Below, one piece after another: positions 1 through 39,156 of a stretch of DNA of 39,156 nt. Location: the NCBI GenBank assembly GCA_002842145.1, contig PHCF01000034.1, positions 1 to 39,156 on the forward strand, in the 5' to 3' direction. Origin of the DNA: Betaproteobacteria bacterium HGW-Betaproteobacteria-6 (GTDB lineage Bacteria > Pseudomonadota > Gammaproteobacteria > Burkholderiales > Rhodocyclaceae). Positions within the stretch are counted from its first letter, which is position 1; each line of letters begins with the position of its first letter. Under the pieces are notes generated by a model. It did no database searches. It saw only the letters and a list, made by a program, of their open reading frames with translations, and was not told the DNA's origin. The translations under genes and the position numbers were made by a program.

Positions 1-1644
1 CAGGGTGATGCCCGGTTGCATTTCGCCCTTGAAGCGGACCAGCACGGATTCCGGCATGTCCAGCGGCATGACGCCGGTGGCGGCGGCAAAGGCGACCAGA
101 CCGGAACCGGCCGGGAAGGAGATGCCGATCGGGAAACGGGTGTGCGAGTCACCGCCGGTACCAACGGTATCCGGCAGCAGCAGGCGGTTCAGCCAGGAGT
201 GGATGACGCCGTCGCCCGGACGCAGCGCAACGCCGCCGCGGGTGCTGATGAAGGATGGCAGTTCGCGGTGCGTCTTGACGTCAACCAGCTTCGGATAGGC
301 AGCGGTGTGGCAGAAGGACTGCATGACGAGGTCGGCGGAGAAGCCGAGGCAGGCCAGGTCCTTGAGTTCGTCGCGGGTCATCGGGCCGGTAGTGTCTTGC
401 GAACCGACGGTGGTCATCTTCGGCTCGCAGTAGGTGCCGGGCAGGATGCCGGCCACGCCGCAGGCCTTGCCGACCATCTTCTGGGCCAGCGAGTAACCCT
501 TGCCGTCGTCGGCCGGGTTCTGCGGCAGGCGGAACAGGGTCGACTGCGGCAGGCCAAGGGCTTCACGCGCCTTGGTGGTCAGACCACGACCGATGATCAG
601 GGGGATACGGCCACCAGCGCGAACTTCGTCGAGGATGACCAGGGTCTTCAGCTGCGATTCGGCGATCACGGCACCGTTCTTGACGGCGGTAACCTTGCCG
701 GTGGCTTCGTCTACCTTCAGTTCGATCTCGTCGCCCATGTCCATCTGGCCGGCGTCGATTTCGATCGGCAGGGCGCCGGCATCTTCCATCGTGTTGAAGA
801 AGATCGGAGCGATCTTGGAACCCAGGCAGACACCACCGAAACGCTTGTTCGGCACGAAGGGGATGTCTTTGCCGGTGAACCACAGCACCGAGTTGGTGGC
901 GGACTTGCGGGAAGAACCGGTACCGACCACGTCGCCGACGTAGGCGATCAGGTTGCCCTTGGCAGTCAGCGCTTCCAGCTGCTTGATCGGGCCGCGCGAA
1001 CCGGCTTCGTCGGCTTCGATGCCCGGACGCGGGTTCTTCAGCATGGCCAGGGCATGCAGCGGGATGTCAGGACGCGACCAAGCATCGGGAGCCGGCGACA
1101 GGTCGTCGGTATTGGTTTCGCCGGTGACCTTGAAGACGGTCAGTTTCTGCGAAGCCGGCACGGCCGGACGCGAGGTGAACCACTCGGCATCGGCCCAGGA
1201 TTGCATGACGGCCTTGGCGTTGGCGTTGCCGCCCTTGGCCAGTTCGGCGACGTCGTGGAAGAAGTCAAAAACCAGCAGGGTCTTCTTCAGGCCTTCGGCA
1301 GCGACGGCACCACAAGCGGCGTCGCCCAGCAAATCGATCAGCGGCTTGACGTTGTAACCGCCAAGCATGGTGCCGAGCAGTTCGGTGGCCTTGACGTTCG
1401 AAATCAGGGCGCAGGCTTCTTCGCCCTTGGCAACCTTGGCCAGGAACTCGGCCTTGACCTTGGCGGCATCATCAACGCCAGCCGGCACGCGGTAGGTGAT
1501 CAACTCGACCAGCGCGGCTTCTTCGCCGGCAGGGGGATTCTTCAGCAAGGCCACCAGTTCGGTGGTCTGTTGCTTGGACAGGGGCAGCGGCGGGATACCG
1601 AGGGCTGCACGCTCTGCAACATGGGCGCGATAGGCTTCAAGCAC
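1..1644 (-). CDS. acnB: Aconitate hydratase B, N-terminal 548 residues (gene runs off the left edge)
   Basis: Interconverts citrate and isocitrate in the TCA cycle, and can also act on 2-methylcitrate-derived aconitate. The minus-strand translation starts [20 protein letters not shown], the typical AcnB N-terminal helical domain, followed by the swivel domain ([20 protein letters not shown]) and the start of the catalytic core with GGDSHTRFP near residue 510. The family is about 860 residues, so roughly 310 C-terminal residues, including the 4Fe-4S cysteines, lie outside the window. The start is a GTG at 1644-1642; an AAAGGAA ribosome binding site lies just upstream and no in-frame ATG fits. 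A sigma70-like promoter can be drawn at 1767-1795. The long open frame on the plus strand here is only the antisense shadow. Confidence 0.97.
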
Positions 1645-1766
1645 GGCGACTTCCTTTCGTAAAGGGTTGCTCTAGGGGATTCTGGGCAAAAACGATAATT
1701 CTACGACAGCAACAGGGGGAATCGGTTCAGGCGACATCGGGATGCCTCCCTGCCCAAGTCTTATAT

Positions 1767-1795
1767 ATTTTATCTTTTAGATGGCTTGCTGTGAA
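1767..1795 (-). promoter_or_regulatory. Candidate sigma70 promoter for acnB
   Basis: Read on the minus strand this is TTCACA (-35, 5 of 6 to consensus), a 17-base spacer, and TAAAAT (-10, 5 of 6). It would start transcription near 1760 and leave a leader of about 115 bases before the acnB GTG. It is supported by motif match and position only. The rest of 1645-1994 holds no gene: it is an AT-richer divergent promoter region between acnB and the TPP-enzyme operon. Confidence 0.45.
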
Positions 1796-1896
1796 CTTGC
1801 TTCGCACACTCCCGACGAGTCTATCCCTTCTCAACTCTCCACAACACATCTCTGCGAGAACGCAAGAAGGCATTCTTTATGAGAAATCAATAAGCA

Positions 1897-1912
1897 TGTG
1901 AAATACATCACG
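1897..1912 (+). promoter_or_regulatory. Candidate CRP/Vfr-type operator upstream of the TPP-enzyme operon
   Basis: TGTGA-AATACA-TCACG matches the CRP palindrome TGTGA-N6-TCACA in 9 of 10 positions. Its centre (1904.5) lies about 31 bases upstream of a weak -10-like TAGATA (1932-1937), the geometry of a class II activator site. The motif and spacing are visible; the regulator and promoter are inferred. Confidence 0.35.
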
Positions 1913-1994
1913 AAGCTTATGCCGAAAGGCGTAGATAGTCCGCCGCTTGTATCTGATGCACCTCTTATAAGCCATTAACAAAAGGGAACAGTTC

Positions 1995-3857
1995 ATGAAC
2001 AGCCGACGCATTGCGCTTGCTTACGACACAAGTCACGAGGGACCTTCCGCCGAGACAGTCGCAGCCCCTCCTCAGGTTGCCGACCTCATCGTCTCCTACC
2101 TAGAACAAATGGAAATCGACTATGTTTTCGGCGTTCCCGGCGGTGCCATTGAGCCACTTTACAACGCCCTTGCCCGTAGCAGCCGACGCGGCGGCCCTCG
2201 CCCCATGGTCGCCCGCCACGAAGCCGGCGCCGCCTTCATGGCCGACGGCTACACCCGGGAAACCGGCAAGATCGGCGTCTGCTGCGCAACCTCCGGCCCC
2301 GGCGCGACCAACCTGATCACCGGCGTTGCCTGCGCCTACGATAACGGGATTCCTATGCTGGTCATCACCGGCCAGCCATCGCTCCCCTCCTTCGGCAGAC
2401 GCGCACTCCAGGAATCTGCGTGCACGGGGATCAACACCCTCGGCATGTTCCGCCACTGCACACGCTACAACTCCCTGGTTTCGCACCCTGAACAGATCGA
2501 GTCCAAGCTGATCACCGCCCTCCAACGGGCTGTACGTGCGCCACGCGGGCCGGTGCACCTGAGCATTCCGCTGGACATCATGAAAAGTCCAAGTCCGGTC
2601 AGCCAAGCCTCCTATGACATCGCCCGCAAAATTCGGCCCACCTCACTGCTGGACGCCGACGCCACCGATCAGCTGCTCGAACTACTCCAGCAATCATCGA
2701 ACATACGCCTGCTGATTGGAGGGTCATGCGGAGAGGCCATTGGCCCCATCCTGCAATTTGCCGTTCTGCGCGACATTCCATTTGTCACGACACCGGATGG
2801 CAAAGGCCTGATCAACCCGGCTCACCCCCTGTACCGCGGGGTCTTTGGCTTTGCCGGACACGCAACCGCCAAGCAATGGCTCAATGACGACAATGTCGAT
2901 TTAGTCCTCGCAGTCGGCACCAGCATGAACGAATGGACCAGTAGCGGCTGGAGCGACTCCCTGCTCAACGGCAAACTTGTCCACATAGACGAATCAGCCG
3001 AACACCTTGCCCGTTCTCCGATGGCCAAACTACACGTGCGCGGTCGCCTGCTCAGCATATTCGACCGGCTGATCGAACGCCCCCACATCGCCCGTGAGAA
3101 TAGCGGACACGAGTATCAGCGTCACCGTAACAGCCGGGAAATACGCGCGCCCAAATGGAGCAAGGAAGGCATGCTGGCGGAGCCCGAGCAATACGTCAGC
3201 GATGCCACCCCCATCAAACCGCAACGACTCATGCACGACCTCGGCCGACTATTCCCGCCTAGCACCCGCTTTCTTGCCGATGCCGGCAACAGCGTAGCCT
3301 GGTCAACCCATTACTTGAGTCCGGCCGACCGTCGGATAAGCGAGCGCCGTCTGGGTGGCGGTAGCCGACGAAGGGACAACGGACGGCGCCAGACAGAAGG
3401 GGGGTGGCTGCGCCTGACCATGGATTTCGCCCCAATGGGTTGGGCCATCGGCGGCGCTGTTGGCACCGCTGCCGGCAACCCGGACGTACCGGTCGTCTGC
3501 ATCACTGGCGACGGCAGCCTGATGATGAACGGACAGGAGATCTCGGTGGCTGTTGCCGAGGGACTCACGGTGATTTTCGTTATCCTCAACGACCAGGCAC
3601 TGGGCATGGTGAAGCATGGACAGCGCCTGGCCGGAGCCGAACAGATCGCTTTTCAACTCCCCCTCTCCGATTTCGCGGCCTTGGCCCGTGCCATGGGCGC
3701 CGATGCTTATACCATCCGCTCCCCTGAAGAAATGGAAGCGCTCGACATCGAATCGATATGCGCCCGAAAGGGACCAACCTTGATCGACGTGTTCATTGAC
3801 CCGGAAGAAGTACCACCGATGAACCTGCGCATGCAAATCCTCGGCACCGATATTTGA
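1995..3857 (+). CDS. Thiamine-pyrophosphate enzyme, acetolactate-synthase-like large subunit
   Basis: 620 residues with the full three-domain layout of the acetohydroxyacid synthase/pyruvate oxidase superfamily. The N-terminal PYR domain has FGVPGGAIEPLYNAL and the cofactor-activating Glu in ARHEAGAAFMADGY (about E76). A central domain follows, then a C-terminal TPP-binding domain with GDGSLMMNGQE and a downstream Asn (about residues 505-532). No ilvH-like regulatory subunit follows; instead two citrate-synthase-family genes follow after 6 bases, so the product is unlikely to serve branched-chain amino acid synthesis. An Arg-rich stretch (about residues 445-470: DRRISERRLGGGSRRRDNGR) precedes the PMGWAIGGA segment and is not part of canonical IlvB. 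The ATG is preceded by AAAGGGAACA. The substrate is unknown: it could act on pyruvate or another 2-oxoacid or acyl-CoA. Confidence 0.85.
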   Translation: MNSRRIALAYDTSHEGPSAETVAAPPQVADLIVSYLEQMEIDYVFGVPGGAIEPLYNALARSSRRGGPRPMVARHEAGAAFMADGYTRETGKIGVCCATSGPGATNLITGVACAYDNGIPMLVITGQPSLPSFGRRALQESACTGINTLGMFRHCTRYNSLVSHPEQIESKLITALQRAVRAPRGPVHLSIPLDIMKSPSPVSQASYDIARKIRPTSLLDADATDQLLELLQQSSNIRLLIGGSCGEAIGPILQFAVLRDIPFVTTPDGKGLINPAHPLYRGVFGFAGHATAKQWLNDDNVDLVLAVGTSMNEWTSSGWSDSLLNGKLVHIDESAEHLARSPMAKLHVRGRLLSIFDRLIERPHIARENSGHEYQRHRNSREIRAPKWSKEGMLAEPEQYVSDATPIKPQRLMHDLGRLFPPSTRFLADAGNSVAWSTHYLSPADRRISERRLGGGSRRRDNGRRQTEGGWLRLTMDFAPMGWAIGGAVGTAAGNPDVPVVCITGDGSLMMNGQEISVAVAEGLTVIFVILNDQALGMVKHGQRLAGAEQIAFQLPLSDFAALARAMGADAYTIRSPEEMEALDIESICARKGPTLIDVFIDPEEVPPMNLRMQILGTDI

Positions 3858-3863
3858 GAAGAT

Positions 3864-4688
3864 ATGACAGCACCTCGCCTTCGCACCGCTATATGGAATG
3901 AAGAGGCAGCCTCTGGCGACCCGTTTACCGCCGAGTCCTGTTACTGCCACGGCTATGACGTTTTCGGCGAGATACTCGAGAAAGCCAGCTATCCCGAGTA
4001 TCTCTATCTGCTTTTTCGGGGCGAAAAACCAGCGCCGGCTACGGCACGAGCACTGGAAATTCTCGCCGTCGCACTGGCCAATCCAGGACCGCGCGATCCC
4101 TCTGTCCATGCGGCCATGGCAGCCGGCGTCGGTGGCTCCCCTGCAGCAGCCGTGCTGATGGCAGCCTTGGCCAGCGGGGCTGGCGTTTCCGGGGGCGCCC
4201 GCGAAATTTTTCGCAGCATGGAGCTTTGGCAGACTTGCGGCTGTTCGTTGGCTGCTTGGCAGCAAGCCTTGCACCCTTCGACAGAAAAATCGGCAGGCCA
4301 GCGCCGTTCGGTCTGGCCGGAAAACGAGCACCCTCCCGGCTTCGCGGCCTACTCGCCACAATTCGCTCTACCGGTTCGGCAGACACTAGCGGCCCTAAGC
4401 CGCGTACTTTCAGCAGATAAGCTGGCCTGGCTCCATAGCCAACGGGAGGCACTGGAACAACTGGCCGACTCTCCTTTGGCAATGACCGGTGTCGCTGCCG
4501 CTGCACTGACCGACCTCGGCTTCTCCCCAGCCGATGGAGAAATGCTGGCCTTGCTGCTGCGCCTTCCGGGCGCTGCGGCACATGCGCTGGAGCAAGGCCG
4601 GAACGGCATACGGCATTTCCCGTTCTTCACCATTGACATTCCCAATGACCCAGGCCCACAAACAGGAGATTCCTACGGTGAACGCTGA
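3864..4688 (+). CDS. Citrate-synthase-family protein 1 (citryl-CoA-lyase-sized), catalytic His not conserved
   Basis: 274 residues. The best match I can make is the citrate synthase fold: VSGGAREIF (about residues 109-117) lines up with the family's L-H-G-G-A motif, and LLLRLPGAAAHALEQ near the C-terminus lines up with the FAIGRxxGWxAHWxE motif. The length is well below true citrate synthases (370-430) and near citryl-CoA lyases (about 260-280). The active-site His of the HGGA motif is replaced by Ser, so ordinary citrate synthase activity looks unlikely. It starts 6 bases after the TPP-enzyme gene and overlaps the next gene by 11 bases, so the three are probably co-translated and the two citrate-synthase-like chains may form a heteromer. 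The function is unknown. Confidence 0.7.
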   Translation: MTAPRLRTAIWNEEAASGDPFTAESCYCHGYDVFGEILEKASYPEYLYLLFRGEKPAPATARALEILAVALANPGPRDPSVHAAMAAGVGGSPAAAVLMAALASGAGVSGGAREIFRSMELWQTCGCSLAAWQQALHPSTEKSAGQRRSVWPENEHPPGFAAYSPQFALPVRQTLAALSRVLSADKLAWLHSQREALEQLADSPLAMTGVAAAALTDLGFSPADGEMLALLLRLPGAAAHALEQGRNGIRHFPFFTIDIPNDPGPQTGDSYGER

Positions 4689-5481
4689 AAATCCCCTGAT
4701 TTTTGGAGAAGGCCCACTGCAGAGCGCGGTTGGCGGCTGCTTTCCCGGAGAGCGCGCAGTCTTTCGCGGCCGCGACCTGCATGCCCATCTGCGCGATGCA
4801 GACTGGCTCGACCTCTACCTATTCGGCATCACCGGTCGTCAGCACACCCCCGAGCAACTCAAGGTACTTCATGCGATTTGGGTCAACACCAGCTACCCGG
4901 ACGCTCGCCTATGGAACAACCGGGTTGCCGCCCTCGCCGGCAGTGCCCGCAGCACCGGAACCCTGGCCCTGGCCGCAGCGCTGGCCACCTCGGAAGCCGC
5001 CATTTATGGCCGGCAGATCGACATCGCCTGTGCCGATTTCCTGGAGCGCGCTCAACAGAGTACCCAAGCGGGGGCCAATCTCGACGACGTAGTGCGCGAT
5101 GAACTGAAGCGAAATCGTAGTATCGGCGGCTATGGTCGACCTGTCGCCCGCAGCGCCAACGATGAACGGATCGGTCCGATTCTTGAGGTTGCCGCCCGCC
5201 AAGGTTTTGCTAACGGGAAGCACGTCCGGCTCGCCTTTGCCATAGAGGAAATTTTACTCAACGGTCGTTGGCGCATGCGCATGAACTATGCCGCACTGGC
5301 CGCGGCGCTGGCGCTTGACATCGGCCTGACCCCAAACGAGTACTATCTTTACCTTTTTCCCGCTTTTCTTGCCGGCATGCCGCCCTGTTACATCGAAGCC
5401 AGCCAACGCCCCGCGCAAACAACCCTGCCACTTCGTTGCTCAGCTATCGATTATGTCGGACCAGACCGTAGATTCTGGTAA
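4678..5481 (+). CDS. Citrate-synthase-family protein 2 (citryl-CoA-lyase-sized)
   Basis: 267 residues from a GTG start at 4678, chosen because AGGAG lies 9 bases upstream and the reading begins inside the previous gene. It carries the citrate-synthase-like helical core: LHAIWVNTSYPDARLWNNRV, LAAALATSEAAIYGRQIDIA (where the family has the HGGA loop) and GGYGRPV...DERI, matching GFGHxVY...DPR of citrate synthases. The second catalytic His of the GFGH motif is replaced (GYGRP), and NVDFYSG is replaced by PNEYYLY. As a pair the two proteins cover the fold twice but lack the usual catalytic His residues, so they may be a lyase or synthase with changed chemistry, or a CoA-binding partner for the TPP enzyme. 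These are motif alignments by eye. Confidence 0.65.
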   Translation: MNAENPLIFGEGPLQSAVGGCFPGERAVFRGRDLHAHLRDADWLDLYLFGITGRQHTPEQLKVLHAIWVNTSYPDARLWNNRVAALAGSARSTGTLALAAALATSEAAIYGRQIDIACADFLERAQQSTQAGANLDDVVRDELKRNRSIGGYGRPVARSANDERIGPILEVAARQGFANGKHVRLAFAIEEILLNGRWRMRMNYAALAAALALDIGLTPNEYYLYLFPAFLAGMPPCYIEASQRPAQTTLPLRCSAIDYVGPDRRFW

Positions 5482-5566
5482 CAGGGGCGTTGCCACGACA
5501 CAACGTTTGCTCTAGATTGCGGTTCACGACAATATTAAAAAATGCCATGCATCTGGGGGAGGTCGA

Positions 5567-7621
5567 ATGAAACTGGCCGGGATCGCTATCGCAACTTCCA
5601 TGGCCTTGGTCTTTGGCAATCAGGCGATTGGCCAAGATTTGGAAGCAGAAGAGGATTTGGCTCTCGCCTACGGTGATCGCAGCTTTGTCAGCATCGCCAC
5701 CGGCACACGGCAACTTGCACGCAAGGCGCCATCGACAGCCACTGTCATTACTGCTGAAGATATCGTCAGCATTGGCGCCCGCAACCTCAGCGAGGTGCTG
5801 GAAACGGTGCCGGGCATGCACGTTTCGCGTAACCGCCTGCAAACGATTTATACGCCAACCTACGGCATGCGAGGCATTCTGAGCTCCACCTCGCCGCATG
5901 TCCTGATGATGGTCAACGGCATTCCGCGAACCAGCGTCTATCTGGGCAACCCCGATGAGGAACTGGTCGAGTTACCTGTTGAAAACATCGCCCGCATCGA
6001 GGTGATCCGCGGACCGGGTTCTGCTGTTTATGGCGCCGATGCCTTTGCCGGCACCATCAACATCATGACCAAGACCGCAGAGGAAATTGACAGCACTTCC
6101 TTTGGCCTTCGTGCCGGTTCGTTCAACAGCTGGGACACATGGCTCCAGCATGGAAGCAAGGTCGGCGACCTTGACGTCGCCGCTTACCTGAAGATCGGAG
6201 GCACCAGCGGACAACAGCGACAAATTGCAGTCGACGCTGTCGGTCGTAGTGGCCAAGTCAACCTGGGACATGACGACATTGATGGGCAAGTCGACATCAG
6301 TTACGGCAGGCTGCGCTGGCGAGCTGGCTACACCCTGCGCAACGACGTCGGCACCGGCGTCGGCGTCGCCGGTGCCCTGGACCCAACCGGCAAGGTACGC
6401 AGCGAAAGAATAACCTCGGACCTTTCCTGGACCGACGCCAATTTTGCCCGCAACCTCAGCTTGACCGTGCAGGCTGCTTACATGCAACTCGCCAACGAGA
6501 TCACGACACCTCTCTACGTCTACCCTGCTGGCACCAGTTTTGTTTCCTGGGGTGGTAGTGCTTTCCCCGACGGCATGATCGGAGCCCCCGACAAATGGGA
6601 GCGCCAAGCCAGGTTTTCCGCAGCCAGCGTCTATTCCGGGTTTGTCGACCATCAAATCCGTTTCGGAGTCGGTCACGACGAGATGGAAATTTACAAAACC
6701 CGTGAGAACAAGAACTTTTCTCTGCTAACCGGTGTCCCGCTTCTCCTGCCCGGCGGCCTGACCGCGTCAAGCGGAGCCGAACTGTTCCTGGCACCACACA
6801 AACGCCGGGTCAACTACCTATACATGCAAGATGAGTGGCGGTTTGCACGCGACTGGACCCTGACCAGCGGAATCCGCCATGACGAATATTCAGATTTCGG
6901 CGGCACCACCAACCCGCGCCTGGCGCTGGTGTGGGAAGCGCGTCAGGACATCACCGCGAAACTAATGTACGGAACTGCTTTCCGTGCCCCTTCGTTTATC
7001 GAAATGTATGCGACTGGCAACCCAATTGCGCTTGGCAATGCATCGCTAATGCCTGAAAAAATCCGCACCGTTGAGGCCGGTGTAACCTGGCAGGCTCGTC
7101 CTGGCCTGCAAGCCACGCTCAGCGTTTTCCGCCACCACATTTCCAACCTTATAACGCAAACTGGCGCCACCTACCTGAATGGCGGCAAACAACGCGGCAG
7201 CGGTGGCGAAATGGAAGCGACGTGGGATGCTTCAAGCAATGTGCGCCTGACCGGCCACTACGCTTACCAGCGCAACATCGATCAACACACCGGTAAAGAC
7301 TCTGGTTATGCTCCGCACCACCACCTCTACACCCGGGCCGACTGGCGTTTCATTTCTGGCTGGAACCTGAGCGGTCAAGTCAATTACGTCGCCGACCGCA
7401 AACGCGCCGAAGGCGATTCCCGGCCGCAGATTCCTGACTACACGACGGTCGACCTAACCATGCGCACCGAACGGGTCAAGTTGGGCTGGGATTTCTCCGC
7501 CACGGTTTATAACCTGTTCAACGTCGATGTCCGCGAACCGACCAATCTTGGCTCGGGGGTAGTTTACGACTTCCCGATGCCTGGCCGGACCTTCTGGCTC
7601 CAGGCCCGTTACAGCCTATAA
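5567..7621 (+). CDS. TonB-dependent outer-membrane receptor
   Basis: 684 residues. An N-terminal signal peptide ends around AIGQ (residues 1-22). The plug domain follows (about 45-165), with TATVITAEDIVSIGARNLSE, VLMMVNGIPR, IEVIRGPGSAVYGADAFAG and INIMTK, then a beta-barrel ending in a C-terminal aromatic-rich strand (FWLQARYSL) typical of BamA-assembled porins. The ATG has a strong GGGGGAGG ribosome binding site. The gene is followed after 7 bases by a periplasmic binding protein gene and then a giant sensor kinase, so it probably delivers a ligand for sensing rather than, or as well as, nutrition. The ligand is not evident; the plug resembles the vitamin B12/colicin/siderophore receptor group. 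Confidence 0.92.
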   Translation: MKLAGIAIATSMALVFGNQAIGQDLEAEEDLALAYGDRSFVSIATGTRQLARKAPSTATVITAEDIVSIGARNLSEVLETVPGMHVSRNRLQTIYTPTYGMRGILSSTSPHVLMMVNGIPRTSVYLGNPDEELVELPVENIARIEVIRGPGSAVYGADAFAGTINIMTKTAEEIDSTSFGLRAGSFNSWDTWLQHGSKVGDLDVAAYLKIGGTSGQQRQIAVDAVGRSGQVNLGHDDIDGQVDISYGRLRWRAGYTLRNDVGTGVGVAGALDPTGKVRSERITSDLSWTDANFARNLSLTVQAAYMQLANEITTPLYVYPAGTSFVSWGGSAFPDGMIGAPDKWERQARFSAASVYSGFVDHQIRFGVGHDEMEIYKTRENKNFSLLTGVPLLLPGGLTASSGAELFLAPHKRRVNYLYMQDEWRFARDWTLTSGIRHDEYSDFGGTTNPRLALVWEARQDITAKLMYGTAFRAPSFIEMYATGNPIALGNASLMPEKIRTVEAGVTWQARPGLQATLSVFRHHISNLITQTGATYLNGGKQRGSGGEMEATWDASSNVRLTGHYAYQRNIDQHTGKDSGYAPHHHLYTRADWRFISGWNLSGQVNYVADRKRAEGDSRPQIPDYTTVDLTMRTERVKLGWDFSATVYNLFNVDVREPTNLGSGVVYDFPMPGRTFWLQARYSL

Positions 7622-7628
7622 TACGGCC

Positions 7629-8762
7629 ATGACATTGCGTTTATTCCGCTTCGCGCTGATTTGCATTCTAGCCACTGGTATTCTCCAGGCTAGAGCGGAA
7701 TCAACTCGTATCGCGGTCATTTATTCCGAATCGGATGACAGCATTGCCGGGGTTCTGGGGGGCATTGAAAACACCCCTGGCGTCGAAATCATCCTCCTCG
7801 CTCTTAAGGACCTCAACGAACCTCGCCTGAACCAGTTGTTGCTGGCTGCAAATCAACGTGGCGGAGTATTGCAACTGGCCGCAGCTGGAGGCAGCATTGG
7901 GCCGATCGCTGTCCTTTACCCGGACATCGGCGAACCCTATCGGAGCGTTTTTTCGAAAATCATTGAGGGCATAGAGGAAAATGCCCAAACCAAGGTCGCC
8001 AGCTACGCTATCGGCAGCAACTTCAACATTCAGGCACTGTCCAGTGAGTTGAAGCGGCAGGATATTCGTGTCGTCATCGCGCTTGGCAGGAATGGCCTGA
8101 AAGCTGCCAGCACGCTTGACAAGGATATTGGCGTGGTTACCGGCGGCGTCGTTTCTGTCCCGGAAACCGATGGTCGCAGTGCAGCCGTTCTTAGCTTGGC
8201 GCCGGACCCGGCACTGCTGTTCGCCAAGCTAAAATCCTTGTCACCGAAAACGCAGCGGGTTTTTGTCGTATTCGACCCCAGTCATAACGCCTGGCTGATC
8301 AAACTGGCCCGCGATGCCGCGCGCAGCCACGGCATCGAGTTAGTGCACCAGGAAGCCAGCAACCTGAAGAGTGCGCTAAGCCTTTACCAGGCATTCTTTG
8401 CCACGGCCGATTCCCGGCGGGATGCGTTATGGCTACCTCAGGATGGCGCAACGGTGGACGACTCCCTTGTTTTGCCGCTCGTCTTGCAGGAGTCATGGAA
8501 CAAGAACATCCCGGTTTTCTCGAGCAACGTATCGCATGTCAAGCGAGGAGTCCTTTTCGCGCTTTACCCCAACAACCTTGAGTTGGGACGGAACCTGGCC
8601 GCATCCGCGCTTGGCGTAGCCAACGGCAACCAGGCCGTGCGAGGGACACGGCCCTTACGTGACGTACTGACTGCATTCAACACCCGTACTGCCAGCCACC
8701 TTGGGCTATCTGTATCATTCGTTCAGCAGCAGAGCTTCGACCTGCTCTTTCCGGAGCATTAG
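7629..8762 (+). CDS. Periplasmic ABC-type substrate-binding protein (PF04392-like)
   Basis: 377 residues with a signal peptide (MTLRLFRFALICILATGILQ, cleaved after about ARA, residue 23) followed by an alpha/beta two-lobe binding fold. VVIALGRNGLKAA, RVFVVFDPSHNAW and IPVFSSNVSHVKRGVLFALYPN are characteristic of the ABC_sub_bind family. No permease or ATPase gene accompanies it. It starts 7 bases after the TonB receptor and is followed after 6 bases by the membrane kinase, which suggests it is the periplasmic ligand-binding component that presents a ligand to the kinase's sensor domain. Confidence 0.82.
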   Translation: MTLRLFRFALICILATGILQARAESTRIAVIYSESDDSIAGVLGGIENTPGVEIILLALKDLNEPRLNQLLLAANQRGGVLQLAAAGGSIGPIAVLYPDIGEPYRSVFSKIIEGIEENAQTKVASYAIGSNFNIQALSSELKRQDIRVVIALGRNGLKAASTLDKDIGVVTGGVVSVPETDGRSAAVLSLAPDPALLFAKLKSLSPKTQRVFVVFDPSHNAWLIKLARDAARSHGIELVHQEASNLKSALSLYQAFFATADSRRDALWLPQDGATVDDSLVLPLVLQESWNKNIPVFSSNVSHVKRGVLFALYPNNLELGRNLAASALGVANGNQAVRGTRPLRDVLTAFNTRTASHLGLSVSFVQQQSFDLLFPEH

Positions 8763-8768
8763 CAAGCC

Positions 8769-11700
8769 ATGGGATGGTTGGCGGGCTGGCTAATACAATT
8801 CAAGAGAACAACCTTCCGACGCCAACTGGCCATCCTGTTTGGCATCGGCGTCCTTGGAGTCTCCTTGCTCGCGGCATTTGCCACGTCCTGGCAAGGTAGC
8901 CGTCAGTTATATTCCAGCAAACTGGACAACGGCCTGCGCATAACGCAGACGCTCTCCACTCAAAGCCGCCTGGCTCTGGCATTTGGCTCAACCGACAACG
9001 TTGCCGAGGCACTTGAGACAGCAGCAGCCTTTCCTGATGTCACCCGGATCGAAATCCGCCACGTCGACGGGCGCGTCCTTTTCGAAAGTGGAAATGCCAT
9101 TGTCGGCGAAGTTGCCACTAATCTGCCAAACAGCGCTCGCCACCCTTATCTGCTTGCCGAAAACGCCACCGGATGGCGCTTCGTCGCGCCAGTCTGGTCG
9201 CTATCGGACCCCGATTCGCAGTTCGAGGTAACCGAGCGCAAGGACATATTGCTTGGATTTGTCATCATCGACCAGAGCAAGGCCACCCTCAACGCACTGG
9301 TTAGGGAAGTATTCGTCGTCAATTTCGCGGCCGGCCTCGCCTTCGCCCTGTTTTTCGGCATCGGCTTGCGTTTTCTGGCCCGTCGGCTGATCCGGCCATT
9401 GGCCAATCTATCCGCAACCATGGCTCGCGCCGAAAAGGGCGAAAGCGGACTGAGAGCGGACATCTCCGGCCCCCAAGACCTGGCTGAAATGGCCCATGCA
9501 TTCAACAGCATGATGGTTGCACTGGAGCAACGAGAACAGGAATTGCGCACAGCCCGCGACAGCGCCTTGCGCTTTGCCAAACTGAAATCCGATTTCGCTG
9601 CCACCGTCAGCCATGAAATCCGGACACCGCTGAACGGCGTAATCGGTACGCTCGATATGCTCAAGCTCGGGAAGCTGAACGATGAGCAACAGGAATTGCT
9701 CGGCCTGGCTTGGGACTCGTCGCAATATCTGCTGGAGTTGATCAACAACATCCTCGACTTCTCCCGCCTGGAAGCCGGCCGAATGGGCATCGATGCCTGC
9801 GATTTCGCACTCCAGCCGCTGATTGATGGCGTCATCGGCATGTTTCAAACACCAGTGGCTAGCAAGGGGCTGGAACTAACAGCGACCATCGCCCCAGCGG
9901 TGCCGAAAATTCTCAATGGCGACCCGGCACGAATTCGCCAGATTCTGATCAACCTGATCGGCAATGCCGTGAAATTTACTGAGCGAGGCTCAGTCACACT
10001 AACAGTCGAACCCCTAGAAGATGGTCGAATATTGCGATTCGGTGTGCGCGACACAGGCATCGGCATAGCCGAGGAGCACCAGTCGGTCATTTTCGACTCC
10101 TTCACCCAGGCCGATACCTCGACCACGAGACGCTACGGCGGAAGTGGTCTCGGTTTATCCATCTGCAAGCAAATCGCAAATCTGCTCGGCGGAGAGATTG
10201 GTGTCGACGGCAAACCAGGCCAAGGCAGCCTGTTCTGGTTCACTATCCCCTGCGTTACCGGCAGGCCAATAACGTTGCTTCGCCCGGATGCAGACGCGCC
10301 GGCCCTGAGCGGCTTACGCATTCTGATCGCCGAGGACAATGTCACCAACCAACTGGTTGCAGCCGGCATGTTGCGCCTGATCGGCTGTTCCAGCGCGATC
10401 GCCCGGAACGGTGTGGAAGCGGTGAGCATGTGGCAGGACGGCGACTGGGACCTCATCCTGATGGACTGCTCAATGCCGGAAATGGACGGTTTTCAGGCCA
10501 CGGCTGCCATTCGGCAACAAGAAGCCGGCCGAGGCACGCACATCCCCATCCTTGCCATGACAGCCAATACGCTGCCTGGAGATATTGAGCACTGCAAGGA
10601 AAGTGGCATGGACGACCACCTGCCAAAACCCCTGACACTCAACACGTTGACCTCAAGCCTCGAACATTGGCTGAACTGGAAACCGGACAAAGCGCTCATT
10701 CCCCAAGTAGCAAACGATTCCAGCGATCAACTGCTCGACAGTGGCGTTGTAACACGCCTGAGGGAAATTCTTGGGAGTTCGATAGGCGAGGCCGTCCGCC
10801 CGTTCCTGGAAGACATGCCTGGTTATCTTTTGGAACTGGAAACCGCCATTGCCGACGGCAACGCCGCCACGCTCCATCAGGTTACCCACGTGATCAAGGG
10901 GGCTGCCAGCAATCTCGGGGCTATTGCCTTGGCCGGTGTCGCCCGGGAAATGGAATTGCGGGCCGAGGCCAGCGATTTCAGCGAAACAAATGAACTACTC
11001 CAGCGCCTGCGGACGGAATTCGCTCTGGTCGAACCGATTCTGACAGCTGAACTGGATGGAACGTCAAGCAGCCTGCCCTCTCTACGCGAGGATGCCCCGG
11101 TTGTTCTGGTCGTGGACGACGATCGCAGCACCCGCTCCGCCCTGCGCAATGCCTTGCAGCGTAGCGGTTTCCGGGTGGCCGAAGCGGGCGATGGCAACGA
11201 TGCCTTGATCTGGCTGGAAAACAACGACGCCGACGCCGTGCTGATGGATGCCCTGATGCCCGTCATGGATGGCTTTGATGCTTGCCTGGCCCTGAAACGC
11301 CACCCACGCTGGAAAGAAATCCCGATTCTGATGATCACCGCGCTTGAGGACCGCCAATCCATCGAGCGCGCCTTCGAGGTCGGCGCCAGTGACTTCATCC
11401 CCAAGCCCATCCACCTATCTGTCGTCAATCAACGCGTGCGGCGGGTCATTGACGCCACCCGTGCCGAACGCCATGTCCAGCATCTCGCCTACAACGACGC
11501 ACTGACCGGCCTGCCCAATCGCCTGCTGTTCATGGAACAACTGAGCCGTGCCATCGAGCATGCCTCGGCCAACACGACCCAGTTGGCGGTACTTTTCCTC
11601 GACCTTGACCGCTTCAAGTTCATCAACGACACACTAGGTCACGAGGCCGGTGACAAATTGCTGGCCACCATGGCCCAGCGCCTCAAGGGTTGCGTCCGAG

Positions 11701-12797
11701 CCGACGACTGCGTGGCCCGCCTGGGCGGCGACGAATTCACGGTCCTTCTTGACGACCTGCCGAACGCCGCTGTTGCCGCCAGCGTCGCCCAGAACATCTG
11801 CCGAACGGTGTCTGCACCGTTGATCATCGATGACCAGGAAATCGTCATAACCACCAGCATAGGCATTTCGCTGTTTCCGCAGGATGGCCCTGATCTCAGC
11901 CGACTACTCCGTCATGCCGACACCGCCATGTATCGCGCCAAGCAAAGCGGCAGCGGTTTTTGCTATTACGAGGCGGCCATGGAGTCAGCTGTCTCGGACA
12001 GATTGAAGCTGGAAAACGATCTGCGCCATGCACTGGAGCGCGAGGAGTTTTCCGTTTTCTATCAGCCGGTGATAGACACCATCACCGGAAACATCAACGG
12101 CGTCGAGGCCCTGGTGCGCTGGATACACCCGGAAAACGGCATCGTATCTCCGGCCGAATTCATACCCGTTGCCGAAGAAACCGGACTCATCCTGCAACTA
12201 GGCGAATTTGTCCTGCGCAGTGCCTGCCGGCAAACGAAGGTCTGGCTCGACAACGGGATGCCAAACCTCCATGTCGCCGTCAATCTTTCCGCCAAACAAC
12301 TGGAACAGCCCAACCTGCGGAACATCATTCTCGGCGCGCTGGAGGATAGCGGCCTGCCAGCTTCGGCCCTGGTCCTCGAAATCACCGAAAGCGTGCTGAT
12401 GGAACGGGCGGCGGAAAGCATCGGCCTGCTATGCGAATTGCGCAAACTGGGCGTCCATATTTCCATTGACGATTTCGGCACAGGCTACTCCTCGCTTTCC
12501 TACCTCAAGCACTTGCCGGCCAATACCCTGAAAATCGACCGCTCTTTCGTTCAGGACATGCCGGAAGATGAAGACGCCGTAGCCATCGTCACCGGCATTC
12601 TGGCGCTCGCCCACAGCCTGCGCATGACCGTTGTCGCCGAAGGCGTTGAAACGGATGCCCAGCGGGCGACGCTGACCCGCCTGGAATGCGACTGCATGCA
12701 AGGCTTTCTTTTCTCCAAACCCTTGCCGGCCGAACTTGTCGAAACGCGGTTGTTTGCCCCCAAACGGCGGAAACGTTCACTGAAGAAGCAAAGCTGA
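8769..12797 (+). CDS. Hybrid sensor: histidine kinase-REC-Hpt-REC-GGDEF-EAL (1342 aa)
   Basis: An inner-membrane sensor that joins a phosphorelay to cyclic-di-GMP turnover in one chain. Membrane segments are at about 21-40 and 181-203, enclosing a periplasmic domain of about 140 residues; HAMP follows (about 203-256). The HisKA His is H282 (SHEIRTPLNG), followed by an HATPase (to about 500) with intact N and G boxes. REC1 has D566 (LMDCSMPEMDG), the Hpt domain H707 (HVIKGAASNLG) and REC2 D827 (LMDALMPVMDG). The GGDEF motif (986-990) is intact with an RADD inhibitory site five residues upstream. The EAL domain (E1113) has EITES, SIDDFGTGYSSL and KIDRSF, so both cyclase and phosphodiesterase may be active. 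It is the last gene of the TonB receptor/binding-protein operon; a hairpin lies 6 bases downstream. Confidence 0.93.
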   Translation: MGWLAGWLIQFKRTTFRRQLAILFGIGVLGVSLLAAFATSWQGSRQLYSSKLDNGLRITQTLSTQSRLALAFGSTDNVAEALETAAAFPDVTRIEIRHVDGRVLFESGNAIVGEVATNLPNSARHPYLLAENATGWRFVAPVWSLSDPDSQFEVTERKDILLGFVIIDQSKATLNALVREVFVVNFAAGLAFALFFGIGLRFLARRLIRPLANLSATMARAEKGESGLRADISGPQDLAEMAHAFNSMMVALEQREQELRTARDSALRFAKLKSDFAATVSHEIRTPLNGVIGTLDMLKLGKLNDEQQELLGLAWDSSQYLLELINNILDFSRLEAGRMGIDACDFALQPLIDGVIGMFQTPVASKGLELTATIAPAVPKILNGDPARIRQILINLIGNAVKFTERGSVTLTVEPLEDGRILRFGVRDTGIGIAEEHQSVIFDSFTQADTSTTRRYGGSGLGLSICKQIANLLGGEIGVDGKPGQGSLFWFTIPCVTGRPITLLRPDADAPALSGLRILIAEDNVTNQLVAAGMLRLIGCSSAIARNGVEAVSMWQDGDWDLILMDCSMPEMDGFQATAAIRQQEAGRGTHIPILAMTANTLPGDIEHCKESGMDDHLPKPLTLNTLTSSLEHWLNWKPDKALIPQVANDSSDQLLDSGVVTRLREILGSSIGEAVRPFLEDMPGYLLELETAIADGNAATLHQVTHVIKGAASNLGAIALAGVAREMELRAEASDFSETNELLQRLRTEFALVEPILTAELDGTSSSLPSLREDAPVVLVVDDDRSTRSALRNALQRSGFRVAEAGDGNDALIWLENNDADAVLMDALMPVMDGFDACLALKRHPRWKEIPILMITALEDRQSIERAFEVGASDFIPKPIHLSVVNQRVRRVIDATRAERHVQHLAYNDALTGLPNRLLFMEQLSRAIEHASANTTQLAVLFLDLDRFKFINDTLGHEAGDKLLATMAQRLKGCVRADDCVARLGGDEFTVLLDDLPNAAVAASVAQNICRTVSAPLIIDDQEIVITTSIGISLFPQDGPDLSRLLRHADTAMYRAKQSGSGFCYYEAAMESAVSDRLKLENDLRHALEREEFSVFYQPVIDTITGNINGVEALVRWIHPENGIVSPAEFIPVAEETGLILQLGEFVLRSACRQTKVWLDNGMPNLHVAVNLSAKQLEQPNLRNIILGALEDSGLPASALVLEITESVLMERAAESIGLLCELRKLGVHISIDDFGTGYSSLSYLKHLPANTLKIDRSFVQDMPEDEDAVAIVTGILALAHSLRMTVVAEGVETDAQRATLTRLECDCMQGFLFSKPLPAELVETRLFAPKRRKRSLKKQS

Positions 12798-12803
12798 CGT
12801 TTA

Positions 12804-12822
12804 TTGCCCAATATTTGGGCAA
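12804..12822. terminator. Hairpin after the giant kinase gene: terminator or operator
   Basis: TTGCCCAA-TAT-TTGGGCAA is a perfect 8-bp inverted repeat with a 3-base loop, 6 bases after the kinase stop codon. No clean T-run follows (only TTTT about 15 bases later), so it could be a weak intrinsic terminator, an mRNA-stabilising stem or an operator for the next gene. Confidence 0.4.
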
Positions 12823-12870
12823 CGCGCAAAAGCCTTTTCAGCTCATGAACTTGCCAGGCTTGTCCCGAGC

Positions 12871-12879
12871 TTATCCACA
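12871..12879 (+). other. Single consensus DnaA box
   Basis: TTATCCACA is the exact consensus 9-mer, in the 195-base gap between the kinase gene and the DUF3568-like gene. A partial second match (GATAACCACA, 12900-12909) follows. Without a cluster it is not evidence for an origin; a DnaA titration or regulatory role, or chance, are all possible. Confidence 0.25.
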
Positions 12880-12991
12880 GCCTTGTCCGACCAGAACGGG
12901 GATAACCACACACGAACGGCGTGTAAAATAAACCCACGCACCATTGGCTGTTGGACGTAAAATCATCCCGCACAATTTCCGGGGTGACCCC

Positions 12992-13405
12992 ATGTATCGA
13001 AAAATATCTGCTGCGTTCCTGATCATCGGCATCGCCTCGGTCACATCTGGATGTGCCCCGGTGATCGTCTCAGCAGCCGGCCTCGGGGCCAGCGCGATCT
13101 TTTCCCATCACGTCAACGGTCAGGCCTCGCGGACCTTCACCGCACCACTCCGCCGCGTCCGGGTTGCCGTGCTGACCGCCTTGAAGAAAATGTCGATCAA
13201 GCCGGAGACCACGGAAAAAACGGAACTTGGCCAGCGCATCACCGCCAGCGCCGGGGGGCGCAACATCGAGATTGAACTTGAAGTCGTCACGCCGAGCACC
13301 ACCCTCATGCGCACGGTGGCCCGCAGCGAAAGCGGGTTGACGGTCGACTCGGCAACCGCCACCGAAATCACTCATCAGACCGAAACGGCAATCGGCCGCA
13401 CTTAG
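12992..13405 (+). CDS. DUF3568-like small lipoprotein
   Basis: 137 residues from the ATG at 12992 (GGGGTGA upstream). The N-terminus MYRKISAAFLIIGIASVTSG followed by Cys21 is a lipoprotein signal with a lipobox-like TSGC. The mature part has a Gly/Ala-rich helix, then a compact domain (RTFTAPLRRVRVAVLTALKK; ITASAGGRNIEIELEVVTPS) resembling the DUF3568 family. An earlier in-frame start at 12944 would put a charged stretch before the signal and is less likely. It stands alone; its function is unknown, and envelope stress or surface association is only a guess. Confidence 0.75.
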   Translation: MYRKISAAFLIIGIASVTSGCAPVIVSAAGLGASAIFSHHVNGQASRTFTAPLRRVRVAVLTALKKMSIKPETTEKTELGQRITASAGGRNIEIELEVVTPSTTLMRTVARSESGLTVDSATATEITHQTETAIGRT

Positions 13406-13423
13406 CCCCGCGCAGAGGCGCCG

Positions 13424-13744
13424 CTATCCTTGCAGCGGGGCCAAACCCAGCCTTTTGCGGGCCTGACTGCAGGCGGCATGTTCGGTGTCGAACTCCCGGC
13501 AGGGCGATGGCCGAACGTCGTAAATCGTGCATTGAACAGCCACGCCGACCTCGCCGGCCAACGCCACGCAGCGCGGTGGGCTGGCATCGGTGCCGCACAG
13601 GCGGACGATGGCCGGCGTCACCGGCACCGTCATTTCGACTGGCACGCCCTGCCCCCAGGCAAAGGCGCCACCGGCCAGCTCGGACGGGTGGAAATCGACG
13701 CGCATGCTGGAGCAGCAGGCGCCGCAGGTCTGGCAAACGTTCAT
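13424..13744 (-). CDS. YkgJ-type CxxCxxCC zinc/iron-cluster protein
   Basis: 106 residues starting MNVCQTCGACCSSM, the N-terminal cysteine cluster that defines the YkgJ (putative Zn- or Fe-chelate binding) family. Further conserved Cys residues appear in RCVAL, VQCTIYDVRPSPCREF and HAAC. The start is the ATG at 13744-13742, which overlaps the stop of the TrmB-like gene as ATGA; a longer frame beginning MALSGQPV is possible but would lie in the preceding gene. It is the third gene of a dusC-trmB-ykgJ unit. The biochemical role is not established. Confidence 0.85.
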   Translation of the reverse strand: MNVCQTCGACCSSMRVDFHPSELAGGAFAWGQGVPVEMTVPVTPAIVRLCGTDASPPRCVALAGEVGVAVQCTIYDVRPSPCREFDTEHAACSQARKRLGLAPLQG

Positions 13745-14421
13745 GACAGGCTGACCCGACAGCGCCACAATTCGTGGCCGGAGGCGAGATATTTCTTTTC
13801 GAAAGGTGTCATCGGGTCATCGGTCGCATACCGTTCGGCAACGACCGGCCGGCCGCTGAGCAGGCTCAGCGCCAGGGCCATTTCCTCGATATAGATGCGC
13901 CAGTTGCTGCGGCATTCGACTTCGCCGCCCAGTTCTCGCCACACTGGAAACACCGCATGACCCTGCCAGCGCCGGGCCAGATGGCCGATCTTCGGCCACG
14001 GATTGGGGTAGAGGTTGTAATGGCGGGCCAGACGGATTCCGTTTTCGGCCAGCAGGCGCCAGAAATCGACCAGATCGGCCCGGATCAGTTGCGCGTTGGC
14101 CGGCATCGGCAAGGGTTTGCCACGACTGATGCGGTCGACCGACTGATCGACGCCAAAAACGAAATGATCGGGGAAGGTTTCGGCGATGCGCTGCGTGCTC
14201 CAGCCAACGCCGCAGCCGGCATCGAGAATGAGCTGCGCCTGCGGATTCCACGCATGATGCGCCGCCATGGCCGCCGCGAAAGCCTCGCGGTTGTAATCGG
14301 CAAGCGGCTTCCGGAACGGGTGCGCCATGTGCCGGTGGACAAGCGCTTCGAGATCGCGGTGCGGGCCATCCTGGGCGCTGGAAATGAAGCGCGAGTTGCC
14401 TGATACGGTTTCGTCCATCAT
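13741..14421 (-). CDS. TrmB-like tRNA (guanine-N7)-methyltransferase
   Basis: 226 residues. SAM-binding motif I is LILDAGCGVGWST (about residues 65-77), followed by FVFGVDQSVDRI. The signature region NLYPNPWPK (about 135) matches the TrmB FPDPWPK motif, but the Asp is Asn and the usual KRRHxKRR stretch is replaced by IGHLARRWQGH. So it may be a divergent TrmB or a TrmB-like paralogue rather than the housekeeping m7G46 enzyme. The start (ATG 14421-14419) overlaps the dusC stop as ATGA, and the stop overlaps the ykgJ start. The dusC neighbour, another tRNA-modifying enzyme, supports a tRNA role. Confidence 0.8.
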   Translation of the reverse strand: MMDETVSGNSRFISSAQDGPHRDLEALVHRHMAHPFRKPLADYNREAFAAAMAAHHAWNPQAQLILDAGCGVGWSTQRIAETFPDHFVFGVDQSVDRISRGKPLPMPANAQLIRADLVDFWRLLAENGIRLARHYNLYPNPWPKIGHLARRWQGHAVFPVWRELGGEVECRSNWRIYIEEMALALSLLSGRPVVAERYATDDPMTPFEKKYLASGHELWRCRVSLS

Positions 14422-15377
14422 GCCGCCAGCCGTTCCGGCATCAGCAACCCTTCGGCGACCAGCGCCGCATCGATATCGGCAGCCCCCTTGATCGGCCGCA
14501 AGAGATCGTACAGATCGCCGGCCTCCGGATAGTTCCGGCGCAGCATGGCCAGCCACTGCTTGAGCCGGCCACCAGCATGGACCGCCACGACTTTCTTGCG
14601 CACGCCCAACCAGTAGTCGCCCACGGCCGGCCGGATTTCGGCCCAGCCGCCGGTTTCCTCACCGCGCACACGCCGCGCCAGCAACGGGTCGGCCACCGCA
14701 CCCCGACCCACCATGATGTCGGCGCAACCGGTCGCCGCCTGGCAATTGCGAAAATCCTCGACGGTCCAAACCTCGCCATTGGCGATCAGCGGAATATCGA
14801 TGGCGGCGCGCACCCGGTCTATCCATTCCCAGCGGGCCGGCGGACGATAGCCATCCACCTTGGTACGGCCATGCACGATCAGTTCGTCGATGCCGGCAGC
14901 GACCAGCGCCTGCGCGTTCTCGACGGCTCGGCTGGTGTTGTCGATGCCCAGGCGCATTTTGGCAGTAAACGGAATATGCGCCGGCACCACGGCGCGCACG
15001 GCACTGGCGATTTCGTTGAGCAGTTCGGGTTCGCCGAGCAAGGCGGCACCGCCGCGATGGCGATTCACTGTCGGGGCCGGGCAGCCAAAATTGAGGTCGA
15101 TGCCAGCCGGGTTCAGCGTCACCAGCCGGCTGGCATTCTCGGCCATCAAATACGGATCGGAGCCGAGCAACTGGACGCGCATCGGCGTGCCGGCTGCCGT
15201 CTTGCCGCCGTTCAGCAGTTCCGGGCAGATGCGCTCGTAGGTCTTGGCCGGCAGCACATTGGCCGAGACCCGGACGAATTCGCAGATGCCCCAGTCATAG
15301 CCGCCAATGGCCGTCAGCACGCCGCGCAGCAAATCGTCGGCGAGCCCTTCCATGGGGGCGAGAAGTATGCGGGACAT
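14418..15377 (-). CDS. dusC: tRNA-dihydrouridine synthase, DusC-like
   Basis: 319 residues, an FMN-dependent TIM barrel that reduces a specific tRNA uridine (U16 in the DusC subfamily). It begins MSRILLAPMEGLADDLLRG, then VQLLGSDP, the catalytic Cys in LNFGCPAPTVNRHRGGAALL (about residues 94-113), FTAKMRLG, IVHGRT, PLIANGEV and IMVGRGAVADP. The C-terminal helical tRNA-binding domain is present. The EFVRVSANVL segment and total length fit DusC better than DusA or DusB. It is the first gene of an overlapping dusC-trmB-ykgJ operon and lies 50 bases from the divergent PIN gene. Confidence 0.93.
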   Translation of the reverse strand: MSRILLAPMEGLADDLLRGVLTAIGGYDWGICEFVRVSANVLPAKTYERICPELLNGGKTAAGTPMRVQLLGSDPYLMAENASRLVTLNPAGIDLNFGCPAPTVNRHRGGAALLGEPELLNEIASAVRAVVPAHIPFTAKMRLGIDNTSRAVENAQALVAAGIDELIVHGRTKVDGYRPPARWEWIDRVRAAIDIPLIANGEVWTVEDFRNCQAATGCADIMVGRGAVADPLLARRVRGEETGGWAEIRPAVGDYWLGVRKKVVAVHAGGRLKQWLAMLRRNYPEAGDLYDLLRPIKGAADIDAALVAEGLLMPERLAA

Positions 15378-15427
15378 CAGGCAGATTCCAGAACAAGAGC
15401 AGCAAAGGCCGGCATTATAATCGCCCC

Positions 15428-15847
15428 ATGCTGCGCTTAGTTCTCGATACCAATGTCGTCCTCGATCTCTTTCACTGGGGCAACACCGATGCCGTGCCGA
15501 TCATGGCGGCGCTCGAGGCTGGCGAGATTCAATGTGTCGTCGACAACCGCACGCTCGACGAGTTGCAGCGCGTGCTGACCTACCCGCAACTGAAGCTGAC
15601 GCCGGACATGATGGCCGAGCGCTACGCCCGCTATTCGCGGCTGGTTGAAGTGTTTCCCGAAGGCGAAGCGCCGAAGCTGCCGCGCTGCAAGGACCGCGAC
15701 GACCAGAAGTTCCTCGAACTGGCCGCCCGCTGCGGCGCCAACCTGCTGGTCAGCAAGGACAAGGCGCTGCTCAGGCTGCGCGGGAGGACCACACTGGGAT
15801 TCGAGATCGTCAAGCCGGCCGCGGCGTCGGCATTGCTGGCGACCTGA
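15428..15847 (+). CDS. PIN-domain protein, putative ribonuclease
   Basis: 139 residues. It begins MLRLVLDTNVVLDLF, with the first PIN acidic residue (D7); E44 in RTLDELQRVL and the CKDRDDQKFLELA cluster provide the others, then ANLLVSKDKALL. This matches the COG1569-type PIN family often annotated as VapC-like toxins. No antitoxin-sized gene overlaps or precedes it: dusC lies 50 bases upstream on the other strand and 178 bases without a gene follow. It may therefore be a solitary housekeeping-type PIN nuclease rather than half of a toxin-antitoxin pair. Confidence 0.88.
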   Translation: MLRLVLDTNVVLDLFHWGNTDAVPIMAALEAGEIQCVVDNRTLDELQRVLTYPQLKLTPDMMAERYARYSRLVEVFPEGEAPKLPRCKDRDDQKFLELAARCGANLLVSKDKALLRLRGRTTLGFEIVKPAAASALLAT

Positions 15848-15884
15848 GATACAACCGGCCGCCGGTGGCTGCCGGGAGTGAGTT

Positions 15885-15920
15885 CCACGGTCAACCGGAA
15901 AAAAATGGCCAAAATCAAAA
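15885..15920 (+). repeat. Dispersed direct repeat, copy 1 (intergenic)
   Basis: Contains the exact 18-base core ACGGTCAACCGGAAAAAA followed by ATGGCCAAAATCAAAA. It lies between the converging PIN and hydrolase genes. See copies at 19341, 22838, 25874, 34533 and 35716; all six have the same orientation. Confidence 0.8.
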
Positions 15921-15987
15921 TGAGAAGGACCGGTCATTGAGGCAGCGATTGGCCTTGGCGCGCGCAATCCGCGGCCCCTGTTCATCC

Positions 15988-16016
15988 TTGGCCGCGCCTC
16001 GCGGCAGCGCGGCCAA
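15988..16016. terminator. Inverted repeat between converging genes, possible bidirectional terminator
   Basis: TTGGCCGCG (15988-15996) and CGCGGCCAA (16008-16016) form a perfect 9-bp stem with an 11-base loop, just before the 3' end of the hydrolase gene. A competing pairing exists between CGATTGGCC (15946-15954) and GGCCAATCG (16011-16019). No T-run is present on either strand. The rest of 15848-16025 holds only the dispersed repeat. Confidence 0.4.
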
Positions 16017-16025
16017 TCGGCGTCG

Positions 16026-16982
16026 CTACTTCCCGTCAATTTCGTATATCTGCGAGAGCAGCAGGCGGAATGCCGAGCTGTGCCCGGGCTCGGTCGGGCG
16101 GACCACCCCTTGATCCTGCAGGACGGCGATCAATTTCATCGGCGCAACGCGCTTGTCACCGACGATTTCGACGTGCCCTGCCTTCACCTCCACGCGCGTC
16201 AGACGAAGATCGTCTTCAACCAGGGAATTGCGCTGCTCGGCCAGCGAGAAAATGTCGTCATCCTCGATGCAACGACCGTTTTCCTCATGGCGACAGGTAT
16301 CGCGCTCATCGGTATCGATTTTCAGATAGCGGGTGACCTGATCGGTCAGCCGGCCCGGCTCGCGAATAAACCGCGACGAGTACGTGATGTCAGCCCACTT
16401 CGGACCGGTCGCCACATAGCAGCTCAAGGGCAGCAGCCCGAGCGTCAGCGGATACAACCAGGTTTTGCCACAGGTGCGCGCCGACGCTATTCCCGCGAAT
16501 GGCCCCGAAATGGTCACCAGGCGCAAATCGACATGCGGGGTACGGCTGCCTTCCGTCACTGAGGCGCGGGCAATCAGTGCGCCCTGGCTATGGCCGATCA
16601 CCGTCACCTGCGGCACCTGCGACTGCCCGGCCAGTTGCTCGATGGCGGTCCGCAACTCAGCCGCGCTGTGCGCGAGTTTGGCCCGGTCATCATAGGTAAA
16701 GCAGGCCGATTGCTGGCCGTGGAAAGCCAGCACCTGGGCCAGGCCGCGAAACTGGCCCGACGAGCCGAAACAGCCATGAACCAGCACATTGATCGGCTGG
16801 CTCGCATCGAATCGCAAACGGCGATCCGGATTGTCCGTGCACGGACCCAGGCCGGGAATCTGGAGGGTGATGTTGGCTGGCGGCAGGCGGCCGGGTTCGA
16901 GATCGAGCGCGGTTATCGCTTGGCGCGTCGTGCAGCCCCCGAGAAGACTGAGGACAGCCATCAAAATAGCGATGCGAACCAT
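16026..16982 (-). CDS. Alpha/beta-hydrolase-fold lipoprotein
   Basis: 318 residues from the ATG at 16982-16980; AGGTG lies upstream and this start gives a clean lipoprotein signal, MVRIAILMAVLSLLGG followed by Cys17. The hydrolase core has INVLVHGCFGS (oxyanion-side HG motif), the nucleophile elbow VIGHSQGALIA, and a candidate His in the C-terminal KAGHVEIVGDKR segment. An acidic, Cys-containing loop (DERDTCRHEENGRCIEDDD) precedes it. It is probably an envelope-anchored esterase or lipase; the substrate is unknown. The frame is open well upstream of the start, but that part has no recognisable domain. It is divergent from the hydrogenase operon across 282 bases. Confidence 0.8.
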   Translation of the reverse strand: MVRIAILMAVLSLLGGCTTRQAITALDLEPGRLPPANITLQIPGLGPCTDNPDRRLRFDASQPINVLVHGCFGSSGQFRGLAQVLAFHGQQSACFTYDDRAKLAHSAAELRTAIEQLAGQSQVPQVTVIGHSQGALIARASVTEGSRTPHVDLRLVTISGPFAGIASARTCGKTWLYPLTLGLLPLSCYVATGPKWADITYSSRFIREPGRLTDQVTRYLKIDTDERDTCRHEENGRCIEDDDIFSLAEQRNSLVEDDLRLTRVEVKAGHVEIVGDKRVAPMKLIAVLQDQGVVRPTEPGHSSAFRLLLSQIYEIDGK

Positions 16983-17167
16983 AGTGGACACCTGACGGAT
17001 TTTGGCGGGGATGAATGATCGAAACAGGCCGTGGCAAGGCTCGATCCGGCAGAGCATTTTGCGGCTAGCGAAATGGAATAACAAGGAACGACGAAGCGGG
17101 CAAGATCGGCGGTAACATTGCAATTGCAGGCAGACAGACGCAGGAAAGCAAAAAAGAAATTTAACTT

Positions 17168-17195
17168 TTGCCAGTATTGATAATAATGTTATATC
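17168..17195 (+). promoter_or_regulatory. Candidate sigma70 promoter of the hydrogenase operon
   Basis: TTGCCA (-35), a 16-base spacer and TATATC (-10, 4 of 6) lie about 70 bases before the small-subunit start, in the AT-rich part of the 282-base divergent gap 16983-17264. A strong AGGAG (17253-17257) then precedes the start codon. No clear -24/-12 sigma54 element or complete FNR palindrome was found in the gap; only the half-site TTGAT (17177-17181) is present. Confidence 0.35.
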
Positions 17196-17264
17196 TTGAA
17201 GCTTGTAACAAAAATCATCGCCGATCAGTCTACGCAACCACCTGATGGCAAAAGGAGACTCAGC

Positions 17265-18200
17265 ATGGTGAACATCGTCTGGATGCAAGCCGGTGCCTGC
17301 AGCGGCGAAAGCATGGCCTTGCTCTGCGCGGACCGGCCCAGCCTGGAAAACCTGCTCCAGCAATATGACCTGAACCTGCTCTGGCACCCCTCATTGACGG
17401 CCGACGTTCGTTTCGGGCAGGTCTATGAGGCGATCACCAGCGGCCATCAAAAACTCGACATCCTGTGCATCGAAGGCAGCCTGATGACCGGGCCTGACGG
17501 TAGCGGCCAGTACGACACCTGGAAAGGCCGCGCCAAGATCGACATCGTCCGCGAGCTGGCGCCGCTGGCGACCCATGTCGTGGCGATGGGTACTTGTGCG
17601 GCATTTGGCGGCGTCCATGCGGCGGGACCGAATCCGACCGACTGTACCGGCCTGCAATTTCTCAAGGACCAGCCCGGCGGCCTGCTCGGGACCGACTGGC
17701 GGGCGCGTAGCGGCCAGCCCGTCATCAACGTCGCCGGCTGCCCGGCCCACCCGAACACGATGACCAAGGTGCTGGCCATGTTGGCCGAAGGCAGCGCACT
17801 TGAGCTTGACGCGCTCAACCGGCCGGCCGCCTTCTTTTCCAGCCTCGTCCATCAGGGCTGTACGCGCAACGAGTACCACGAGTACGACATCGAGGACGAT
17901 GTGCTCGGCGGACGCGGCTGCATGTTCTTCAGCCTCGGCTGTCGCGGCCCGCAAACCCTGGCGCCGTGCAACACCGAACTGTGGAACGGCCACAGCAGCA
18001 AGACGCGGGCTGGCGTGCCCTGCTTCGGCTGCACCTCGCCGGATTTCCCGGCCAACCGCGATCTGTTCGTTACGCCCAAAATCGGCGCCGTGCCAAAATT
18101 TCTGCCGCTCGGGGTCGCCCGCGCCAAGTACATGGCCTACAAGAACCTCGCCCGCGCCGCGGCGCCTGAGAGGGTGATCAACCGAGAGATGGAGCCATGA
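17265..18200 (+). CDS. [NiFe]-hydrogenase small subunit, group 2-like, no Tat signal
   Basis: 311 residues. The electron-transfer subunit starts MVNIVWMQAGACSGESM, with AGGAG 7 bases upstream of the ATG; a TTG at 17196 in frame is less likely. There is no twin-arginine signal or membrane anchor, so it is cytoplasmic, as in sensory and group 2 enzymes. Cluster ligands by position: C12, then Glu15 where a standard CxxC has the second Cys; the Cys of GTCAAFGG; and the Cys of INVAGCPAHPN (proximal). H and C in VHQGCTR plus C in GRGCMFFSLGC (distal) and LAPCN/PCFGC (medial) are all present. The missing proximal Cys suggests a 3Fe-4S or carboxylate-ligated proximal cluster. It overlaps the large-subunit gene as ATGA. 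Confidence 0.93.
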   Translation: MVNIVWMQAGACSGESMALLCADRPSLENLLQQYDLNLLWHPSLTADVRFGQVYEAITSGHQKLDILCIEGSLMTGPDGSGQYDTWKGRAKIDIVRELAPLATHVVAMGTCAAFGGVHAAGPNPTDCTGLQFLKDQPGGLLGTDWRARSGQPVINVAGCPAHPNTMTKVLAMLAEGSALELDALNRPAAFFSSLVHQGCTRNEYHEYDIEDDVLGGRGCMFFSLGCRGPQTLAPCNTELWNGHSSKTRAGVPCFGCTSPDFPANRDLFVTPKIGAVPKFLPLGVARAKYMAYKNLARAAAPERVINREMEP

Positions 18201-19714
18201 CCCGCGTTACCGTCGATATCGATCTCAACCGCGTCGAGGGCGACCTCGAGTTCCAGCTCGACCTTGAAGATGGCGTGGTCGTCGATGCGCGCTGCATCGG
18301 TACGCTGTATCGCGGCTTCGAACAGATCTTGATCGGCCGGGCGCCGCGCGATTCGCTGGTCATCACGCCGCGCGTCTGCGGCATCTGCGGTACGGCCCAC
18401 CTCTACGCGGCGACACTGGCCCTCGAACAGATCGCCAACATCACGCCGCCGGCCCATGCCGTGCTGGTGCGCAATCTGTGCCTGATGGCCGAGACCCTGC
18501 AAAGCGATCTGCGCCAGAGCTTCCTGTTTTTCACGCCCGATTTCTGCAACCCGCTCTACGCCGGCCATCCGCTCGCTGCCGAACTGGCCGAGGCGTTCGC
18601 CCCGCTCAAGGGCAGCGTCGTCCGCGGTTGCCTGAAGAGCACGCGTGAGCTGATCGGCATCGTCGCCATCTTCGGCGGCCAGTGGCCGCACTCGACCTAC
18701 ATGCTGCCCGGAGGCATCACCCAGCCGGCCAACGCCCGCCGGTTGATGGACACGAGTGACATTCTGGCCAGCGTGCGCGCCTGGTTCGAGCAGGCCGTGA
18801 TCGGCGGCGATCTCGACGAATGGCTGGCCCTCGACAGCGGCGCCGCCCTGTTCCGCTGGATGGCCGCCAGCCCGGCGCGGCAGCGCAGCGCCCTCGGCCT
18901 GTTCAACCGTTTCGGCCGCGACATCGGCCTGCATAAGCTCGGCGCCGGCACTGGCCACCTGCTCAGCTACGGTGTCAATCATCGGCCCGACGGTGCCGGC
19001 AGCGAATTGCCCGCCGGCTTTTTCAATGCCGACACGCAGCAGGTCGAGCCGCTCGACCACCTGCAGATCAACGAGCACGTCCGCCACAGCTGGTTCCTCG
19101 ATTACCCTGGCGGCCGCCATCCGTGGGAAGGCGAAACCATCCCCGACCACCAGCCGGGCAGCGACCGTTACACCTGGGCCAAGGCGCCGCGCTATGGCGA
19201 CAAGGTGGTGCAGACCGGGCCGCTGGCCGAGCTGCGCATTGCCGGCGAAGCGCTCATTGGCGACCTGCTGGCCAGCGAAGGCGACAATACCTGGCTGCGC
19301 CAGTTTGCCCGCCTGCGCCGGGCCGGCTGGCTGCTCAATGCTACGGTCAACACGAAAAAACAGCTAAAAACAAAATTGGACGAACCGCATTTCATCGACC
19401 CGAAAATCGACGTCTGGCCGGATGGCGAAAGCTACGGCCTGGTCGAGGCGGCGCGCGGCGGGCTCGGCCACTGGCTGCGCATCAAGGATGGCGTCATCGA
19501 CAAGTACCAGATCGTCACGCCGACTGCCTGGAATGCCTCGCCGCGCGACAGCGCCGGCCGTCACGGCCACTGGGAACAGAGCATCATCGGCCTGCCGGTC
19601 GATGATCCGGAAAACCCGGTGGAGATCGGCCACATCGTTCGCTCGCACGACCCCTGCCTGGTGTGCACCGTCCATTTCATCGGTAATCCCAAAAAAACCC
19701 ATTTCAATGTCTGA
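18197..19714 (+). CDS. [NiFe]-hydrogenase large subunit with a cleavable-length C-terminal tail
   Basis: 505 residues carrying the Ni-Fe site: [10 protein letters not shown] (C61, C64) near the N-terminus and DPCLVCTVH (C487, C490, H493) near the C-terminus. The early RVEGH motif reads RVEGD. Twelve residues follow H493, so the chain looks like a precursor needing endoprotease cleavage after the His, unlike HupV/HoxC regulatory subunits, which as I recall lack the tail. The start overlaps the small-subunit stop (ATGA) with GGAG upstream, and its end overlaps the protease-kinase gene by 8 bases. Residues about 382-393 ([12 protein letters not shown]) are encoded by a copy of the dispersed repeat. 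With the kinase it is probably an H2 sensor rather than an energy-yielding enzyme. Confidence 0.95.
19341..19377 (+). repeat. Dispersed direct repeat, copy 2 (inside the hydrogenase large-subunit gene)
   Basis: CTACGGTCAACACGAAAAAA followed by CAGCTAAAAACAAAATT; two core bases differ (AC for CG). Read in the gene's frame it gives T-V-N-T-K-K, the same frame as in the three biotin-gene copies. Confidence 0.7.
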
Positions 19715-22700
19715 ACGCCTGCGCATCCTCTGTTTCGGCAACCCGTTGCACGGCGACGACGGCTTCGGCCCGGCCGTCGCCATGGCGCTGCGTCGGGTGC
19801 AGTTGCAGGCGCAGGTCGAGATTGTCGATTGCGGCACACGCGGCATCGACGCACTGCATTTCTTCGAACATTGTCCGCATGTGATCGTCGTCGATGCCAT
19901 GGCCGGCGATCAGCCCGGCCGCCTGCACAGGCTGGCGGCCGACCGGATCCCCGTGGAGAGCGCCGGTAGCGGCGGCCATGGCGCCGGTGTCGGCTACCTG
20001 CTGGCGGCCGTACGCGAGACCATGACCACACCGCCGCACATCGATGTGATCGCCGTCGAGATCGGCCCGGTCAAGACCTTCGCGCCCGGCCTGTCGCTCG
20101 AAGTGGCCGCCGCCGTCGCCGAAACAACCGAACTGATCCGCACCCGCTGGGCATCGTCCAGCTGCGCCCAGGCCTGCGAACTGAGCGGCGAACTGGAGGT
20201 CGTGCGCCAGGCCAATCAGGCGCTGGAAACCGAGCTGATCAAGAGTACCGAGGCGCTCGAACTGCTCATCGCCGAACAGGAAAGACAGCAGGACGAACTG
20301 CAGCTTCGCTCGCAGGAACTGGCCCGGCTGCACGGCGCGCTGGAACGGGCCATCGCCACCATGGCCGAAATTTTCGTCATGCTCGGCCCGGACGGCCGGG
20401 TCATCCGGGCCAACCGACTACTCGCCAGGGAACTGGGCTACGCGCCGGAAGCCCTTGTCGGCCACTATTTCGAAGACTGCCTGGGTGAATCCGACCGCCA
20501 GCAATTGCGCGACATGCTGCCGGTCAACCGGGGCACACCGCTGCTGCTCAACGCCATTCGCGCCGCCGGTGGGCGTTTCGAGGCCGAGCTCAATTTCCGC
20601 CGGGCCGATGCGCCGGCTGGCGATGAAACCGGCACGCTGCCCTATCTCGTACACGCCAGCCTGATCCACAGTCAGGCGGGAAAGCTCGAAGGCGCCGTCG
20701 TCGTCTCGAGCAATATCGCCATGCTCAAGGGCCGCGAAAAAGCCCTGCGCAACAACGAGCGCCTGCTTCACGAAACCGCCGAGGAACTGCGCAATCACCG
20801 CGACAATCTGGCCGCCATGGTCGATGCGCAAACGCAGGATCTGCGCACTGCCAAGGAGCAGGCCGAGGCGGCCAGCCAGGCCAAGAGCGAATTCCTGTCG
20901 AACATGTCGCACGAAGTGCGGACGCCGCTCGCCGCCGTCATCGGCCTTTCCGACCTCTGCCTGCGCACACCGCTCAATATCCAGCAGGGGCAGTACCTGA
21001 ACAAGATTCGCCAGGCCGCCAAGCACCTGCTCGGCATCATCAACGACATCCTCGACTTTTCGCGCATCGAGGCCGGCAAGCTGGAACTCGAGCAGGCGCC
21101 CTTCGCCCTGCCCGAGCTCTTCGACGAAATCACCGACCTGCTCATCGAGCGCATCGAGGAAAAGGAACTGGAACTCTGCATCGAGCTCGCCCCCGACGTG
21201 CCCGCCAGCTTCATCGGCGATCCGCTGCGTCTCAAGCAGATCATCATCAACCTGCTCGGCAATGCCATCAAGTTTTCTGAAAAAGGTACCCTGACCCTCG
21301 GCTGCAAGCTTGAATCGGCTGGCCATGACCTTGCCCGGCTACATTTTTCGGTGCGCGACGAAGGCATCGGTATTTCACCTGCCGAACAGGCGACGCTGTT
21401 CTCCGCCTTCAGCCAGGCCGACACCTCGACGACCCGGCGTTACGGCGGCTCCGGCCTCGGGCTGGTCATTTCCCGGCGCCTCGTCGAACTCATGGAAGGC
21501 TGCATCTGGCTCGACAGCCAGGCCGGACGCGGCAGTACCTTCCATTTCACAGCCAGTCTCCGCACCGCGCCGGAGGCCGCCCTGCCGGCAAGCGAACTGG
21601 CCGGCCGACTGGCTGCTTTCGCCGGGCGCACGGTGCTCGTCATGGACGACAACGCGCAACTGGCCGAAGCCATCGCCAAGCAGGTGCTGCAACTCGGCCT
21701 GCGGGCCGAAGTCTGCGCCAGCGGCGAAGAGGTCTTGACCCTGCTGGCCAGCCCGGCGGCCAATTACCTCGCCGCCCTGATCGACTGGCAGACGCCTTCG
21801 GGCATGGGCGGCGTCGAGACCATCACCGCCATCCGCCAGACCCTCGTCGAACGGGCCCCGCCGCTGATCCTGCTCGCCCCGCACAACAGCACCACGCTGC
21901 CCTTCATGGAACAACATCTGGCCGACGCCGTGCTGCGCAAGCCGGCCAGCCTGCCCCGGCTCTATTCGGCCCTCGCCGGGCCGCTGCAACTGGCGGCGCT
22001 GCCGATCTCTCCCCCGACCAACAGCCTGCCCGACATTACCAGCGTCCCCCACCTGCACGGCGCCGACATCCTCGTCGTCGACGACGTCGACCTCAACCGC
22101 GACCTCATGCAGGAACTGCTCGGCATGGCCGGCCTCAAGATTCGCCTGGCCGGCGACGGCAAGCAGGCAATCGCCGCCATTCGCCACAAACGCCCGGAAC
22201 TCGTGCTCATGGATTGCCAGATGCCGATCATGGACGGCTTCACCGCCACCCGCCAGTTACGCGCCGATCCGGCCTATGCCGATCTGCCGATCATCGCCCT
22301 GACCGCAGGTGCGCTCGAACACGACCGCCGACAGTGCATCGAAGCCGGCATGAATGCCCACATCACCAAACCGGTCGATGTCGACAAGCTGCTGCAGCTG
22401 ATCAGCGAGTTGCTCTCCCCCGGCCACGTCCCTGCCATCGCCCTCCCTGCGCAGACGGCGCCGGCGCTGGAACCGGCCTGGATGCTCGACCTGCCCGGCG
22501 TCGACGTGGACAAGGGTCTCAAACTGATGCGCAACAAGGTCGATTTTTACCGAAGCATGCTGATCCGCTTCCGCGACAGCTACGGCACCCGCTTCGCCAG
22601 CGACCTGCGCGGCGCGCTGGCCGACCAGCGGCATGACGACGCGCTGCGTTTCGCCCACACGCTTAAAGGCATGGCGCGCAACTTGGGCATGGACACGCTA

Positions 22701-22826
22701 GGCGACCTTGCAGCAACGGTCGAAGCCGAATTGAAAGAGGCGCCAGGCCGTGAACCGCCAACGCTCGACCGGCTATTCGCCGAACTGGCGCGGCTTGCCG
22801 GCATGCTCGACAAGCTCAGGCATTAA
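19707..22826 (+). CDS. Fusion of hydrogenase maturation protease with PAS hybrid histidine kinase (1039 aa)
   Basis: One uninterrupted frame. Residues 1-155 are an M52 HyaD/HybD-type endoprotease: [12 protein letters not shown] with metal ligand D18, VIVVDAM with D63, and [11 protein letters not shown] with H91, matching E16, D62 and H93 of E. coli HybD. A coiled coil (about 160-210) and a PAS domain (about 210-345) follow. Then come a second coiled coil, HisKA with H402 ([11 protein letters not shown]), HATPase, REC1 (DDN; D693 in [12 protein letters not shown], divergent), REC2 with D836 ([11 protein letters not shown]), and Hpt with H984 ([12 protein letters not shown]). There are no membrane segments. 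It overlaps the large-subunit gene by 8 bases. The protease would mature the hydrogenase, and the kinase would report its state. The output regulator is not identified; the phosphorelay could end in one of the REC proteins nearby. Confidence 0.93.
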
Positions 22827-22837
22827 AACCCGGAATC

Positions 22838-22875
22838 CCACGGTCAACCGGAAAAAATGGCCAAAAATGAAATGC
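22838..22875 (+). repeat. Dispersed direct repeat, copy 3 (intergenic)
   Basis: CCACGGTCAACCGGAAAAAA followed by TGGCCAAAAATGAAATG, with an exact core. It fills the gap between the protease-kinase stop (22826) and the 3' end of yaaA on the other strand. It is nearly identical to copy 1 over 36 bases. Confidence 0.8.
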
Positions 22876-22879
22876 CGCC

Positions 22880-23585
22880 TCAGCTTTCCCGGCGGCGGAA
22901 GACCCAGCTTTTCTCGTCCGACACTTCCGGCGCGAAAGCGTAGCCGTCCTCGGCAAAATCCTTGAGGCCTTCCGGCTCTTGCAACCGGTTCGTCACGGCA
23001 TAGCGCGTCATGAGGCCGCGTGCCCGCTTGGCGTAGAAGCTGATGATCTTGTACTTGCCGTTCTTCCAGTCCTCGAACACCGGCTGGACGACCGCGCCGT
23101 TGATCTTGCGGCCGACGGCGGATCGCCTTGAGCAGACGCTCGCCCCAGAAAGCGTAGAGATCCTTGCCATCCTTGTTGGCGAATTTCGTGCCCATTTCCA
23201 GCCGATAGGGCTGCATCAGGTCGAGCGGCTTGAGGATGCCGTAGAGACCGGAGAGGATACGGACGTGCCGCTGGGCAAAATCGAGGTCGTCAGCCGACAG
23301 GTTTTTGGCGGCCAGACCGTCGTACACGTCGCCATCGAAAGCCAGCACGGCCTGCTTGGCGTTGTCCGGCGTGAATGGCTGCGACCAATCGGCATAGCGA
23401 TTGAAATTGAGCAGGGCCAGCGGGTCGGACAGATCCATCAAGTTGGCGATATCGGCCGGCGACAGCTTGCGCAGTTGCCTGATCAGCGTGTCAGACTGCT
23501 TCAACCAGGCCGGCTGGGTATGTGCGGCGACGTGGGGCGGCGTTTTGAAATCAAGCGATTTGGCGGGGGACAGGAAGATAAGCAT
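22880..23585 (-). pseudogene. yaaA: YaaA (peroxide stress protein), disrupted by an internal deletion and frameshift
   Basis: YaaA limits free iron and protects DNA under peroxide stress. The N-terminal two thirds reads normally from the ATG at 23585 ([17 protein letters not shown] ... [22 protein letters not shown] ... [10 protein letters not shown]). Close to 23105-23135 the homology breaks: about 25 residues expected next, including the conserved NLASxEYF motif, are missing. The C-terminal part ([20 protein letters not shown] ... WVFRRRES) continues in a frame shifted by one base and stops at 22880. As written no complete YaaA is made; the first frame runs on with unrelated sequence to 22773. 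This is either a true pseudogene or a sequence/assembly error, since both halves are otherwise well preserved. Confidence 0.75.
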
Positions 23586-23646
23586 GAGCTGACTCGAAGG
23601 TTTGTGCTGTGCCGCATTTTACCGGCTGGTAAAATTCCATCTTTGA

Positions 23647-24804
23647 ATTTTCTCGCGCGACCGACTTTCCCGCGATGCGGCCGAACTGCAACGTCTGGCC
23701 ACCGGTCTTTCCGACTCTGGCGGCAAGCTGGAAGACGGCTACTGGGAAGCGCAACTCGCCGACGTTGTCGACAGCCTCCTCAAAAACGGCGCCGAAGACG
23801 ACATCAACACGGCGCTCGACCGCCTCTTCGAGGCCAATCCGCCAGCCCACGACGAACTGGCCGACATGGTCGAATCGCGGGCTGAAACCAACCGCTTCGA
23901 AGCCCAGGGGCAGAGCTACGACATCCAGCTCTTCGCCGCCCCCGTCCTTGCCTGGTCGCGCTTTTCCATCCCGGCCAGCACCCTGCCCAAGAGCACGCTG
24001 CAGGCCCTGCACGTCCAGCTCGGCGCCCATGTTTTCGGCGGCGAAGCACGCGTTGCACTGGCTGATTTCCTGTTCAGCCCGGACCAGTTGCCGCGCAGTT
24101 TCTGCGACACTTGGCAATTGACCAAACTGCTCGGCGAAGCCGCGCTGGCCGGCAAGCATCTCGGTATCGACATCAGCGGCATGGCCGAAACCAACCGTTT
24201 CCTCTCCGACGTCCGTTACATCGTCGGCGCTATCGCCGTGCCGCGCGGCACGCCGCTGTTCCGCTGGAACGAAAAGGATGGCAGCAAGGAAGCGGCGCTC
24301 AAGGAATGGATCAAGCAGGGCAGCCCGAATATCGAACCGCTGCTCACCGGTTGCGCCTGGCAACCGCTGCTCCCCGACTCCTACCACGCCGCCTGCCGCA
24401 ACGCTGATCGCCTCTCGCGGCCCTATTCGGTGAAGGCTTCGGTGGCCTTCCTGCAGAGCATGCTGGCGCTCATGCCGGCCGACATCCGCGCCGTCGTCGG
24501 TCCATGCTACGACCGCCGCATGGAGGAATACCGCGTCGGCCTCGGCCCGACGACCGGCGACGAGGTCTATCACGGCATCGTCTGGCCATTGCTCGGGGCC
24601 GAGGACGAAGCGACCGATGCCGCCGGCGAGATCGAAGCGGTGCTGCGCGAATCCGGGGTCAAGGACGTGCTTTTCCTCGACCATCATTTCCCGATGGAAT
24701 TCTGCGACGACTGCGGTGCGCCGCTCTTCCCCAACCGCGAAGCCGAACTGGTCCACGCCGAAATGCCGGAACAGGCGGCGGCCAGCTCGCAAGCCCTGCA
24801 TTGA
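23647..24804 (+). CDS. DUF2863-like protein, start codon unclear
   Basis: A betaproteobacterial protein of about 385 residues and unknown function. Coding-like sequence begins right after a TGA at 23644: SRDRLSRDAAELQRLATGLS, then LEDGYWEAQLADVVDSLLKN, and continues to VYHGIVWPLLGAED and FCDDCGAPLFPNREAELVHA. I recognise this as resembling DUF2863 proteins. No ATG, GTG or TTG occurs in frame before the ATG at 23866, which would cut off the conserved first 73 residues. A TTG at 23643 is one base out of frame: removing one T from the TTTT run at 23648-23651 would restore TTG-AAT-TTC-TCG-CGC. So either an ATT start is used or a one-base indel is present. The stop overlaps the bioA start. Confidence 0.7.
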   Translation: MFSRDRLSRDAAELQRLATGLSDSGGKLEDGYWEAQLADVVDSLLKNGAEDDINTALDRLFEANPPAHDELADMVESRAETNRFEAQGQSYDIQLFAAPVLAWSRFSIPASTLPKSTLQALHVQLGAHVFGGEARVALADFLFSPDQLPRSFCDTWQLTKLLGEAALAGKHLGIDISGMAETNRFLSDVRYIVGAIAVPRGTPLFRWNEKDGSKEAALKEWIKQGSPNIEPLLTGCAWQPLLPDSYHAACRNADRLSRPYSVKASVAFLQSMLALMPADIRAVVGPCYDRRMEEYRVGLGPTTGDEVYHGIVWPLLGAEDEATDAAGEIEAVLRESGVKDVLFLDHHFPMEFCDDCGAPLFPNREAELVHAEMPEQAAASSQALH

Positions 24805-26162
24805 TGGTCAAGCCGTCGAACGCCGACTGGCTGGCGCGTAGCCAGTCGGCCGTCTGGCACCCGTGCACGCAGATGCAGCACCATGCGCAGACCGGCACGC
24901 CCGGCCACCTGCCGCTGGTCCCCATCGCCCGCGGCGAGGGCGCCTGGCTCTACGATTTCGACGGCAGGCGCTACCTTGACGGCATCAGCTCGTGGTGGAC
25001 CAACCTGTTCGGCCACGCCAACCCGCGCATCAACGCGGCACTCCGCGCGCAACTCGACACGCTCGAACACGTCATGCTGGCCGGCTTCACGCACCAGCCC
25101 GTGGTCGAGCTGTCCGAGCGCCTCTCGGCCCTGACCGGCGGCGCGCTCGGCCATGCGTTCTACGCCTCCGACGGCGCCTCGGCCACCGAGATCGCGCTCA
25201 AGATGAGCTTCCACTACTGGCGCAACGTCGGCCGGCCGGAAAAGTCCGAATTCCTCTGCCTGCAAGGCAGCTACCACGGCGAAACGGTCGGCGCGCTGGC
25301 CGTCACCGACGTCGCCATTTTCAGGGATGCCTACGCGCCGCTGGTCCGCGCCGCGACAGTCATCCCCTCGCCCGATTTTCGCCAGGCCGAAGCCGGAGAG
25401 TCGCCGGCCGACGTCGCCCGCCGCGCCGCCGCCGCGCTCGAAAGCCATCTCGAAAAGCATGGCGAGACCATCGCCGCCCTCATCGTCGAACCGCTCGTCC
25501 AGGGCGCCGCCGGCATGGCGATGTACGACCCCGAATACCTGCGCCTCGCCCGCGCCCTGTGCGACCGCTTTGAAGTCCACCTGATCTGCGACGAAATCGC
25601 CGTAGGCTGCGGCCGCACCGGCACTTTCTTCGCCCATGAACAGGCCGGGAATGATGGCAACCCCATCCGCCCCGACCTGATGTGCCTGTCGAAAGGCATT
25701 TCCGGCGGCTATCTGCCGCTCTCCATCGTGCTGTCGAGCGACACGATCTACAACGCCTTCCTCGACGATTCGGTGGCCCGCGCCTTCCTGCACTCGCACA
25801 GCTACACCGGCAACCCGCTGGCTTGCCGCGCGGCGCTCGCCACCCTCGATATTTTCCAGTCCGACGACGTTCTTACGGTCAACCGGAAAAAAGCGCAAAA
25901 ACTGGAATCCGTCCTCGCCCCGCTGGCCGAGCATCGGCAAGTCAAACACCTGCGCCAGCGCGGCATGATTGCCGCCTTCGATGTCGACACCGACGACCCG
26001 CACTTTTCGCGCAAGTTCTACCGCGCCGCACTCGAACACGAAGCGCTGATCCGGCCCATCGGCAACACGGTCTACTTGATGCCGCCGTATATCGTCAGCG
26101 AGGATGAAATCGTGCATCTGGGCAATGCCATCAACGCAGCGCTCGGCGAATCTCTGGCTTGA
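24804..26162 (+). CDS. bioA: Adenosylmethionine-8-amino-7-oxononanoate transaminase
   Basis: 452 residues. This PLP enzyme transfers an amino group from S-adenosylmethionine to 8-amino-7-oxononanoate to make 7,8-diaminopelargonate in biotin synthesis. The sequence shows WHPCTQMQ near the N-terminus, DFDGRRYLDGISSWWTNLFG, YASDGASATEIALKM (PLP phosphate site), GSYHGETVGALAVTD, CDEIAVGCGRTGTFFA and the Schiff-base Lys in LMCLSKGISGGYLPLS; HSHSYTGNPLACRAAL follows. The length fits the family. The ATG overlaps the previous stop (TGATG). Residues about 357-364 (LTVNRKKA) are encoded by a copy of the dispersed repeat. The partner biotin genes resume 7.1 kb downstream. Confidence 0.96.
   Translation: MVKPSNADWLARSQSAVWHPCTQMQHHAQTGTPGHLPLVPIARGEGAWLYDFDGRRYLDGISSWWTNLFGHANPRINAALRAQLDTLEHVMLAGFTHQPVVELSERLSALTGGALGHAFYASDGASATEIALKMSFHYWRNVGRPEKSEFLCLQGSYHGETVGALAVTDVAIFRDAYAPLVRAATVIPSPDFRQAEAGESPADVARRAAAALESHLEKHGETIAALIVEPLVQGAAGMAMYDPEYLRLARALCDRFEVHLICDEIAVGCGRTGTFFAHEQAGNDGNPIRPDLMCLSKGISGGYLPLSIVLSSDTIYNAFLDDSVARAFLHSHSYTGNPLACRAALATLDIFQSDDVLTVNRKKAQKLESVLAPLAEHRQVKHLRQRGMIAAFDVDTDDPHFSRKFYRAALEHEALIRPIGNTVYLMPPYIVSEDEIVHLGNAINAALGESLA
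25874..25902 (+). repeat. Dispersed direct repeat, copy 4 (inside bioA)
   Basis: TACGGTCAACCGGAAAAAA followed by GCGCAAAAAC, with an exact 18-base core. In frame it encodes T-V-N-R-K-K, at a loop between helices in the C-terminal part of BioA. Confidence 0.75.
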
Positions 26163-26360
26163 ACTTCAGACAAATTCGTTTAGAAACAATAGACTGGAAG
26201 AAACTGCAGCGCTCTGACGTCGCCCGGGACTACGACATTCAAATATTTTTTTCCGGCGACAGATAATTTCCAGCGAGGCATTGTCCAACCCGGATAGATG
26301 CCATCTTGGACTTTCCGACTGGTCCGCTGTTTCGAGGTGGCAGCCCTTTGAGGAGTCGCC

Positions 26361-27476
26361 ATGGACGCCACCAACGATTTTCCGCCGGCAGGAGCACCTA
26401 AAAACACCACCTGTCCCATTGCGCCGATGCTTGCTGTCGGCCCGCAACTCGGCGAAGACTCTTTCCGCCGGGTCGTCGAGTGGGCACCGAGCGCCATGGT
26501 CATGATCGACCTTGAAGGCATCATGGTGCTGGTCAATGCGCAGACCGAGCGAATGTTCGATTACGGGCGCGACGACCTGATCGGCAAGCCCGTCGAGATT
26601 CTCGTCCCCGAACGATTCCGCCAGGAACACCGGGCCTTTCGCACCGGCTATTTCGACGACCCGCAACCGCGTCCGATGGGCGTCGGTCGCGACCTGGCCG
26701 GGTGCCGCGCCGATGGCAGCGAGTTTCCCATTGAAATCGGCCTCAATCCCATTGCCACCGAAGCCGGGGTGATGGTTCTCGCATCGATCATCGACATCAC
26801 GGAGCGGCAACGCGCCCAGCAACGGCTGGAAGATGCGCTGCGCGAAAAGACCGTGCTGCTCAACGAGGTCCACCATCGCGTCAAGAACAACCTGCAGGTC
26901 ATCACCAGCCTCCTCAACCTGCAGGCCGACTTTGCCGCCGATCCACGCCTGCGGGCGATTCTGGCCGAGAGCTGCGGTCGGGTGAAGGCCATGGCCCTGA
27001 CCCACCAGTTGCTTTATGAACGGAAAGACTTTTCCCGCCTCGATCTCGGCGATTACCTCGACCGTCTGGTTCAATCGATCCGCTCAAGCTACCGGTCCAC
27101 CGGAAGCCGCATCGGCCTGCGCCTGATGTTGCCGGAAACCGAGGTACAAATCGACCTCGACCGGGCGATCCCCTGCGGCCTCCTGGTTAACGAACTGGTC
27201 ACCAACTCGTTCAAGCACGCGTTTACCGGGGAACGACAAGGCGAGATTGTTATCCAAGTAGAAGACAAGGAGGAACATTCAGTTTGCGTCAGTGTGGCCG
27301 ACAACGGGGTTGGCCTGCCGCCCGACAGTGAATTGGCACACGGATCATCTTTGGGTTTGCAGTTGGTTCAGTTGTTCGTTGAACAACTGCACGGCACGCT
27401 GACCATAGAGCGAGGAGGCGGTGTTCGATTTTCCATGTGTTTTCCGAAAAGCATGGCCGTTAAGGAGGATTTATGA
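26361..27476 (+). CDS. Cytoplasmic PAS / HisKA_2 histidine kinase
   Basis: 371 residues without membrane segments. A PAS domain (about 35-155: SAMVMIDLEGIMVLVNAQTE, ending in VLASIIDITERQRAQQRL) is followed by a HisKA_2 dimerisation domain with LLNEVHHRVKNNLQVITSLL (His171/172). An HATPase domain (about 265-365) has NELVTNSFKHAF, VADNGVGLPP and LGLQLVQLFVEQL. GAGGAG precedes the ATG by 5 bases. The stop overlaps the next start as ATGA, so the REC-GGDEF-EAL protein is almost certainly the phosphorylation partner. The 198 bases before it (26163-26360) separate it from bioA and show no gene. Confidence 0.93.
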   Translation: MDATNDFPPAGAPKNTTCPIAPMLAVGPQLGEDSFRRVVEWAPSAMVMIDLEGIMVLVNAQTERMFDYGRDDLIGKPVEILVPERFRQEHRAFRTGYFDDPQPRPMGVGRDLAGCRADGSEFPIEIGLNPIATEAGVMVLASIIDITERQRAQQRLEDALREKTVLLNEVHHRVKNNLQVITSLLNLQADFAADPRLRAILAESCGRVKAMALTHQLLYERKDFSRLDLGDYLDRLVQSIRSSYRSTGSRIGLRLMLPETEVQIDLDRAIPCGLLVNELVTNSFKHAFTGERQGEIVIQVEDKEEHSVCVSVADNGVGLPPDSELAHGSSLGLQLVQLFVEQLHGTLTIERGGGVRFSMCFPKSMAVKEDL

Positions 27477-29914
27477 GCGCGCGCTTACCGATCAGTCTGA
27501 TGCTGGTTGAAGACGAGCGGATTGTTGCCTTTGATTTGAAGCGCCAGTTGCAAGCCTTTGGCTATGCTGTCGACAGCGTTGTCGCCAGTGGCGAACAAGC
27601 CCTCAGCAAAGCAGCCGAAAACAAGCCCGACCTGGTCCTCATGGACATCCACCTGGAGGGCGGCATGGACGGCATCGAAGCCGCCACGGCGATTCGTGCC
27701 CACCACAATATCCCCGTGATTTTCCTGACCGCCTACGCCGAAGATGACACCTTGCGGCGCGCTCTGGACAGCCGCCCCTTCGGCTATCTGATCAAACCAT
27801 GCGAAGGACGGGAATTGCATGCCACGATCCAGATGGCCCTGGCCCGCCGGGAAGATGAACAGGCCGTCGAACAAAGCGAACAGCGCCTCAAGCTGGCGCT
27901 CGATGCGGCCTCGCTCGGCGTCCTGGAATGGTGTCCGCTATCGAACCGGATGAAAGGCGACGTCTACCTCGGCATGCTGTTTGGCAACCGGCCGCAACCG
28001 CTCGATGAGCCTTGGGAGACCTTCATAAACCGGGTCGACGAAGCCGACCGGGAACGGGTCAGCAACGCACTGACTTCAAAGTTGCCGGACAGCGAAGCCG
28101 TCAGTGTCGAGTTTCGACTCGCCGACAGCGCCGGCCCCATTCGCCGCATGGAAGCGCACGCCAAGGCCTATGGCACGGGCGACCTTGTTCAACGTGTGGT
28201 CGGCATTCTTCAGGACGTGACCCAGCGCCATCTTGACGAAACCATGCTGCGCCAATCGAGCGTGGTCTTTCGCACCACGGCGGAGGCCATCGTGATCACC
28301 GACGCCAGGCACCTGATCGTTGCCGCCAACAACGCCTATTCGCGTATCACCGGATACCAGGAAGATGAAGTGCTCGGCCTTGACCCGGACATACTGCTGC
28401 GTGTCAGCCCGACATTTGAGCAATACGAAGACTGCTTCAAGGACGGTTCGGAAGGGTTCTGGCAAGGCGAGGTACGCTGTCGCCGCCGCGACGGCAGCGA
28501 ATTTCCCGCCTGGCAAAGCGTCAGCGTCGTGCGCGACACCGATGGCCTGGCAACGCATTTCGTTACCGCGTTTTCCGATGTCACGGCAATTTACGATGCC
28601 CAGCAAAAGCTGCAACACCTGGCGCATCATGACCCGCTGACCGGTTTGCCCAACCGCGTCTTGTTCGATCAACGACTCCAGTACGCCATCGAGCAGGCCA
28701 TTCGTAATGAACAACGCTGTCTCTTGCTCTTTCTTGATCTTGACGGCTTCAAGGTGATCAACGACACGCTCGGCCACGCCGTCGGCGACGAATTGCTGCG
28801 TGTCGTCAGCGACAGGTTGCGCGGCGTCCTGCGCAGCAGCGACACGATCGCCCGACTCGGGGGTGACGAATTCGTGATTCTGGCCGGCAGTTTCAACCCG
28901 GATTACGCGACACTATTGGCCGATAAAATCCTGGACCAGTTGCGCGTCCCCATCACCGTTTCCGGCCAATCGCTTTCCGTCACCGGCAGTATCGGAATCG
29001 CGGTGTATCCGGACAACGGCGCCGATAGTCAGGAATTGATGCGCGCCGCCGACATGGCGATGTACACGGCCAAAGCCGAGGGGCGCAACCGCTCTCATTT
29101 CTACGCCAAGGACATGTCGGAGCGGGCCCACCAGCGCATGGAGATCGAGCAGGGCCTGCGCCGCGCCCTGGGAACCGACGGCCTGGTCGTGCACTACCAA
29201 CCACGCGTCGATCTGGCCAGTCGCCGGATCGTTGGAGTAGAGGCTTTGGTGCGCTGGCAGCATCCGGAACGCGGCATGATTTCGCCGGCAAACTTCATCG
29301 GCATCGCCGAGGAATGTGGAATCATCGAACAACTGGGTCGCTGGGTATTGAATCGCGCCTGCTGCGAAATGCACGAGATTGTCCGGAGCATGCCGGCCGG
29401 CGAAATCTTCCACGTCGCCGTCAACGTTTCGGCTCGACAATTCCTCGGCGCTGATTTCGTCGCCATCGTCCGTTCAGTGCTCGGTGAAACCGGCTTTCCA
29501 GCCAGTGCCCTCGAACTGGAAATCACCGAAAGTACGCTACAGGCCACCGAACGGAGTTTGTCCATACTCCGCGACCTTGAGAACCTGGGCGTTGCCGTCA
29601 GCATCGATGACTTCGGGACTGGCTATTCGTCCCTGAGCGTGTTGCGCGACCTGCCCATACAGCGCATCAAGATTGATCGTTCTTTCATCGTCGATCTGCC
29701 CGCCAGCCAGAATCAACGGGCCGTCGTCGAAGCCATTGTCGCGTTAAGCAGGGCCATGTTCATGCAGATTACCGTCGAGGGGATCGAGCACGAAGATCAG
29801 GCCACCACCTTGCTCGAACTGGGTTGCCAGGAAGGCCAGGGATACTTGTTTGCCCGACCGCTTCCCCTCGTCGACTTGCGGAAACGTCTCGGCAGGAGAT
29901 TGATCACCGAATAA
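27473..29914 (+). CDS. Response regulator REC-PAS-PAS-GGDEF-EAL
   Basis: 813 residues. REC (about 7-125) has E13/D14, phosphoacceptor D58 (LVLMDIHLEGG), T87 and K108. Two PAS-like segments follow (about 140-255 and 260-375, the second with ITGYQEDEVLGLDP). The GGDEF domain keeps an intact motif (463-467) with the inhibitory RSSD site (454-457) five residues upstream. The EAL domain (E590, then EITEST, SIDDFGTGYSSL, KIDRSF, QGYLFARPL) is also intact. It should make and break cyclic-di-GMP under control of the overlapping kinase gene and of ligands at the PAS domains. It overlaps that gene by 4 bases. The following 250-base gap carries the FNR-type promoter of the next operon. Confidence 0.95.
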   Translation: MSARLPISLMLVEDERIVAFDLKRQLQAFGYAVDSVVASGEQALSKAAENKPDLVLMDIHLEGGMDGIEAATAIRAHHNIPVIFLTAYAEDDTLRRALDSRPFGYLIKPCEGRELHATIQMALARREDEQAVEQSEQRLKLALDAASLGVLEWCPLSNRMKGDVYLGMLFGNRPQPLDEPWETFINRVDEADRERVSNALTSKLPDSEAVSVEFRLADSAGPIRRMEAHAKAYGTGDLVQRVVGILQDVTQRHLDETMLRQSSVVFRTTAEAIVITDARHLIVAANNAYSRITGYQEDEVLGLDPDILLRVSPTFEQYEDCFKDGSEGFWQGEVRCRRRDGSEFPAWQSVSVVRDTDGLATHFVTAFSDVTAIYDAQQKLQHLAHHDPLTGLPNRVLFDQRLQYAIEQAIRNEQRCLLLFLDLDGFKVINDTLGHAVGDELLRVVSDRLRGVLRSSDTIARLGGDEFVILAGSFNPDYATLLADKILDQLRVPITVSGQSLSVTGSIGIAVYPDNGADSQELMRAADMAMYTAKAEGRNRSHFYAKDMSERAHQRMEIEQGLRRALGTDGLVVHYQPRVDLASRRIVGVEALVRWQHPERGMISPANFIGIAEECGIIEQLGRWVLNRACCEMHEIVRSMPAGEIFHVAVNVSARQFLGADFVAIVRSVLGETGFPASALELEITESTLQATERSLSILRDLENLGVAVSIDDFGTGYSSLSVLRDLPIQRIKIDRSFIVDLPASQNQRAVVEAIVALSRAMFMQITVEGIEHEDQATTLLELGCQEGQGYLFARPLPLVDLRKRLGRRLITE

Positions 29915-30010
29915 TGGTCCGGTATTAGAGGCGATTGCCTGAGAGCCCCTCCCAGAAGCAGGCGCTGCCACTTTTGAACGGTCGCCTCGGCAACTGCATG
30001 ACCTGCTGAC

Positions 30011-30051
30011 TTGACCTGCATCAAGCAGAGTATGCGTTTCGCGTTTATATT
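30011..30051 (+). promoter_or_regulatory. Class II FNR/DNR-type promoter before the binding-protein/kinase pair
   Basis: TTGAC-CTGC-ATCAA (30011-30024) matches the FNR-family palindrome TTGAT-N4-ATCAA in 9 of 10 positions. A -10-like TATATT lies at 30046-30051, its centre 31 bases downstream, which places the FNR site near -41 from a start around 30058: the classical activator geometry. It suggests induction under low oxygen or by nitrogen oxides. The motif is visible; regulator identity is inferred. Apart from this site, 29915-30164 shows no gene. Confidence 0.6.
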
Positions 30052-30164
30052 CTCGCCTATGAGAAAAGTCATAGACCATTCTGGACAATTTGCCCGAACA
30101 TCCGCTCTCGTCGGCCTTCCGGAAAAGGCCTAGGAATCAGGTGCCGTCCGCCAAAGGCAAATCC

Positions 30165-30926
30165 ATGACCGCACTGTTCCGCATGGTCTCTGCGCTCGCT
30201 GCGATCCTGGCCAGTAGCGTGTTGCTGGCTGCCGAACCGCTGCTCGTTGCCGTCAACAACAACGACCGCCCCTTCAGCATGACCAACGAACGTGGCGAGC
30301 AGGTCGGCTTCTCGGTTGATATGGCGCGGGCGATTTGCAAGGTTATGGGAAGTGAATGTCGACTTGTACCGACCAACTTTGCCGATTTCATCCCCGGGCT
30401 GATTGAAAAACGCTTCGATTTTGTCGTTGCCAACGTCTTGCGGACCACCGAGCGGGAAAAACTGGTGGACTTCAGCAACCGAATCTGGCGATCGTCGTCG
30501 ATCTTTGTCGGCAAGCCCGGCAACATCGGCCAGATCAGCAAAGAAAGCCTGAAGGGCAAGCTGCTTGGCGTCCAGACGGGATCGGCCCAGGAAAAATACC
30601 TGCGGGAAAACTATACGGCCGTCGCCACCATCCTGACCTTCCCTTCGAATATCGAGCGCAACAACGCCCTGACCTCCGGCAAGGTCGATCTGATTTTTGG
30701 CTCGACGGTCAGCCAGTATGCCTTCCTGACCACCAAGGAAGGTTCGTTTTTCGAGTTTGTCGGCGGACCGATCGACGGCCAGGGACTCGGCGGCGATGTC
30801 GCGATTCCGTTCGCCAAGGGACGCGACGATCTGCGCACCCGCCTCAACGCAGCCATCGAAATAATATTGAAGGACGGCACTTTTGCCAGAATCAACAACA
30901 ACTACTTCACTGCAAGTGTCTTCTGA
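30165..30926 (+). CDS. Periplasmic family-3 solute-binding protein (sensor type)
   Basis: 253 residues from the ATG at 30165, which gives a clean signal peptide ([20 protein letters not shown], cleaved after about LAA); a longer in-frame start at 30090 would bury it. The mature protein is an SBP_bac_3 domain: [71 protein letters not shown], and [16 protein letters not shown]. No transporter subunits are near. The overlapping downstream gene is a membrane hybrid kinase, so it probably presents an amino-acid-like or other small ligand to that sensor. The FNR-type promoter lies about 100 bases upstream. Confidence 0.88.
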
Positions 30927-33207
30927 AACAGCCGGAACTCCGGAAAAACAGCCTCGTTCGTATCGCTTACGCCACGTCGTCAGTTTTGGCACCTTCCTCA
31001 CGCTGGCCATCACCTCGCTGGTGTTGATCCTTATCGTCGCCTCCCAGGCCAACATCGCCAAACTCGCCGCCGACACGCGGGACAACGTCCTGCCGGCGAT
31101 CGTTTCGCAGCAGGATATTTCGCACGATATCGAACGGCTGATCCTGTTCGGCGAGGAATTGCTGAACTCAGCCGATCCGCAGAAACGTCGCCACGCGAGA
31201 CTGAGCGCGGAGACGCTGGTGTACAACGAACCGCGTTTCCGCACCGACCCGAAAATCGGCGAAGTCGGTACCCGGACATTGGTCACATTCTCGGGATTGT
31301 CGGCACAGCGCGACCGTCGAGACAAGCTGAACGACGAGGTATTCAGACAGTTGCTGAACATCGCCGTGACGCTGACCGCCAAAACATCTCCCGGCGCGAA
31401 GGGAAGCGAATCCCTGATCGATCAACTCACCGCAACGATGAGAATCGATTCGGCGCCGGCACTCGACGAAGCAAGCCGGGAAATCCACGCCGCCCTGCGC
31501 AAACTGGCAGCCAGACTTCCCGCCGGAATCGAGCAGAAAATCGATCGCGTGCTCAGCTTGCGTCACGAAGTCATCAGCATCGACCGTGACAACGCCAAGA
31601 CCTGGGGGGAAACCAGGCAGCATTTGAAAAACCTCACCGATACTCTGAGCACCGGCGCACAACTGCAGACCAGCAACCGGTTTTCGGAAATCCAGGAACA
31701 AGCGAGCCAGGTCAGACTGGTCGGCATCAGTGGCCTGGCCTTTCTGACGACACTCCTGATCTGCTCGGCCTGGCTGGCCCACCGGCTCTTCATACGCCCG
31801 CTGGTCCAGGCTACCGACGACCTCGAAAAAGCCCTCCATGGCGAAGAAATCGCAAACGCTCCCGGCAGCGCCATTGGCGAAATTGGCTCGATTGTCAGGG
31901 CCGCAACCACGCTGGTCGAAAACACCAAGGCACTGGCCGAGGAACGTCAGAAGCTGATGTCGGCCCGGCTCGATGCCGCCATCGAAGCCGCCGATCACCT
32001 CGAAGCCCTTGTCCAGGAACGGACCCAAAAAATGGAGCTGGCAGTGCGCCAGGCCGAAGCGGCGAATGCTTCAAAGAGTAATTTCCTCGCCAACATGAGC
32101 CATGAAATCCGCACGCCCATGAACGGCATCCTGGGCATGGCCCATCTGCTGCGGCGTGAAGGCGTCACCGCCAGCCAGGCCGACCGCCTGGACAAGATCG
32201 ACAACGCCGCCCAGCATTTGCTCGGCATCATCAACAACATCCTCGACCTGTCGAAGATCGAGGCCGGCAAGCTCCAACTCGAAAATACCGACGTGGTGAT
32301 CGGCGCGCTGACGGCCAATGTCGTCTCCATGCTCGGAGAACGCGCGCTCGCCAAGAATATCCGCTTGATCGTCGACACTCCACCCTTGCCCAACCTGCTT
32401 GGTGACCCGGTCCGCCTGCAACAGGCGTTGCTCAACTACGTCGCCAATGCCGTCAAATTCACCGAACAGGGCAGCGTCATCCTGCGCATTCGCCAGATCG
32501 ACGAAAACGCCCAGGGCGTCCTCATCCGTTTCGAGGTCGAAGACACCGGCATCGGGATCAATCCCAAACAGGCAGCTCGCCTGTTCAGCGCCTTCGAGCA
32601 AGCCGACAGTTCGATCACCCGCAAACACGGCGGGACCGGACTGGGACTGGCCATTACCAAAAAACTGGCCCAGTTGATGGGCGGCGAGGCCGGCGTGACA
32701 AGCACGCCGGGGGTCGGCAGCACTTTCTGGTTCACGGCCCGCCTGCAACCAGGGAAAACAACAGCCAGCGCCACGCTCGTCCCACCGGGTGAGTCGGCCG
32801 AGGCCACCCTCAAGCGTGAGCATCTCCAACGACGCATCCTCCTGGTGGAAGATGAAATAATCAATCGTGAAGTAACCCTCGAACTGCTCAACGATATCTG
32901 GCCGGCCGTCGATACCGCCGAAGATGGCGCCCAGGCGGTGGACCTGGCCAGCCGGAACGATTACCAGTTGATCCTGATGGACATGCAGATGCCCAACATG
33001 GATGGTCTTGAGGCCACCCGCCGGATACGCACGATGCCCGGCTACGTCGCGACCCCGATCATAGCCATGACGGCCAATGCCTTCTCTGAAGACAAGGCAC
33101 AGTGCTTTGACGCCGGCATGAACGATTTCATCACCAAACCGGCAAACCCCGAACTGCTCTTCTCGACTCTCCTGCGATGGTTGCAGAGGCAGGGCATGAC
33201 GGCCTGA
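30883..33207 (+). CDS. Membrane hybrid histidine kinase (HK-REC) with TTG start
   Basis: 774 residues. The start is a TTG at 30883, chosen because AAGGA lies 8 bases upstream inside the preceding gene; GTG at 30916 is an alternative without a ribosome binding site. Membrane segments at about 33-53 and 279-300 enclose a periplasmic, mostly helical sensor of about 225 residues, like four-helix-bundle TorS-type sensors. A HAMP-like linker, coiled coil and HisKA follow with H407 ([14 protein letters not shown]), then HATPase (NAVKFTE, DTGIGI, GGTGLGL) and a C-terminal REC with D700 ([11 protein letters not shown]). There is no Hpt domain. The 44-base overlap with the binding-protein gene implies coupled translation and a shared function. 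The stand-alone Hpt protein at 36.6 kb could be a relay partner. Confidence 0.92.
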
Positions 33208-33302
33208 CCCGATCCACGCTACCGGGCCTCGACCAGCCGGTTCTGATCTGCCGCCGAGGAAAAGCGCGACATTCAGGCGGGTCTGCGGGAAAATATCGCC
33301 CC

Positions 33303-34478
33303 ATGACTTCCCGCCCCCTCGAAGACCGTCTCGCCGCCGAACTGGCTGACCTTGAAACCGCCGGTCTGACCCGCCGCCGCCGCGTCCTGGAATCGCCCTG
33401 CGGCCGGATTGCCACGGTGGACGGCAAAAACCTGCTCAATTTTGCGGCCAACGACTACCTCGGGCTGGCCGGCAACGCCGAGATCGCCCGCGCCCTGGCC
33501 GACGGCGCACTGCACTGGGGCGCCGGTGCCGGTGCCTCGCACCTGGTCAGCGGCCACCTCGCGCCGCACGAGGCGCTGGAAAAGGAAATCGCCGCCTTCA
33601 CCGGCTTCGCCCGCGCCCTGACCTTCTCCACCGGCTACCTCGCCAACCTCGCCGTCACGCCGACCTTGGCCGGCCGGGGCGACGCGGTATTCGCCGACAA
33701 GCTCAACCACGCCTCGCTGATCGACGCCATGCAACTGGCCAAGGCCAACGGTGCCGACGTCCAGCGCTACCCGCACAACGACGTCGCGGCGCTGGAAAAG
33801 CTGCTGGCGGCCAGTACCGCAGCCCGCAAGGTGATCGTCACCGACGCCGTGTTCAGCATGGACGGCGACCTCGCCCCGCTGCCGCTCATCTTCGCGCTGG
33901 CCGAGCGTTACGATGCCTGGCTGGTGATCGACGACGCGCATGGCTTCGGCGTGCTCGGGCCACATGGCCAGGGCAGCCTCGCCCACTTCAACCTGCCCGC
34001 ATCAAAGCGCATTCTGCTCATGGGCACGCTGGGCAAGGCGGCCGGTGTCGGCGGCGCTTTCGTCGCCGGCTCGGAAACCGCCATCGAATACCTGCTGCAA
34101 AAAGGCCGCAGCTACATTTTCACGACGGCCCAACCGCCGGCCGTCGCCTGCGCGCTGAGCAAGAGCCTGCGCATCATCGAAAACGGCGATGCCCTGCGCG
34201 CCAACCTGATGGCCCGCATCGGCCAGTTGCGCGACGGGCTGGCCGGCCTGCCGCTCAAGCTGCTGCCGTCGCTGACTGCCATCCAGCCGCTCATCGTCGG
34301 CGAAAATGAGGCCGCCGTCGGCCTCGCCAAAGCCCTCTGGGAACGCGGCCTGTGGGTGCCGGCGATTCGTCCGCCGACGGTCCCGAAAGGCACGGCCCGC
34401 CTGCGCATTTCGGTTTCCGCCGCGCACCGCGAAGACGACATCAACCAACTGATCAGCGCCCTGAAGGAACTGGCATGA
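33303..34478 (+). CDS. bioF: 8-amino-7-oxononanoate synthase
   Basis: 391 residues. This PLP enzyme condenses pimeloyl-ACP (or -CoA) with alanine, the first step of biotin ring assembly. Evidence: LLNFAANDYLGLAGN, GAGASHLVSGHLAPHEALE, ALTFSTGYLANLAV, DKLNHASLIDAM, VFSMDGDLAPL, VIDDAHGFGVLG, the PLP Lys in LMGTLGKAAGVGGAFV, and VPAIRPPTVPKGTARLRISV near the end. The ATG at 33303 follows a 95-base gap after the kinase; upstream in-frame starts lie in that gap and lack homology. The stop overlaps bioH as ATGA, beginning a fully overlapping bioF-bioH-bioC-bioD series. Confidence 0.96.
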   Translation: MTSRPLEDRLAAELADLETAGLTRRRRVLESPCGRIATVDGKNLLNFAANDYLGLAGNAEIARALADGALHWGAGAGASHLVSGHLAPHEALEKEIAAFTGFARALTFSTGYLANLAVTPTLAGRGDAVFADKLNHASLIDAMQLAKANGADVQRYPHNDVAALEKLLAASTAARKVIVTDAVFSMDGDLAPLPLIFALAERYDAWLVIDDAHGFGVLGPHGQGSLAHFNLPASKRILLMGTLGKAAGVGGAFVAGSETAIEYLLQKGRSYIFTTAQPPAVACALSKSLRIIENGDALRANLMARIGQLRDGLAGLPLKLLPSLTAIQPLIVGENEAAVGLAKALWERGLWVPAIRPPTVPKGTARLRISVSAAHREDDINQLISALKELA

Positions 34479-35188
34479 CCGCTCCCCTCTTTTTCCTGCC
34501 CGGCTGGTGCGTTGGCCGCGGACCCTTGAATGCCACGGTCAACCGGATAAATGGCCAGATTATCGACTTGCCCGGCTACGGCAGCGCCCCGCTGATAACC
34601 GATTTCTACGCGGCGGCCGACGCCATCGCGGCCCGCCTGCAAGCCGGCACGACGCTGGCCGGCTGGTCGCTCGGCGCCCAACTGGCGCTGGCCGTCGCGG
34701 CCCGTCATCCGGACAAGGTCGGGAAATTGCTGCTCGTCGCCGGCACCACCTCCTTCGTCCAGCGCGATGGCTGGCCGCATGCCATGGCGCCGGCCATGCT
34801 GGCCGAGTTCGCCGCCGGCATCGCGGCTGATGTCGAAGCCATGCTGCCGCGCTTCGTCGGCGGCTTCAACCGCGGCGATGCCCGCGCCAAAGCCGTCACC
34901 CTCGAACTGCTCAAGCTCGCCGATCCGCGCCCGTCCGGTGAAGTGCTGGCTACCGGGCTCGACTGGCTGCGCGACATCGACCTGCGCGAACTCGCACCGC
35001 AGGTCAAGGCGCCAACCCTGCTCATCCACGGCGCAGCCGATCCGCTCATGCCGCTCGGCGCCGCCGAAGCCCTCACGGCCCTGATTCCCGGCGCCAGACT
35101 GACCGTCTTCGACGACTGTGCGCACGCTCCCTTCATGTCCCGGCCGGACGATTTCGTCGCCACCGTGCACCAATTCCTGAATGACTAG
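34475..35188 (+). CDS. bioH: Pimeloyl-ACP methyl ester carboxylesterase
   Basis: 237 residues. It removes the methyl group from pimeloyl-ACP methyl ester, ending the BioC-BioH route to pimelate. Evidence: LFFLPGWCVG, IIDLPGYGSAP, the nucleophile motif GWSLGAQLALAVA (Ser about 67), TLLIHGAADPLMPLGAAEAL with the acidic residue and FDDCAHAPFMSRPDDF with the catalytic His. The segment GPLNATVNRINGQIIDLPG is shorter than the usual stretch between the first strand and DLPG, and is partly encoded by a copy of the dispersed repeat. It overlaps bioF by 4 and bioC by 8 bases. Confidence 0.93.
   Translation: MTAPLFFLPGWCVGRGPLNATVNRINGQIIDLPGYGSAPLITDFYAAADAIAARLQAGTTLAGWSLGAQLALAVAARHPDKVGKLLLVAGTTSFVQRDGWPHAMAPAMLAEFAAGIAADVEAMLPRFVGGFNRGDARAKAVTLELLKLADPRPSGEVLATGLDWLRDIDLRELAPQVKAPTLLIHGAADPLMPLGAAEALTALIPGARLTVFDDCAHAPFMSRPDDFVATVHQFLND
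34533..34560 (+). repeat. Dispersed direct repeat, copy 5 (inside bioH, diverged)
   Basis: CCACGGTCAACCGGATAAAT followed by GGCCAGAT; one base in the A-run differs. In frame it encodes T-V-N-R near residue 20-24 of BioH. The 5' half and the GGCCA motif match copies 1 and 3. Confidence 0.65.
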
Positions 35189-35942
35189 ACCCTCCAAGAC
35201 GCGCATCCGTCTATCCTTCGAGCGCGCCGCCCCGACCTATGACAGCGCCGCCGACATCCAGCGCCGCATCTGCACGCAACTGGCCGAAGGCCTGCCGGCG
35301 ATCACCCCGGCCCGCCTGCTCGACGCCGGCTGCGGTACCGGCTTTGCCCAGGCCGACCTGCAGGCTCGCTTTCCGGACGCTCACGCCGTCGCCCTCGACC
35401 TCTCGCCGGCCATGCTTGGCAAGGTCAGCACCCCCTGCTGCCGCCTCGCCGGCGATCTCGAACACCTGCCGCTGGCCGATGCCAGCCTCGACCTTTACTG
35501 GTCCAGCCTTGCCCTGCAGTGGTGCGACCTGGCCACGGCCCTGCGCGAAGCCCACCGCACATTGCGTCCGAACGGCCTGGTTGCCCTGGCCAGCCTCGGC
35601 CCCGCGACCTTCCACGAGCTTCGCCACGCCTTTGCCGACGTCGACCACTACCGCCACACGCTGAGTTTCCACAGCCCGGACGAAATCCGCAAAATTGCCG
35701 TGAATCTTGGCTTTGCTACGGTCAACCCGAAAAAAAGCACAAAAATCGCCCATTACCCGGACTTCAAAACCCTGCTTCGCGCCGTCAAGGCCATCGGCGC
35801 CAACCAGCTCGGCGATGGCCGGCGGACCGGCCTGATGAGCCGCGCCACCTTCGTGCGTGCCGAGGCAGCTTACGAACAATTGCGCGTCCCGGCCGGCCTG
35901 CCACTCACCTACGACGTGATCACCCTTTACGCCAGCAAATGA
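35181..35942 (+). CDS. bioC: Malonyl-ACP O-methyltransferase
   Basis: 253 residues. A SAM-dependent methyltransferase that caps malonyl-ACP so that fatty-acid enzymes can build the pimelate chain. Evidence: RIRLSFERAAPTYDSAADIQ (the BioC N-terminal signature), SAM motif ARLLDAGCGTGF, ALDLSPAML, GDLEHLPLADASLDLYWSSL, LQWC, LRPNGLVALASLGPATFHEL and the C-terminal LLRAVKAIGANQLGDGR typical of BioC. Residues about 179-188 (ATVNPKKSTK) come from a copy of the dispersed repeat. It overlaps bioH by 8 bases and bioD by 4. Confidence 0.94.
   Translation: MTRPSKTRIRLSFERAAPTYDSAADIQRRICTQLAEGLPAITPARLLDAGCGTGFAQADLQARFPDAHAVALDLSPAMLGKVSTPCCRLAGDLEHLPLADASLDLYWSSLALQWCDLATALREAHRTLRPNGLVALASLGPATFHELRHAFADVDHYRHTLSFHSPDEIRKIAVNLGFATVNPKKSTKIAHYPDFKTLLRAVKAIGANQLGDGRRTGLMSRATFVRAEAAYEQLRVPAGLPLTYDVITLYASK
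35716..35746 (+). repeat. Dispersed direct repeat, copy 6 (inside bioC)
   Basis: CTACGGTCAACCCGAAAAAA followed by AGCACAAAAAT; one core base differs. In frame it encodes T-V-N-P-K-K. The flank GCACAAAAAT resembles the GCGCAAAAAC flank of copy 4. Confidence 0.7.
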
Positions 35943-36619
35943 GCGCCCCGAAAATGAGCCCCGCCTATTTCCTGACCGGCACCGACACTGAAATCGGCAA
36001 GACCTTCGTCACCTGCGCCCTGCTCCACCGCGCCGGGCTGGATGGCCTGAAAGCCGCCGGCCTCAAGCCGATCGCCGCCGGTACCGATGCGGCCGGCCTC
36101 AACGACGATGTCGAAGCCATCCGCGCCGCCAGCCAAGTCGTGTTGCCCCGCCAGATCATCAACCCCTATTGCTTCAAGCCCGCCATCGCCCCGCACATCG
36201 CCGCCGAGGAAGCCGGCGTGAGCATCGAATTCGGACCAATCAGAGCGGGTTGTGACGAGGCTCGGCAGCAAGCCGATCTGGTCATCGTCGAAGGCGTGGG
36301 AGGATTCTGTGTGCCCCTGGGGGCCGGCCGGAACACGGCCGATCTCGCCGTGGACCTCGGCCTGCCGGTCATCCTCGTCGTCGGCATGCGTCTCGGTTGC
36401 ATCAGCCACGCGCTGCTCACGGCCGAGGCCATCGCCGCCCGCGGCCTGGTGCTGGCTGGCTGTGTCGCCAACCGCATCGATCCCGACATGTCGCGTTTCA
36501 CTGAAAATCTGGCAACGCTGCAAACGCTGCTATCGGCCCCGCTGCTCGGCGTCGTACCGCACGGGCCGCAAGGCGGCGCCATCGGCGCCGCCGCTTTCCT
36601 CAAACTACCCGGCGCTTAA
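35939..36619 (+). CDS. bioD: Dethiobiotin synthetase
   Basis: 226 residues. ATP-dependent carboxylation and ring closure of 7,8-diaminopelargonate to dethiobiotin. Evidence: YFLTGTDTEIGKTFVTCALL (Walker A), GLKPIAAGT, NPYCFKPAIAPHIAAEEAG, VIVEGVGGFCVPLG, LPVILVVGMRLGCISHALLT and GVVPHGPQGG. The ATG at 35939 overlaps the bioC stop (ATGA); an internal ATG at 35954 is an alternative. Its 3' end overlaps the converging Hpt gene by 15 bases. bioB is not in the window. Confidence 0.96.
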   Translation: MSAPKMSPAYFLTGTDTEIGKTFVTCALLHRAGLDGLKAAGLKPIAAGTDAAGLNDDVEAIRAASQVVLPRQIINPYCFKPAIAPHIAAEEAGVSIEFGPIRAGCDEARQQADLVIVEGVGGFCVPLGAGRNTADLAVDLGLPVILVVGMRLGCISHALLTAEAIAARGLVLAGCVANRIDPDMSRFTENLATLQTLLSAPLLGVVPHGPQGGAIGAAAFLKLPGA

Positions 36620-36943
36620 TACCGCCGCAATTTCGCGCAGGCGCTGCTGCAGGCCGGCCACGGCCTCGGCCTGACCTTCGACCAGCCCGTCGCGCGCCAG
36701 TTGCTCGACAGCGCCGGCCTCGGCCGCCCCGGACTCGTCGGAAAACGTGGCCAGCAAGCCTTTGACCGTATGGGCCTCGCGATGCAGCGCGGCGGGGTCG
36801 CCGGAGGCCAGGGCGGCAGCCAGAGCAGCGCAATTGCTGTCTACATCCTGCACAAACATATCGACCATCATCGTGAAAATTTCCTCGTCGCCACCCAGGC
36901 GCTCGAGAATCGACGCTTTATCCAACACGAAAAGCTCTGCCAT
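36605..36943 (-). CDS. Stand-alone histidine phosphotransfer (Hpt) protein
   Basis: 112 residues consisting of one Hpt domain: FVLDKASILERLGGDEEIFT, then the phosphoacceptor motif LHREAHTVKGLLATF (His about 58) and a closing helix pair. The start ATG at 36943 is preferred because GGAGACGAG lies just upstream; a start at 36955 would add METS. It sits 57 bases downstream of the HD-GYP regulator on the same strand, so the two are likely co-transcribed. It may carry phosphate from a hybrid kinase lacking its own Hpt, such as the one at 30883-33207, to the HD-GYP regulator; that pairing is inferred. Confidence 0.88.
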   Translation of the reverse strand: MAELFVLDKASILERLGGDEEIFTMMVDMFVQDVDSNCAALAAALASGDPAALHREAHTVKGLLATFSDESGAAEAGAVEQLARDGLVEGQAEAVAGLQQRLREIAAVLSAG

Positions 36944-36999
36944 ACTCGTCTCCATACAACCCGTCAGACCCGGCACAAGATCAGCCGGAATGATCAAAT

Positions 37000-38052
37000 T
37001 CAGATTTGCGGCATCTCTTCGTCGCGGAAACGCTGACGGATGTCCAGCACATGCTCCCAGCCGGCGAGAAACGCCTCGACGCACATCGGATCGAAATGCT
37101 TGCCGCGTCCGTCTTCAAGGTACTTGCAGGCATCGTCGAGCGACCATGCCCGCTTGTAGGGACGCTCGGAAGTCAGCGCATCGAAAACATCGGCCACCGC
37201 CACGATCCGGCCGAACAGCGGGATCTGGTGACCTTTGAGGCCATGCGGATAACCCGTTCCGTCGTATTTTTCGTGATGCGAGATGGCCACTTCTGCTCCG
37301 GCCTGAATCACCTCCGAACGACTGTCCTTGAGCAATTCCTGGCCGAGCCGCGCATGTCCTTTCATGACCTCGAACTCTTCCGGCGTCAGCTTGCCGGGTT
37401 TGAGCAGGATGTAGTCGGGAATGCCGATTTTGCCGACGTCGTGCATCGGTGCCGCTTCGAGAATCAGTTTCTGCTGGGCGAGGCTCAGATCAAGGCCGAG
37501 GGCGATGATCTGCGAGTAATGGGCCATGCGCTGGATGTGGGCGCCGGTTTCCGGATCGCGGAACTCAGCCGCCCGCGAGATACGGAAAATCAGCTCCTTC
37601 TCGCGCTCGCGAATTTCAGCAGTGCGCTCGTCGACCAGCACCGACAAATGTTCGGCACGATCGGCAAGGTATTTCTGGCCTGTCCGCAGCGACAGCATGT
37701 TGCGGGCGCGCGCCGAAAACTCGACACGGTCGATCGGCTTGGTCAGGAAGTCATTGGCACCGCCAAGCAGGGCATCGTAACGAACGTCCTTCTGGTCGTT
37801 GGCGGTGATCATCAGCACCGGAATCTCGTTGCGACCGTGCAGGGCACGGAAGGCACTGATGAACTTGAGACCGTCCATGTCCGGCATCATGTAATCGACG
37901 ATGACCAGGTCCGGCACGTTGCTGCGACACCACTCTAGCGCCGCCAGGGGATGATCGAACAAGGTCGGGCTGCAATCGCCCAGCTTGAGTACCAACGCCT
38001 TGATCAGCGTCAGGTTGATGTCACTGTCATCAATGATCAGGACGTTGTGCAT
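37000..38052 (-). CDS. Response regulator with HD-GYP cyclic-di-GMP phosphodiesterase domain
   Basis: 350 residues from the ATG at 38052 (AGGGAAG upstream). REC: MHNVLIIDDSDINLTLIKAL with D8/D9, phosphoacceptor D53 (LVIVDYMMPDMDG), and a Lys in DFLTKPIDR. A coiled-coil linker follows, then HD-GYP: HDVGKIGIPDYILLKPGKL, MKGHARLGQELL, HHEKYDGTGYPHGLKG and AVADVFDALTSERPYKRAW. HD, the GYP motif and the metal-binding His residues are all present, so it should degrade cyclic-di-GMP. It is the first gene of a two-gene unit with the Hpt protein and is divergent from yciB across 52 bases. Confidence 0.95.
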   Translation of the reverse strand: MHNVLIIDDSDINLTLIKALVLKLGDCSPTLFDHPLAALEWCRSNVPDLVIVDYMMPDMDGLKFISAFRALHGRNEIPVLMITANDQKDVRYDALLGGANDFLTKPIDRVEFSARARNMLSLRTGQKYLADRAEHLSVLVDERTAEIREREKELIFRISRAAEFRDPETGAHIQRMAHYSQIIALGLDLSLAQQKLILEAAPMHDVGKIGIPDYILLKPGKLTPEEFEVMKGHARLGQELLKDSRSEVIQAGAEVAISHHEKYDGTGYPHGLKGHQIPLFGRIVAVADVFDALTSERPYKRAWSLDDACKYLEDGRGKHFDPMCVEAFLAGWEHVLDIRQRFRDEEMPQI

Positions 38053-38104
38053 GTACTTCCCTGCTTGCCGGATAGTTGTTTCCGGCAGTATATAATGCCC
38101 CGCC

Positions 38105-38836
38105 ATGAAACTGCTCTTCGACCTCTTTCCCGTCATTCTCTTTTTCGCCACCTTCAAATATGCGGAAAAGAGCCCCGAACTCGCAGCCGGCTGGATGGGT
38201 TCGCTGTTTGGCTTCGTCCCCGACGACGCCAAAATGGCACCGATCCTGCTCGCCACCGTTGTCGTCATCGTCGCCACCGTCGCCCAGATCATCTGGGTGC
38301 ATATCCGGCACGGCAAGGTCGACAAGATGCTCTGGGTCAGCCTCGTCCTCGTCGCCGTCTTTGGCGGCTTGACCCTGGCCTTCCAGAACGAAGCCTTCAT
38401 CAAGTGGAAGCCAACCATCCTGTACTGGGTTTTCGCCAGCAGCATGGCGTTCAGCGCCTACGTGCTAAAAAAGAATGCCATCAAGGCCATGCTCGGCGAG
38501 CAGTTGACGCTGCCCGAGCCGGTCTGGGTCAAGGTCAATCTGTCCTGGATCGCCTTTTTCCTGGTCATGGGCGCCCTCAATCTGTTCATCGCCTTCAACT
38601 TCTCGACCGATACCTGGGTCAATTTCAAACTGTTCGGCGGCATGGGCCTGATGCTCGTCTTCGTGCTCGGCCAGGGCATGCTGCTCTCTAAATACGTTCC
38701 ACGTCGAACGTCTGCAGGCCCTGCAGGCCGAGGCCCGTTTGATCCTGGCCGGCCCCTGCCCGGCCATCGACTCGCCCGATCCTGGCCCGGCCGGCTTCTC
38801 GGGCAGCATCATCGTCGCCGAATTTCCCTCGCTTGA
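38105..38836 (+). CDS. yciB: Inner-membrane septation protein YciB, C-terminus altered by read-through
   Basis: A multi-pass inner-membrane protein linked to envelope synthesis and cell division (also called IspZ). Evidence: [80 protein letters not shown] and [20 protein letters not shown]. Family homology stops at about residue 197 (LLSKY, 38695), where YciB proteins normally end within a few residues. Here the frame runs another 45 residues through sequence that in another frame encodes a YciI-like protein, and this Arg/Gly/Pro-rich tail is not genuine YciB. A deletion joining the two genes is the simplest reading. Confidence 0.88.
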
Positions 38837-38933
38837 AGCTGCCCGCACCTGGGCCGACGCCGATCCGTACATCGCCGCCGGCGTCTACGAAAAGGTTGTC
38901 ATCAAGCCGTTCAAGAAGGTTCTGCCGGCGTGA
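38700..38933 (+). pseudogene. YciI-like protein lacking its N-terminus
   Basis: In the frame starting [20 protein letters not shown] and continuing through [40 protein letters not shown] and KKVLPA, this is the C-terminal three quarters of a YciI family protein (about 97 residues when complete). The first 20-25 residues, with the usual M-L-Y-A-I start, are absent: upstream lies the end of yciB. Only a TTG at 38739 could start it, cutting further into the fold. The stop (38931-38933) overlaps the bolA start. Broken as written, by real deletion or sequence error. Confidence 0.7.
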
Positions 38934-39156
38934 GTGCCGAAACCGTCGAATTGCTCCGCCAGCGACTGGTCGTATTGCAGCCGGAATCGATGGAAATCGA
39001 GGACGAATCGCACCGCCATGCCGGCCATGCCGGGGCGCGTGACGGCGGCCACTACCGGTTACAAATTGTTGCACAGGCATTCGCCGGTAAAAGTACCATG
39101 GCCCGTCATCGCTTGATTTATGATGCTGCGGGTGACCTGATGCGTGGCCGGATTCA
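38930..39156 (+). CDS. BolA family protein, N-terminal 75 residues (runs off the right edge)
   Basis: From GTG at 38930, overlapping the YciI-like stop: [20 protein letters not shown], then [20 protein letters not shown] and [20 protein letters not shown]. The conserved ESHRHAGH segment and the following FxGKSxxxRHRLIY match the BolA family, which is associated with monothiol glutaredoxins, iron-sulfur trafficking and stress morphology. About 10-25 C-terminal residues lie beyond the window. The yciB-yciI-bolA order is one I recall from Rhodocyclales. Confidence 0.88.

Follow-up and report, generated by a model that had tools for sequence, protein, structure and literature searches.

The closest described systems are group 2 [NiFe]-hydrogenases. 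The published sources used as evidence are PMC5037454, PMC4853749, PMC10073562 and PMC6883350. HydDB places histidine kinase-linked enzymes in group 2b and putatively diguanylate cyclase-linked enzymes in group 2c, which corrects the statement in an earlier note on this DNA that 2c is the kinase-linked group; 2b large subunits have no C-terminal tail and need no proteolysis, and the published L2 consensus of 2c is SFDxCLVCTVH, with SHDaCLVCTVH in the Thiomargarita sequence. PMC11934962 deals with separate genes, and a literature search with incomplete journal coverage returned no recognised fusion of a HycI-type protease to a kinase.

Organization of the locus

The window, that is, the whole 39,156-nucleotide stretch of DNA that was analysed, carries the locus on its forward strand. 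A Shine-Dalgarno-like AAGGAG visible in the sequence (17252..17257) precedes the ATG of the [NiFe]-hydrogenase small subunit (SSU; 311 aa, 17265..18200), identified by translation and by the Pfam domains Oxidored_q6 and NiFe_hyd_SSU_C; it is followed by the large subunit (LSU; 505 aa, 18197..19714), identified as 2c-like by translation, Pfam (NiFeSe_Hases) and tree position, and by a fusion gene (19707..22826) encoding a 1039-aa chain of HycI protease, coil, PAS domain, hybrid histidine kinase and Hpt domain. Translation reproduced the overlaps of 4 bases (SSU/LSU) and 8 bases (LSU/fusion gene) described in the earlier note, and its domain order of protease, PAS, HisKA, HATPase, two REC and Hpt agrees with the Pfam matches to HycI (E 2e-15), PAS_9, HisKA, HATPase_c, two Response_reg stretches and Hpt. 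Between positions 20100 and 20420 the fusion gene contains four in-frame start codons; GGAGG precedes the GTG at 20202 at a spacing of only 2 bases, so a second product from this internal start is unlikely. The direct neighbours of the operon (Dus, PIN, hydrolase, yaaA, DUF2863 and bioA) include no response regulator; the adjoining yaaA frame is broken in this assembly. A REC-PAS-GGDEF-EAL gene at 27473-29914 is separated from the operon by unrelated genes.

Classification of the hydrogenase

Both subunits retain L1, L2 and the cluster motifs, and the position of the proximal-cluster CxGC in the SSU reads CSGE. In a tree built from 27 of our 60 loci together with L133, Ideonella and eight additional references, the window LSU clusters with GGDEF-linked hydrogenases (support 96/93, 28 rows of the 2c branch), apart from three 2a rows (100/100) and five 2b rows (100/99), the reference labels 2a, 2b and 1d being taken from annotation and gene neighbours, not from HydDB. 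This placement bears out the earlier view that a group 2 hydrogenase lies beside the fusion. The window LSU ends in a 12-residue tail (19676..19711) that is predicted to be cleavable. Of the 60 loci of the 2c branch, 59 encode such a tail and 58 have a neighbouring HycI frame; L185 has the only tailless LSU and also lacks an adjacent protease, and L127 has the tail without the protease. None of five 2b large subunits, L133 among them, has a tail. The L2 motif of the window (19643..19675) is an 11-residue sequence; among the 60 loci, 39 carry one 11-residue form, 3 another, and 18 SFDxCLVC (9 with TVH). Identity as a 2b regulatory hydrogenase was rejected on the tail, the SSU motif and a tree position outside the HoxC/HupV clade. 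There is no linked diguanylate cyclase; because the operon has a hybrid kinase instead, we assign the hydrogenase to a kinase-linked branch that is related to 2c, and not to 2c proper. The same genome also has a 2b-type regulatory hydrogenase.

The 60 loci are not an independent sample: eleven (L034-L043 and L046) first entered it by way of a HycI match, ten of which were also recovered by LSU search. Duplicate retrievals of a locus from the same contig were collapsed to one, and nine of a set of 20 (L044, L045 and L047-L053) were excluded as other hydrogenase types or for want of a clear match. In one search the 2c branch was assigned only to the own genome, G348 and G167; 24 other matches had E values of 1e-129 to 1e-106, of which one in G144 (L133) and the second match of the own genome (L189) were inspected.

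Conservation of the protease-kinase fusion

The fusion is real and is conserved in Dechloromonas/Azonexus-related bacteria. Of the 76 genomes of the genus, 16 carry this LSU (E <= 1e-160), and 15 of these 16, the own genome included, have the fusion; Dechloromonas agitata is5 is a named carrier, and four of the fused genomes are single-contig assemblies (G048, G467, G471 and G478). Two more fused loci lie at contig ends, one in the same genus (G058, first detected through HycI, its LSU interrupted by the contig end) and one in another genus (G1065, whose contig stops after PAS). The earlier note had asked for conserved protease-kinase fusions beside group 2 hydrogenases, which this comparison supplied, and had counted separate genes in close relatives as evidence against the fusion; that evidence exists in part, since one genome of the same genus (G034) and loci of other genera have such genes, and 15 of the 16 same-genus genomes are fused.

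In an LSU tree that omitted the partial subunits of L043, L167, L174 and L175, the fused loci (16 of the 17 included) form one clade with 100/100 support. Of 29 loci from other genera besides the fused G1065, a separate HycI frame is found in 28, and no HycI lies near the remaining one (L185); these 29 fall in other clades (L167, L174 and L175 being absent from the tree), so the fusion is not false but a derived trait of one clade.

Among 398 genomes of the phylum, including the own, no HycI match besides that of the window lay in a frame longer than 700 aa. Among the shorter long frames of this sample is L191, in which Pfam finds HycI followed by HypF C-terminal domains; L192 and L193 resemble it by eye. 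A 682-residue frame in G082 (L194) overlaps a large-subunit frame, and most of the other frames have 545-663 aa. L189:16111-19212 of the own genome is a possible second maturation-regulator fusion, with frame lengths that vary across the genus. A plasmid search with the protease-linker part returned a single record, from Ideonella dechloratans, in which the genes are separate.

Protease domain, linker and kinase

The M52/HycI protease domain occupies residues 1-145 (19707..20141). It scores 57 bits against the HycI profile (curated cut-off 23), its profile search matches HybD and HycI structures, and the best fold matches of the N-terminal model are HycI 5zby and HybD 1cfz. All 17 of the 17 fused homologues keep D18, D63 and H91 unchanged, so that the M52 protease with intact metal-site residues seen in the earlier note is well founded; the site of HybD consists of Glu16, Asp62 and His93. 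The predicted model falls below pLDDT 50 at residues 86-92 around H91, leaving the active-site loop without a confident model. Protease dN/dS (NG86) was low, at 0.11-0.31 across six of 120 pairs. The domain has probably retained its maturase activity.

A short loop (residues 150-155, modelled with low confidence) is all that separates the last protease helix from a long helix or coil (residues 156-218, 20172..20360) that has a homologue at the N-terminal end of separately encoded transducers. Mean pairwise identity is 0.65 for this linker and 0.70 for the protease (120 pairs); linker dN/dS (NG86) was 0.00-0.17 in the six pairs, no higher than that of the protease in five and 0.17 versus 0.16 in the sixth. 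The coil leads into the PAS domain (about residues 222-340, 20370..20726), HisKA (H402, 20880..21077), HATPase_c (21216..21560), a weak first receiver (D693, 21633..21965), a second receiver (D836 and K888, 22068..22403) and Hpt (H984, 22599..22817). H-box, N-box, receiver Asp and Hpt His are all in place, as in a hybrid kinase with a phosphorelay. H402 is found in 17 of 17 fused homologues, and D836 and H984 in all 16 rows long enough to include them; the first-receiver Asp is not kept in all fused relatives (D in 13 of 17 rows, H in one, gap in three), and dN/dS is elevated in this receiver and, for some pairs, in Hpt. A model of the complete chain (mean pLDDT 71.5, pTM 0.40) is not reliable for domain packing.

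Relatives with a separate protease

In other relatives, methanotrophs included, a separate protease gene precedes the transducer gene. These transducers share a homologous coil-PAS start, which can be aligned across fused, Rieske-kinase and GGDEF-EAL types (the L164 row ends early and covers little of PAS); they carry either no N-terminal appendage or a Rieske domain, and their output is a kinase or GGDEF-EAL. Appendage-free transducers starting at the coil occur in the methanotroph loci L063, L065, L067 and L069, and L162, L163 and L174 are coil-first kinases by reading of their start. Rieske-PAS-PAS histidine kinases adjoin the sister-clade hydrogenases (L046, L159-L166 and L168-L175); 11 of these 17 loci have the CxH...CxxH Rieske motif at the N-terminal end of the kinase, in three it is degenerate, and three lack the Rieske domain.

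Proposed function

We propose that the product of the locus is a cytoplasmic [NiFe]-hydrogenase of the 2c branch, probably a sensor, together with a phosphorelay kinase dedicated to it. We consider it fairly probable that this putative H2-sensing hydrogenase works with a kinase tethered to the hydrogenase's own maturation protease. After nickel insertion the endopeptidase would cut the 12-residue tail off the LSU. Two neighbouring genes would have fused once, in the Dechloromonas/Azonexus ancestry, turning the endopeptidase into the N-terminal domain of the kinase, and the tether would deliver the kinase to every maturing LSU, making the assembly of sensor and kinase a joint process. Once the hydrogenase is assembled, its H2 signal would most likely go to the coil-PAS module common to the compared transducers of the family, and thence through HisKA, REC and Hpt to a response regulator presumably encoded elsewhere. 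We infer the proteolytic activity, the docking, the direction of the signal and the downstream regulator; H2 sensing is suggested by kinship, and the hydrogenase could be an enzyme instead of a sensor. The readings that follow overlap with this proposal and with one another, and their likelihoods do not sum to one.

The fusion may be neutral, a Rosetta-stone joining that secures co-expression only and leaves the halves to act independently as in other genera, a reading that deserves attention but that we do not expect to hold. Protease and transducer genes do adjoin elsewhere: two Methylomonas loci show overlaps of 4 and 8 bases, and in Ideonella the genes lie 9 bases apart, so that a small change could join them; the junction, however, has stayed open in 15 of the 16 same-genus genomes and the linker is mostly as constrained as the protease, although that constraint concerns the coil and does not address the covalent join.

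Rather doubtful is the possibility that the protease is the input domain of the kinase, staying bound once the tail is cut and transmitting the state of the nickel site; maturation, assembly and sensing would then be one event. It is equally tentative that the family consists of a standard coil-PAS core with exchangeable ends: at the N-terminus a part facing the hydrogenase, which may be missing, a Rieske electron acceptor or the protease, and at the other end variable outputs.

The related idea of the earlier note, that the protease remains docked on the LSU after the tail is cut and reads the hydrogenase, its conformation or the bound nickel state driving the kinase, is possible but unlikely. 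The protease occupies the position of the Rieske domain in the sister-clade kinases, directly before the homologous coil, and both the near-protease conservation of the linker and the short loop 150-155 would suit a reader. HycI-type proteases are known to leave the large subunit after cleavage, however, and the appendage-free coil-first transducers indicate that an N-terminal reader is not required; because homologous coil-PAS transducers without a protease domain exist, a reader role is not favoured.

It is improbable that the kinase reports maturation of the hydrogenase (nickel loading and tail cleavage) and not H2. The protease family is known to act only on nickel-loaded precursors, the metal-site residues are invariant, and the 2b-type enzyme of the same genome already provides for H2 sensing, so that the window system may report something else; but unfused relatives still have a transducer after the hydrogenase and protease genes, and SSU and LSU keep L1, L2 and cluster motifs that a pure nickel check would not need.

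A sequencing or assembly artefact, to which the broken yaaA frame next door might point, is rejected, since the same long frame recurs in 14 other genomes of the genus and four of the fifteen fused assemblies are single-contig, which excludes chance or sequencing error.

Comparison with known systems

To our knowledge, the mechanism by which regulatory hydrogenases signal H2 to their kinases is not settled. The fused maturase-coil-PAS-kinase and its Rieske-bearing or bare relatives form a comparative set for electron-based versus conformational read-out and for the coupling of assembly and sensing, and a conserved natural fusion may reveal how hydrogen sensors are assembled and read. The locus further suggests that phosphorelay kinases, besides c-di-GMP enzymes, receive input from putative 2c-type sensors.

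With HydDB 2c the window hydrogenase has in common its LSU phylogeny and the neighbouring protease gene that 58 of the 60 loci have next to the LSU; it differs in its output, where a hybrid histidine kinase takes the place of the diguanylate cyclase, and in the fusion of the protease to that kinase. Its L2 motif resembles the 2c consensus without matching it in full and is one residue from the Thiomargarita sequence. The 2b systems HoxBC/HupUV with HoxJ/HupT likewise place a hydrogenase beside a PAS histidine kinase, but the 2b SSU has CGGC, the 2b LSU is tailless and the 2b clade is separate; HoxJ and HupT are not known to carry a protease domain. Huc (group 2a, with the Rieske-type HucE) offers the nearest solved structures by sequence for both subunits and has the same proximal-cluster cysteine replaced, by N in Huc and three 2a-type references and by D or E in the window family; Huc, however, is an uptake enzyme, and the 2a-type references form a separate clade. 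HycI and HybD (M52) share the fold, the profile match and the three metal-site residues with the protease domain, but they are separate and short, whereas here the domain is part of a 1039-residue kinase. The Rieske-PAS-PAS kinases have the same operon order and a homologous coil-PAS start; there the protease is separate, whereas here it is joined to the kinase.

The fusion gene and its operon

The small-subunit gene (SSU, 17265-18200) overlaps the large-subunit gene (LSU, 18197-19714) of the [NiFe]-hydrogenase by 4 bases, and the latter overlaps the fusion gene (19707-22826, 1039 residues) by 8 bases, in agreement with the earlier note. Pfam profiles find HycI, PAS, HisKA, HATPase_c, two receivers and Hpt in the 1039-residue chain, bearing out the protease-first domain order claimed there; among PDB structures, the protease profile also matches those of HybD and HycI. 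In the structure predicted for residues 1-345 (mean pLDDT 84, pTM 0.45; pLDDT falls below 50 around H91, at 86-92, and again at 149-159), the protease domain is followed by a helix (156-218) and a PAS domain, and the best fold matches of this model are HycI 5zby and HybD 1cfz. The metal-site residues D18, D63 and H91, described as intact, are indeed invariant in all 17 fused loci.

Relationship to group 2 hydrogenases

In an LSU tree whose references were taken from named plasmids and from the organism's own genome, with labels that we assigned from annotation and neighbours, 28 rows of the window's kind form one clade (96/93) adjoining three 2a-type enzymes (100/100), and five 2b enzymes (100/99), including HoxC of Cupriavidus necator, stand apart. 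Within this clade, GGDEF-EAL proteins follow the hydrogenases of Methylomonas, Methylocystis, Methylosinus and Ideonella, which fits HydDB group 2c, termed 'Diguanylate cyclase-linked (putative)'. Because the window has no linked cyclase, its hydrogenase is named here a 2c-related, kinase-linked branch. The L2 motif directly before the C-terminal tail reads [11 protein letters not shown]; the literature gives SFDxCLVCTVH as the 2c consensus and SHDaCLVCTVH for Thiomargarita. At the position of the second cysteine in the proximal-cluster motif CxGC, all 58 2c-branch SSUs carry D (46) or E (12), the 2b references C, and the three 2a-type references and Huc N.

The predicted cleavable tail is present in 59 of 60 2c-branch loci (12 residues long in 41 of these), and a HycI frame adjoins the LSU in 58/60. 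The L2 histidine is the last residue in four 2b references and in L133, a 2b-type locus; HoxC of the regulatory hydrogenase is described as having no C-terminal extension and needing no proteolysis. One locus (L127) has a tail yet no adjoining protease, and the second copy of the system in its genome has one. Since the tail is kept with HycI adjacent across the branch, the fused protease plausibly still has a substrate in its own operon. The 2c-branch LSU of L185 is tailless and also without an adjoining protease, an apparent parallel to HoxC. Beside a different hydrogenase type, HycI is fused to HypF C-terminal domains in L191; L192 and L193 look alike.

Conservation of the fusion

LSUs of this kind (E <= 1e-160) occur in 16 of 76 genomes of the genus. 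The expectation that relatives conserve the fusion holds for 15 of these 16, the window's own counted, where protease and kinase share one open frame (four are single-contig genomes: G048, G467, G471 and G478), but G034 of the same genus encodes the two apart. Also fused are G058 (same genus, LSU interrupted by the contig end) and G1065 (another genus of the family, contig stopping after the PAS domain), giving 17 fused loci. The H-box His is invariant (17/17), and all 16 rows long enough to include them retain the Asp of the second receiver and the His of Hpt; the first receiver position is D in 13, H in one and a gap in three. Six of the 120 pairs, picked by hand, gave NG86 dN/dS values of 0.11-0.31 for the protease and 0.00-0.17 for the linker; values rise to 0.27-0.38 in the first receiver and reach as much as 0.50 in Hpt. 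No HycI frame above 700 aa besides the window's was found in a 398-genome sample of the phylum, and no description of a HycI-kinase fusion was recognised in the literature searched, of partial journal coverage. Another hybrid histidine kinase directly follows the fusion gene in L039 and L042, and the start of one in L035.

Genomic context

The direct neighbours (hydrolase, PIN and Dus on one side; yaaA, DUF2863 and bioA on the other) include no response regulator. The yaaA frame (22773-23585, minus strand) departs from its family after about residue 157, reflecting a broken gene or an assembly error. The listed DUF2863 frame (23866-24804) begins late, since its conserved part extends upstream in frame; the first residues, including the relatives' start codon, are replaced, and a stop lies just before the conserved part. 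Elsewhere, a HisKA_2/HWE-type PAS kinase (26361-27476) overlaps a REC-PAS-GGDEF-EAL gene (27473-29914) by 4 bases, and the gene at 8769-12797, behind one for a substrate-binding protein, encodes a HAMP-HisKA-HATPase-Hpt-GGDEF-EAL protein of 1342 residues that also has two receiver stretches.

The genome also encodes an uptake-type hydrogenase with two stand-alone HycI proteases, and a regulatory hydrogenase of the 2b type whose cluster includes a PAS-HisKA kinase. Given this regulatory hydrogenase, the window system may be either a second sensor or a reporter of something else. Beside that 2b-type regulatory hydrogenase, on contig C182 of this genome, L189:16111-19212 is a 1033-residue frame in which HypX-like formyltransferase parts are linked to a REC-sigma54-HTH regulator, a possible second fusion of maturation and regulatory parts whose frame length varies within the genus.

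Transducers and a proposed mechanism

A separate LSU tree sorts the loci by transducer kind, with one group each for fused (16 rows, 100/100), kinase-linked (15 rows, 100/98; L174 and L175 left out) and GGDEF-EAL-linked loci (7 rows, 94/96). The kinase-linked clade is sister to the fused clade in the tree with the references (98/98) and encodes its protease separately; L167 stops before its transducer. A Rieske domain opens the sister-clade kinase, with CxH...CxxH intact in 11/17 loci, degenerate in L170, L171 and L173, and the domain missing from L162, L163 and L174. HucE, a Rieske-type protein, has been proposed to accept electrons from the 2a hydrogenase Huc, which by analogy suggests electron read-out in the Rieske-kinase clade. 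Rieske [2Fe-2S] domains head histidine kinases in L046, L159-L161, L164-L166, L168, L169 (Rieske-PAS and kinase parts split over two frames), L172 and L175, and a GGDEF-EAL protein in L121; such transducers beside 2c-like hydrogenases are candidate systems in which H2 would be read out directly through electrons. The transducer of G493 is Rieske-PAS-GGDEF-EAL.

In methanotrophs the transducer starts with the coil itself, and the coil-PAS start is alignable across ten transducers of the fused, Rieske-kinase and GGDEF-EAL kinds (identity to the window 72% in Dechloromonas agitata, 25-32% in seven others, 20% in L124). Transducers that lack any appendage show that the protease domain need not be the reader of hydrogenase state that the earlier note had suggested. 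Most likely, the fused protease would cut the tail of the nickel-loaded LSU and so recruit the kinase; once finished, the hydrogenase would act through the shared coil-PAS module on the phosphorelay. In the fused clade, the protease sits in the position that the Rieske domain holds in the sister clade.
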